Below, in pieces: positions 1 through 48,551 of a DNA stretch of 48,551 nucleotides. The notes under the pieces are model-generated. The model did no database searches, was not told the DNA's origin, and saw nothing but the letters and a program-made list of their open reading frames with translations. The stretch comes from Melioribacteraceae bacterium (GTDB lineage Bacteria > Bacteroidota > Ignavibacteria > Ignavibacteriales > Melioribacteraceae): contig WGCV01000025.1 in the NCBI GenBank assembly GCA_015493615.1, positions 1-48,551 on the forward strand. Reading direction: 5' to 3'. Each line of letters opens with the position of its first letter. Within the stretch, counting starts at the first letter, position 1. The position numbers were made by a program, and so were the translations under genes.

Positions 1-497
1 ACAACATTTCGTTCCTTCAACGTCCGCCACGGCGGATTGTTCGTTGAAGGTATTTAGCATCGTTACTTTCATACCTTCGAGGAAACGAGTACCTCGAAGG
101 AAAGTTAAATGCCGAGTTTTCTCACATTTTGCTTAATTTTTTAATTCCCCTCTGGACAGAGGGGTGGATTCCGACGGAGCGGGGCGAAGTCGGAAGACGG
201 GGTGTGGAAGGAGACTAATTTTTACACATTTTGTTTAAATTTTAGGCAAAGCACCTACCCCGACTACGCTAAAGCGTCGCCACACAACATTTCGTTCCTT
301 CAACGTCCGCCACGGCGGGTTGTTCGTTGAAGGTATTTAGCAGCATCATACTTTCATACCTTCGAGGAAACAAGTACCTCGAAGGAAAGTTAAATGCCGG
401 TTTTCTCACATTTTGTTTAATTCTCAGGCAAAGCCCCTACCCCGTCTTCCTCCGCCGCGGCGGAGGAATCCACCCCTTCCACGGGAAGGGGAATCTT
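1..497. repeat. Modular palindromic repeat array (modules A-B-C-A-C), no gene
   Basis: This gene-free stretch is built from modules that recur at 45361-45780 in the same orientation and at about 48275-48551 inverted. Module A (1-125 and 284-410) has two hairpins: CCTTCAACG/CGTTGAAGG around an inner TCCGCC/GGCGGA core, and CCTTCGAGG/CCTCGAAGG with a 9-base loop. Module B (147-210) has CCCCTCTG/CAGAGGGG followed by TTCCGAC/GTCGGAA. Module C (243-283 and 425-494) starts with an AGGCAAAGC motif and, in its second copy, ends in CCCCTTCC/GGAAGGGG. The first base of the window lies inside module A, so the element continues upstream. Short open frames across it appear to be repeat-derived and are not called. 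What the element does is unknown. Confidence 0.85.
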
Positions 498-2453
498 TTA
501 CTTCCGCGGGACTACATTGTTATTGCCTACCAAGTGCATTATGTCTTCTTCTTTTGTGCCGGTTGGCCAATCCATCTCATGCCATATCCGGAATGCTTTG
601 ATGTCGTATAATGAGTAATCATGCAATGAAGTATAATCATGAATTACTGTTTCGTCTCCATGCATTATATGACCATCAGCAGGCGGACTTCTTGTCGCTT
701 CTAATCCGGTTAATTCTTGCAACGCCGCCCTTGTCCCCCATGGCTCTCCCGGATCTCCGGCGGGAGGCCCTGACCTTAATGTAATTAGATTGAATCTTAT
801 TGTACTTGGAAATTCGCCCCATATTCCTAATTCTCCATCAACATTTAAATTTCCTTTTGGAACTATTGCTATATAATCAATCACATCATCTTCGTCAATC
901 GGGCCGACGACATAAGTAATTGTTGAATCTATTACTAACGGAATGCTTAATCCTTCTTCATCCAAAAATGGTTTTAATCTTGTATTGTATAAATTAACTA
1001 ATCTGTCAATCGTTACTTGATCCATAGAATTATCGCCATTGCTTGGGAAATATGCATATTTATACACCACAATACTATCCGGCATTTCATTGTTGTTCGA
1101 TTTGCTCCAACGGTTTATGCAGTCGTTATAAAATCCGCCGCCAGTTCCAACGCCATTATAAGCAGATTTGAAAAAACTCCAATTCATAAATCTCTTGAAT
1201 ATACTTGGATTAACCCTTCTTCCGTCCAATAAACTTCCTACTACATTCCCTTCCAAATCCCTTAAATACATATCTATTGCAGTTACTTTTACCGTATCCG
1301 GCAATTTATCCGGCAAAATTCTCTTTGTAGATTCATACACGGAATCAGCGGTTAATATTCCCGCCGTAAACTTCAGCGTATCGGCGTAATTTACATCTAT
1401 ATCGGTTTCGCCGTCAACAAAAACAGAATCTCCGCTTACCTTCAGATAACCTACATCCAACGAATCCGTGTCGTTATTATAGAGCATAAAATGAACCGGC
1501 TTGCTTTTGTCCATCGGTAAATCTAACGACATGTCTTCGCTTATTACCGCTTCGACAGAATCTTTATAATGGTCGCTTGCTATGCCAATAAACTTATACC
1601 ATCTTCCCTCGTCGAGTTTTGCGTTATTCCTTCCGGTTTGTCCGCTTTTTATCGCCACATTAGATTTTTTGCCGAGATATACGCTGTTATCCACCTTGCT
1701 TATTATGTAAGACGCCGCAAAATCCTTTGTTTTGGCTTCTATTACATATACGCCGTTTGCCAAATTGCCGAGTTCTACATTAAACGCATGTTTGCCCGCG
1801 CCTTCGGTTTTGTTGTACAGTTCGTATTGCCTACCGAGTATGTCGGTTAAAACAATCCTTACCGGAGCGCTTTCCGTTAAGTTGTATTCGAGTCTCTTTC
1901 CGTTAAAATTTACGTAAGTTGAGTTTTCCGTATTATCCACTCCGGTTAGCAAACCGAATGTTACGCCCTCTTCGGTGGATGTTCCGGATGTAACCAAGTT
2001 GCCGTTTTCGTCGTAAACATTTACCAAAACGCCGGAGAGAACCTCGCCGGTTTGGGAGTCCTTCGGATAAACGCGCACGGTTGCGTCCAATCTCCCTTTC
2101 GGGCGTTCGTTTGCTTTGCTTGCGCCTTGCGGAATAAGCAGCATCCAGAAAAACAACAGCAGAGAGGCAAGTTTATTTAGCGCCGGTTTGCGGAACATCC
2201 CGCTTGACGCGGTAACTTCTTCCGCCCTATAGCCTACCGCCGGCGGCGCTACCGGCTCTTTTTTCGCTTCTTCTTTCAGTAGATATTTGTGTATTTTCAG
2301 TCGCAGCCAGTTGTCGCTCATGTATTTTAGTTGTAGGTATTTTTCTTCCCCGGAATTGATTAATAGCGAGAGGTTGTGGGTGTTTTGGAAGTTTTTGATT
2401 TCGTATTGTTTACTGCGAGGTTTTCTCCCTTGCCGGATAAGTATCTGTTTCAT
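498..2453 (-). CDS. Secreted or anchored protein with internal T9SS-sorting-like module
   Basis: A 651-aa protein of unknown function. Residues 1-85 are charged. A hydrophobic segment (about 91-110) ending in an Ala-Ser-Lys-Ala stretch looks like a signal peptide or anchor. An alternative start at Met86 (base 2198) would make it a classical N-terminal signal, but the upstream ATG at 2453 has the better ribosome site (AAGGGA). Residues 121-165 resemble a carboxypeptidase-regulatory-like beta fold. Residues about 197-256 (DILGRQY, LANGVYVIEA) match the Por secretion-tail/FlgD-like consensus, but sit mid-protein and not at the C-terminus. The rest contains a region with a conserved feel (VVYKYAYFP, FRIWHEMDWP) that I cannot assign; no HExxH is present. 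The stop lies 3 bases from the edge of the repeat block, so the C-terminus may have been altered by it. Confidence 0.8.
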   Translation of the reverse strand: MKQILIRQGRKPRSKQYEIKNFQNTHNLSLLINSGEEKYLQLKYMSDNWLRLKIHKYLLKEEAKKEPVAPPAVGYRAEEVTASSGMFRKPALNKLASLLLFFWMLLIPQGASKANERPKGRLDATVRVYPKDSQTGEVLSGVLVNVYDENGNLVTSGTSTEEGVTFGLLTGVDNTENSTYVNFNGKRLEYNLTESAPVRIVLTDILGRQYELYNKTEGAGKHAFNVELGNLANGVYVIEAKTKDFAASYIISKVDNSVYLGKKSNVAIKSGQTGRNNAKLDEGRWYKFIGIASDHYKDSVEAVISEDMSLDLPMDKSKPVHFMLYNNDTDSLDVGYLKVSGDSVFVDGETDIDVNYADTLKFTAGILTADSVYESTKRILPDKLPDTVKVTAIDMYLRDLEGNVVGSLLDGRRVNPSIFKRFMNWSFFKSAYNGVGTGGGFYNDCINRWSKSNNNEMPDSIVVYKYAYFPSNGDNSMDQVTIDRLVNLYNTRLKPFLDEEGLSIPLVIDSTITYVVGPIDEDDVIDYIAIVPKGNLNVDGELGIWGEFPSTIRFNLITLRSGPPAGDPGEPWGTRAALQELTGLEATRSPPADGHIMHGDETVIHDYTSLHDYSLYDIKAFRIWHEMDWPTGTKEEDIMHLVGNNNVVPRK

Positions 2454-2686
2454 GGCTTGTCCCTTGTTATTTTTCTTGAGGCAAAAATATTGAAAAGTTT
2501 TTGTTTTTCAAAAATGTTTTGAGGGGAATGTGGGGAGATGCCGGTTTTTTACACGTTTTGTTTAATTTTTGGACAAAGCGCCTACCCCGTCTCCGCCAAG
2601 GCGGAGCCACTCCGCCGCGGCGGATTCCGTGGGAAGGGGAATTGTAACACTCAGTCTAAATCAGACGGTTTGCTATTTAAAGTGTA
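2454..2686. repeat. Intergenic stretch with a module C repeat copy
   Basis: No gene is seen between the 651-aa protein and the next palindromic element. Bases about 2530-2646 are a copy of module C of the repeat array: a GATGCCGG start, a (T)GTTTAATTTTTGG linker, CAAAGCGCCTACCCCGTC, then two adjacent TCCGCC/GGCGGA hairpins (2592-2605 and 2611-2624) and a GGGAAGGGGAAT end. The doubled hairpin distinguishes this copy from the other module C copies in the window. Confidence 0.75.
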
Positions 2687-2829
2687 AGCGTCATTACGAG
2701 GAAGAATGTAGCGACTGACGAATCAATCTCACGGGTGTTCAGCCTAAGCGGTTAAACCATCTTTGAACATTCGTCAACAGCGTGTTTTCCCGTGAGATTG
2801 CTTCGTCGCAAGCTCCTCGCAATGACGCT
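2687..2829. repeat. 143-bp MITE-like palindromic element (family GCGTCATTNCGAGGA)
   Basis: Long imperfect terminal inverted repeats are visible. The left arm opens AGCGTCATTACGAGGA and runs to AATCTCACGGG. The right arm runs from CCCGTGAGATTG to CCTCGCAATGACGCT. The centre is not palindromic and carries an asymmetric core (AACACGCTGTTG and GGTTTAACCGCTTAGGC on the minus strand). The same core recurs at 40436-40490, 37052-37100 and, degenerately, 37490-37535. It has no coding capacity. A degenerate half-copy follows at about 2895-2965, immediately before the stop of the downstream gene. GTCATTGCGAGGAGCG-type repeats are common in many bacterial genomes; the retained core argues that this is a defined element and not random palindromes. 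Confidence 0.8.
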
Positions 2830-2972
2830 TAAATTTTAAGAACAAACCCGTTAATACAAACCAGCATTGAGAATAAAAGAACACACCGCCATTGCTAGCG
2901 ACCAACGGGAGCGCGGCAATCTCACCGGTATTCAACTACCGCGGTTAAACCGAGTTAGGGCATTCAGTCATT

Positions 2973-5966
2973 CTAATCAACATTGGGCTTAACAATTACA
3001 CCGATGTTTTCTTGCCCCTGGACTTTGATGGTTATCGGCTCTGAAGTTACGCAATGAGTAACATATTTATATTCTTCAATTTTTTTCTGTTTTCTGAGCC
3101 ACTCCCAATCGATGAAACCATTGCCGCGACCGCTGTCCACGGTAAAATATCCTACTTTGAGCGAAGTCAAATTATGGAAAAAATGCGAACCTTGAGACGG
3201 CTCAACGCTGATATCATCCAAATTAGTTTCTATTATTGTTTTTGCCCCCGATATTTGTTCCCATGAAACCGGTATTCCGAGCCAAGGATCCAAGGTGCCG
3301 ATTCTTCCCAAACCGATTAAAAGGTACTTCCTTTTTTTTCTGATTAACCGAGCGTTAATTTTAGCGAGTTCCTTCGCGACATCATAACTTTTACTCCGAT
3401 CAAATTTTAAGGGGTCAACAAATACAATATCGCAAATATCTTTTATGATTCCGTTCCCGAGAGCTTGCTCGCTTTTACATATCAAATTCTCCTTTGTGTA
3501 GTGAGCAACTTCCAGTTCTTCCTTCTCAAAATCAACGACAAGAGGACGCATTTGAAGAAGCGCAAATTGTTTTTTTACTCCGGGCGGGAGCGAAACGTTA
3601 ACCGCAAATTCAATTTCAACGGGAGAACTCATTCCCCAAGTTCCGATTTCAAGTATAGTATCAAGTATTTCGGCTACGGGAAATGTGTTGTGTTTCAGCA
3701 TTGTCGCCAGGGAAAAAATCCTGACTCCTGGGCGGGAAGTTCCGTCGTAAATCACTTCGTTTTCAAATGAATAAGTTGAAGCCACATAATTTAGCGTCCC
3801 ATCTTTTTCGGCGTCTTCAATAGGATAACTCCGTACGGAATCCAAATTTTCAAAGGAAAAAACATCTTTATTCCCGTTTAGGTCCAATGCAAAAAAGTTT
3901 TTCTGTTTGTTGTCAAGGATACTTGTAATGTCCGCGGAGAAAGAATTTTTATTAGGATGTTCGGGACAAAAAGTAAATGGATTGCATCCGTCCACAATTA
4001 TTTTCCCTAAACCGAATCCAACCGTGGCGATTTTATTGCAGTTGTTGTAGGGAAAAGTCGGGTAAAAATTGTAGGATTTCGCGACGCCGGAAAAATCGGG
4101 ATAAAATCGGTCGCCATGCATTTGCCCGACGACTTCCTGAATAATAATCGCCATCTTTTCCTCTTCGAGACGATATGAGGTTACTCCCATATAGTCCCTC
4201 GCGCCTGAACGAAAAACAGACGCATAAATTTTCTTTATCATATTCAAGGTTCTAATCATTCTGATATTGATGTCGGGGTTGTTGTTAGGAAGCATAAAAG
4301 TTTCGTAAACGCCGGCAAACGGATGCCCTTGCGAGTCCTCAAGCAGACTTGACGAGCGTACGGCAAGGGGAGCGGAAGTTATTTCGAGGAAGGCGAATAA
4401 ATCGTTAATGGCTTCTTCCGGGAATTTCGGCGCAGCATAAAAACGAGCGTAAAGTTCCTCGTCCGATTTACACTTGAGAGCAAAATCAAGAAGATTGTTC
4501 ATCTCAAGAAACCGGTCGAAAATATCGGTGGCAATTATCAGCGCTGAAGGAATAAAAATTTCAACATCGTCAAATTCTTCCCAAATATCAAAATTGTTCA
4601 GCAGACGGTTCATAAAACCTATGCCCCGCGCTTTGCCGCCGAGAGAGCCGCTTCCGATTCTAGCTATCGTAGATTTTACTTCAAACAGATCGCGGTTGAA
4701 ATCAAGTATAATTCCTCGTTGACGCGAGTGCCGGAAATTTCTGATATTATTTACAAGCGTTTCCCTTAAATCTTCGACCGAAGTGAAGTCGCTGACCCGC
4801 TTAGGTTTCAGAAGTTCGGCGAGCCAGAATTCCGTGCGCGCTTTAAGCCAGTTGGAAAAGTGATTTCGCAATCCGTGATATAAAAGGGATTCGCCCGGAA
4901 CGGTTTTAATCTTTTCTTCAAGCTCAATAAGATTGGACGCTCGGTCGATTTCATTTCCGTTTTCATCGCGAAAAATAAAGTCCCCGAAGCTGAACTGTTC
5001 ATGCATAAAATTTCTTAAATCGTTCAGAAGGGAAGGAGAATTTTTCCAGATAAAAGCCACATTCAGCTCTTCGGCTTTTTTTCTGTTTTCTTCTTTAGAG
5101 GATTGAAGGAGAAACGGAATATCGGGATGAAGTTTTTTTACTTTTTTTGCGAGACGCAAACCGGCGTTCGGATCTTTTTCACCTTTGCGGGAAAAGTTTA
5201 TATCGGAAATAATTCCGAGCAGAGTATTCTCATATTTTTTAATGTATTTTGTCGCCTCTTCGTAACTGCTTGCCAAGAGAATTTTCGGACGCGCGCGCAT
5301 TCTAAGAAAACGATGAGAAAGATTAATTCCCTCCGAAAGAAGCGATTGCGCCTGCAGAAGAAGCTCGGTGTAAATCATCGGAAGGTAAGAGGAGTAAAAG
5401 CGGATACTGTCTTCAATCAAAATTATGGACTGAATTCCGACCAGGTTTGTATCATGCTCAACATTTAATTTATCTTCCATATATTTTATTATTCCGATAA
5501 TAACCTTGTAGTCGCCGAGCCAGTAAAAAACCCTTTCGTAATATTTAATGTCGGGATGTTCGAGGAGTTCAACCATTTCGTTATTGTCGTAGCCGAGTAA
5601 AACAACGGGAGTATTTATCCCCGCGTTCTTAACCCGTTTGGCAAATTTGCTTGCGTGAATCTCATTAATATGCTGCGTGGCAATGATTAAATCAATCTGC
5701 TTGTTTTTCTTTGCGAAATTAATCGCCGCTTTACCGGACGAATATTGAATCAGTTCCGGCGCGTCGCTGAGGTTCAACCCGAGATACTCCTGACGAAGTA
5801 ATTCATAAAGTCTGCCGTCTTCCTCGAAGATGTAGGAATCGTATAAACTCGAGACGAGCAGAATTTTTCTTATTCTGTGTTGCATTAAGTTGTGAAAATC
5901 TTGGAATTTAGCGAAACGGTTGGTAAATCTGGCTTTTTCTTTCAGAATGTTTTCAATATTAATCAT
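2973..5966 (-). CDS. Double receiver domain / PEP-pyruvate-binding (PPDK N-terminal-like) fusion protein
   Basis: 997 aa, predicted cytoplasmic (no signal or membrane segment). Residues about 34-165 form a degenerate receiver-like domain without the acidic pocket. Residues about 180-320 form a second receiver with the expected acidic pair E185-D186, candidate phospho-acceptor D255, Ser289/290 and K308. From about 432 it matches the ATP-grasp PEP/pyruvate-binding domain of pyruvate phosphate dikinase/PEP synthase: IGSGSLGGKARGIGF (437-451), PLAVRSSSLLED (533-544), GVYETF, IIIQEVVGQ. The swivelling phospho-His domain and the PEP-binding barrel of true PPDK are absent, so it is unlikely to be a complete dikinase. 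A role as a signal-regulated phosphotransfer or ATP-grasp enzyme is inference. It is divergent from trpS across a 167-bp AT-rich gap. Confidence 0.8.
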   Translation of the reverse strand: MINIENILKEKARFTNRFAKFQDFHNLMQHRIRKILLVSSLYDSYIFEEDGRLYELLRQEYLGLNLSDAPELIQYSSGKAAINFAKKNKQIDLIIATQHINEIHASKFAKRVKNAGINTPVVLLGYDNNEMVELLEHPDIKYYERVFYWLGDYKVIIGIIKYMEDKLNVEHDTNLVGIQSIILIEDSIRFYSSYLPMIYTELLLQAQSLLSEGINLSHRFLRMRARPKILLASSYEEATKYIKKYENTLLGIISDINFSRKGEKDPNAGLRLAKKVKKLHPDIPFLLQSSKEENRKKAEELNVAFIWKNSPSLLNDLRNFMHEQFSFGDFIFRDENGNEIDRASNLIELEEKIKTVPGESLLYHGLRNHFSNWLKARTEFWLAELLKPKRVSDFTSVEDLRETLVNNIRNFRHSRQRGIILDFNRDLFEVKSTIARIGSGSLGGKARGIGFMNRLLNNFDIWEEFDDVEIFIPSALIIATDIFDRFLEMNNLLDFALKCKSDEELYARFYAAPKFPEEAINDLFAFLEITSAPLAVRSSSLLEDSQGHPFAGVYETFMLPNNNPDINIRMIRTLNMIKKIYASVFRSGARDYMGVTSYRLEEEKMAIIIQEVVGQMHGDRFYPDFSGVAKSYNFYPTFPYNNCNKIATVGFGLGKIIVDGCNPFTFCPEHPNKNSFSADITSILDNKQKNFFALDLNGNKDVFSFENLDSVRSYPIEDAEKDGTLNYVASTYSFENEVIYDGTSRPGVRIFSLATMLKHNTFPVAEILDTILEIGTWGMSSPVEIEFAVNVSLPPGVKKQFALLQMRPLVVDFEKEELEVAHYTKENLICKSEQALGNGIIKDICDIVFVDPLKFDRSKSYDVAKELAKINARLIRKKRKYLLIGLGRIGTLDPWLGIPVSWEQISGAKTIIETNLDDISVEPSQGSHFFHNLTSLKVGYFTVDSGRGNGFIDWEWLRKQKKIEEYKYVTHCVTSEPITIKVQGQENIGVIVKPNVD

Positions 5967-6133
5967 AATCCGACCTGAAATTCAAACAATTTTTTTATTT
6001 AATTTTATAATTTATAATAAAATTAAATTTCTTTCCGAAATGATTTAGGAGAACGTCAAAAGAGAAAAGATAAAAGTAAATAAAAATATCAGAAATTCAT
6101 TATCTTTAAAATCTTTAAAAACGGGAATTATTT

Positions 6134-7114
6134 ATGGCGAAAAAACGAATTTTAAGCGGTATGCGTCCGACCGGAAAATTGCATCTCGGGCATTACGTCG
6201 GGGCGCTTGAAAATTGGATAAAATTACAGAACGAGTATGAAAGTTTTCATCTTGTTGCAGATTATCATGTGCTGACTACTAATCTCAACACGGATGAAAT
6301 TTACAACAACACTTTAGAGATGGTCATGGATTGGTTGGCGGTCGGGATTAACCCGGAGACAACGCCGATGTTTCGTCAATCGCAGATAAAAGAACACGCC
6401 GAACTTTTCTTAATCTTTTCCATGCTTGTTACAAAAGCAAGGTTGGAGAGAAATCCAACGCTTAAGGACCAGATTCGAGATTTAAATATCGAGAACGTGA
6501 TATACGGGCATCTCGGCTATCCGGTGCTGCAGAGCGCAGACATACTCCTTTACAAAGGGGAAAAAGTTCCCGTCGGCGAAGACCAAGTTCCTCACGTGGA
6601 AATCACTCGCGAGATTGCGCGCAAGTTTAATAATCAATACGGACTTGTTTTCCCGGAGCCGGAACCATTACTGACAAAGTTTTCTCGTCTGCCGGGGCTT
6701 GACGGCGGCTCGAAAATGAGCAAATCGCTGAACAATACGATATTAATTTCCGAAACGCCGGAAGACGTTCAGAAGAAGCTGCGAAAAGCGGTAACCGACC
6801 CGCAGAAGATAAGACGAAACGACCCGGGGCATCCCGAAGTCTGCACAATTTTTACTTATCACAAAAGATTTAATCCCGAAGAAGTTCCGGAAATTGAGAA
6901 AAGCTGCCGCAGCGGGGAGCTTGGATGCGTTGATTGTAAGCTGAAATGTACCGCGAAGATAAATGAGTTTTTAGATCCGATAAGAGAAAAAAGATCGGTT
7001 TACGAAAACGATAAAAATAAAGTTCTAGAGATTCTGCTTGACGGAGAGAGAAAGGCATCGGAAGTTGCAAAAGAAACTATGTCTGAAGTTCATGAAAAAA
7101 TGAAGCTCGGTTAA
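6134..7114 (+). CDS. trpS: Tryptophanyl-tRNA synthetase
   Basis: Class I aminoacyl-tRNA synthetase that charges tRNA-Trp; 326 aa, the normal bacterial length. The HIGH box is HLGH (residues 17-20) in GMRPTGKLHLGHYVGAL, and the KMSKS loop is at 194-198. Notable is a cysteine cluster C237-x20-C258-x6-C265-x2-C268, plus C272, in the C-terminal anticodon-binding half. It closely resembles the C-x22-C-x6-C-x2-C cluster of Thermotoga TrpRS, which holds an iron-sulfur centre. First gene of a compact plus-strand run; its TAA overlaps the scpA ATG by one base, implying co-transcription. The start follows GGGA at a suitable distance. Confidence 0.96.
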   Translation: MAKKRILSGMRPTGKLHLGHYVGALENWIKLQNEYESFHLVADYHVLTTNLNTDEIYNNTLEMVMDWLAVGINPETTPMFRQSQIKEHAELFLIFSMLVTKARLERNPTLKDQIRDLNIENVIYGHLGYPVLQSADILLYKGEKVPVGEDQVPHVEITREIARKFNNQYGLVFPEPEPLLTKFSRLPGLDGGSKMSKSLNNTILISETPEDVQKKLRKAVTDPQKIRRNDPGHPEVCTIFTYHKRFNPEEVPEIEKSCRSGELGCVDCKLKCTAKINEFLDPIREKRSVYENDKNKVLEILLDGERKASEVAKETMSEVHEKMKLG

Positions 7115-7836
7115 TGTTTAAATTAAAACTTCAGCAGTTTGAAGGTCCGCTTGATCTTCTTTTGTTTTTTATTAAACGCGACGAGCTGGATATTTACGAT
7201 ATTCCGATTTCCAAGATTACCAAAGAGTTCATGGAATATCTGAATTTGATGGAAAAGTTAAGTCTGGAAGTTGCCGGAGATTTTATTTTAATGGCTTCTA
7301 CTCTGATGCAGATTAAAGTTAAAATGCTTTTGCCGCGGGAAGTAAATGAAAAAGGGGAGGAGATTGACCCCCGCGAAGAATTGGTAAGAGCGCTGCTGGA
7401 ATACCGCCGCTATAAAGAGATGACCGAGGAATTTGCGGTTCTTGAAAGCGAGCAAAAAAAAATATTTTATCGCGGAAATTTTAAAAACGATGAAATAGAA
7501 AAACCGGAAGAGTTGCAGACGTTGCTGAAAAACGTAACGGTTTTCGATTTGCTTCAGGCGTTTAAGTCGGCAATCACGCGCGCCGAAGAAGAAGAGCACC
7601 TTCATGAAATTGAGAAAGTTAATGTTACAATAGAAGAGCAGATGAATTATATTTTAGATAAAGTAAAAGCCGGAGGAAAAATTAATTTTATTAATCTTGT
7701 TTCCGGAATTCAAGAAAAGATTAGGATAATCGTAACGTTTATAGCCATGCTGGAATTGGTTAAATTAAGAAAGATTGATTTAAAGGAATCGGAAGCTTTT
7801 AACGATTTTGAAATTTACGGATTAGAAAATGGATAG
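7114..7836 (+). CDS. scpA: Segregation and condensation protein A (kleisin)
   Basis: 240 aa. It opens with the ScpA hallmark FKLKLQQFEGPLDLLL and a second helix region DIYDIPISKITKEF. It is the kleisin subunit that bridges the SMC heads in the condensin-like SMC-ScpAB complex acting on the nucleoid. The C-terminal winged-helix region (INFINLVSG, VTFIAMLELVKL) matches the family and is the part that binds the SMC cap. It overlaps trpS by one base upstream and scpB by 8 bases downstream, so the translation of the three is probably coupled. No smc gene is in the window. Confidence 0.95.
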   Translation: MFKLKLQQFEGPLDLLLFFIKRDELDIYDIPISKITKEFMEYLNLMEKLSLEVAGDFILMASTLMQIKVKMLLPREVNEKGEEIDPREELVRALLEYRRYKEMTEEFAVLESEQKKIFYRGNFKNDEIEKPEELQTLLKNVTVFDLLQAFKSAITRAEEEEHLHEIEKVNVTIEEQMNYILDKVKAGGKINFINLVSGIQEKIRIIVTFIAMLELVKLRKIDLKESEAFNDFEIYGLENG

Positions 7837-8473
7837 AGAGTATAAATCCGTAATCGAGTCTATTATTTTCGCATCGGACGAACCCCTTGCCGAAAAGGAT
7901 TTGCTGAACGTAATCCGTGAGATTGACGGCGACGACGTTAAGTTGAAGCTGGGGGAACTAAACGAGCTTGTCGAAGAACTTAATTCCGATTACAAAGAGA
8001 CGGGACGGGCGTTTAAGATTATTAAAATTGCCGGCGGGTACGCTTTTGCAACAAACAAAGAATATGCAAAGTATGTAGGTTTTTTAACTACGGAAAAATC
8101 AAAACGCCGCCTTAGTCAATCCGCGCTTGAAACACTTGCTTTAATTGCATACAAACAGCCGATTACAAAACCGGAAATTGAAGCTATCCGCGGAGTAAGT
8201 TCCGATTATATGTTATCGACATTGTTGGATAAAAAATTAATTAAAATTGAAGGACGCGCCGAAACAATCGGGCGACCGCTCCTTTACGGAACAACCGATG
8301 AATTTTTAAAATACTTCGGATTAAACGCAATAACCGATTTGCCGAAACCGAGAGAGATTGAAGATATTGAACGGGACGCTGAGTTCCTTGACCAGAAAAG
8401 AAAGATAATGATGAATCAGATTGAAGAAAATATTGAGAATGAATTAGAGAGTAAAACAAATGAGATTGAATAA
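7829..8473 (+). CDS. scpB: Segregation and condensation protein B
   Basis: 214 aa. Begins YKSVIESIIFASDEPL, the typical ScpB start. Tandem winged-helix domains include the conserved stretch SALETLALIAYKQPITKPEIEAIRG (residues about 96-120) and GRPLLYGTTDEFLKYFGL. It dimerises and stabilises ScpA on SMC. The C-terminal tail from about residue 180 is charged and variable, as usual. It starts inside the scpA end (8-base overlap), and its own end overlaps the rluB-like start by 14 bases. The chain scpA-scpB-pseudouridine synthase is a widespread bacterial gene order, which supports the calls. Confidence 0.95.
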   Translation: MDREYKSVIESIIFASDEPLAEKDLLNVIREIDGDDVKLKLGELNELVEELNSDYKETGRAFKIIKIAGGYAFATNKEYAKYVGFLTTEKSKRRLSQSALETLALIAYKQPITKPEIEAIRGVSSDYMLSTLLDKKLIKIEGRAETIGRPLLYGTTDEFLKYFGLNAITDLPKPREIEDIERDAEFLDQKRKIMMNQIEENIENELESKTNEIE

Positions 8474-9158
8474 ATTCCTTGCCGAAAGCGGCGTTGCATC
8501 GCGCAGAAAGTCGGATGAACTAATCGAACAAGGACGCGTTGACGTCAACGGAAAAACCGTGGTAAAACTCGGCTTGGATATTGACCCCGAAAAAGATAAA
8601 ATATTTGTTGATGGCGAAAGAGTTAAGCCGGAGCGGAAAGTTTATTATATGTTAAATAAGCCTAAAGGCTTTGTTACAACTACTTCGGACGAACGAGGAA
8701 GAAGAACCGTCGTCGAATTGATTAAAACCAACAAGCATATTTTCCCCGTCGGAAGATTGGACTACAACACTACCGGAATTCTTCTTTTAACGAACGACGG
8801 AGAATTTGCAAATAAGCTTACGCACCCGAGAAATAAGTACGAACGGATATACATTGCCAAGATTAACAGACCGATAGAGGATAAGGATAAGCACAGACTT
8901 CTTACCGGAATTTTTGTTGATAAAAGGAAGAGCAAATTTACAAAGCTGGAACTTCTTCATGAAACAAATCGGGAGAAAGTTGTTGTGGGAACAGTAGAAG
9001 GAAGAAACCATTTTGTAAAAAGAATGTTTGAAACTTTAGGATATAAAGTTCTTGAGCTGCAAAGAATTTCATTCGGAAGGTTTAAATTAGAAGGTCTTCG
9101 TATCGGCGAGTACAGAGAACTGAGTAAAAAAGAGATTGATAAATTATTAAAAAAGTAA
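8460..9158 (+). CDS. rluB: RluB/RsuA-family pseudouridine synthase
   Basis: 232 aa. The N-terminal S4 RNA-binding domain ([22 protein letters not shown], residues 1-50) is followed by the RsuA/RluB/RluE/RluF catalytic domain. The conserved motif [17 protein letters not shown] (about 99-115) contains the catalytic Asp. Members isomerise uridine to pseudouridine in rRNA; the position next to scpB and the sequence favour an RluB-like 23S enzyme, but the substrate cannot be read from the sequence alone. It overlaps scpB and is followed after 10 bases by lysS. Confidence 0.9.
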
Positions 9159-9168
9159 CGGAGGATTT

Positions 9169-10680
9169 GTGGAAGCCGCAAATAACAACGAGCTGAATAC
9201 ATTAATGAAAAGACGCCTTGAAGAACTGAAAGAACTTCAATCGCGCGGCGTGCAGCCGTACGGATATGAATATGACGTTGACGCTTATTCGACCGACATT
9301 AAAGAAAATTTCAACGAGTACGAAAATAAAACCGTGAAGATTGCCGGACGTCTTATGGCGATTCGTAAAATGGGGAAAGCTTCATTCGTACATATTCTTG
9401 ACCACAAAGGAAAAATTCAAGTTTATCTGCGAAGGGACGACATCGGGGCGGAATCATACAGCAATTTTAAGCTTTACGATATCGGCGATATAGTAGGGGT
9501 AGAGGGATTTGTTTTCAAAACAAAAACCGGCGAAATCTCCGTCCATGCAAATAAACTCGAGCTTCTTTCAAAGTCCGTAAGACCTATTCCTATTGCCAAA
9601 GAAGCTGTTGACGAAAACGGAAACAAAGTTATTTTCGATCAGTTTGCCGATAAGGAACTGAGGTACAGACAGCGTTACGTCGATTTAATAGTAAATCCCG
9701 AAGTGAAAGATGTATTCTTAAAAAGAACGAGAATAATTACCGAACTGAGAAAGTTTTTGGACGGAAATAATTTTGTCGAGGTTGAAACTCCGATTCTTCA
9801 GCCGTTATACGGCGGAGCTGCTGCGAAGCCTTTTATCACGCATCATAATGCGCTTGACACTACACTGTATCTGCGTATTGCCGACGAGCTTTACTTAAAG
9901 AGACTGATAGTAGGCGGCTTCGATGCGGTTTACGAAATTTCGAAAGATTTTAGAAACGAAGGAATGGATAAAACTCATAATCCTGAATTTACAATGATGG
10001 AACTTTACATCGCTTACAAAGATTATCAGTGGATGATGCGCTTTGTCGAGGAAATGGTTAAGCACGTTGCTCTTGAAGTTTTCGGTACCACGGTTTTTGA
10101 CATCGAAGGAACAGAAGTCGATTTCGGTAAACCGTGGCAGAGAATCTCAATGGTTGACGAACTTAAATCAAGAACGGGACTCGATGTTTTAACTGCGGAT
10201 AAAGATGCATTAAAAGCCGAGTTGAAAAAGCGCGGAATCGAACCGGACGAAGGGGAAAGCAAAGGCAAATTAATCGACGAGCTTTTTGAAGTTACCGTTC
10301 AGGACGAATTGCTTCAGCCGACGTTTATTACCGATTATCCGGTTGAACTTTCTCCTCTTGCCAAGAAGCATCGCACGAGAGAAGGATTGGTTGAACGTTT
10401 TGAAGGGTTTGTCGCCGGTCGCGAGATATGTAACGCTTTCAGCGAGTTGAACGATCCATTCGATCAGAAGGCGCGCTTTGAAGAACAATCAAAAGCGCGG
10501 GAAGAAGGAGACGAGGAAGCTCATCAAGTCGATTACGATTATGTCCGCGCGCTCGAATACGGAATGCCGCCCACGGCGGGGTTAGGCGTCGGGATTGACA
10601 GACTTGTTATGCTGCTTACAAATCAATCTTCAATCAGAGACGTGATTTTATTCCCGCAGATGAAACCGGAAATAAAATAA
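9169..10680 (+). CDS. lysS: Lysyl-tRNA synthetase (class II)
   Basis: 503 aa, the full family length. An N-terminal OB fold ([20 protein letters not shown], about 46-65) is followed by class II catalytic motifs: motif 1 around YVDLIVNPE, motif 2 [20 protein letters not shown], and motif 3 [13 protein letters not shown] near the end. The start is GTG at 9169, preceded by ACGGAGGA at ideal spacing; no in-frame ATG lies nearer the family N-terminus. An insertion around residues 340-365 (Lys/Glu-rich, [11 protein letters not shown]) is seen before motif 3. Last gene of the trpS-scpAB-rluB-lysS run, followed by a hairpin. Confidence 0.96.
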
Positions 10681-10700
10681 TTTTAAAATATTTTTATATG

Positions 10701-10724
10701 GCGGCGTTTTTTTTTGAACGCCGC
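10701..10724 (+). terminator. Candidate terminator hairpin after lysS
   Basis: A perfect 8-bp stem GCGGCGTT/AACGCCGC (10701-10708 with 10717-10724) encloses an 8-base loop that is nearly all T. The run after the stem (TTCATTTAATC) is only weakly U-rich, so termination efficiency is uncertain. Its position 20 bases after the lysS stop fits the end of that transcription unit. Confidence 0.55.
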
Positions 10725-10750
10725 TTCATTTAATCAATGCTGGTTTTAAA

Positions 10751-11695
10751 ATGAAGAAAATTTCATTTATTTTAATATTAATTTTCTCTTTAACCGTAAA
10801 TACTCACGGGCAGGACAGTCTAAAAATAAAGTTAAAACCAAAATCTTTTCTTTATGAAAATTTTCATTATCCGAATTTTGCCAATCTCAAAATCGATACC
10901 GTTAAAACTCTTCCGTTTACGCATCCTCAAAAGATAAATAAAACAAGTCTGCTGATTTATGGCGGAATTACATTAGCGACAGGTATCGGTGTGCACATCT
11001 ATCAATCCAACGCTTGGTGGCGAAATCAGAACTCCCATTTTCATTTTGAGAACGACAACAAATACGCCTTGCAGATTGACAAGTACGGACATTATTACGG
11101 AGCTTATCTTCTCGGACATATTTTTTCGTCAACTCTTGAAGCGTCAAATCTCGATTTGGAATCAAGCTATCAGTACGGCGCTCTTCTGTCATTCTTGTTT
11201 CAGATGTATGTTGAAATAGAAGACGGATTTGGCCCGAATTGGGGATTCAGTCCGGGTGACGCAGGCGCGGATTTGCTCGGGTCGGCATACTTCCTTTCGC
11301 AGTATTATTTCCCTGTACTTCATAACTTTCAACCGCGGCTAAGTTACTGGCCAACGGAAAAAGTATTGTCGGGAAAAACAAACGCTATTATTATTGACGA
11401 TTATGAAGGGCAAACTTTTTGGATGTCGATTAGAGTTAAAGATCTACTCCCGAAATCGTTAGCGCAATACTGGCCTACATTCCTGATGCTTGCCGTCGGA
11501 ACCGATGCGAGAAATCTTGACGGACACGGCGGAGGTCAGCGCGAGTATTTTCTCTCTTTCGATATTGATTATGACGTCCTCCCTCTGCACGGGGAATTTG
11601 GGCAGTGGGTGAAAAACACGCTCGGTCTTTTCCACTTCCCGATGCCCGGAATTCGTCTCTCTCCCGGTTTCGCCGGATTTGCGATTATCTATTGA
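10751..11695 (+). CDS. DUF2279-family predicted envelope protein
   Basis: 314 aa. Starts with a clear signal peptide (lysine pair, hydrophobic ILILIFSLTV, cleavage near THGQ). The middle (about 105-200) carries the DUF2279/YfiM-type signature DKYGHYYGAYLLGH and the GFSPGDAGADLLGS block, with hydrophobic stretches suggesting membrane association. No enzymatic role is known for this family and none is inferred. The short gap (9 bases) to the glycosyltransferase that follows suggests co-transcription with envelope-polymer genes. Confidence 0.7.
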   Translation: MKKISFILILIFSLTVNTHGQDSLKIKLKPKSFLYENFHYPNFANLKIDTVKTLPFTHPQKINKTSLLIYGGITLATGIGVHIYQSNAWWRNQNSHFHFENDNKYALQIDKYGHYYGAYLLGHIFSSTLEASNLDLESSYQYGALLSFLFQMYVEIEDGFGPNWGFSPGDAGADLLGSAYFLSQYYFPVLHNFQPRLSYWPTEKVLSGKTNAIIIDDYEGQTFWMSIRVKDLLPKSLAQYWPTFLMLAVGTDARNLDGHGGGQREYFLSFDIDYDVLPLHGEFGQWVKNTLGLFHFPMPGIRLSPGFAGFAIIY

Positions 11696-11704
11696 TGGAG
11701 CGCC

Positions 11705-12433
11705 GTGAAGTTTAGCGTCATAATACCGACTTATAACGAAGAAAAACTTATCGGCAAACTACTTGCCGAACTCTCCGAAAAAGGAATTAAGAACAAGTAC
11801 GATTATGAAATTATTGTGTCGGACGGAGGGAGCAAAGACGGAACGCGGGAAATTGCCGAAAGATATGCGGATAAATTTGTCGAGCATAATGAGAATCGCC
11901 GTCAACTGATTTCAGAAGGAAGAAACAGAGGCGCGGAAATTTCCACCGGGGAAGTTTTAATTTTCATCAACGCAGATATCCGTATCCCAAATCCGGAATT
12001 GCTTTTTGAAACGATTGAGAAAGAATTTATTCCAACTAATTATATAGCGATGACTTGCGCCGTTAAGGTTTTTCCCGATGAAGAAATTTTTGCGGATAAA
12101 ATTTTTCTCGGATTTTATAATCGTTATTTTTCTTTTTTGAATTTAATCGGTTTGGGAATGGGAAGAGGAGAATGCCAAATAATGCGCAGAAAGGATTTTT
12201 TTGATCTAAACGGCTATGATGAAAAAATGGCGGCAGGCGAAGATTTTGATTTATTCAAACGGCTGCGAAAAAAGGGGAAAATCCTTTTCGTCCAATCATA
12301 CAAGGTGTTTGAATCGCCGAGACGCTACAGAAAACATGGACATATAAGAGTTTTCTTCACATGGCTCGCAAACGCACTTTCCGTAATGCTGTTTAAAAAA
12401 TCAGTCTCAAGTGAATGGGAAGATATCAGATGA
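11705..12433 (+). CDS. Family 2 glycosyltransferase
   Basis: 242 aa with a GT-A fold. It opens FSVIIPTYNEE (nucleotide-sugar binding), then IIVSDGGSKDGT, and a DxD-like motif NADIR (about residues 89-93); GYDEKMAAGEDFDLFKRL matches the acceptor-side ED motif. Transfers a sugar from an activated donor; donor and acceptor cannot be assigned. The C-terminal hydrophobic stretch (VFFTWLANALSVMLF) may associate with membrane. The start is GTG at 11705 behind GATGGAG. It sits upstream of a Wzi-like barrel, consistent with surface polysaccharide work. Confidence 0.88.
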   Translation: MKFSVIIPTYNEEKLIGKLLAELSEKGIKNKYDYEIIVSDGGSKDGTREIAERYADKFVEHNENRRQLISEGRNRGAEISTGEVLIFINADIRIPNPELLFETIEKEFIPTNYIAMTCAVKVFPDEEIFADKIFLGFYNRYFSFLNLIGLGMGRGECQIMRRKDFFDLNGYDEKMAAGEDFDLFKRLRKKGKILFVQSYKVFESPRRYRKHGHIRVFFTWLANALSVMLFKKSVSSEWEDIR

Positions 12434-12458
12434 AATTAAGAGTTCATAATAAAAAGAA

Positions 12459-12604
12459 GGTTTCGCACAATCTAACAGTATGTCATTCTGAATGGAGCGA
12501 AGCGGAATGAAGAATCTCAGTACCGGTAGTTATACAAAATTTAGAGATATTTCGGACGGCTTTCACCGTCCTCAATATGACAATTTTAGGTTTTGCAAAA
12601 GTCT
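12459..12604. repeat. TIR-bearing repeat element (family TGTCATTCTGAATGG), copy 1
   Basis: An element of about 146 bp between the glycosyltransferase and the Wzi-like gene. It opens AAGGTTTCGCACAATCTAAC then TGTCATTCTGAATGG, and ends CAATATGACA followed by ATTTTAGGTTTTGCAAAAG, so the two ends are inverted repeats. A second copy is at 22304-22463 and a 76-bp minimal copy at 46110-46185. The element is open in one frame and fuses in frame to the downstream gene, which creates a false 41-residue N-terminal extension if the first ATG is taken. Confidence 0.75.
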
Positions 12605-12617
12605 CGAAAAGTTAATG

Positions 12618-14258
12618 ATGAAAAAAATTATAATATTGATTTTAATTTCCGCTTCTTTGTCCGCGGCGCAAGTCGGTTATGTTAATGTCGGAAATCCGGT
12701 TTATGATTTTCTTGAAAGAATAAATACTCTCGGAATAATTAAGAATTACAATCCTTTTGAACTTCCTAAAACAAGAGAAGAAATTTCCAAGTCCTTAATT
12801 GAACTTAATTCAAAAAAAGATTTGCTATCACCGGTGGAGAAAGCAAAGTTGCAATACTTCTTAAAGGAATTTTCATTTGACATTGCAGGAAGTACAGAAG
12901 GCATTTCGTCATTGTCTAAAAACGGTTTCAGTTATCTGCAAGCTGATAATCCAAAGTATCTTTATTTTTCATCCGGAAAAGAGGGGAGCTTTTTTGTTAA
13001 TTTCCTTGCCGGAGGAAACATTGTGTTGAAGAAAAAAGATTCAGGCAACTTCTTGTCTGTTTTTCCATACACTTTCGGCGGAGAGTTGAAAGGGGAATTC
13101 GGTAATGATTTAGGCTTTATGCTGCGAGGTTCAAACGGAAGTTATTTCGGAGAAAAAAGTTTGTTGATAAATGAACCGGGATTCGATTATAATTATAAGT
13201 TCCGTCAGTCCGATAGTTTGTACGGCAGTTCCTATTTTGATCATTCGGAAGGATACTTTACTTATCAGTCAAAGTACGTGAATTTCAAAATCGGTAGAGA
13301 CCGTGTAAACATAGGCTACGGCAATATTAAAACGATTCTCGGAAACATTTCCCCGCGTCTTGATTATGTTTCGGCAAATCTGAAATATAAATTCCTTGAT
13401 TTTTCATTTCTTCACGGAAAACTTCTCGGGCAACTTACAGCCGACGGCAACGGGAGAAACGTTACCGATAAATTTTTTGCGTATCACCGTTTCGGTTTTG
13501 ATCTTCCTTTCGATTCGGAATTCGGAATAGGAGAAACTGTGATTTATTCAAGAAGGGGATTAGACTTAAGTTATCTTAATCCCTTTGTCTTCTACAAAAG
13601 CGCCGAGCATGCTAATCAGGACAGAGATAATTCAATGCTTTTCGCCGATTTCAGGTCGAGCGGGTTAATTTCCGGCGCAGCATTTTATTTGCAATTTATG
13701 CTCGACGATATGGATTTTAGTAAAATCGGAACCGGCTGGTACGGAAATCAGACATTGTGGAACGCCGGATTTTCCTTCTCGCCAACGCTTCTTCCCGCTG
13801 ATTTTATTAAAGCGCAGATAGTTAGAGTCGAGCCATATTTTTACACTCACAGAATTTACGACAACAATTACACCAACCTCGGTTATCCTCTTACCGACAA
13901 CATAGAGCCGAATTCATTAACTTATTCCATTAATTATGAATTTTCACTTCGCTACAATCTTGATTTTTATTTTGGCGCGCAATATACGGTTCACGGGCAA
14001 AATGAAATTGATGCTTCGTCAGGAGCTGCAATTAATTTCGGGGGCGATATAAATCTCGGACACAGAACCGGCGATGCGCTAAACGTAAGTTTTCTCGGCG
14101 GAAAAATCACCAAAGAACGCAAAGCTCTTTTCGGATTCAGGTACGAACCTCTTTTTGATTATGTGATATTTGGAAGTTTTCATTATATTGCAATTGCTAA
14201 TGAGTCTCTATCATCAAAAAAAATAAACGTTTACCTGACGTTTTCGGTAAAACTGTAA
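12618..14258 (+). CDS. Outer-membrane beta-barrel protein, capsule-assembly Wzi-like
   Basis: 546 aa from the chosen start. The open frame extends upstream to 12492, but those 41-42 residues are translated repeat DNA, while at 12615/12618 a tandem ATG begins a clean signal peptide (KKIIILILISASLSAAQ). After a short helical region (about 20-85), alternating aromatic/polar beta strands run to the end, which finishes in a strand with NVYLTFSVKL as barrels often do. The block KIGRDRVNIGYGN and the overall length fit the Wzi family, which in other bacteria helps anchor capsule at the outer membrane. Family assignment is from pattern, not from a search. It follows a glycosyltransferase. Confidence 0.65.
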   Translation: MKKIIILILISASLSAAQVGYVNVGNPVYDFLERINTLGIIKNYNPFELPKTREEISKSLIELNSKKDLLSPVEKAKLQYFLKEFSFDIAGSTEGISSLSKNGFSYLQADNPKYLYFSSGKEGSFFVNFLAGGNIVLKKKDSGNFLSVFPYTFGGELKGEFGNDLGFMLRGSNGSYFGEKSLLINEPGFDYNYKFRQSDSLYGSSYFDHSEGYFTYQSKYVNFKIGRDRVNIGYGNIKTILGNISPRLDYVSANLKYKFLDFSFLHGKLLGQLTADGNGRNVTDKFFAYHRFGFDLPFDSEFGIGETVIYSRRGLDLSYLNPFVFYKSAEHANQDRDNSMLFADFRSSGLISGAAFYLQFMLDDMDFSKIGTGWYGNQTLWNAGFSFSPTLLPADFIKAQIVRVEPYFYTHRIYDNNYTNLGYPLTDNIEPNSLTYSINYEFSLRYNLDFYFGAQYTVHGQNEIDASSGAAINFGGDINLGHRTGDALNVSFLGGKITKERKALFGFRYEPLFDYVIFGSFHYIAIANESLSSKKINVYLTFSVKL

Positions 14259-14259
14259 G

Positions 14260-14275
14260 TGTGATTTAAATCATA
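14260..14275. promoter_or_regulatory. CRP/FNR-like palindrome
   Basis: TGTGA-TTTAAA-TCATA differs in one base from the CRP-family consensus TGTGA-N6-TCACA. It is extended on both sides (AAG...CTT) to a 22-bp imperfect palindrome at 14257-14278. It starts right at the stop of the Wzi-like gene, about 50 bases before the favoured start of the next gene. A palindrome here could also simply be a transcription-stop hairpin, but no U tract follows at once. Confidence 0.4.
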
Positions 14276-14324
14276 CTTGCACCTTGTCAAATTTTTTATT
14301 TTGTTAAAAATAAAATGGATTGTT

Positions 14325-14891
14325 GTGCAAACAAGAAGCTTTAACGTAATTTCTTCGGAAAAATTTATCTACGCATACGATGGCAAATTCCCATCTGTTC
14401 ACCCAACTGTTTTTATCGCTCCCGGAGCGAAAATTATAGGCGACGTTGAAATAGGAAAAGATTCATCCGTCTGGTATAACTGCGTAGTAAGGGGAGACGT
14501 ACATTACATTAAAATCGGAGAAAGCACAAACATTCAGGATTTGTCGATGCTGCACGTCAGCGTCAATACGCATCCGCTTAATATCGGCAATTTTGTTACG
14601 GTTGGTCACAGCGTTAAACTTCACGGATGTACAATTGAAGATTACACTCTAATCGGAATCGGCTCCGTAGTACTTGACGGCGCGATTGTCCGGACGAATT
14701 CCGTTGTCGCGGCAGGCGCGGTTGTTACCCCCGGTTTTGTAGTCCCGAGCGGAAAATTGGTCGCAGGCGTTCCGGCAAAAGTTATAAGAGATTTATCTGA
14801 TGAGGAGATAAACTATTTAAAGGTCTCAGCGGAACATTATGTGGAATACGCTAAGCTAAGCTATGAATCGGCGCATGAGGAGGAATTATGA
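14325..14891 (+). CDS. Gamma-carbonic-anhydrase-family hexapeptide-repeat protein
   Basis: 188 aa from GTG 14325. The frame is open from TTG 14277, but that start lies inside the CRP-like palindrome and adds 16 hydrophobic residues not typical of the family. Left-handed beta-helix repeats run from about residue 25 to 150. The three zinc-binding histidines of gamma-carbonic anhydrases are present: H77 (SMLHVS), H95 (VTVGHS) and H100 (KLHGC). Relatives such as YrdA/CaiE/PaaY share this triad without proven activity, so catalysis is possible but not certain. Its stop overlaps the next gene (ATGA), implying coupled translation. The exact start is uncertain. Confidence 0.85.
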   Translation: MQTRSFNVISSEKFIYAYDGKFPSVHPTVFIAPGAKIIGDVEIGKDSSVWYNCVVRGDVHYIKIGESTNIQDLSMLHVSVNTHPLNIGNFVTVGHSVKLHGCTIEDYTLIGIGSVVLDGAIVRTNSVVAAGAVVTPGFVVPSGKLVAGVPAKVIRDLSDEEINYLKVSAEHYVEYAKLSYESAHEEEL

Positions 14892-15763
14892 AAGTTAAAT
14901 TTTGGGGAGTAAGAGGCTCAATTCCGGTGCCGGGCAAAAGCACTGTTAAATACGGGGGAAACACGCCTTGTATTTCCGTCGCCAATAACTCAAGCGAGCT
15001 GATTATTTTTGACGCCGGTACGGGAATATTTAATCTCGGAAATGAAATCATAAATCAGAAGAAATATTATAATCTCCATATTTTCCTAACTCATTTCCAT
15101 TGGGACCACATTCAGGGTTTTCCCTTTTTCGCTCCTTTCTTTCAGCCTGAATTCAACATTAAGATTTATTACAATACCGTTAACGGACTGACAGCGGCAA
15201 AAGCAATTGACGAACAGATGAAGAGTGGATTTTTCCCCGTAAAACGAGAAGAAGTTTTTAAAGCAAATGTAGAGTTTGTTGATATTTCGTCCGTTGACGA
15301 GGTGAAAATAGACGTATTCAAAATTAGAAAAATTCACACTCATCATTCCGAAGGAACTTATTCTTATCGTGTCAATGAAAGCGGAAAATCTTTAGTTTAT
15401 ATGACCGATAATGAAATTTTCTGCAAAAGGGAAGAGTTTCATCCGAGTTTGGAGAGTATTTGCGAGTTAAATGCGGACTTAATTAATTTTACGGATAATG
15501 CCGATATACTGATTCATGACACGCAATATTTCGAGGAACATTTCTCCGAAAAAGTCGGTTGGGGACATTCCAATAACTCGGCTGTCGTTTACTTTGCCCA
15601 TAAAGCGAATGTTAAGAAACTCTTTCTTTTCCATTATGACCCGGGTTTTAACGATGAACGGGTCGAAGAACTTCTTACGGAATCCGTTGGTATAGCGGAA
15701 AATGAATTAAACGGTAGAACCGAAATTCTGTTATCGCAGGAAGGCGTAGAAACGGAATTTTAA
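14888..15763 (+). CDS. MBL-fold metal-dependent hydrolase
   Basis: 291 aa. Metallo-beta-lactamase fold starting KVKFWGVRGSIPVPG, with YGGNTPC and FDAGTG, and the metal motif THFHWDHIQG (H69, H71, D73, H74). A further Asp (MTDNE), a His in LIHDTQY and a late HYDPGF supply the remaining ligands. The WGVRGS opening is typical of a cAMP/cyclic-phosphodiesterase-like subgroup related to PhnP and RNase Z; the substrate is unknown. It overlaps the gamma-CA-like gene by four bases. After it, 120 bp of AT-rich DNA precede ybeY, with a weak hairpin AAATACT/AGTATTT and T run as a possible stop. Confidence 0.88.
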   Translation: MKVKFWGVRGSIPVPGKSTVKYGGNTPCISVANNSSELIIFDAGTGIFNLGNEIINQKKYYNLHIFLTHFHWDHIQGFPFFAPFFQPEFNIKIYYNTVNGLTAAKAIDEQMKSGFFPVKREEVFKANVEFVDISSVDEVKIDVFKIRKIHTHHSEGTYSYRVNESGKSLVYMTDNEIFCKREEFHPSLESICELNADLINFTDNADILIHDTQYFEEHFSEKVGWGHSNNSAVVYFAHKANVKKLFLFHYDPGFNDERVEELLTESVGIAENELNGRTEILLSQEGVETEF

Positions 15764-15883
15764 GATTTTCATCATTCCCTTTTTTTTATTAGCTAAGTTA
15801 AAAATACTACTTGTCATGAGTATTTATTAGTTTTTTGATTTCTCCGATATTCTTATATTTAGTTAAAAGATGGAAAATTTATA

Positions 15884-16330
15884 ATGTCAAAAAATACCAG
15901 GGTCGGCGTCTCAAAAGGTTTTAAGATTTCAAAAAAAAATGTTCATGAGCTTGTAGGAAAATTATCTGAAGAGCTTAATTTTACTGTAAGGTCGCTGGAT
16001 ATTAACTTTGTGGATTTACCCGCTATCGTGGAAATTAACAATTCCTACATGAAACATAATTTTCCCACAGACATAGTAACGCTTGACTTTTCCTCCGAAA
16101 TTGGTAGATTAGATACTGAACTTTTTATTTCGTTTGATGTCGCTAAGGAAAATGCCGAAAAATATAATGTCGAGTTTAATGAAGAGCTGGTCAGATTGAT
16201 TATACACGGAATACTTCATGTAATCGGATATGACGACACTACACCGAACGAAAAAAGAAAGATGAAAAGAGTTGAGAATAAATTGACCGAAAAATTCGGT
16301 CAGTTCAATTTGAAAGCGGTTATTAAATGA
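15884..16330 (+). CDS. ybeY: Endoribonuclease YbeY (16S rRNA maturation)
   Basis: 148 aa, the usual length. Contains the UPF0054 core: FPTDIVTLDFS and the metal-binding motif HGILHVIGYDD. The first two ligand histidines are kept, but the third, His in most YbeY proteins (GYDH), is Asp here. Bacteroidota-type YbeY proteins also deviate at this position, so the protein is likely functional with an altered metal site. Acts in 16S rRNA 3'-end maturation and ribosome quality control. Its last codons overlap the next gene by four bases (ATGA), heading the run ybeY-smg-like-xer-hpf-hprK. Confidence 0.88.
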   Translation: MSKNTRVGVSKGFKISKKNVHELVGKLSEELNFTVRSLDINFVDLPAIVEINNSYMKHNFPTDIVTLDFSSEIGRLDTELFISFDVAKENAEKYNVEFNEELVRLIIHGILHVIGYDDTTPNEKRKMKRVENKLTEKFGQFNLKAVIK

Positions 16331-16770
16331 AAGCAAAAATTGTTGAAATTTTACAGATAATTTTAGAAGAGATGCACGAAAGCAGATCTCTTGAAGATAT
16401 TAATCTTTCCCTCGCAAAGGAAATGGACAAAGACGCTGTAAACGTGGCTTTCAGTCTTTTGTTCGATAAAATTATTTATAAGCGGGAATATATGGAAAAC
16501 GGCGACAACGCTTCCTCTTTCAGAGTGGCAACCGAAGAAGAAATATTGAATATGGGAGTTGACAACTACAATTACCTGCTTTACTTATTTAATCTTGGAA
16601 TTTTTGACAATGAGGATTTTAACGTTATCATGGAACAAATCGATTTTTATCCCCGTTCCGTTTTAACTCGCGAAGATATTAATTTAATAGTACTTTTCTC
16701 TTTAATGGATGATGCGGAGATGATTCCGGGCAGCAGATTCTTTTTAAATACTTCTGACAAAATAAATTAA
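16327..16770 (+). CDS. Smg-like (DUF494) protein
   Basis: 147 aa, acidic and probably all-helical. The N-terminal KIVEILQIILEEM and the C-terminal block (YLLYLFNLGIFDNEDFN, then LTREDINLIVLFSLMD) follow the DUF494/Smg pattern of a regulatory-like winged helix with a C-terminal helix pair. Molecular function is unknown for the family. Four-base overlap with ybeY and 3 bases to the recombinase gene. Family assignment comes from pattern recognition and is moderate. Confidence 0.6.
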   Translation: MKAKIVEILQIILEEMHESRSLEDINLSLAKEMDKDAVNVAFSLLFDKIIYKREYMENGDNASSFRVATEEEILNMGVDNYNYLLYLFNLGIFDNEDFNVIMEQIDFYPRSVLTREDINLIVLFSLMDDAEMIPGSRFFLNTSDKIN

Positions 16771-16773
16771 TTT

Positions 16774-17667
16774 GTGACTGAAATAACTTTTAAAAAATCG
16801 CTTAACGACTACTTACGGAAGCTTTCGGGAATCCGGAGACTTTCCGAAAATACAATTTCGGCATATCGCAGGGATTTAGAGCAATTCATTGTTTACTGCG
16901 AGAAAAATAAATTAACATCTCCCGAGGATATCAGCGAAAAGAAAATCCGCCGTTTTATGGTCTATTTAAGCGCGCGGCAGTTAAGCCCGACAAGCGTAAG
17001 CCGTAAGTTGAGCGCTTTGAGAAAATACTTCGACTATTTGCAGAGAGCTGAAATCGTAGTGAAAAATCCGCTCAAAAATCTCTCCAATCCCAAAAGAAAT
17101 AAAATGCTTCCGACGACAATTTCCGTTGATTCATTTAAACAAATTCTTCAAAAGATTGAAGAATCTTCCGATGATTACAGAGAAGAAACAAAATTAATTT
17201 TTGAACTTTTGTACGGCGAGGCGATAAGAGTTTCGGAATTATGCGATTTAAAAGTGAAAGATATCGACTTTGCAAATAAATCATTAAAAGTTTTCGGGAA
17301 AGGAGCCAAACACAGGAACATTCCTCTTAGTAGCGTTGTAATTAAATCAATAAAAAACTATTTAAGCAGCCGGGCTGGAGTTTCGCCCGAGTCGCCGTTG
17401 ATAACAACAAAAAGCGGGAATAAGATTTACCCGAGAATGGTACAAAGATTAGTGAAAAAATATATTGCAATGGTAACCGATGTTGAAAAAAAATCGCCGC
17501 ATGTTTTACGCCACAGCGCGGCAACGCATTTGTTGGACGACGGAGCCGATTTACTTTCGGTTAAGGAAATTTTAGGACATGAAAATTTATCCACAACGCA
17601 AATTTACACTCACATCAGCGTTGAACATCTCAAAAAAGTTTATAAAAACTCACACCCAAAATCATAG
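16774..17667 (+). CDS. xerD: Tyrosine recombinase XerC/XerD
   Basis: 297 aa. N-terminal SAM-like core-binding domain (about 5-100; SENTISAYRRDLEQF), then the catalytic domain with R152 (IRVSEL), K176 (FGKGAKHR), H243-x-x-R246 (HVLRHSAATHLL), H269 (LGHENLSTTQ) and Tyr278 (IYTH). All catalytic residues of the family are present. Such enzymes resolve chromosome dimers at dif; whether this is XerC or XerD cannot be decided here, so the symbol is tentative. The start is GTG at 16774 without a strong ribosome site, suggesting translational coupling to the preceding gene. No dif-like site was identified in the window. Confidence 0.92.
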   Translation: MTEITFKKSLNDYLRKLSGIRRLSENTISAYRRDLEQFIVYCEKNKLTSPEDISEKKIRRFMVYLSARQLSPTSVSRKLSALRKYFDYLQRAEIVVKNPLKNLSNPKRNKMLPTTISVDSFKQILQKIEESSDDYREETKLIFELLYGEAIRVSELCDLKVKDIDFANKSLKVFGKGAKHRNIPLSSVVIKSIKNYLSSRAGVSPESPLITTKSGNKIYPRMVQRLVKKYIAMVTDVEKKSPHVLRHSAATHLLDDGADLLSVKEILGHENLSTTQIYTHISVEHLKKVYKNSHPKS

Positions 17668-17676
17668 GAGTTAATC

Positions 17677-17973
17677 ATGAACGTACGAATAACAGCAAGA
17701 AAGTTCAAAGCATCAGATTCGTTGAAAGAGTTTGCAGAGAGCGAAGTTAAAACTCTGGAAAAATACTTTGATCCGATACTTGACGCCGAAGTTATCCTCA
17801 GTTATATTCACCCGAAAGAAAGCATCAAGAAAGCTGAAATTATCTTAAACATACCTAAACGGGTGGTAAAATCGGAGGTAGAAAGCGACGATTTTAAAAA
17901 GTCGATTTCTGCCGCGGTTGATAAATGTAAAAGACAACTAAAGAAAATCAAGACACAGTTAGTAGAACGCTAA
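17677..17973 (+). CDS. hpf: Ribosome hibernation-promoting factor, HPF/RaiA family (short form)
   Basis: 98 aa. VRITARKFKASDSLKEFAESEVKTLEKYF is the typical RaiA/HPF N-terminal domain, followed by EVILSYIHPKESIKKAEIILNIP and a basic C-terminal helix. The length matches the short HPF class that lacks the long-form dimerisation domain. It binds the small subunit to inactivate ribosomes in stationary phase. Strong ribosome site (AGGAG) before ATG 17677. Its TAA shares one base with the hprK ATG. The hpf/hprK neighbourhood recalls the rpoN-hpf-ptsN-hprK region of proteobacteria. Confidence 0.9.
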   Translation: MNVRITARKFKASDSLKEFAESEVKTLEKYFDPILDAEVILSYIHPKESIKKAEIILNIPKRVVKSEVESDDFKKSISAAVDKCKRQLKKIKTQLVER

Positions 17974-18986
17974 TGCAAATATCAAAAAACGATATTATCA
18001 GAAACGAAAGTATTACCGTAAAATTCTTTTATGAAAATGTTAAGGAACTTTTCGGAGTTAAGGTCCTTACTCCGGAAGGCGTTGGATTTGAAAAAGAGAT
18101 AAAAGATCAAAACTTACACAGACCCGGTTTAGCTTTAGCCGGGTTTGTTGAATTATTTACTTACAACAGAATACAGCTAATCGGGAACACAGAAAACAGA
18201 TACTGCTTATCTTTAAGCGAAGAAGAAAGGGACAAGGTAATCGAGAGATTATTAAGTTTTGACGTTCCGGCTATTATACTAAGCAACGAGAACGAACCGT
18301 GTCCCGAACTTATTAAACATGCTATCAAGCAGAATGTAGCAGTTTTCCAGATTGAAAACACAAGCACTAAAACAGCTTACTTAATCGGGGATTTTCTGGA
18401 AGATCAGTTTGCGACAAGAGTTTCCCTGCACGCTTCGTTTGTTGACGTGTACGGAATCGGGATGCTTTTTCTCGGGAAATCCGGAATCGGAAAAAGCGAA
18501 GTAGCTTTGGATTTGGTGGAAAGAGGTCACCGTCTTGTAGCGGACGATGTAGTAATCTTAACCAAGAAAGGCGAACATATATTAATCGGGACCGGAACGG
18601 ATATTATCCAGCATGTAATGGAAATACGTGGAATAGGAATTGTAGATGTCCAACACATGTTCGGGGTTCGTTCTATCCGCCATCAAAAGCGCCTTGAGAT
18701 TGTAATAGAACTTGAGATATGGGATGAAAACACCGAATATACAAGAACAGGTTTGGATAATGAAACCATTTCAATATTGGATATCAAGATTCCTTATATG
18801 AAACTCCCGATTTTTCCCGGTAAAAATATTACCGTAATCGCCGAAACAATTGCTTTGAATTATCTCGCTTCGCATTACGGTTATAACGCGGCGAAAGAGT
18901 TGCAAGAAAGACTTCAGAACAGAATTTCAACTAATTTTAACAAGGGGAGAAGATCGGTTAATTACTTCGAGCATGATGAAGAATAA
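17973..18986 (+). CDS. hprK: HPr kinase/phosphorylase
   Basis: 337 aa. The N-terminal domain (1-135) is followed by the kinase domain with H153 (SLHASFVDVYGIG), Walker A GKSGIGKS (168-175), D191-D192 and the HprK signature EIRGIGIVDVQHMFGVRSIR (217-236). All catalytic features of the bifunctional Ser-46 kinase/phosphorylase of HPr are present. No HPr or PTS gene is in the window. In lineages without a sugar PTS, HprK is thought to work on an Npr-like partner or another target. It directly follows hpf with a one-base overlap. Confidence 0.93.
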   Translation: MQISKNDIIRNESITVKFFYENVKELFGVKVLTPEGVGFEKEIKDQNLHRPGLALAGFVELFTYNRIQLIGNTENRYCLSLSEEERDKVIERLLSFDVPAIILSNENEPCPELIKHAIKQNVAVFQIENTSTKTAYLIGDFLEDQFATRVSLHASFVDVYGIGMLFLGKSGIGKSEVALDLVERGHRLVADDVVILTKKGEHILIGTGTDIIQHVMEIRGIGIVDVQHMFGVRSIRHQKRLEIVIELEIWDENTEYTRTGLDNETISILDIKIPYMKLPIFPGKNITVIAETIALNYLASHYGYNAAKELQERLQNRISTNFNKGRRSVNYFEHDEE

Positions 18987-19030
18987 TTAGCTTGATTTAG
19001 ATTGATTATTTAATTATTTTCGCACGTCAT

Positions 19031-19993
19031 ATGAAAAGATACTATTATTTCTCAAATAGCAACTTAAAATTCGTTGAAATTAAAAATTTCAAACGGAAAA
19101 TTATATTATCGGGGCTTGGAGCAACCGCGGTTATTTCCATGCTCATTTTTGCCGGATTTTTTTACTTTCAATCCTTGATTAACCCGACTTCTCAAGTGGA
19201 TTACCTGAAAACTCAAAACAAAGTTTTGCAGTCTAAATTAGATGATTACAATACCAAGTTTAACAAGCTTAAAAAAGATATTGATTACTTAGTTAAGAAC
19301 GATCAAACGTTAAGACTAAAAGTTAACCTTGAACCGTTAAAAGCCGACCAGTTGAATTACGGCGTAGGCGGAAAAGCTATCGGGAATAATGATTTTGCAA
19401 CAACGGGAGAAGCGAAACATATTCTCGACAGTTTGGATTATGTTGTTGACAATCTGACGGCTAAGGTAAATATCGAAAAAGATAATTTTAATGAAATAAG
19501 CAAAACGTTGGAGCTTAACTCCAAACTTTATGACGCAATTCCCGCAATCAAGCCGGCGGACGGACCTTACGGCGACCGGTTCGGAATGAGATTCCACCCG
19601 ATATTAAAAGTGCGTAGAATGCACAACGGAATCGATATTCTGGTTAATACGGGTACTCCCGTTTACGCTACCGGCGGAGGAAGAGTAAAATTTGCCGGAC
19701 GTAAGGGAGGATTGGGACGTACGGTTATTATTGATCATGGTTTCGGATATACGTCCATTTACGGACACTTATCGAGAATAAAAGTTAAGAGAGGTCAGAA
19801 AGTTAAAAGAGGCGATTTAATTGCGCTTTCCGGTAATTCAGGCAGACTATCTACCGGTCCGCATTTGCATTATGAGGTCAGACATAATGGAATTGCGTTA
19901 AATCCGAGAAATTTTATTTTTGACGACATTAAACTTTTTGATTTCTTAACTCATAAAAAAGCAAAGGAAAAGAAGAATGATTTGGACGGTTGA
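19031..19993 (+). CDS. M23-family peptidoglycan endopeptidase, membrane-anchored
   Basis: 320 aa. A single transmembrane helix at about residues 24-46, a coiled coil (about 57-98; many K/L/N), a linker, then an M23 LytM domain. Zinc/catalytic residues: H198-x3-D202 (MHNGID), H246 (SIYGHLSRI) and H278-x-H280 (GPHLHYEV). Probably cleaves peptide cross-links in the periplasm, or acts as an activator, during growth or division. The complete metal site argues for an active enzyme. It is followed by DUF2795 with a 17-base overlap, so the 19.0-22.2 kb genes form one unit. Confidence 0.9.
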   Translation: MKRYYYFSNSNLKFVEIKNFKRKIILSGLGATAVISMLIFAGFFYFQSLINPTSQVDYLKTQNKVLQSKLDDYNTKFNKLKKDIDYLVKNDQTLRLKVNLEPLKADQLNYGVGGKAIGNNDFATTGEAKHILDSLDYVVDNLTAKVNIEKDNFNEISKTLELNSKLYDAIPAIKPADGPYGDRFGMRFHPILKVRRMHNGIDILVNTGTPVYATGGGRVKFAGRKGGLGRTVIIDHGFGYTSIYGHLSRIKVKRGQKVKRGDLIALSGNSGRLSTGPHLHYEVRHNGIALNPRNFIFDDIKLFDFLTHKKAKEKKNDLDG

Positions 19994-20204
19994 ACTGGCA
20001 TCATATCTTGACGACGCTCCGTGGCCTGCCACTAAGGACGAGTTGATAGATTATGCTGAAAGAGTAGGTGTTCCATACGAAGTGGTTGAAAATTTAAAGG
20101 AGTTGGAGGACGACGGCGAGATTTACGAATCCATTGAGGATATTTGGCCCGACTTTCCGACAGACGAAGATTTCTTCTTTTATGATGAAGACGAATACAG
20201 TTGA
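19977..20204 (+). CDS. DUF2795-domain small acidic protein
   Basis: 75 aa. ASYLDDAPWPATKDELIDYA and VPYEVVENLKELEDDGEIY match the DUF2795 fold, a short helical domain of unknown function. The tail is extremely acidic and aromatic (FPTDEDFFFYDEDEYS). The start overlaps the M23 gene by 17 bases. Too small to carry a predicted enzymatic site. Presence between M23 and holB suggests co-expression only. Confidence 0.75.
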   Translation: MIWTVELASYLDDAPWPATKDELIDYAERVGVPYEVVENLKELEDDGEIYESIEDIWPDFPTDEDFFFYDEDEYS

Positions 20205-20213
20205 TAAATTAGG

Positions 20214-21323
20214 GTGGAAGATTTTTTAGATAATCTTGTCGGGCACAAACCTGTAAAACTTCGTTTAAAAAAAATTATCGAGTCGGGCAACATTCCCCAC
20301 GCATTTTTATTTTCCGGACAAAAAGGGGTTGGAAAGTTTGCTTTCGCAATTGAGTTTATTAAATATCTGAATAAATCAAAAAATCTCTCCGATAAAGGTA
20401 TTTCTCAAATAAAAAAATTGCAGAAGCCTTACGTCGAGTTTATTTTCCCGCTTCCTTCAAAAAAGAATGAAACTCCGAACGATTCCCCATATGCAAAATT
20501 GGATGAGTCCGAACTTGACGCCGTACATCAGGCAATAGAAAAAAAAATCCAAAATCCTTATTTTAAGATTGAAATTCCCAAAGCCAATAATGTAAAGATT
20601 AACTCAATTCGCGAACTGAAAAAATATCTCTCCGTAGATAAAAGCGAGATACCTTATTCGGCTGTTATAATTGAAGATGCGGAAAAGATGAGCGATGAAG
20701 CTCAGAATTCATTGCTGAAAAGTTTGGAAGAACCGCCCGAAGGAATAATCTTTTTCCTTCTTGTATCGGACGAAAATTCAATTTTGGATACGATAAAATC
20801 GCGCGCTTGGTACATTAATTTTCCTAACTTAACCGAGAATGATGTCGCCGAAATCCTTTTGAAATATTCGGACGCTTCTCCCGATGATGTAAGAAAAATT
20901 GCTCCTTTCGCCGAAGGTTCCGTTACAAAGGGATTTAAAATTCTTGAATATGGAGCGGAAATAATCGATTTTGTGCTTGATTTTATTCGCCAGTCAATTG
21001 CAGGAAATATTTACTCGGCAACGAAAGCGTTTGACACGCTGATGGATTTAACATCGAATGATTTTGAACTTGTTGCGCAGCTTGTCGCCATGTGGCTTTC
21101 CGACGCCAATAAAGAGAAACTGACTCAAGGCTCTCTCGGAGGTTATTATTTTGAAAGCGATAAATACACGTTTGAAAAGTTTAACCAAAATTTTCGTGAA
21201 GCTGATTTCCCTGATGTTATTAAACGTTTGAACGGACTTACCGACCTTAAGAAAAAGAATGTTTCCTTGAAAATCATACTTATGAATATTATATTTGTTC
21301 TTAACAGTTTAAGTAGAAGGTGA
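20214..21323 (+). CDS. holB: DNA polymerase III delta' subunit (clamp loader)
   Basis: 369 aa, AAA+ clamp-loader fold. IPHAFLFSGQKGVGKF is the Walker A position but ends GKF in place of GKT/S, so nucleotide binding is doubtful, as is usual for delta' subunits. Also IIEDAEKMSDEAQNSLLKSLEEPP (Walker B region) and TIKSRAWYINFP (sensor/SRC position altered to SRA). The zinc-finger cysteines of the proteobacterial type are absent. It helps load the sliding clamp at the replication fork. The start is GTG at 20214. It overlaps ricT by four bases, matching the common holB-ricT gene order. Confidence 0.88.
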   Translation: MEDFLDNLVGHKPVKLRLKKIIESGNIPHAFLFSGQKGVGKFAFAIEFIKYLNKSKNLSDKGISQIKKLQKPYVEFIFPLPSKKNETPNDSPYAKLDESELDAVHQAIEKKIQNPYFKIEIPKANNVKINSIRELKKYLSVDKSEIPYSAVIIEDAEKMSDEAQNSLLKSLEEPPEGIIFFLLVSDENSILDTIKSRAWYINFPNLTENDVAEILLKYSDASPDDVRKIAPFAEGSVTKGFKILEYGAEIIDFVLDFIRQSIAGNIYSATKAFDTLMDLTSNDFELVAQLVAMWLSDANKEKLTQGSLGGYYFESDKYTFEKFNQNFREADFPDVIKRLNGLTDLKKKNVSLKIILMNIIFVLNSLSRR

Positions 21324-22174
21324 AAATGATTCACATAGATCTATCGTTTCTAAAAATTGCAAATCAAACTGAAAAGGAGAAAACACAAACCGAAACCAAA
21401 GTCAACGACAACTTCAAATATAAAATATTCGATCTCTATACCGATTCAATAGTTCAAAATTCGTGCAGCGATTGCGCGTTGAACATAGAACAGTTTAACA
21501 GTTGGGACAGTAGAAATATAATAGAAGTTGAATCCGAAGGATTTTGGGGCGTGCATTTTTGTGAAATACCTCCGAATTTTGAAAGACGAATAAACGTCGG
21601 AGATTTACTTCTTGAAACCGATGGTTCGGCGATGGATATTTCGGTTGTTAAGGAAGTCGGCAAGTTAGTCAATCTCAAGCGTAACCGAATGCGTCTTTCA
21701 AACGAACCCCTTCCCAAAATTTCCCGCCTTTTAACGAGAAAAGATTTTGAACGCTACCAGCAGAATTTAGACGACGAAGCCGACGCGGCTCCGATTTTCA
21801 GAGAACTGGTTGCCAAATACAAACTTGAGATGAAACTGGTAAATATTCATTATCAATTTGACCGCCGTAAACTTTACTTTTTCTACACAGCCGACGGCAG
21901 AGTGGATTTCAGAGAATTGGCTAAGGAATTGGCTAACAGGTTCAGAACGAGAATTGAACTGAGGCAAATCGGAGTTAGAGACGAGGCGCAGAAACTCGGC
22001 GGAGTAGGGACTTGCGGAAGGGAATATTGTTGTTCGACATTTTTGAAAAGTTTCAAACGAATTCAAACGCAGATGGTAATAGATCAAAACCTTTCGACCA
22101 GCGCGTCGAAACTCAGCGGACCTTGCGGGAAGCTGAAGTGTTGTTTGTCGTTTGAACTAACCGGGAAAAATTAA
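21320..22174 (+). CDS. ricT: PSP1-domain protein, RicT (YaaT) family
   Basis: 284 aa. The PSP1 C-terminal domain has VHFCEIPPNF-like residues in the N-terminal half and the cysteine-rich hallmark block: GGVGTCGREYCCSTFLKSF, then DQNLSTSASKLSGPCGKLKCCLSFE (about 225-280). In Bacillus subtilis RicT (YaaT) forms a complex with RicA/RicF carrying Fe-S clusters and affects RNA processing and sporulation; the same biochemistry is assumed by homology only. Four-base overlap with holB. The next 355 bp are repeats. Confidence 0.88.
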   Translation: MKMIHIDLSFLKIANQTEKEKTQTETKVNDNFKYKIFDLYTDSIVQNSCSDCALNIEQFNSWDSRNIIEVESEGFWGVHFCEIPPNFERRINVGDLLLETDGSAMDISVVKEVGKLVNLKRNRMRLSNEPLPKISRLLTRKDFERYQQNLDDEADAAPIFRELVAKYKLEMKLVNIHYQFDRRKLYFFYTADGRVDFRELAKELANRFRTRIELRQIGVRDEAQKLGGVGTCGREYCCSTFLKSFKRIQTQMVIDQNLSTSASKLSGPCGKLKCCLSFELTGKN

Positions 22175-22188
22175 CAGAAAATTCGTTT

Positions 22189-22293
22189 TCGGAAAAACCT
22201 TCGAGGTTTTTTATATTTTGAAAAATAATAAATATTAGATTATTGTTTTACAAATGGCAATTTTTTAATAAGTCAATTTAACCTCGAAGGTTG
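22189..22293. repeat. 105-bp repeat with CCTTCGAGG ends, copy 1
   Basis: The outer arms are ACCTTCGAGGTTTTT and AACCTCGAAGGTT, an inverted repeat, with an AT-rich interior ending TAAGTCAATTTAACC. A same-orientation copy of identical length lies at 25565-25669. The pair encloses the 3-hydroxyacyl-CoA dehydrogenase/thiolase genes. The 9-bp arm CCTTCGAGG is also used in module A of the terminal repeat array. Confidence 0.75.
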
Positions 22294-22303
22294 ATTTATT
22301 AGA

Positions 22304-22463
22304 AGGCTTTGTATAACCATGTAATATGTCATTCTGAATGGAGCGAAGCGAAATGAAGAATCTTAAAACCGGTAATTATACCGAATTTAATGATATTTCA
22401 GACGCCTTTCACTCCGCCATGGCGGACTCAATATGACAATTTTAGGTTTTGCAAAGGTTTCTA
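22304..22463. repeat. TIR-bearing repeat element (TGTCATTCTGAATGG), copy 2
   Basis: A second copy of the element at 12459-12604, opening GGCTTTGTATAACC then TGTCATTCTGAATGG and ending CAATATGACA with TTTTAGGTTTTGCAAAG. It carries an extra TCCGCC/GGCGGA hairpin (22413-22426) at the place where copy 1 has only a short CCGTCC. Both the element and its mini-hairpin lie in the non-coding gap before the dehydrogenase gene. Confidence 0.8.
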
Positions 22464-22529
22464 CTGAATTGAGAAAACTAATTTGTTTTAAGTATATTGT
22501 TTTATATCCAAATAACGGAGATTTTTAAT

Positions 22530-23879
22530 ATGAATTATGATGAAAGATTATCAAACGTCTCAATTTTAGGCGCAGCCGGAAAAATGGGACGCGGAATTTT
22601 GCTTCTTACGGCGAACGAGATGGCTGAACTCAGTCTGCGCAAAGAAAACGCGGACAAAGTCTTTATCTTAAATGCGATTGATATTTCGGATAAAGCTTTA
22701 AATGGCTTAATTAACTACGTAAGAGTTCAAACCAGAAAAATCGCTGAAAAGAAAATTGTTCTTTTGCGAGAAATTTACAAAGACGATCCTACGCTAATCA
22801 ACAATGGCGAAATAATTGACGCCTACATTAACCGGGTTCTGCAGGTCATTCGTCCTACAAAAAGGGTGGAAGCCGCTTACGATTCCAATATTATTTTTGA
22901 AGCCGTAAATGAAAACCCCGAACTTAAAGTTAAACTTTTTAAGCAGATTGACAACAACAGCGAAAAATCCCCGTGGTTTTTTACTAACACGTCGTCAGTG
23001 CCGATTTTCTATTTAGATAAGGAGGCAGAGCTGAAAGGAAGAATAATCGGTTTTCATTTCTACAATCCTCCGGCAATCCAGAAATTGGTTGAATTGATTA
23101 AGTCCGATTTTACGCTGCCCGAAATCGTCGAATTTGCAGAGCAATATGCTAAAAGATTGCGTAAGTTTGTCGTTTCCTCAAATGATTTTGCCGGTTTTAT
23201 AGGGAACGGACATTTTATGCGCGACGCGCTTTACGGAATAAAGGAAGCGGAAAGATTATCGGACGAACTCGGTTTCCCTCAAGCAATTTTGGCTGTTAAT
23301 AAAGTAACTCAAGATTTTATGATCCGTCCGATGGGGATTTTTCAACTTATCGATTATGTGGGAATTGACGTTTGCAAATACATTATGAGCGTTATGAACC
23401 CTTATCTCGAAAATGAAGACCTGCACAGCGATTTACTTGATGAATTGTTCGAGAAAAAAATATTGGGCGGTCAGAATTCCGACGGCTCGCAGAAGGACGG
23501 CTTTTTTAAATATGAAAAGGGAAGAATCAGCTCCGTCCTTAATCCTAAAACCGGAGAATATGTGAATATCGCCGATATTGAAGATGAAGTCAATTCTAAG
23601 CTGGGAGAACTTCCCGAAGGACACATTCCTTGGAAAAAGATTATCAGAATTAAGAAAAGGGATTCCGTTTTGCGTCCTTATTTTACGAATCTCAATAAAA
23701 TGGATTCATTGGGAGCGCGTTTGGCAAAAGCATATTTAAGAAACTCGGAGGCGATCGGAAAACTGCTTGTTGAGATGAATGTCGCGAAATCGGAAAAAGA
23801 TGTAAACGATGTAATGCTTACAGGATTTTTCCACGCTTACGGACCAATAAACGATTACATCGATTTGGAGGAAAATTAA
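22530..23879 (+). CDS. 3-hydroxyacyl-CoA dehydrogenase family protein
   Basis: 449 aa. The frame opens at 22497, but ATG 22530 is preceded by ACGGAG and begins near the Rossmann motif, so it is preferred. The NAD site is VSILGAAGKMGRGIL. FTNTSSVPI and GFHFYNPPAIQKLVELI match the HADH active-site region, including the His of the catalytic dyad in HFYNPP. The C-terminal part (about 190-449) is longer than in a minimal HADH and may carry a second half-domain. Oxidises 3-hydroxyacyl-CoA to 3-ketoacyl-CoA in beta-oxidation or a related CoA pathway. One base separates it from the thiolase, so the two form one unit for consecutive reactions. Confidence 0.85.
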   Translation: MNYDERLSNVSILGAAGKMGRGILLLTANEMAELSLRKENADKVFILNAIDISDKALNGLINYVRVQTRKIAEKKIVLLREIYKDDPTLINNGEIIDAYINRVLQVIRPTKRVEAAYDSNIIFEAVNENPELKVKLFKQIDNNSEKSPWFFTNTSSVPIFYLDKEAELKGRIIGFHFYNPPAIQKLVELIKSDFTLPEIVEFAEQYAKRLRKFVVSSNDFAGFIGNGHFMRDALYGIKEAERLSDELGFPQAILAVNKVTQDFMIRPMGIFQLIDYVGIDVCKYIMSVMNPYLENEDLHSDLLDELFEKKILGGQNSDGSQKDGFFKYEKGRISSVLNPKTGEYVNIADIEDEVNSKLGELPEGHIPWKKIIRIKKRDSVLRPYFTNLNKMDSLGARLAKAYLRNSEAIGKLLVEMNVAKSEKDVNDVMLTGFFHAYGPINDYIDLEEN

Positions 23880-23880
23880 G

Positions 23881-25116
23881 ATGAAAGAGAAAATATATTT
23901 AACTGCAGGTTATAATACAATTTCACTCGGAACGGGAAGAAAAGAATTCAACCCTAAAAAAGAACGTCCCGGAATCGAGCATTATATAAGCGAAGCGGGA
24001 AAAGCCGTTTTGGAACAAATCGGCGGAGCGGATAAAGTTGACGAGGTTGTAATGAGTAATTTCAATGCCTCCGGATACAACAACCAGGCGAATATTCCCG
24101 GTTTTGCTCCCATGATTGATGAAAAGCTTAGATTCAAATCTGCGACAAGAGTTGAGGGAGCATGCGGCTCCGGCGGAATCGCAATGGTAACGTCATTTAA
24201 GTTTTTAATGTCAGGGATGAGCGATGTGATAATGGCGCTTGGATTTGAGGTGCAAAACAGCATGAAAGCCGTTTACGGCGCTGATGTTTTGGCTCAAGCC
24301 GGCTGGGCAAAGGATAGAAAAGCCGGTCATGCGCACTTTTTCCCAGGTCAATTCAGCGACAGAGCGGGAGTTTATTTTGAAAAGTACGGAAGGGAATACG
24401 CTCGTAAAGGATTTGCCCGCTGGTACAGAAATGCAATTGAAAACGCTCGGCTTTGTCCCACGGCTCAGGAATACCACAATACAACCAAAGATTTGGAAAA
24501 AGCTGCTATGAGAGAGCCTAATCCGAAAGTCTTTGTGGAAAATCTGACTGTGCTTGATTGTTCCAAAGTTTCCGACGCCGCTTCCGCAATAGCCGTGATG
24601 ACGGAAGAAGGATTAAAAAGATGCGGTGTCGATAAAAAAGACGCGGTCGAAGTTGTCGGATTCGGACACGCAGAGGAAGATATTACTAAACCGCCTGTTG
24701 ATCCTGTTCGTTTGACTACAACGGAAGCCGCTGTTAAAAAAGCGCTTGAAATGGCGAATTTGACAATGGACGACATCGGTACAATTGAAGCTCATGATTG
24801 TTTTACGGTTGCGGGAATCCTTGCGGTTGAAACTCTCGGATTAGCGGAACCGGGCAAAGGCGCGCAATTTGTTTATGAAGGCAATACCGCAAGAGACGGT
24901 AAAATCCCGATTAACACAACCGGCGGATTAATAGGCTGGGGACATCCTGTAGGCGCTACCGGCGTTCACCAAGCCGTTACGATTTGGGAACAGCTTACCG
25001 GCAAAGCCGGAGACGCTCAAATTGAGATTAAACCGGAAAGACCTTACGGTATGACAATCAATATGGGCGGCGACGATAAATCCGTTGTTTGCGTGATTTA
25101 TAAACGAGCCGAATAA
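23881..25116 (+). CDS. Thiolase (acetyl-CoA acetyltransferase-like, SCP-x type)
   Basis: 411 aa. The nucleophile is C95 in VEGACGSGG. The second catalytic region has EAHDCFTVAG (H305, C307), and the final motif GGLIGWGHPVGATG gives H355. The set matches archaeal/SCP2-type thiolases more than classical FadA, in which the motifs differ (for example GGNCGHP-like). Cleaves or condenses 3-ketoacyl-CoA. It immediately follows the dehydrogenase, forming a two-gene unit. The flanking 105-bp repeats make the pair look like a movable cassette, though no recombinase is next to it. Confidence 0.85.
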   Translation: MKEKIYLTAGYNTISLGTGRKEFNPKKERPGIEHYISEAGKAVLEQIGGADKVDEVVMSNFNASGYNNQANIPGFAPMIDEKLRFKSATRVEGACGSGGIAMVTSFKFLMSGMSDVIMALGFEVQNSMKAVYGADVLAQAGWAKDRKAGHAHFFPGQFSDRAGVYFEKYGREYARKGFARWYRNAIENARLCPTAQEYHNTTKDLEKAAMREPNPKVFVENLTVLDCSKVSDAASAIAVMTEEGLKRCGVDKKDAVEVVGFGHAEEDITKPPVDPVRLTTTEAAVKKALEMANLTMDDIGTIEAHDCFTVAGILAVETLGLAEPGKGAQFVYEGNTARDGKIPINTTGGLIGWGHPVGATGVHQAVTIWEQLTGKAGDAQIEIKPERPYGMTINMGGDDKSVVCVIYKRAE

Positions 25117-25564
25117 AAAATCCAGATAATTTATTGAGATTAATTTCAATTTAAAATTTAGAAATTAAATTTTTAACTTAACAGTTATGACTAAGTTACT
25201 CATAGCTTGTCGCTGACTTTTTGATACTCTTTTAAGGTAGGATAACAAATTTTGTGTAAACGGATTGATCCTTTAGAAGAGTAGCGAAATGGAGTTTGAA
25301 AGAAATTTGCAAAAAAATAATTAACTCAAGTTAACTATTTATACGAAGTTTGTTTGAAATTATCAGAAGAACAAATTACTCAATTAGTTGAGGATTTTCG
25401 TTAGTCTTGATTTTGCTATTTCATAAGTAGCTTCTGTATATGTTGATTGCCGGTAGGTACTCTGCATCGCTTTACCCTAGGAATAAATATAAAAGAAAAC
25501 CATGTAATAATCAGTATTATTTATGCTGATTTAAGTTTATAAATATACTAAACCTAAAATGGTG
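25117..25564. other. Gene-poor gap
   Basis: No open frame with a credible start. A short stretch near 25342-25404 reads through EVCLKLSEEQITQLVEDF in one frame between stops, perhaps a fossil of a helical protein, but it is too short and broken to assign. The rest is AT-rich with no clear hairpin. Confidence 0.4.
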
Positions 25565-25669
25565 TTCGGAAAAACCTTCGAGGTTTTTAATATTCAACAA
25601 TTATTGAAAATTCGTTTAATATATTAACTGCAAATTTCTAAATAAGTCAGTTAAACCTCGAAGGTTTTT
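25565..25669. repeat. 105-bp repeat with CCTTCGAGG ends, copy 2
   Basis: Same orientation and length as 22189-22293: TTCGGAAAAACC then TTCGAGGTTTTT, an AT-rich middle, then TAAGTCAGTTAAACC and TCGAAGGTTTTT. It marks the boundary between core genes and the AT-rich island that follows. Confidence 0.75.
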
Positions 25670-25710
25670 CAATTACTGAATTGCTAAAACCAGTATATAC
25701 TTGTCTTCAA

Positions 25711-26364
25711 CTACAAACCAAATAAGAAATAAAAAAAAGCAGGAATACTTGAAAGAAAGAAAGTGGACAGAAGAAATGCAAGGATAAAGAAAGCGCAATA
25801 TTTTTGAGTTCTAATCTTGAAGATATTTTTTAATGAAAAATATGCATAAACCACAATAATTAGAAATATTACACTAATTTTTGAATAAAAGAATTCCACA
25901 ATATTAGAGCAATCTCTATTTCTCAGTAACAAATCAGCTAATGAATATTTAAGAATATTAAATAAATCATAATGAAAAATTGACTGTACAAAAATAATTC
26001 CAGCTTCAAGTATAAAAGAAAAAATCATCATTGAAAAAGAAAGGAATAAGACCTGATATAGTTCAATAAATTTAAATTCATAAATTCTAAAAGTTCTAAA
26101 TACTAAAAAGATAAAAATAGAATAAATCAAAACTTGAAATGGTGCTCTTAGGATAAATGCTGTGGATTTTAGTAAGAACAAAGATTCATTTGCGTTATTT
26201 CTACCGTTTTCTCCAAGATTAACACCGAAATATGAAAAAACAAAGGAAGAAATTACCGCCACCACCACATATAAAATTAAATTTTTCTTAAATATATCTT
26301 TTATCTCATCCCTTTCTATTCTCCAAGAAAATGGATTAGAATAAAACGCGAATATTTTTTCCAT
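25711..26364 (-). CDS. Polytopic membrane protein, function unknown
   Basis: 217 aa from ATG 26364. An upstream ATG at 26400 would overlap the previous gene by 28 bases; 26364 lies 8 bases after that gene's stop and is preferred. About five hydrophobic segments are visible, including LILYVVVAVISSFVFSYF, APFQVLIYSIFIFLVF, VLFLSFSMMIFSFIL, ISVIFLIIVVYAYF and FILAFLLSTFFL. The N-terminus FYSNPFSWRIERDEI before the first helix is loosely like Yip1-type bacterial proteins, but this is weak. Last gene of the AT-rich island unit; base composition is visibly lower in G+C than its neighbours. Confidence 0.65.
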   Translation of the reverse strand: MEKIFAFYSNPFSWRIERDEIKDIFKKNLILYVVVAVISSFVFSYFGVNLGENGRNNANESLFLLKSTAFILRAPFQVLIYSIFIFLVFRTFRIYEFKFIELYQVLFLSFSMMIFSFILEAGIIFVQSIFHYDLFNILKYSLADLLLRNRDCSNIVEFFYSKISVIFLIIVVYAYFSLKNIFKIRTQKYCAFFILAFLLSTFFLSSIPAFFYFLFGL

Positions 26365-26372
26365 AGTTTTGG

Positions 26373-26828
26373 TTAATTTTTTAATATTGAAAGCAAACAT
26401 GTGTCAGATTTATAGTTTAGAACAAATTTTAAACTATCATTTTCCCATCGAATCATTTTTACTCCTAACATATTTGTTTCAGAAGAAGGTTTGTCAAATA
26501 TCAATTGCATTTGATTTATAAAATATTTATAAGTTTCTTTAGCATTTTTTTTATCTACAATTGCGTTTGATATTCCTCTCATTTTTTGTTCGCCATCGGA
26601 ATTGAAAAAGTATGCAACTCTTAATGGCATAGAATCAACTTTAACTTTAAATAAATAGCCCGTATAAATGAGCGCACTTTTTTCTTCAAGTTGTTTATTC
26701 TTGTTATCTTCAATAAATTGTGTTTTATTAATCTCCCAATTATTACAAATTAGATTGGTGAAATTTGTTTGAGCAAAATTTATTTGAAAAGAAACTACAA
26801 AAATTAAAATGATTATTTTTTTTAGCAT
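26373..26828 (-). CDS. Secreted protein, function unknown
   Basis: 151 aa. A clear signal peptide (KKIIILIFVVSFQINFAQ) is followed by a mature domain of about 130 residues with no recognised motif. It contains NNWEINKTQFIED and an AYFFNSDGEQKMRGIS stretch, beta-rich in character, like many Bacteroidota periplasmic or lipid-binding small domains. The ribosome site AGAGG precedes the ATG. Third member of the minus-strand island unit. Confidence 0.7.
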   Translation of the reverse strand: MLKKIIILIFVVSFQINFAQTNFTNLICNNWEINKTQFIEDNKNKQLEEKSALIYTGYLFKVKVDSMPLRVAYFFNSDGEQKMRGISNAIVDKKNAKETYKYFINQMQLIFDKPSSETNMLGVKMIRWENDSLKFVLNYKSDTCLLSILKN

Positions 26829-26897
26829 TATAGACCTCTTCTAGTAAAAACAGAGATACTACAAAATAGTATCTCCATTATAGTAATTAAAAATAAT

Positions 26898-27084
26898 TTA
26901 AACAATCTCACAAATTAAATAGAATACACCACAGAGTGGATTGTTTCCAGCAATAACAAAACACAGTGCAAAAAGTGCCAAGCAATCAATGCTATCAGCA
27001 GCTTTTAGCTCAGGACTAAGCCCAGGCATTAATACTAACAACCAAAAAGCCTGTTTGAAATTTGTTTTTTAGAAAGTTTGCCAT
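26898..27084 (-). pseudogene. Small hydrophobic Cys-rich peptide gene with a single-base frameshift
   Basis: A perfect AGGAG lies 6 bases before ATG 27084, but the frame stops after 22 codons. Removing one A from a six-A run (27065-27070) restores a 61-codon frame ending at 26898. Its N-terminal half is hydrophobic (QAFWLLVLMPG). Its C-terminal half is hydrophobic too and carries four cysteines (IDCLALFALCFVIAG, then NNPLCGVFYLICEIV). The tight spacing of 17 bases after the upstream gene and the strong ribosome site argue that it was a real gene. It is either a genuine inactivating mutation or a homopolymer sequencing error. Function unknown; a bacteriocin-like peptide or a small membrane protein are possibilities only. 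Confidence 0.5.
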
Positions 27085-27101
27085 AGTTACTCCTTATTTA
27101 A

Positions 27102-27701
27102 TTAATAGAAATAAGGGGAAAATAAATTATTCTGTATTTGAGTTTCTTTATTCCCCCAATTAATAAATTGTAACAAATCAATTGAGATATAGAATGATTT
27201 ATAAACTTCAAAACCAACTCTGAGTGAATTTGTAAAATTAGAATGATGAATTTCATAAATATTAATAAAACTTGTTAATATTCTTGTATTATCTGTTAAA
27301 CTTAGTGAATAGTTAAATTGCAAAAAGGAAGGGAAAAAAGCTTGTTCTTCTTTATTATTAGAAACTAACGAATAGTTAACACCTCCATATATATTTAATG
27401 AAAAATATGAGTCCTCAGCTAAAACTAAAGAATAACCAACCCCAAATTGTTTTTGATAATTAAATTTAAGTTGTTTACTTGAAGTAGGAACAAAACGACC
27501 ATCTGCTGATATTACAAAGTATTGTTTACTTGTTAGATTCAATTTATAAAATATTTGCCCCCCTAATGTCGCATTGTTCCAACTTGAAAACATTTTAGGT
27601 AGATACTCACCAATAACTCTTCCTTGTAAACTTCTTTGTTGTTGTCCGGATACTAAATTAACAAAAACGAAAAAAATAAATAATAATCTTGAAATCCTCA
27701 T
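27102..27701 (-). CDS. Small outer-membrane beta-barrel-like protein
   Basis: 199 aa from ATG 27701, which has GAGG at good spacing; a GTG at 27707 is possible but poorer. A signal peptide (LLFIFFVFVNLVSGQ) is followed by alternating strands rich in Tyr/Phe/Asn (YFVISADGRFV, SYFSLNIYGGVNYSLV, SFYISIDLLQFI). The C-terminal residue is Tyr after PYF, as in many barrel proteins that end in an aromatic residue. First gene of the island unit, downstream of an inverted-repeat promoter region. Not recognised as a named family. Confidence 0.65.
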   Translation of the reverse strand: MRISRLLFIFFVFVNLVSGQQQRSLQGRVIGEYLPKMFSSWNNATLGGQIFYKLNLTSKQYFVISADGRFVPTSSKQLKFNYQKQFGVGYSLVLAEDSYFSLNIYGGVNYSLVSNNKEEQAFFPSFLQFNYSLSLTDNTRILTSFINIYEIHHSNFTNSLRVGFEVYKSFYISIDLLQFINWGNKETQIQNNLFSPYFY

Positions 27702-27717
27702 ACTCACCTCTCTTTTG

Positions 27718-27759
27718 TTTTGACAAATATATATATTTATATTTATATATATATCAAAA
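27718..27759 (-). promoter_or_regulatory. AT-rich palindromic promoter/operator for the island unit
   Basis: An imperfect inverted repeat with TTTTGA...TCAAAA outer arms and alternating TATATA inside, centred near 27738. On the minus strand a TTGATA element is followed after about 16 bases by TATATA, a plausible -35/-10 pair, which would start a transcript just before the barrel gene. The dyad could bind a dimeric regulator; none is encoded beside it. Confidence 0.4.
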
Positions 27760-28393
27760 TATTTCTTTCAAATAATTATTTTTTCTACTTTATAAGTTTT
27801 ATTTGGTCACCCCTTGAAAAGGCAAATGGTTGGGAAGGTGCTCGAAAGACAAAGAAGTAAAGCAATTGTAATTTATAAAATTGCAAGATTTGAATAAATT
27901 GGGCTAAAAATCTTGCAAGAAAATGAGTAAAAAATGATAGGGACATTACTGGTTCAGAATCAAGGATTGATTTATTAATGCCGTTGTTAATTTGTTTCAT
28001 AGAAATGAATAACGAGTTTCTATTATTAGACGAATAAATAGATTGGAATAACTTGGAAAATAAACTGGCTATTGCCTCATCTCCAAAATTAAACATCAGT
28101 CCATAAATCTTATTGGCATTGATAGCTATCCTATATTGGATATTACTTTTAGTGTTGTTGGGTAATGAATCCGAACATGCAAAATTATTGATGGAATATG
28201 AATGAGTGAGCTGAAAATATAAAGATTAACTTTTTTTTTGGGGGGGGGATTTCCAAGAACTTCTTTTTTCAGTACTTTTAGAAATTTTTCTCTAAATTAG
28301 ATTTCACAATGAATGACTATCTTCTAATTAGAGCTTTTTTATGTGGCTTCTATATTTGTCGCATAATATATATTATGTAAACCTACGAATATA
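27760..28393. other. Gene-poor AT-rich gap with a T9G9 homopolymer
   Basis: No credible gene. A minus-strand frame runs open from about 28228 to 27785 but has no ribosome site, no early ATG and no recognisable motif. A T9G9 run at 28231-28248 is the only long homopolymer pair in the window. Possibly decayed accessory DNA. Confidence 0.5.
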
Positions 28394-28615
28394 TCAGATT
28401 GAACCTGATAATTTGAGATAAATATAAACTAACAATGCTATCATAATAATATAAAGTAGCGGAGACTTCGTTCTCCTCTTCAATCGGCTGGCGTTTCTGA
28501 AACCGAGTTTCCTTTTTCTTCTCTCGAGTTCTTTTAATTCTTCATCCTGTTCGGGATCGTAAAATTGCGGGATATAATTAAAAGATTTATTTTTGGGTAA
28601 TTTTTTCTTAAGCAT
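28394..28615 (-). CDS. Small basic protein with one C-terminal membrane helix
   Basis: 73 aa. A charged N-terminus (PEQDEELKELERRKRK) and a single C-terminal transmembrane helix (YIIMIALLVYIYL, about 55-70). The ribosome site TTAGG precedes the ATG. The start overlaps the dagK stop by 8 bases, so it is co-transcribed with the pgsA-ftsY-dagK unit. A tail-anchored topology is inferred. Function unknown. Confidence 0.6.
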   Translation of the reverse strand: MLKKKLPKNKSFNYIPQFYDPEQDEELKELERRKRKLGFRNASRLKRRTKSPLLYIIMIALLVYIYLKLSGSI

Positions 28616-29540
28616 TTTTAAAACCTAAAAATATTAACTTTTCTTCTAAAATTTTAATATCAATATTTACAGCTTGTTCCGAAAAAATTTCACCGTCGGC
28701 GTGAACTATAAAAGGATTTTTAAGCGCAATAGAAATTTGTTTTCCGTTTTTATGAAGGAATTCCGGAATTTGTTCGGTTTTGTTGATTAAAACTTTGGGA
28801 AGCTTTTTCACTATTTCCAGAGGAGATAAATGTTTGATAACCGTTATATCCAGAATGTCGTCGTCAATTTTTGCATACGGATTTAAGTAAAATCCCCCTC
28901 CGCTCGTTTTGTTGTTGCCGACGGTTACCAGAAGTTTCTCGGATGCGTCAGAATGAGGTTCTCCGTCGATTTTAATTGTAGGTTCAATCGGAATATACTT
29001 CTTGATTCCTTTGAAAACGGCAAGTATATATGAAGGGATTCCGGACAGTACCTTATTTTCAAGGTTAAGATATGCCACATATGAATCAAAACCGATTCCG
29101 AGTGCGTTGACAAACTGGAAACTTACTGTTTTTCCGTTCTTTTCAGACAATTCCACTGTGGAAAGGTTAACGCTTTTTTCAATACAATTTCCGGAAATAA
29201 GGCATTCAAGAATGACTTCCGAACTGTTTTTATCGTTTACTTCTTTTGCAAAATCATTACCGCTTCCTAACGGGAGCACGAGAATTTTAGGGGAATTATT
29301 TGAATCAGGAGATATTCCGTTTATGACTTCGGACAATGTTCCGTCTCCGCCCATTACAATAAAAAGGTCTGTTGAGCCGGATAAATTACGGACTAACTCG
29401 GTAGCATGCTTTCTCCGCTTTGTTTCGTAAACATCATATTTAAGATTGCCTTTTTTTAATAAAGATTCCATTTTTTTTCTAAACTTAAGCGCTTTTCCTT
29501 TTCCCGCTTTCGGATTAAGAATTACGGCAATTTTATTCAT
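28608..29540 (-). CDS. dagK: Diacylglycerol kinase family lipid kinase (DagK/YegS-type)
   Basis: 310 aa from ATG 29540, which has AGGAG at good distance; the frame opens further upstream at 29573 inside ftsY. KIAVILNPKAGKGKA starts the DAGK catalytic domain and MGGDGTLSEVINGI is the nucleotide-binding GGDGT motif; GSGNDFAKEVN is the second conserved block. It phosphorylates diacylglycerol or a related lipid at the membrane, recycling it to phospholipid synthesis. It overlaps ftsY by 8 bases upstream, and the chain pgsA-ftsY-dagK groups membrane lipid and membrane-targeting genes. Confidence 0.88.
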   Translation of the reverse strand: MNKIAVILNPKAGKGKALKFRKKMESLLKKGNLKYDVYETKRRKHATELVRNLSGSTDLFIVMGGDGTLSEVINGISPDSNNSPKILVLPLGSGNDFAKEVNDKNSSEVILECLISGNCIEKSVNLSTVELSEKNGKTVSFQFVNALGIGFDSYVAYLNLENKVLSGIPSYILAVFKGIKKYIPIEPTIKIDGEPHSDASEKLLVTVGNNKTSGGGFYLNPYAKIDDDILDITVIKHLSPLEIVKKLPKVLINKTEQIPEFLHKNGKQISIALKNPFIVHADGEIFSEQAVNIDIKILEEKLIFLGFKNA

Positions 29541-30489
29541 CGTTACTTCTCCTGTCAAAAAAAGCTTTGGCAAAAGCCGAAGGATCGAATGTCTGCAAAT
29601 CGTTAATTCCCTCTCCCACTCCGATGTACCGAATCGGGATTTTGAGTTCGGAGCATATTTGGAAGACTATTCCTCCCTTTGCCGTACCGTCCAATTTAGT
29701 AATAATCAGCCCGGAAAGCTCGGTATATTTTGCAAACTCTTTAGCCTGAACAAGTCCGTTTTGCCCTGTGCTGCCGTCGATTACAAGCAATGTTTCGTTG
29801 GGAGCATAGTCGAGCACCTTCTTTAAAACTCGCTTAATTTTGCTGAGTTCTTCCATGAGATTATTTTTTGTGTGAAGGCGTCCGGCGGTATCAATCAACA
29901 CAACATCCGCTTTTTCGCGAATCGCCTGCTGAAGCGTGTCGAAGGCTACGGAGGAAGGATCTTCGCCGTGTTTACTGGTAACAATCTTAACCCCCGCCCT
30001 ATCAGCCCAAACATCCAATTGCTCATTTGCCGCAGCTCTGAAAGTATCCGCCGAGCCGATAACTACTTTAAGTCCGCTTTCTTTAAAATTGTGCGCCAAT
30101 TTACCTATTGTAGTGGTTTTTCCCACACCGTTTACGCCCACGACAAGAATTACATAAGGTTTGTATTTTTCGATTTCCTCTTTAATTTCAACTTCATCTT
30201 CATATTTTTGAAGAATTTTACGTAATCGTCGTTCGAGAATTTCAAATATCTTTTCTTCGGAGCGGTCTTTTTCAGCCATTAATGAATCGCGGGTTTGCTC
30301 GATAATGTCGAGAGCGGTATCAAAACCTATATCGCTCGAAATTAAAATTTCTTCCAAACTTTCCAGAGTGTCTTCGTCCAATTTTGCTCTTCCGGTCATA
30401 GTTTCAGCGATTTTACCGAAAAGCTTTTCTCGGGTTTTTGAAAGCCCTTTTTTCAACTTGTTCATATTAAAATTTGAACCGAATGCCAT
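29533..30489 (-). CDS. ftsY: Signal recognition particle receptor FtsY
   Basis: 318 aa, short because it lacks the acidic A domain of Escherichia coli FtsY. An N domain (about 1-95) is followed by the G domain with G1 GVNGVGKTTTIGKLA, ADTFRAAANEQL, DTAGRLHTKNNLMEEL and TKLDGTAKGG. GTPase that docks SRP-ribosome complexes at the membrane. GGAG lies 9 bases before the ATG. Its end overlaps dagK and it follows pgsA by 3 bases, so the three are one unit. Confidence 0.95.
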   Translation of the reverse strand: MAFGSNFNMNKLKKGLSKTREKLFGKIAETMTGRAKLDEDTLESLEEILISSDIGFDTALDIIEQTRDSLMAEKDRSEEKIFEILERRLRKILQKYEDEVEIKEEIEKYKPYVILVVGVNGVGKTTTIGKLAHNFKESGLKVVIGSADTFRAAANEQLDVWADRAGVKIVTSKHGEDPSSVAFDTLQQAIREKADVVLIDTAGRLHTKNNLMEELSKIKRVLKKVLDYAPNETLLVIDGSTGQNGLVQAKEFAKYTELSGLIITKLDGTAKGGIVFQICSELKIPIRYIGVGEGINDLQTFDPSAFAKAFFDRRSNDE

Positions 30490-30492
30490 AAC

Positions 30493-31059
30493 TTAAGACT
30501 CCTTAATTTCTTTATAAGCTCTGTAACCATAAATAATTACAGATAAAAAGCTCATAAATATACTTAAATATTCAACAAAATAATATAAAACAGGCGTTTC
30601 TATTTTACCGTTTAGCACAACGATTATAAAGTATAATCCGATTGAAACGACAGTTGCTTTCCCCCAGTAGTTCGAGGGGAGCACGCGACCTAATTTTTTG
30701 CTGACAAATATTCCGCCGGTAAAAATAAAAACATCTCTTGCAATTATTATATAAAAATAAAATGCCGGAATATCTCCTTGTAAAAAAAGCTGAATGGAGA
30801 TTAAAGCGACTAATATTTTATCGGCGAGAGGATCTATAACCTTTCCCATTTCAGTAACTTGGTTTAATTTACGGGCTAGAAAACCATCCGAAATGTCGGT
30901 TAAATAAGCAAAAAAGAAAAGCGCTAAAGTCCAATACCTGAAGCTTGCTCCCGCATTTAAGTTGCTTAAAGTGTAATATATCGGAAAGAATAAAAGTATT
31001 CTTACGAATGAAATAAAGTTGGAAATTGTAAAAATATCTTCTTTTTTTAATTTATTCAT
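30493..31059 (-). CDS. pgsA: CDP-diacylglycerol-glycerol-3-phosphate 3-phosphatidyltransferase
   Basis: 188 aa with several membrane helices. The complete CDP-alcohol phosphotransferase motif is present: D55-x2-D58-G59-x2-A62-R63-x8-G72-x3-D76-x3-D80. It makes phosphatidylglycerol phosphate from CDP-DAG in the inner membrane. The motif alone does not separate PgsA from other CDP-alcohol transferases; length and the partner genes favour PgsA. First gene of the minus-strand unit, separated from purF by 124 bp. Confidence 0.85.
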   Translation of the reverse strand: MNKLKKEDIFTISNFISFVRILLFFPIYYTLSNLNAGASFRYWTLALFFFAYLTDISDGFLARKLNQVTEMGKVIDPLADKILVALISIQLFLQGDIPAFYFYIIIARDVFIFTGGIFVSKKLGRVLPSNYWGKATVVSIGLYFIIVVLNGKIETPVLYYFVEYLSIFMSFLSVIIYGYRAYKEIKES

Positions 31060-31183
31060 AAATTATCTTTCTGTAATACATATATAGTTTATTAGATGAA
31101 TACGTTTAATTGCTTCTATTATAAATTATTATTATTAAATACTTAAGGTAAAATTAACGTGTTTATCTAAGAGATAAAGGATA

Positions 31184-32686
31184 TTATTCATCATAATACT
31201 CTTTTGTATATTTTTTATCAATATTAGTCGGGTAATTTCCTGAGAAACAAGCGGTACAAAAGTCATTCGGAGCATGATCAACCATAGCTTCAAGCATTTC
31301 ATCAATGGTTAAATATTCAAGAGAATCTACATTCAGATACTTCTCAATTTCTTTAACATTGTTAAATTTATTTGCAATAAGCTCATCTTTTGAAGGGAAA
31401 TCCATTCCATAGTAACACGGATGAAGTATCGGCGCGGATGAAATACGGAGGTGGATTTCCTTTGCTCCAGCCTCGCGAATAAGTTCGACCAATTGCTTGC
31501 TGGTAGTACCGCGTACAATGGAATCATCTATAATTACGACTGTTTTATCTTCCAAAACCCCTTTTACGGTGTTGAATTTTATTCTTACGCCTATTTCCCT
31601 TTTACTTTGTTCGGGTTGAATAAATGTCCGTCCGATGTAATGGCTTCGAATCAGCCCGATTTCCAGTTTGCTCGGAATATCCATTTTAGCCAATTGATTT
31701 TCGTACCCGATTGCCGTTGTGTTGGAACTATCCGGGACACTGATGACAATAACTTTTTGGTCATCTTTATCCCTTACCGGATGTTTCTCTGCAAGAACTT
31801 TCCCGAGTTTTCGCCTTATTTTATCTACATTTGTACCGAAAATTTTACTGTCAGGTCGCGAGAAGTAAATGAACTCGAAAATACAATGCTTGGGAGCATG
31901 CGTCGGTTCGTCAAAAATTGAGTATGATTTCAGTTTTTTTGTTTCAATTACTTCATTATCAATCACAACAATTTCGCCCGGATTGACGTCTCGGATATAT
32001 TCGGCTTTGTTAATATCAAAAGCGCATGTTTCGGAGGCAACCAAAAATCCGCCGTTCAATCGCCCGATACTGAGCGGACGGAATCCGAACGGGTCGCGTG
32101 CAGCTATTAATTTGTCGTCTGTTAATATGGTAAGTGAATATGCTCCCTCCAATCTTCTAAGCGCCATTCTGATTTGCTCGACTTGGTTTTCTTCCTTGCT
32201 CCGTGCAATGAGGTGTAAAATCACTTCGGTATCGCTGCTTGTTTGGAAAATCGCTCCTTTCTTTACGAGTTCTTCGCGTATTTCCCCTGCGTTTGTCAGA
32301 TTCCCGTTGTGAGCTACTGCAAGATGTCCCATTCTGTAATTTACAACAAACGGCTGAATATTTTTCTTGGATATTGAGGAACCGGTCGTGGAATACCGGT
32401 TATGCCCGATTGCGGCGTTACCGCTTAACTTATTCTTAAATAACGAATTATCATGAAATACATCGGAAACAAGTCCAAAATCTTTATGAAATGAGAATTT
32501 TATTTTCCCGTCAGAGGCTTTGTTGGCGGAAACAATTCCCGCTGATTCCTGTCCCCTGTGCTGCAAGGCGTGAAGTCCGTAATAAGCATCTACGGCGGCT
32601 TGTTTTTCTCCGAATGCTCCGAAAACTCCGCAGTGGCATTTCGGTTTTTCCGAAACAAACTTAAACTCTCTGAATTTCATCAACAT
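31184..32686 (-). CDS. purF: Amidophosphoribosyltransferase
   Basis: 500 aa. The N-terminal glutaminase begins at the catalytic Cys in CGVFGAFG (about residue 19), with a short propeptide to be removed. HALQHRGQESAG and HNRYSTTG follow. The PRPP site is VVIIDDSIVRGTT, followed by LRISSAPILHPCYYGMD. Cysteines at KHCIFEF, HPCYYG and the CTAC pair (NDFCTACFSG) indicate the Fe-S-containing Bacillus-type enzyme. Catalyses the first step of purine synthesis. ATG 32686 (GGAAAAG) or 32680 are both possible starts. Divergent from umuD. Confidence 0.95.
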   Translation of the reverse strand: MLMKFREFKFVSEKPKCHCGVFGAFGEKQAAVDAYYGLHALQHRGQESAGIVSANKASDGKIKFSFHKDFGLVSDVFHDNSLFKNKLSGNAAIGHNRYSTTGSSISKKNIQPFVVNYRMGHLAVAHNGNLTNAGEIREELVKKGAIFQTSSDTEVILHLIARSKEENQVEQIRMALRRLEGAYSLTILTDDKLIAARDPFGFRPLSIGRLNGGFLVASETCAFDINKAEYIRDVNPGEIVVIDNEVIETKKLKSYSIFDEPTHAPKHCIFEFIYFSRPDSKIFGTNVDKIRRKLGKVLAEKHPVRDKDDQKVIVISVPDSSNTTAIGYENQLAKMDIPSKLEIGLIRSHYIGRTFIQPEQSKREIGVRIKFNTVKGVLEDKTVVIIDDSIVRGTTSKQLVELIREAGAKEIHLRISSAPILHPCYYGMDFPSKDELIANKFNNVKEIEKYLNVDSLEYLTIDEMLEAMVDHAPNDFCTACFSGNYPTNIDKKYTKEYYDE

Positions 32687-32856
32687 CTTTTCCGATTAAT
32701 ACAATTTAGAAAGTTAGATAAAAATTTTTTAGGATTCAACTCAATATTATTTTTCCGAAATCATCGATTTCCAAATGAAAAAAATCACTATTTTAAATTT
32801 TAAATTTCTAATTGTTAGTTAATCAATTTATTCTTTTGAATATTAAGTTAAACCAA

Positions 32857-33312
32857 ATGAAAATCATAAAATTACATAAAAGTCAGTCTCTGGAAATTCT
32901 TGTTCCCGATACTTCAACCGAGATAGAACTTCCTTTGATAGGAGCGAGTCTCGAAGCCGGCTTCCCTTCCCCTGCCGACGACTATGTGGAAGAAACGCTC
33001 GATTTGAACAAATATTTAATCAAAAATCCGGCAAGCACTTTTTTTGCCCGCGTTACCGGAAATTCGATGATAGGCTCGAACATACAGGAAGGCGATATTT
33101 TAATAATCGACAAATCTCTTACGCCAAGGGAGGATTCCATTCTCGTTTGCGCTTTAGACGGTGAATTTACCGTAAAACGGGTAAAACAGATTGATGAAAA
33201 CACGGTTTATCTTATGCCGGATAATCCCGATTTCAAACCGATAAAAGTTTCCAGAGATAACGACCTTGTAATTTGGGGAGTTGTAACATATTCAATACAC
33301 AGGCACATGTGA
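32857..33312 (+). CDS. umuD: UmuD-like S24 self-cleaving protein
   Basis: 151 aa from ATG 32857. The frame opens at a TTG at 32812, which lacks a ribosome site and adds residues outside the family start. The putative autocleavage bond is A34-G35 (SLEAGFPSP), with catalytic Ser70 (VTGNSM) and Lys107 (FTVKRV). After RecA-triggered cleavage UmuD' pairs with UmuC as DNA polymerase V. Its stop abuts the umuC ATG (no gap). No LexA box was recognised in the divergent 170 bp with purF, which contains an AATTG/CAATT dyad near 32810-32828. Confidence 0.9.
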   Translation: MKIIKLHKSQSLEILVPDTSTEIELPLIGASLEAGFPSPADDYVEETLDLNKYLIKNPASTFFARVTGNSMIGSNIQEGDILIIDKSLTPREDSILVCALDGEFTVKRVKQIDENTVYLMPDNPDFKPIKVSRDNDLVIWGVVTYSIHRHM

Positions 33313-34578
33313 ATGTACGCGCTTGTTGACGGAAATAATTTTTACGTAAGCTGTGAAAGGGTTTTCAATCCCAAGCTGAACGGCATCCCCGTTGTGGCGC
33401 TAAGCAACAACGACGGGTGCGTAATTGCGCGTTCGCAGGAAGCAAAGGATTTGGGATTAAAAATGGGAGAACCTGCATTTCAGCGCCGGAATTTTTTCCG
33501 CGAACACAATGTGCATGTTTTCAGCAGCAACTACGAACTTTACGGCGATATGAGCCGCCGGATGCACCAAGTTTTTAAGACGTTCACGCCGAACATAGAA
33601 ATGTATTCCATCGACGAATCTTTTCTCGATCTTACCGGCATTGACAGACTTGAACGGCTGGAAGATTACGGAGCGAAGATTAAGAGGAAAGTATTTCGCG
33701 ATGTAGGGATTCCGGTTGGCGTAGGCATTGCGGAAACCAAAACTCTTGCCAAAATTGCAAACCACCTTGCCAAGAAGATTCCGCAGCTGAACGGTGTGTG
33801 TGTTCTGAGAAATCAAAAGCAAATAGATTATGCCCTAAAATTCACATTGATTGAAGATGTTTGGGGCATCGGGCGAAGATACTCCGCCAAACTGAAAATA
33901 AAGGGAATAAACACGGCTTTCGATTTTGTTAACTTGCCGGAAAGCTGGGTACTGCGGGAAATGACAGTCGTTGGGTTAAAAACTTATCAGGAACTGAAAG
34001 GGAAAAAACGGCTCTCGCTTGAGGAAGTACGACCTCCGAAAAAAGCGATTGCCACAACAAGATCTTTCGGGCGCAAAGTTGCCGATTTGAAAAATTTGGA
34101 AACTTCCGTAGCGACGCATGCCACGCGCTGCGCCGAGAAACTCCGACGGCAGAAATCGGTTGCGGCTTATGTTTCGGTTTTTATAATAACGGACAAATTT
34201 AACGAAGAAGAACCACAATACAACAACAGTTACACTATTTCCCTTCCCGTTCCCTCCAACAGCCAATTTGAGATTGTAAAGTACGCCCTTAAAGCGTTAA
34301 GGAAAATTTATCTGCAAGGTTATAAGTACAAAAAAACCGGAGTAATAGTTACCGGAATTATGACGGATGCGGATATTCAGCAAGATTTGTTTTATGAAAT
34401 CGATGTTGAGCGGCACAAACGCCTTATGAAGCAGATAGATGCGCTTAACCGCCGCTACGGAAAGGACACGGTAAAGCTCGGCATAATGGGAATGAAAAAG
34501 GAATGGAAACTCCGCCGCGAGATGCTTTCCCGGCGCTTTACAACAAACTGGGATGAAATTTTAACGCTGAAGGTTTAG
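33313..34578 (+). CDS. umuC: DNA polymerase V catalytic subunit UmuC (Y family)
   Basis: 421 aa. [19 protein letters not shown] (first metal Asp), [13 protein letters not shown], and [12 protein letters not shown] with the catalytic SIDE motif. The little-finger and C-terminal regions match UmuC length. Error-prone translesion polymerase. It is adjacent to umuD with no gap, so translation is coupled. Codon use resembles the neighbours. Confidence 0.95.
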
Positions 34579-34647
34579 TAATCTGTAAGCGAGAGTTAAG
34601 TCAAATTCGATAAAGACTTTTTATAATAAATAAAATTGGGAAACATC

Positions 34648-36783
34648 ATGAAAAAAATTAAAATCTTACTGTTCGTACTTATAGGATGGATTTCGCTGAC
34701 TTCCGCTCAGGGAAAAGAATTTACTTATCAAGATATTATTTTTAATTCTTACGGAAAACTGGCGCCGAAAAATTTAAGTCAGCTCAACTGGATTAAAGGA
34801 AGCGACTTCTACTATTACGTTTCCGGAGATTCTTTGATTTTGACTTCGTTGGATAACCGGAGAAAAGTAATTACGCTTAACGATATCAACGCCTCGGTTA
34901 ATAATCTGAGAATTGATTCTCTCCGGTATTTTCCGCGGGTTAAAGAAATTAAAGATGAGCAAATTTACTTTCTTGCAAATAATTATTTTCTGAGTTTTGA
35001 TTACGGCAGAAATAAACTCCGGATTATCAATAAACTTCCCAAGAAATCGGAAAATATTTTTACTTCTCCGAATAAGAAGATGACCGCTTACACAATCAAA
35101 AACAATCTTTATTTGTCAACGCTTGATAATCCGCAAATTCCGATTACATCGGAGACGAACAGCAATATCGTATCGGGGCAATCGGTAAGCAGAAATGAAT
35201 TCGGCATTACGCACGGAATATTCTGGTCGCCCAAGAGCGATAAGATTGCATTCTATCAAAAGGATGAAAGCGCCGTAACTAATTATCCTCTTGTCGATAT
35301 TACCACGCGCCCGGCTCATCTGAAAAATATAAAATATCCGATGAACGGACAAGGAAGCGAAGTTGTTTCCGTGGGCGTTTACGATATTGCAACGGGCAAA
35401 ACGGTTTTTCTTAAAACATCGGGCGGAAAAAATCAGTACTTAACTTGTGTTACTTGGGGACCTGAAGCTAAATATATTTACATAGCTCACCTGAACAGAT
35501 TGCAGAACCGGATGCGTCTCGTGAAATATGATGCAAAATCGGGCGCCGAAGTTAAGGAGCTTTTCGAGGAATCAAGCGATAAATATGTTGAGCCGGAACA
35601 CGATTTGGTATTCCTTCCCGGCAAGCCTGATAAGTTTTTGTGGTACTCCGAAAGAGACGGCTGGCAGCATCTTTATCTTTACAATACCGATGGCAAGCTG
35701 CTGAAGCAGGTAACCAAAGGCGAGTGGGCTGTCCTCGGCATTGCCGGATTTACAAACGAGGGCGATGTTTTGTTTTATGCCACTAAGGATTCCCCTATCG
35801 AGGAAAACCTTTACAAAGTAAGTTTGGCAACCGGAAAAATTCGGCGGATTACGTTTGCAAACGGAGTTCACAGAGTTAAATTCAATTCCCCGAACGGATT
35901 GTTAATCGATAACTACACAAATTTGAAAACTCCGAGAGTAATTAATATTATTGACGAACATGGAAAGACAATTAAAAATCTGCTGACAGCGAAAAATCCG
36001 GTTAAAGATTACAAGCTCGGGAAACAAAAAGTTTTTACGATTAAAAACGCCGAAGGGACTACGCTCTATTGCAGAATAACTTATCCTGTAGATTTTGATT
36101 CGACGAAAAAATATCCCGCGATTGTTTATGTTTACGGCGGACCGCATGTCCAGCTTGTGAAAAACCGTTGGGGCTACGGACGCTACGCTTTCTGGTTTCA
36201 GAAGATGGCGCAGAAAGGATATTTTGTTTTCACGCTCGATAACCGCGGCTCGGATAATCGCGGACTTGCCTTTGAACAAGCAACATGGCATCATCTCGGG
36301 GCAAAAGAGATCGAAGACCAGCTTACCGGCGTCAAGTACTTAAAATCATTGCCTTATATCGATTCTACGCGCTTTGGCGTCTTCGGGTGGAGCTACGGCG
36401 GATTTATGACGACTTCTCTGATGCTGAGAACAAATAATACATTTAAAGTCGGCGTTGCGGGCGGAGCGGTAATTGATTGGCGTTATTACGAGGTTATGTA
36501 CGGCGAACGCTACATGGGCACCGATGCGACAAACCACGAAGGAATGGAAGAATCGAGTCTGCTTAATTACGTGCAGAACTTGAAAGGAAAATTTCTGATG
36601 GTTCACGGAACAATGGACCCGACAGTGGTTTGGCAGCATACCCTTATGTTTTTATCGAAGGCGACTCATTTGAATAAACGCCTGGATTATTATCCTTACG
36701 TAGGTTCGCAGCACGGAGTTTACGGGGTTGACGCAGTTAATCTTTATCAGAAGCTAACGGAATATTTTTTGAAGAATTTGTGA
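34648..36783 (+). CDS. S9 family prolyl oligopeptidase, DPP-IV-like
   Basis: 711 aa from ATG 34648 with GGGA upstream; an open TTG at 34636 is unlikely. A signal peptide (KIKILLFVLIGWISLTSAQ) directs it to the periplasm. A beta-propeller DPPIV N-terminal domain runs about 30-450, then an alpha/beta-hydrolase domain. The catalytic triad is Ser582 (FGWSYGGF), Asp657 (HGTMDPT) and His689 (GSQHGVYG). The spacing 75 and 32 matches DPP-IV (78 and 32). Probably removes dipeptides after proline or alanine from peptides in the cell envelope. Monocistronic: 57 bases after umuC, with a repeat block behind it. Confidence 0.9.
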   Translation: MKKIKILLFVLIGWISLTSAQGKEFTYQDIIFNSYGKLAPKNLSQLNWIKGSDFYYYVSGDSLILTSLDNRRKVITLNDINASVNNLRIDSLRYFPRVKEIKDEQIYFLANNYFLSFDYGRNKLRIINKLPKKSENIFTSPNKKMTAYTIKNNLYLSTLDNPQIPITSETNSNIVSGQSVSRNEFGITHGIFWSPKSDKIAFYQKDESAVTNYPLVDITTRPAHLKNIKYPMNGQGSEVVSVGVYDIATGKTVFLKTSGGKNQYLTCVTWGPEAKYIYIAHLNRLQNRMRLVKYDAKSGAEVKELFEESSDKYVEPEHDLVFLPGKPDKFLWYSERDGWQHLYLYNTDGKLLKQVTKGEWAVLGIAGFTNEGDVLFYATKDSPIEENLYKVSLATGKIRRITFANGVHRVKFNSPNGLLIDNYTNLKTPRVINIIDEHGKTIKNLLTAKNPVKDYKLGKQKVFTIKNAEGTTLYCRITYPVDFDSTKKYPAIVYVYGGPHVQLVKNRWGYGRYAFWFQKMAQKGYFVFTLDNRGSDNRGLAFEQATWHHLGAKEIEDQLTGVKYLKSLPYIDSTRFGVFGWSYGGFMTTSLMLRTNNTFKVGVAGGAVIDWRYYEVMYGERYMGTDATNHEGMEESSLLNYVQNLKGKFLMVHGTMDPTVVWQHTLMFLSKATHLNKRLDYYPYVGSQHGVYGVDAVNLYQKLTEYFLKNL

Positions 36784-37761
36784 GTTGTTACGGACGAAAG
36801 ACGTAAAACGTAAAATATTTACAAACATAATGAAAATTTGTCATTGCGAGGAGCGGAGCGACGTGCTTGCCCCGACCGTTTTTTTTGATGGGGGCAATCT
36901 CCTACCGGACATTCGCGCAAATACTGATTTTGAGATTCTTCTCCCGCCAAGGCGGGATCAGAATGACAGTGAGGAGTTTAGCCTAATTTCTTTTTGGCAT
37001 TGCGAAAGAGGAGCTTGCGACGACTGCGGCTCCGCCTTTGGCGGACTCAATAGGAAACACGCTGTTGCCGAATATTCATAAGCGATTTAACGGCTAAGCA
37101 CGAAGAAAAAACAAGCAACTCCGTAGGAGTGTTACCTTTGTAAAAAAGAAGCGAGCTATTATGTTTTAGCTCCGTAGGAGCGATACTTATATACCAGACA
37201 CAACATCTTGTATTTGTTTTGTACCGCTCCTACGGAGCTTACTATTTGCGTTGTATTGTTTATTACAAAGATTCTGCACCTACGGAGCAGAAGTGTTAAA
37301 TTGCCACGCTACCGATAAATCAGGACTGGCGTTGATTGTCTTGAACTATGATTTTTGAGTTCTCATTACTCTTTTGTATTACAAGGATTATTAATCTTAA
37401 TATTTATCCTATTTTGAAAAATCATAGTTTGTCAGTTAATCATTTTAATCATAGTTCAAGACTTTTCGCTGAAGCAATCTCACTGGAAAACACACAATTG
37501 CTGATTGTTAATAAGCGTTTCACCGACTCAGCACGAAGAAAAAACAAGCAACTCCGTAGAAGCGGTTAAAAGATTTGATGTAGCGTTGTCCACCTAAGGC
37601 GGAGATTACTCTCTCCTATTTTTTCGGAGAAGGGTCAATCTGCAGGTTGTTATGTAAAAAACAAAAGCAGATTGCCCGTCCCGCAATTTGCGGGACTAAG
37701 CAATCCGCTCTACCAATCCGCCACGGCGGACGCTTGTTTTTTCACTCGCAATCCGTCACGG
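36784..37761. repeat. Repeat-dense intergenic region with several palindrome families
   Basis: No gene in 978 bp. 36840-36905: GTCATTGCGAGGAGCG-type arm. 36942-36957: TCCCGCC/GGCGGGA hairpin ending at ATCAGAATGACA. 37031-37045: TCCGCC/GGCGGA hairpin. 37050-37115: core shared with the 143-bp elements (AACACGCTGTTGCC, AACGGCTAAGC). CTCCGTAGGAG/CTACGGAG 12-bp palindromes at 37118-37130, 37168-37182, 37225-37239 and 37276-37288, and a diverged one at 37551-37564. 37480-37562 repeats 37025-37125. Further hairpins at 37589-37603, 37679-37695 (CCCGCAATTTGCGGG) and 37717-37730. An open frame starting at 36785 is only translated repeat and is not called. Confidence 0.8.
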
Positions 37762-39315
37762 TTAAATTTTCAAATAATTGCCGACAGCATCTGCGGAATT
37801 TTCCCCGTCAATCGCGGCAGAGACAATTCCTCCCGCGTATCCGGCTCCTTCGCCAACGGGGAACAATCCTTCACACTCAATATGCATACGGGTTTCGCTG
37901 TCTCTTGGAACCTTGACCGGCGAACTTGTTCTGCTTTCCGGAGCTAATATTATCGCTTCATCCGTGTAATATCCTTTCATTTTTTCCCCGAATTGTGTAA
38001 GCGACAACTTGAGACTCAAAGCAATATTTTTAGGGAATATTCGGTTTAGATCATAGGATACTATTCCCGGTTTATAAGATGTTTCCGGCAAATCGATTGA
38101 TGTTTTACCTCCTACAAAATCGGTAACCCGCTGAGCCGGAGCTTTAAGTTTGCCTCCGCCCGCTTCGAAAGATATTTTCTCGATTCTCTCGCGAAACTTT
38201 AATCCGGCAAAATATTTAAACTTTGAATATGCTCTCCAATCCTTCTCATCTACCGAAACTACAATCCCTGAATTTGCAAAAGGCGAGTTTCTTTTCGCCA
38301 CCGACATTCCGTTAAGAACCAATTCGTTTTTTCCTGTTGCGGCGGGAACAATAACTCCGCCGGGGCACATACAGAAGGAATAAATTCCTCTTCCCTTTAC
38401 GCTGTTCCGTAAGGAATAATACGCCGCCGGTAAATTTAACGGGCGTGGTTTTACCTTATATTGAATTGAATCTATTAATTCCTGAGGATGTTCGATTCTG
38501 ACTCCGAGAGCAAACGGTTTTGTTTCCAATTTAAGTTTGTGTTTTTCTATTATGCTCCAAATGTCGGTTGCGGAATGTCCCGTTGCGACAAGAACCGCAT
38601 CGGATAGAACTTCCTTGTCTCCGTTAACAATCACGCCTTTAATTTTATTCTCTTCAATGATAAAATCGGTAACTCTGGAATTAAAATTAACTTCTCCCCC
38701 GTATTGCATGATAGTGTTACGGATTTGCTCAACAATCTTCGGCAGTTTATTCGACCCGATGTGAGGATGCGAATCAATCGCAATATTTTCCCCGGCTCCG
38801 TGAAATATCAGCAAGTCTAAAATCCGTTTTACATTTCCCCGTTTTATACTTCGGGTATAAAGTTTTCCGTCGCTGTAAGTTCCAGCTCCGCCTTCCCCGA
38901 AACAGTAATTGGAATTTTCGTCCACAACTCCTTCCAACATAATGTTGCGCAAGGAATAACGCCTTTCTCTAACTTCTTTCCCTCTTTCAAAAATCAGAGG
39001 TTTTATTCCTAATTCCAAAAATCGCAGAGCCGCAAAAAGTCCGCCCGGTCCGCTTCCTACAATTATTACTTTTTTCCCTTTTGAAACGTCCTTAAATCTG
39101 AATTTAGTAAAATCATCAATAGGTTCTTCGTTAATAAATGCGAAAATTCGTAATCTGTAAACAGGTTTTTTTCGCGCGTCAATAGAGCTTTTAATAATCT
39201 TAAATCCTGTTAAATCACCCGCGGCAATTCCCAGATTTTTTATTACCAGTTTGCGAATTAGATCCTGATTATTAATGTTTGAGGGGAGTACTGTTATTTC
39301 GGTTTCTTTAATCAT
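37762..39315 (-). CDS. FAD-dependent dehydrogenase (COG2509-like)
   Basis: 517 aa. KKVIIVGSGPGGLFAALRF is the FAD-binding Rossmann motif, followed by LIFERGKEVRERR. NYCFGEGGAGTYSDGKLYTRS and FPVGEGAGYAGGIVSAAIDG are typical of the uncharacterised FAD-dependent dehydrogenase group. The N-terminal 80 residues form a separate small domain. Substrate unknown; no transmembrane helices. AGGGA precedes the ATG. It faces a repeat block downstream and is 63 bp from YjbQ upstream. Confidence 0.85.
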   Translation of the reverse strand: MIKETEITVLPSNINNQDLIRKLVIKNLGIAAGDLTGFKIIKSSIDARKKPVYRLRIFAFINEEPIDDFTKFRFKDVSKGKKVIIVGSGPGGLFAALRFLELGIKPLIFERGKEVRERRYSLRNIMLEGVVDENSNYCFGEGGAGTYSDGKLYTRSIKRGNVKRILDLLIFHGAGENIAIDSHPHIGSNKLPKIVEQIRNTIMQYGGEVNFNSRVTDFIIEENKIKGVIVNGDKEVLSDAVLVATGHSATDIWSIIEKHKLKLETKPFALGVRIEHPQELIDSIQYKVKPRPLNLPAAYYSLRNSVKGRGIYSFCMCPGGVIVPAATGKNELVLNGMSVAKRNSPFANSGIVVSVDEKDWRAYSKFKYFAGLKFRERIEKISFEAGGGKLKAPAQRVTDFVGGKTSIDLPETSYKPGIVSYDLNRIFPKNIALSLKLSLTQFGEKMKGYYTDEAIILAPESRTSSPVKVPRDSETRMHIECEGLFPVGEGAGYAGGIVSAAIDGENSADAVGNYLKI

Positions 39316-39378
39316 TTTGTTCCCTATTTATGAGAAAAAATTGTTCAGTTATAAAATTTATTATTTTCTGAGAGCCGG

Positions 39379-39798
39379 TTATTCTCCCGTAACGGTAATA
39401 ATTAGTTTCCTTGCGCCGCCGCGGTTCCGATGCTCGCAGAGATAAATTCCCTGCCAAGTCCCGAGGTTAAACATTCCGTTTGTAACCGGAATATTAAGAG
39501 AATATCCGAGTATCGAAGATTTAACGTGTGCGGACATATCGTCCGGTCCTTCAATAGTATGTTCAAAGTACGGAAGAGAATCCGGAACGAGTTTATCAAA
39601 ATAATTATTCAAATCGGTTTTAACTTCCGGCGAAACGTTCTCATTTATGGTTAAAGAAGCCGAGGTATGCTTAATGAAAATGTTGGCAATTCCTCTTCCG
39701 AATTCCTTAAGCTCCGGCAGCGCGTCAAGTATCTCAAAAGTAATAAGATGAAATCCTCTGGCGCGCGGTTTTAAAGTAATTTCTTTTTGAATAATCAT
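39379..39798 (-). CDS. YjbQ/UPF0047 family protein
   Basis: 139 aa. IFIKHTSASLTINENVSPEVKTDL, HTIEGPDDMSAHVKSSILG and LGTWQGIYLCEHRNRGGARKLI are the family hallmarks, including the conserved histidines and glutamates of a metal-like site. Some members act as secondary thiamine-phosphate synthases; the true role is not settled. 12 bases from ogt, on the same strand. Confidence 0.85.
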   Translation of the reverse strand: MIIQKEITLKPRARGFHLITFEILDALPELKEFGRGIANIFIKHTSASLTINENVSPEVKTDLNNYFDKLVPDSLPYFEHTIEGPDDMSAHVKSSILGYSLNIPVTNGMFNLGTWQGIYLCEHRNRGGARKLIITVTGE

Positions 39799-39810
39799 AT
39801 CATGCTCTCT

Positions 39811-40278
39811 CTAACTGTTTTTTGCTTCGTGTTCGATAAGCCATTCTTTTCGCTCGACTCCTCCTGCGTAGCCGGAAAGTTTTCCGTTTTTAGCTATCAC
39901 TCTGTGACAAGGAACGATTATCGGAATGGGGTTTTTACCGTTTGCCGAGCCGACAGCTCTAACAGCTTTTTCATTTCCCGTAAGTTTGGCAATGTCTTGG
40001 TAAGTTACAACGCTTCCGTAAGGAATTTTAGTCAAAGCTTTCCAAACTTCATTCTGAAATTTGCTGCCTTTAAACTCAAAAGGGATATCGAACTTTTTCC
40101 GTTTTCCGCTAAAATATTCCTTAAGCTGCTTTCTGGCAGAGATCGTAATTTTGTTCCCTTTTTTCGTCTCTTCCGGTAATTCGTCAATAAACTTAACCGC
40201 CCTTAAATTGTTTTTATCGGCGACAATTTCAACAATTCCGATCGGCGATTCGAAATATGAATAGAACTCTTCGTTCAT
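39811..40278 (-). CDS. ogt: Methylated-DNA-[protein]-cysteine S-methyltransferase
   Basis: 155 aa. The acceptor cysteine is C124 in IPIIVPCHRVIAKNGKLSGY, with the DNA-binding helix-turn-helix region YGSVVTYQDIAKLTG and the Asn/Arg finger AVRAVGSANGKNP. Repairs O6-alkylguanine stoichiometrically by transferring the alkyl group to itself. The N-terminal domain is short, as in Ogt-type enzymes. Confidence 0.93.
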   Translation of the reverse strand: MNEEFYSYFESPIGIVEIVADKNNLRAVKFIDELPEETKKGNKITISARKQLKEYFSGKRKKFDIPFEFKGSKFQNEVWKALTKIPYGSVVTYQDIAKLTGNEKAVRAVGSANGKNPIPIIVPCHRVIAKNGKLSGYAGGVERKEWLIEHEAKNS

Positions 40279-40397
40279 ATCTTTTTCCCATTACTTGTTT
40301 TTTATTAAACCAATCTAATAATTCATCTTTAATTAATGAAACTAAAACAAACATCATGTTGCAAGAATTCTTAATGACAGTTTTTTAGTTAGATTTT

Positions 40398-40528
40398 AGC
40401 GTCATTACGAGAAGCGAAGTGACGAAGTAATCTCACCGGAAAACACGCTGTTGCCTAATGTTCAAGAGCGGTTTATCGGCTAAAGCTGAATCCTAGTGAG
40501 ATTGCCAAGTCGCGTCGCTCCTCGCAAT
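40398..40528. repeat. MITE-like palindromic element (GCGTCATTNCGAGGA family), second full copy
   Basis: The left arm opens AGCGTCATTACGAGAAGCG. The interior carries AACACGCTGTTGCC and GCTAAAGCTGAATCC. The right arm GTGAGATTGCC...GCTCCTCGCAAT ends short. The interior matches the minus-strand core of the copy at 2687-2829, so this copy is in the opposite orientation. No gene lies in the surrounding 295 bp. Confidence 0.8.
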
Positions 40529-40573
40529 CCGCCAAGACTGTCCCGACCGCTTTTCTTGACGAACTAACATTCT

Positions 40574-41575
40574 TTATTCTTTGCTTTCCGGCTTTGTCAT
40601 TTCATAGTTATTTAGATAATCCAAATATTTCAGCAAAGTCTCTTCAATAGGAGCGTACTCAACATAATTCATCAGCTCCTGCCGTATTTTAGAAGCTCCG
40701 TACATTCCTTTCAGATAGCCGGAATAAAACTTCCGGAAAGGAATAACCGCCCGTCGTTCTTCTTTTATTTCAATTTCATAACGAAGGTGACGGAGCGCCG
40801 TTTTAATTCTTTCTTCCGTAGTAACAGGGTTTTTAATATCTCCGAATTCAAGAATTTCCTTCCCTTCTCTGAAAATCCACGGCTGCCCGATTGCTCCGCG
40901 GGCAATCATAACTCCGTCGGCGTTCGTCTCGTCAAACGCCCGCTTAATATCGCTTGCTGTCATAACGCCGCCATTCAGAATTACGGGAAAATCGACGACT
41001 TCTTTAATTCTGTCAATCCAAAACCAAGCGGCGTCTCCGGAATGCCCCTGTTTCCTCGTCCGGCAGTGAACAGTCAGCGCTTTAGCTCCGGCGTCTTCAA
41101 GCCGCCTTGCAACATCAAGAATAACAATGTTCTCATCATCCCAGCCGAGACGTGTTTTAACCGTTACGGGCAAATCAACGGCTTCAACAATGGCGCGAAC
41201 CATTTTCTCCATCAGGGGCGGGTCTTTCAGCAAACCGGCTCCGGCTCCCCTGTTTGCGACTTTCTTTACCCAGCATCCGGCGTTTATATCAATTAAATCG
41301 GGATTTTCTTTTTCGGCTATTTTAGCGGAAACTACCATCGGTTCAATGTTTCCGCCGTAAATCTGAATTCCAACAGGTCTTTCGTAATCAAAAATTTTCA
41401 TCTTGGCGTGAGTTTTTTTATCTTTTCTTGAAAGACCGTCGGCGTTCACAAATTCCGTGTACATTAAGTCCGCGCCGAACTCCTTACATAACTTCCTGAA
41501 CCCGGGATTAGTAATTTCTTCCATGGGAGCGAGAAGAAGAGCTTTATCTAACTTTATTTTTCCAATTTCCAACAT
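40574..41575 (-). CDS. dusB: tRNA-dihydrouridine synthase (DusB-like)
   Basis: 333 aa. FMN-dependent TIM barrel that reduces uridine to dihydrouridine in tRNA. LAPMEEITNPGFRKLC opens it. The catalytic cysteine is in INAGCWVKKVANRGAGAG, where the usual GCP is GCW. LTVHCRTRKQGHSG and PVILNGGVMTASD follow, in place of the usual HGRTR. The GCW/HCRTR variant occurs in some Gemmatimonadota/Chlorobiota-type proteins as I recall, so this is a lineage form and not a damaged enzyme. It stands between the ogt-side repeat and the MFS gene. Confidence 0.88.
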   Translation of the reverse strand: MLEIGKIKLDKALLLAPMEEITNPGFRKLCKEFGADLMYTEFVNADGLSRKDKKTHAKMKIFDYERPVGIQIYGGNIEPMVVSAKIAEKENPDLIDINAGCWVKKVANRGAGAGLLKDPPLMEKMVRAIVEAVDLPVTVKTRLGWDDENIVILDVARRLEDAGAKALTVHCRTRKQGHSGDAAWFWIDRIKEVVDFPVILNGGVMTASDIKRAFDETNADGVMIARGAIGQPWIFREGKEILEFGDIKNPVTTEERIKTALRHLRYEIEIKEERRAVIPFRKFYSGYLKGMYGASKIRQELMNYVEYAPIEETLLKYLDYLNNYEMTKPESKE

Positions 41576-41623
41576 TTGAATATTAATTTTAATTAATAAA
41601 AAATATGAGATGTAAAGATATTC

Positions 41624-42799
41624 TTACTTATTTTTCAAAACAAAGAAAATTAAACCGAAAGTTCCGAACGTGACCAAAGCGCCGGTAATAAAAGGAGCTT
41701 TGAAACCGAGATATTGAAAAGCCCATCCGCCCCAGAGCGGACCGAAAACCCGAGCGAGAGAAGCCAGCGATTGATTGATACCGAGAATTGAACCTTGTCT
41801 GTCCTGAGGCGAAAATTTGGAAATCATACTCAATGTTACCGGCTGCAAAATTCCTGTGCCGACAGACATAATCGAAACAATGATTGCTACTCCGAGAAAA
41901 TTTATTCCGTATGGAATAAGAAGCAGACCGAGTCCCATCAATATTGTACCAACAAGAAGAAGCGTTCTGTCTCGGTATTTTTCCACTAACCTCTTTAATC
42001 CAACTCCCTGCACCAACGCGCCGATTAATCCCATGATTCCGAAAAGAATCCCGTTTTGACTGTCGGTAAAATGGAATTGTTTATATCCGAGAAGCGCGAA
42101 AGTACCGTAAATATTGGCTATCGCAAATATCAGTATAAAAAACAGAACGACAAGAAATCCGACTTTGGGCATTTTTAAAACTTCGGTCGCCGCTTTAAAA
42201 TCGAACAGCTTATAATTTTTATGAGTAAAGCGGAGATGAGTTTCAAGCGATTCAGGCAAAAGGAAAAAGGCAAAAAGCACGGCGGCAAAAGAAAAACCGG
42301 CGGAGAGAAATCCCACAACTTCATATCCGTACTTGGAGAGCATTCCGCCGATTAGCGGACCAAATACAAAACCAAGCCCGAAAGCCGCTCCGATTATTCC
42401 CATTCCTTTAGAGCGTTCTTCGTTTGTCGTAACGTCTGCGATGTAGGCTTGCGCAACGCCTATGTTGCTTCCGCCGATTCCGGCTATAACTCTTGAAATT
42501 AAAAGTAATGCGAACGAATTAGTAAAAGCGAAGATTATATATGAAATTCCGTTGAGCAGAAGCGAGAAAGTAATTACCGGCTTTCTTCCGATTTTATCGG
42601 ATATTTTTCCCATTACCGGATTGAATAAAAACTGCATAAAGGAGTATATTGCTACGACGATTCCAATCTCAAAATCATTGATGTGAATTGCTTTTGTAGC
42701 AAAAGTCGGTAAAATGGGAATTAAAATTCCGAATCCGACAAGATCAATAAAAACGGTAATAAAAATAATTGTTAAAGAAGATTTACTTTTTCTGCTCAA
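41624..42799 (-). CDS. MFS transporter, TetA-like drug:H+ antiporter
   Basis: 391 aa, twelve predicted helices. Motif A is GKISDKIGRKPV between helices 2 and 3. VIAGIGGSNIGVAQAYIAD and MGIIGAAFGLGFVFGPLIGG are typical of the DHA1/TetA group. Exports small hydrophobic compounds in exchange for protons; the substrate is unknown. The start is TTG at 42799 with no in-frame ATG at a family-like position. It follows the uvrD terminator, so it is transcribed on its own. Confidence 0.85.
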   Translation of the reverse strand: MSRKSKSSLTIIFITVFIDLVGFGILIPILPTFATKAIHINDFEIGIVVAIYSFMQFLFNPVMGKISDKIGRKPVITFSLLLNGISYIIFAFTNSFALLLISRVIAGIGGSNIGVAQAYIADVTTNEERSKGMGIIGAAFGLGFVFGPLIGGMLSKYGYEVVGFLSAGFSFAAVLFAFFLLPESLETHLRFTHKNYKLFDFKAATEVLKMPKVGFLVVLFFILIFAIANIYGTFALLGYKQFHFTDSQNGILFGIMGLIGALVQGVGLKRLVEKYRDRTLLLVGTILMGLGLLLIPYGINFLGVAIIVSIMSVGTGILQPVTLSMISKFSPQDRQGSILGINQSLASLARVFGPLWGGWAFQYLGFKAPFITGALVTFGTFGLIFFVLKNK

Positions 42800-42828
42800 T
42801 TAAAACTACTCGTTTATTTATAAAATAA

Positions 42829-42855
42829 AAGCGGACTCATAGCCGAAGTCCGCTT
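42829..42855 (-). terminator. Intrinsic terminator of the helicase gene
   Basis: A 9-bp perfect stem AAGCGGACT/AGTCCGCTT with a 9-base loop is followed on the minus strand by TTTTATTTTAT. It lies 22 bases after the helicase stop and just before the MFS start. The strongest terminator seen in the window. Confidence 0.85.
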
Positions 42856-42877
42856 AAGAAATTTAATAAAAAAGATT

Positions 42878-45046
42878 TTATACCAATGAAAGGTTTGCAA
42901 ATTTGGCGACGAGAGTTTTCATCCCGTGGCTTTCAAATTGAATGGAAATTTTAGCCATGTCTCCCGAACCTTCAATCGCCATAATTTTACCCGTCCCGAA
43001 AATCTTATGCGTAACCCGGCTGCCTACGCGATAAGTTCTTCTGTCCGCATCCGGATCGGCTACTCCTTTGTACAAATCGTCGTAGTAAGATTTTCTTTTT
43101 CTTCCCGAACGGGCATGCGAAGCTTTGGCTTCGTCAAGAACTTCAGGATCAACTTCATCAATAAATCTGGAACGGTCCTGGTAAGCTACTTCGCCGAATC
43201 TGTAGCGGGAACGCGCGTAAGTTAAATATAGTTTTTCCTTAGCTCTCGTAAAGGCAACGTAAAATAGTCGCCGTTCTTCTTCAATGTCTGCGTCGGAATC
43301 AAACTTTCTGTTTATCGGGAAAAGGTCTTCTTCCAAACCGCTTAAAAATACAACTGGAAACTCCAAACCTTTGGCGCTGTGAATTGTCATCAACGTAACA
43401 AAGTTTGCTTCTTCTTTCATCTGGTCGATACCGCTCACAAGAGAAACTTCGGCGAGGAAGTCGTCTATGGTTGCGCCTTTATTTGTTTTAGTAAAATCTT
43501 GGATTGCGTTCAGCAGTTCCTGAACGTTCTGATATCTCACAAGAGAATCTTTTGAGTTTTCTTCCTTGTACATCCTCAAAACGCCAAGCTCGTCCACAAG
43601 AGCGGAAGTCAGTTCATAAAGGGAAAGTTTATCTTTCAGCTCGATATATTTGTTCAAAAGAAGTTTAAACTGCTTTACGTTTTTCTGAATTCTTTCCTTT
43701 ACTTCTATCACTTCAAAAATTCTCGCCATAGTGTCGAAGAAGCTGATATTCAGTTTGCGCGAAAAAGCAAGCATCTTTTCGACGGAAGTATTCCCGATTC
43801 CCCTTTGCGGAAAGTTCATTATTCGAAGCAGGCTTTCCTCATCGTTCTGATTAGCCAGCACGCGCAGGTAAGCAAGAATGTCCTTTACCTCTTTTCTGCG
43901 GTAAAACTCAACGCCTCCGACAATCTGATAAGGAAGTTTTTCTCTTCTCAAAGCGTCTTCCAACGCGCGCGACTGCGAGTTGGTTCTATAAAGAATAGCG
44001 ATATCATTGAGAGAAATTTTTCTTTTCTGAACTTCTTTCTTGATGTTCTTCGCGATTTGGAAAGCTTCATCTTTTTCGTCCGAACATCTGATTACGGTAA
44101 TTTTGTCCCCTTCCTCTTGTTCCGTCCAAAGATTTTTCTCAATCTGATTTTTATTCTTTTCAATTACGGAATTGGCTCCTTTAAGAATGTTAGCCGTCGA
44201 ACGATAGTTCTGTTCCAGCTTAAACATCTTAGCGTTGCTGAAATCTTTCTGGAAATCAAGCATGTTGGAAATATCCGCTCCGCGCCAGCCGTAAATGCTT
44301 TGAGCGTCGTCGCCGACAACGCAGACTTTAATCCTCTGAGAAGTAAGCATTCGCACAAGTTCGTATTGCGCTCTGTTCGTGTCCTGGTACTCGTCAACAA
44401 GAATGTAGCGGAATTGTCCCCTGTAACGGGCGGCAATCTTCGGATTTTTATTAAAAAGTTCAATCGGTTTCAACAATAAATCGTCAAAGTCCATCGCATT
44501 ATTTTCAAAGAGACGCTTGTTGTAAAGTTCGTAAACGTCGGCAAATTTTTCGTCAAGGGAGGAATCGGCAAAGTTTTTTCTAAACTCGTCGGGAGTAACC
44601 ATGTGGTTTTTCATATTGCTGATTCTGTGCTGAGCGTTGTTCGGAGTAAACAAATCGGTGGAAATGTCGAGTTCCTGCATTACGTGACTGACAAGAGCTA
44701 CGGAATCGTCTCTGTCGTAAATTGAGAAATTCGGTTTATAACCTAACTTTTCGGCGTTCACTCTTAAAATCTTTGCAAAAACAGAATGGAAAGTTCCCAT
44801 CCAAACACCGTCGGCTTTTTTCCCGATGAGTTTTTTTATTCTTTCCTTCATTTCATTTGCCGCTTTGTTTGTAAAGGTAAGGGCTAAAATGGATGAAGGT
44901 TCGTATCCTTTTTCAATCAAATACGCAATTTTATGCGTTAAAACTTTTGTCTTACCGGAACCTGCTCCGGCGACAATTATTTGAGAATTTTTTATGCATT
45001 CAACCGCTTCACGTTGGTTATCGTTTAGAGATTTTAGTATCTTCAT
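42878..45046 (-). CDS. UvrD/PcrA-type DNA helicase
   Basis: 722 aa. SF1A helicase. Walker A is VAGAGSGKTKVL (residues about 25-36). Motif Ia LTFTNKAANEMKERI, motif II VDEYQDTN, motif III VGDDAQSIYGWRGA, motif IV LEQNYRST, motif V TIHSAKGLEFPVVFLSGLEE and motif VI FYVAFTRAKEKLYLTYA are all present. The short C-terminal domain (RVGSRVTHKIFGTGKIMAIEG) is the PcrA-type Tudor-like tail, which contacts RNA polymerase in relatives. The ribosome site GAGGAAAT is followed by ATG. It unwinds DNA in repair and replication; PcrA versus UvrD cannot be settled. Confidence 0.92.
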   Translation of the reverse strand: MKILKSLNDNQREAVECIKNSQIIVAGAGSGKTKVLTHKIAYLIEKGYEPSSILALTFTNKAANEMKERIKKLIGKKADGVWMGTFHSVFAKILRVNAEKLGYKPNFSIYDRDDSVALVSHVMQELDISTDLFTPNNAQHRISNMKNHMVTPDEFRKNFADSSLDEKFADVYELYNKRLFENNAMDFDDLLLKPIELFNKNPKIAARYRGQFRYILVDEYQDTNRAQYELVRMLTSQRIKVCVVGDDAQSIYGWRGADISNMLDFQKDFSNAKMFKLEQNYRSTANILKGANSVIEKNKNQIEKNLWTEQEEGDKITVIRCSDEKDEAFQIAKNIKKEVQKRKISLNDIAILYRTNSQSRALEDALRREKLPYQIVGGVEFYRRKEVKDILAYLRVLANQNDEESLLRIMNFPQRGIGNTSVEKMLAFSRKLNISFFDTMARIFEVIEVKERIQKNVKQFKLLLNKYIELKDKLSLYELTSALVDELGVLRMYKEENSKDSLVRYQNVQELLNAIQDFTKTNKGATIDDFLAEVSLVSGIDQMKEEANFVTLMTIHSAKGLEFPVVFLSGLEEDLFPINRKFDSDADIEEERRLFYVAFTRAKEKLYLTYARSRYRFGEVAYQDRSRFIDEVDPEVLDEAKASHARSGRKRKSYYDDLYKGVADPDADRRTYRVGSRVTHKIFGTGKIMAIEGSGDMAKISIQFESHGMKTLVAKFANLSLV

Positions 45047-45360
45047 ATTTCCTCGAATTTTTAGAAGTGCAAATATACAAAAACTGAATCGCTTAACAAA
45101 AAAATTGGCTTAAATAATTGCGAAATCGCCTCATACAAGTGGAAATTTCACTCAAGAAATATTTTTCGGAGAATATTATAAACGACTTATCCTCTTGTGT
45201 AGCGGTTAGTAACATTGTCTCAATGGTGGCTGAGCTGCTGAAAACTCTATCTCGTCGGTTTTCTGTAGAAACAGTAGTATAAATCTCTGCCGGTATGTGG
45301 TTACTTAATACTGTTAAATGATTGTTTTTTTGTAGTGATGATATCTCTGCACTGATTGCC
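45047..45360. other. Gap without a recognisable gene
   Basis: An open frame on the minus strand (45093-45461) has its first residues in repeat DNA and no ribosome site, so it is not called. The rest is unremarkable, with no long palindrome. May be decayed sequence. Confidence 0.5.
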
Positions 45361-45780
45361 AAGGAAGGGGAATTTAATTCCCCTCTGAACAGAGGGGTGG
45401 ATTCCGACGAAACGGAGTGTAGTCGGAAGACGGGGTGTGGATAGATGCCGAATTTTCTCACATTTTGCTTAAATTTCAGGCAAAGCTCCTACCCCGTCTT
45501 CGCTAACGCGTCGCCACACTACATTTCGTTCCTTCAACGTCCGCCACTGGCGGATTGTTCGTTGAAGGTATTTAGCAGCATCATTACTTTCATACCTTCG
45601 AGGAAACGAGTACCTCGAAGGAAAGTTAAATTTTGATTTTCACACATTTTGTTTAATTCTAAGGCAAAGCCCTACCCCGTCTCCGCCAGAGGCGGAGCCA
45701 CCCCTTCCACGGGAAGGGGAATTTACACTTTCGCGTCGCCACTCCGCCTCGGGGGATTCCACGAAAAAGGGAATTTAATT
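45361..45780. repeat. Modular repeat array, same orientation as the window start (B-C-A-C)
   Basis: Modules B (45377-45440), C (45477-45520), A (45525-45630) and C (45661-45722) occur in the order and orientation seen at 147-494. TCCGCC/GGCGGA hairpins sit at 45540-45554 (inside module A) and 45682-45696 (inside module C). CCCCTTCC/GGAAGGGG ends module C near 45701-45719. A direct repeat of about 360 bp with the window start. Confidence 0.85.
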
Positions 45781-45795
45781 TTTTAAGTTGCTCTA

Positions 45796-46053
45796 TTACT
45801 TTTCAGCCGCCGGTAGCGGATCCCAAATCACGAGAATTACAGCTCCGTTTTCCGATGTAAACGGTCAGTGCTGTACTCCGGCATGGATAATCTGGTATGT
45901 CCCCTCCTGATATTCAACTCCGTCGCTTACATACGAATCTTCCAAAACAAAGCGCTGTTCAGTTGAAATATGAGAATGACCTTCCACGTGAAATCCGGCT
46001 GGTAGTTTCAGAAGCAATGTTTTAGCGCCATCCTCATCGCGCAGAGTTTTCAT
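45796..46053 (-). pseudogene. ChrR-like cupin protein interrupted by an in-frame TGA
   Basis: GGAGG lies before ATG 46053. The first 62 codons encode a cupin with HSHISTEQRF (motif 1) and GTYQIIHAGVQH (motif 2), then TGA at 45865-45867. The same frame continues for 22 more sense codons (PFTSENGAVILVIWDP then LPAAEK) to TAA at 45796. A Gly or similar residue would fit at the TGA position, and GGA-to-TGA is a single substitution. Other genes in the window end on TGA, so the code is standard. A nonsense mutation or sequencing error is likeliest; programmed readthrough is possible but unsupported. The family is small single-domain cupins of anti-sigma/ChrR type. Confidence 0.65.
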
Positions 46054-46109
46054 TTTTGCCTCCGATTTGTGAGTTGCTCAATTTATGTGAAAAATAAATC
46101 AATAGAGAC

Positions 46110-46185
46110 CTTTGCATATCCTAAATTTGTCATATTGAGTCCGCAAGGCGGGATCAGAATGACATATAAATTAGGTTCTGCAAAG
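46110..46185. repeat. Minimal 76-bp palindromic element (TGTCATTCTGA family)
   Basis: A near-perfect palindrome: CTTTGCATATCCTAAATTTG and TGTCATATTGA on the left, TCAGAATGACA and TTAGGTTCTGCAAAG on the right, joined by GTCCGCAAGGCGGGA. It is the two ends of the larger elements at 12459 and 22304 brought together, lacking their interior. Confidence 0.75.
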
Positions 46186-46201
46186 CCTTCTAAAAATAAA
46201 T

Positions 46202-48040
46202 TTATTTTAAAAAGAAAACTGCTTCTACTCTTCTATTCTTGTTCCTTCCTTCAAAAGTATCGTTGGAGGCAATCGGGTTCTTGTTCCCTATTCCCTTTGC
46301 AATCAGTAATTTGGATTTAACTCCCATTTGCACTAAATATCGTTTTACTGTTTTTGCTCTTACCGAAGAGAGCTTTTTGTTTAAAGCGTCGCCGCCCCAT
46401 GAATCGGAATAAACCTCAATAATCACCTTTTTTATCGAAGGAGTTTTCTTAATCAAAGTTCTTAATTTTCTTAAAATCAATCGATTTTTCTTGGAAGGTT
46501 TTCTTTCATAAGCCGCCAACTTCAGTCCGGTAAGTCTGATTCGGAGTTTATTTTTCCCCTTAATTATAACAACTTCTCCTTCTCCGAATTCACTCTTGGC
46601 ATTTTTTATCAATTCTTCCATTGGAGAAGCGCGTTTAACGACTTTCTCATTTCCAACCGTTTTTGGCTTCTCATGAACCGTATCGGATTTTGCCGGAGAG
46701 CTGATTTTTACAATCTTCGGAGCGGGTTTATTTTTCTCAACCGGTATTTTCACTATCCGGTTTTTCTTTTGCGCGGAAGGTTTTGCAGTATCCCGAGTTT
46801 TAGGGACGGCGGTTTCCTCAGTTGGTTTATTCTTATTTAGAACAACTTCCCTGTTACCGAAAGGATAAAGATTATGTAGGACAAGACTGTCAATTTCTCT
46901 CTGTTTGTTTTGTTTATAAAGGTTTGTTATCAGTCCGACCCTTGTTAAAACTTCTTTGGCTTGCGAGTAATATTTCTTAATTTTTTTATCGTACCGGTTT
47001 TGTTTGAATGCCCCGTCGGCAAGCGAGATAAGGAGTTCGGCTCTTCGAATCAGATTTGGAGCATACCGTTCCGAATGTTCGGCTTTTAATGAATCAAGAT
47101 TCAATTTAAGCGAATTAATGTAATGCGAGTAGATCGCCTCTTTCTCGGCATCCCAAAAAAATTTTGAAGCAATTAAAAATTTACTATCCGCTCCTTTTTT
47201 GTCCCCCTTTTCCAACAAAGTTCCGCCTTCTTTAGCAGTGCTTAATGCTTTGTTCCAGCTTGAATCAGCCCAAACATTAGCGTCGGCTTTCTTTGCAAAT
47301 GAATACGCGGTAAGCAAATCCGCTTGAGCTTCATCACGCTTCTTTGAAACCGTTAAGGCTTTTTTTAAATAAAGTTCAGCAGACAAAATATTTTTAACAA
47401 ACTCATCGCTCTTTCCGCTTTTGGCAAAAAAGAAACCGTCGTCTATCAGCTTCTTCCCTTTTTGAAAATTAACGGGTGAAAATAAATCGGCGCGATTCTT
47501 TTCACACTTCAGCTTCAAGTCAATCACCGGAGATATCAGCTTCTTATTTTGAGCTATAATAACGGCTCCTTCAAAAAAATCGTTTGCCAATTTCCGTTCA
47601 TGGTCAATCTTGCCCCTCGGAGCTTCTTCTTCGGAAAGTCTGATAGCCGAACTGAAATGCTTTTCCCCCTCGTCAAAGTATTGCCGGGAAAATTTATCTT
47701 TATTTGATTTCTCAGCTTCTTTTTTCAGCTTCAACGTTAAAGCAAAAATCTCGGAATTTATTTTAGAGCGTTCAACCGCTTTGTATAAATAGGTTTCGGC
47801 ATTCTGCAGTTTATTATAAACCTCAGAAACATCTTTTCCCGAATCATAATCTTTCTCAGCCGATTTGTAATAAGCGGTTCCTTTGTTGTAGTTTTCCGGA
47901 GATAAAAGAGAGGCGTTTGTTTTTTGGGCTGATTTAAGAAGTTCCCGCGCTCCCTTAAAAAGATTCTCTTTTTGCGATTGCGAGAACGCTAACGAGATTA
48001 ATATAAAGAATATTACTATAAAACTTTTTGCTTTCATCAT
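46202..48040 (-). CDS. OmpA-domain envelope protein with DUF4398/TPR-like repeats
   Basis: 612 aa. A signal peptide (FIVIFFILISLAFSQ) is followed by three to four helical repeats (about 25-330; each with an AEKDYDSG- or AELYLKKA-like core) resembling DUF4398/TPR modules. A basic, Pro/Lys-rich linker (about 395-480) leads to a C-terminal OmpA peptidoglycan-binding domain. That domain has IEVYSDSWGGDALNKKLSSVRAKTVKRYL and NRRVEAVFF, including the Asp-x9-LSxxRA and NRR residues that hold diaminopimelate. Probably links the cell wall to the outer membrane. AGAGAG precedes the ATG. Monocistronic. Confidence 0.85.
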   Translation of the reverse strand: MMKAKSFIVIFFILISLAFSQSQKENLFKGARELLKSAQKTNASLLSPENYNKGTAYYKSAEKDYDSGKDVSEVYNKLQNAETYLYKAVERSKINSEIFALTLKLKKEAEKSNKDKFSRQYFDEGEKHFSSAIRLSEEEAPRGKIDHERKLANDFFEGAVIIAQNKKLISPVIDLKLKCEKNRADLFSPVNFQKGKKLIDDGFFFAKSGKSDEFVKNILSAELYLKKALTVSKKRDEAQADLLTAYSFAKKADANVWADSSWNKALSTAKEGGTLLEKGDKKGADSKFLIASKFFWDAEKEAIYSHYINSLKLNLDSLKAEHSERYAPNLIRRAELLISLADGAFKQNRYDKKIKKYYSQAKEVLTRVGLITNLYKQNKQREIDSLVLHNLYPFGNREVVLNKNKPTEETAVPKTRDTAKPSAQKKNRIVKIPVEKNKPAPKIVKISSPAKSDTVHEKPKTVGNEKVVKRASPMEELIKNAKSEFGEGEVVIIKGKNKLRIRLTGLKLAAYERKPSKKNRLILRKLRTLIKKTPSIKKVIIEVYSDSWGGDALNKKLSSVRAKTVKRYLVQMGVKSKLLIAKGIGNKNPIASNDTFEGRNKNRRVEAVFFLK

Positions 48041-48551
48041 AGCTCTCTTTTTACAGATTACAAGATAAAATTTTATGGGAAAACTTTCAGTACAAAAATT
48101 TTAGAATTATCTTCTTTAATATAATGCCTCAACTTAAAATTGAATGAACTAATCCGAAAAAGCCATTCGATTCTTTGTCACAGAAGCAAAACGAAAGACG
48201 CAAGGCAATACCTAATTTGTCATTCTTTTCGCCGGCGCGAGATCAGAATGACCATGTTTGGTAAAAACAAGGCAGGCAAATTCCCCTTCCTATGGAAGGG
48301 GTGGCGACGCGTTAGCGGCGTCGGGGTAGGCGCTTTGCCTGAAATTTAAGCAAAATGTGAGAAAACTCGGCATCTCCCCACACCCCGTCTTCCGACTTCA
48401 CTCCGTTACGTCGGAATCCACCCCTCTGTCCAGAGGGGAATTAAAAAATTAAGCAAAAAGCGAGAAAATTCGGCATTTAACTTTCCTTCGAGGTACTCGT
48501 TTCCTCGAAGGTATGAAAGTAATGATGCTGCTAAATACCTTCAACGAACAA
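48041..48551. repeat. Modular repeat array, inverted copy at the window end
   Basis: Bases 48216-48256 hold a short TGTCATTCT...AGAATGACCA arm. From about 48275 to the end the array reads C-B-A, the reverse complement of the window start. The last 14 bases are the right half of the module A hairpin, so the window stops inside the repeat. No gene is supported here. Positions 48041-48210 show nothing recognisable. Confidence 0.8.

Follow-up and report, generated by a model that had tools for sequence, protein, structure and literature searches.

What does a protein do that joins two receiver domains to the ATP-grasp domain of pyruvate phosphate dikinase (PPDK), and on what does it act? The question is raised by a reading frame on contig WGCV01000025.1 of a Melioribacteraceae bacterium (GCA_015493615.1), whose whole 48,551-nucleotide stretch is called the window here. 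An initial annotation proposed that its product could couple two-component phosphorylation to phosphotransfer on an unknown partner. Genomic context now names that partner, very probably, as glutamate dehydrogenase (GDH), a naming that does not extend to the role of phosphate acceptor. Because genes of this architecture, called class A, mostly adjoin a GDH gene across relatives, class A is probably a dedicated GDH switch. GDH is an ammonia-fixing enzyme and provides an ammonia entry into metabolism in Bacteroidota, gut species included; to our knowledge, the control of its activity in Bacteroidota is poorly explained.

Domain order and conserved residues

The class A protein consists of receiver 1, receiver 2, a linker, a PPDK_N ATP-grasp domain and a C-terminal domain, in that order. 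Its features in the window are as follows.

2973..5966, minus strand: whole open reading frame of the class A protein, 997 aa from ATG; orthologs are 51-60% identical over nearly full length
5472..5870, minus strand: receiver 1, aa ~33-165, degenerate, with Thr97 at the phospho-acceptor position (hhalign to NarL receivers; sub-threshold in Pfam)
4989..5441, minus strand: receiver 2, aa ~176-326, complete by alignment, with E185, D186, D255, S289 and K308 (hhalign and 101-row conservation)
5202..5204, minus strand: codon of D255, the predicted phospho-acceptor (D in 101 of 101 rows)
4737..4946, minus strand: linker, aa 341-410, weakly DUF5752-like (Pfam 22.8 bits, sub-threshold against a cut-off of 23)
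3504..4646, minus strand: PPDK_N ATP-grasp domain, aa 441-821 (Pfam PF01326; K445, E784, E786, Q805 and R807 conserved)
2976..3503, minus strand: C-terminal domain, aa ~822-997, common to three classes (unmatched in Pfam and among PDB sequences, and without a usable fold match)
3183..3185, minus strand: codon of H928 in an SQG[ST]HFF motif, a candidate catalytic or phosphorylated residue suggested by conservation

A Pfam scan of the window protein (E up to 1) places a Response_reg match at aa 71-129, on receiver 1, with 21.3 bits against a cut-off of 30.2, and does not list receiver 2. Receiver 2 is assigned instead by aligning its profile with that of six NarL-type receivers (single-comparison E 6.7e-8 at an hhalign probability of 94.6), an alignment in which D255 falls on the phospho-acceptor Asp, S289 on the switch Ser and K308 on the Lys. 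Aligned with NarL-type receivers (probability 94.0), receiver 1 has T97 at its acceptor site. Conservation was counted over 101 rows of class A architecture, which include the window's own: D255 and K308 are present in 101/101, E185 and D186 in 100/101 each (one D and one N, respectively), and position 289 is S in 99 rows and T in 2, while no row has an Asp at position 96 or 97 of receiver 1. The annotation's reading of one degenerate and one complete receiver (E185, D186, D255, K308) is thus upheld, and D255, on whose conservation that reading hinged, is invariant. The stretch from E185/D186 to D255 spans 69 residues, and typical receivers have a shorter one; receiver 2 is atypical but complete. 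Since receiver 2 keeps D255, the whole protein may still be phosphorylated. An AlphaFold2 model of the whole protein from a four-row alignment had a mean pLDDT of 38.6 and was discarded as a fold; its strands and helices at ~228-324 agree with a receiver. In the linker, H364 and R377 are conserved in 101/101 class A rows.

The PPDK_N domain scores 105.7 bits in Pfam against a cut-off of 27 and is active-looking in sequence: K445 occurs in 101/101 class A rows, E784, E786 and Q805 in 99/101 each (2 gaps), and R807 in 98/101 (1 K, 2 gaps), and these residues align with the K, D, E, Q and R of the genome's own PPDK-like protein. Neither the PEP-utilizers domain (PF00391) nor the PPDK C-terminal barrel gives a Pfam match in the window protein (E up to 1), and there is no Pfam match C-terminal of residue 821. 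Receivers fused to a PPDK N-terminal-like domain lacking the swivelling His and the barrel, as the annotation had it, are hence confirmed by Pfam (PPDK_N only) and hhalign. What had been overlooked is that the ATP-grasp domain is followed by a further conserved domain at the C-terminus, unclassified and carrying a conserved His. The earlier interpretation is in this sense partly supported, by the receiver signature, the active-looking ATP-grasp domain and the missing swivelling His, and is incomplete at the C-terminus.

Within this C-terminal domain, H928 is found in 99/101 class A rows, the other two being gaps, and, across 38 rows drawn from the three classes, it is invariant together with GxGRxG, LG, E, SxGxHFF and Y positions. 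A PDB sequence search with the C-terminal profile returned nothing significant (best E 0.15). A model from five rows reached a pLDDT of 50.1 and a pTM of 0.59, and Foldseek against the PDB with this low-confidence model gave 56 matches, the best at E 0.78. A hidden phospho-His domain finds no support in the sequence of this region, since hhalign gives a probability of 0.1 when it is compared with 19 PF00391 domains taken from relatives; the region may still be an analogue of such a domain. A PDB sequence search with the whole window protein was likewise without significant matches (best E 0.076), and among Pfam, NCBIfam and PDB sequences no characterised family was found of which the protein would be a minor variant.

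Association with glutamate dehydrogenase

Class A occurs in 48/58 sampled genomes of the genus, family and order, the window genome included, and so is not a chance reading frame. Named orthologs over 97-99% of the length are found in Parabacteroides, Phocaeicola and Prevotella, and the only annotated named record is labelled PEP/pyruvate-binding protein. No relatives on viral contigs were confirmed. Two sister classes, B and C, share the C-terminal domain; one lacks receivers and the other has a GAF-like N-terminus. Class B comprises three genes (L067, L073 and L074). Excluded from it are L026, a piece of a class A gene at the end of a contig, L122 and L123, which together make up one divided class A gene, and L040 and L095, both cut copies of gene L074.

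A GDH gene lies within 1 kb of 71/101 distinct class A proteins (the window's own is among those counted): upstream on the same strand in 48, upstream on the opposite strand in 9, downstream on the opposite strand in 6 and downstream on the same strand in 8. Because the orientations differ, the link must have been kept or rebuilt through rearrangement. In the first set, a same-strand GDH was within 900 bp in 45/57 class A, 43 of the 45 upstream. Most sampled Ignavibacteria loci have GDH beside class A, and the adjacency is still seen in named Bacteroidales, where identity has fallen to 39-41%. For instance, gdhA of Parabacteroides distasonis is divergent and beside the class A gene, with a second GDH three genes beyond, and in Phocaeicola massiliensis GDH is divergent from the class A gene at 222 bp. 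In two Bacteroidaceae-like genomes (L117 and L118) class A is directly downstream of gdhA and convergent with it. Elsewhere class A copies adjoin two different GDHs in tandem clusters, and one class A/GDH cluster (L060) also contains an ammonium transporter. A histidine kinase/NarL-type regulator pair stands between two class A copies in 5/20 fetched loci, identified by Pfam HisKA_3 and GerE for the L060 pair and by BLAST cluster for the others.

The association is also specific for GDH type. Where a GDH lies within 2 kb, the nearest one is the 428-aa type in 12/12 class B/C rows (class B represented by L067 and L073) versus 0/75 class A rows; the comparison covers 75 different GDH genes for class A and 10 for class B/C, because B and C share one GDH in two operons. 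On the class A tree, taking the 53 proteins whose GDH gene lies upstream on the same strand, GDH subtype changes 5 times versus a shuffled mean of 18.2, and 0/200 shuffles are as low. Among 58 related genomes, 47 have both class A and family-I GDH, 1 has one alone, 1 the other alone and 9 neither (Fisher p 9e-9, uncorrected for relatedness). As a weak negative control, GDH was in the short flanks of 0/30 loci of relatives' PF00391 proteins.

The link is not universal. No GDH lies within 1 kb of 30/101 class A rows, many with only ~1.5 kb of flank read, and in the Bacteroidaceae-like family such proximity is seen in 16/31 rows only. GDH is absent within 8 kb of the Prevotella ortholog, within ~3 kb of the distant copy L124 and from the stretch read for 5/17 class C rows (L056, L128-L131); for the class A copy split across L122/L123 the nearest GDH is 8.5 kb off. 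Among Bacteroidaceae-like genomes that lack class A, 12/13 still have GDH; GDH can thus live without class A, and a strict dependence of GDH on class A in this family is rejected.

In the window, the class A gene is divergent from trpS and GDH is not adjacent. The contig carries no GDH, and the 48 HATPase_c matches in the genome all lie elsewhere, so the annotation was right, as far as tested, in placing the kinase and acceptor outside the window. The genome's family-I gdhA is on another contig with no class A gene near. A PF00391 search of the genome gives two matches, a 595-aa frame resembling enzyme I in its size and motif and a 935-aa PPDK-like frame, and no stand-alone phospho-His domain. 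Of the genomic partners suggested at the outset, a kinase did appear beside homologs, in the kinase/NarL pairs, and the phospho-His domain did not in this genome.

A candidate switch and its alternatives

The genomic, co-occurrence and type-specific association ties class A strongly to GDH. We infer GDH as the direct target, post-translational control, and D255 as the input. On balance it is probable that class A is a two-component-gated, ATP-using PPDK_N/C-terminal module acting on GDH. A histidine kinase, unlinked in the window genome, would phosphorylate D255 of receiver 2, with receiver 1 confined to a structural or dimerising role. This phosphorylation would change the ATP-grasp module, which would bind ATP and, with the C-terminal domain, activate or modify family-I GDH, such that ammonia assimilation would track a nitrogen signal after translation. 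A bolder version is doubtful: the protein would be a protein kinase of the ATP-grasp type gated by its receivers, with the H928 domain replacing the PPDK swivelling His and passing ATP phosphate to GDH, the three sensor variants (receivers, none, GAF-like) serving their own GDH types.

Known PPDK_N relatives are mostly small-molecule enzymes, and the best NCBIfam matches of the window protein (PigC, PEP synthase models and RedH) are weak, all far under their own cut-offs; some loci also have aminotransferase and histidine-biosynthesis genes as neighbours. The module might accordingly phosphorylate or ligate a small nitrogen-metabolism compound (glutamate, 2-oxoglutarate or a derivative) under two-component control and be merely co-inherited with GDH. 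We consider this unlikely, since the regulator class tracks GDH type, a shared metabolite offers no ready explanation for the tandem clusters with two different GDHs, and the protein lacks the barrel with which PEP synthase/PPDK binds its substrate. With neither a phosphohistidine domain nor a recognised acceptor, the ATP-grasp domain might alternatively gauge ATP/AMP or a metabolite and control GDH simply by binding it, acting as chaperone or inhibitor/activator; retention of the catalytic-type residues (Lys, the acidic pair, Gln, Arg) in at least 98/101 rows would be unusual for a pure binder, and such a non-catalytic sensor is quite improbable. Very improbable indeed is a divergent PEP synthase/PPDK that relies on a separate phospho-His protein, for example enzyme I or HPr: PPDK_N homology and the enzyme I-like and PPDK-like frames in the genome speak for it, and the missing barrel and His domain, a C-terminal domain that hhalign cannot align to PF00391 and GDH as the recurring neighbour speak against it.

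Class A is a concrete candidate for GDH control, also in gut members of the Bacteroidales (Parabacteroides and Phocaeicola among them), and one testable with two genes in E. coli. Should GDH or the C-terminal domain be phosphorylated, this would be new chemistry from an ATP-grasp domain without a His domain and an unclassified C-terminal domain. A receiver-gated kinase, if true, would add a new type of two-component output and name the gene behind a 1996 observation in Bacteroides.

Relation to known systems

Class A shares with PPDK and PEP synthase (PF01326, PF00391 and barrel) the ATP-grasp PPDK_N domain with catalytic-type residues, but instead of the swivelling domain and PEP/pyruvate barrel it has two receivers and the unclassified C-terminal domain. 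The fusion of REC to PPDK_N is likewise shared with an architecture already named 'Bacteroides-like' and found in three Heimdallarchaeota, whose description, in the part available, gives no function, C-terminal domain or GDH link. Aspartate-less receivers are stated in PMC4395418 to be highly associated with pyruvate phosphate dikinase outputs; receiver 1 of class A likewise lacks the acceptor Asp, whereas receiver 2 retains D255. Among the open-access papers listed, nothing was found tying a REC-PPDK protein to GDH.

According to its title, a study of Bacteroides thetaiotaomicron attributes an effect on GDH activity to one or more trans-acting genes located downstream of gdhA (Baggio and Morrison, 1996, cited in PMC4539542). 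The class A gene may be this trans-acting gene; most class A genes are close to GDH, as counted above, and the window copy is not. In B. thetaiotaomicron, gdhA is presumably BT_1970. BT_1971 is called a catalase in two papers; if both hold, the regulator may not immediately follow gdhA in this species, which neither supports nor excludes the link to the 1996 gene. In L117 and L118, class A likewise lies downstream of gdhA. A 3-kb downstream segment was reportedly needed for activity in E. coli, and the class A gene is likewise ~3 kb in size.

Domain architecture and sister classes

What the analysis shows for the class A family is its architecture, its conservation and its association with glutamate dehydrogenase (GDH, encoded by gdhA); the family is real, conserved and under-described. 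Among the relatives returned, the nearest one with a name is a MAG of the Melioribacteraceae (Ignavibacteria), at 95-99% identity in two pieces. The window, which takes up all of contig C25 of a 3.15-Mb draft genome, carries one class A gene by ORF reading:

2973-5966, (-) strand: class A ORF, 997 aa

The encoded protein is composed of receiver 1 (residues ~33-165), receiver 2 (~176-326), a conserved linker, PPDK_N (441-821) and a C-terminal domain (822-997). One receiver is degenerate and one complete, as the initial annotation had proposed: the first has Thr97 in the phospho-acceptor place, and in the second E185, D186, D255, S289 and K308 are all present. Conservation was read from 101 class A rows including the window protein, each a different gene and two of them short (492 and 636 aa), which were left from 172 HMM matches after removal of identical proteins (leaving 126) and the setting apart of 25 sequences of other classes or cut pieces. 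D255, on whose conservation the initial reading depended, is Asp in 101/101 rows; S/T289 and K308 are likewise found in 101/101, and E185 and D186 in 100/101 each. Class A also retains the ATP-grasp residues matching those of the genome's PPDK-like protein, and its position E784 is Asp in that protein and in three class C rows. The REC-PPDK pairing has already been termed a 'Bacteroides-like combination', in a passage that gives no function for it (PMC5847659), and aspartate-less receivers have been associated with PPDK outputs, again in a passage without a function for them (PMC4395418).

The initial annotation was right to list receivers and PPDK_N but overlooked the 176-residue domain that follows. 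These last 176 residues are common to class A and to two sister classes, B and C. Class B (three genes, in L067, L073 and L074) encodes proteins of ~580 aa in which the receivers are absent; class C proteins are mostly 1010-1066 aa (two shorter members, 776 and 913 aa), with an N-terminus that is weakly GAF-like in the one protein tested. Across 38 rows from the three classes, the invariant positions of the C-terminal domain are N, L, GxGRxG, LG, E, SxGxHFF and Y. The domain matched no Pfam family of note, and gave no match in a PDB sequence search, and profile comparison revealed no resemblance to the phospho-His domain of PPDK. Because it is conserved in a domain without a known family match, H928 is a candidate catalytic residue, picked out by conservation only.

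One class C relative (L126:4843-7581, (-) strand; PPDK_N and C-terminal domain) adjoins GDH and carries an NTP_transf_2 nucleotidyltransferase domain near its C-terminus. This domain type is used by the nitrogen regulators GlnD/GlnE.

GDH as a genomic neighbor

The link between class A and GDH is strong as an association. GDH was one recurring neighbor family, present in 17 of 20 neighborhoods, which were hand-chosen (the window among them, and several because they contain copies in tandem or genes of class B or C), and was identified by Pfam ELFV_dehydrog in four examples. In a first set, a same-strand GDH lay within 900 bp of 45/57 class A proteins, 43 of these GDHs being upstream. In the enlarged set, GDH was found within 1 kb on either strand for 71/101 (16/31 rows in the Bacteroidaceae-like family versus 55/70 elsewhere), and some misses may be artefactual because many loci have only ~1.5 kb of flank. 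Distant full-length members, retrieved by profile search from other families of the phylum, lie directly by GDH in L072 (39% identity to the window protein), L116, L117, L118, L119 and L120 and one gene away from it in L121; L124 has no GDH neighbor within ~3 kb, and the L122/L123 copy has none within 8 kb. In P. distasonis, a divergent NADP-specific GDH adjoins the class A gene, annotated 'PEP/pyruvate-binding domain-containing protein', and a second GDH lies three genes beyond. GDH is 222 bp from the class A gene of P. massiliensis and was not found within 8 kb of that of Prevotella sp. oral taxon 299; neither record is annotated at the locus.

For class C, a script counted GDH within 1 kb in 8/17 rows, and the flanks read around L056 and L128-L131 held none. 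On contig C10 of the window's genome, a 428-aa GDH is followed after 373 bp by that genome's class C gene. The gene order is GDH-B-C in L067 and L073, and in L074 the class B gene belongs to a larger cluster holding both GDH types.

Several other features of these loci were observed. At 2973-7114, the window's class A gene is divergent from trpS and not beside gdhA, an order identical in the MAG locus L037; downstream lies a 651-aa ORF (498-2453, (-) strand) with no Pfam match at 1e-5. In L135 (5939-8947, (+) strand), a class A gene by GDH reads as two ORFs (636 and 343 aa), owing to a sequencing error or a break in the frame, and was kept in pieces. In L034, L035, L038 and L066, a gene for a class I/II aminotransferase comes after the GDH-class A pair (PF00155 in L066; the rest by BLAST to that copy). 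Loci L062, L064, L067, L074 and L133 have histidine-biosynthesis genes close to GDH clusters of class A or of class B/C (Pfam identified hisG in L067 and hisD in L062, and BLAST clustering the others). Two PLSDB 'plasmid' records, NZ_OY725790.1 (valine-tRNA ligase and ruvC) and OY726056.1 (a malic-enzyme-like gene), bear housekeeping genes and look like chromosome pieces (L196, L197); NC_022111.1 is a 1.77-Mb record.

Co-occurrence and GDH subtype

Co-occurrence was scored in 58 genomes of the genus, family and order, own included, at cut-offs of at least 50% identity for class A and at least 65% for family-I GDH. Both were present in 47 genomes, class A alone in one (G004, 85% complete), GDH alone in one (G043) and neither in nine spread over seven genera; the Fisher p of 9e-9 overstates the evidence because the genomes are kin. 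When only genomes with a completeness of 90% or more (49) are counted, the corresponding figures are 40/0/1/8. The Bacteroidaceae-like family, in which 88/101 genomes carry class A, gave the opposite result: 12 of the 13 genomes without it retain GDH (64-80% identity). GDH was present in all 23 of the 88 class-A-bearing genomes that were checked. As a control, 30 loci from 20 genomes were taken in which an enzyme I-like or PPDK-like frame encodes a PF00391 protein, and GDH was found in none of them, a weak comparison because the flanks beyond the gene are short.

When the nearest GDH within 2 kb was typed by best match to six references, class A was paired with the 453-type (29), the 446-type (20), Bacteroidia types (19, plus two named records) and the 414-aa type (5), and classes B and C with the 428-aa type in 12/12 rows, resting on 10 GDH genes. 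A quick maximum-likelihood tree was made for 53 class A proteins that have GDH upstream on the same strand, no more than 2 kb away (13/50 inner branches open). On it, GDH subtype required 5 changes against a shuffled mean of 18.2 (0/200 shuffles as low), a clustering that near-copies favor. By these counts, paralogs tend to keep their GDH subtype, with a few switches.

Proposed role and candidate kinase

In the proposed mechanism, phosphorylation of D255 would be the input signal, the class A protein would use ATP, and GDH would be its direct target. Direct transcriptional control is unlikely because Pfam lists no DNA-binding domain in the window protein. In B. thetaiotaomicron, trans-acting gene(s) downstream of gdhA have been described as affecting GDH activity (Baggio and Morrison, 1996, as cited in PMC4539542). 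The class A gene (~3 kb) of L117 and L118 sits directly downstream of one gdhA; that this and the 1996 gene are the same is a lead and not a result. By what the 1996 work reportedly found, the class A protein would be an activator of GDH.

The partner kinase is, as first noted, absent from the window, and 48 HATPase_c matches lie elsewhere in the genome. The best lead for the kinase comes from five tandem clusters (L060-L064), where a histidine kinase and a NarL-type regulator stand between two GDH/class A pairs; the L060 cluster, whose genes were assigned by Pfam, also holds an ammonium transporter.
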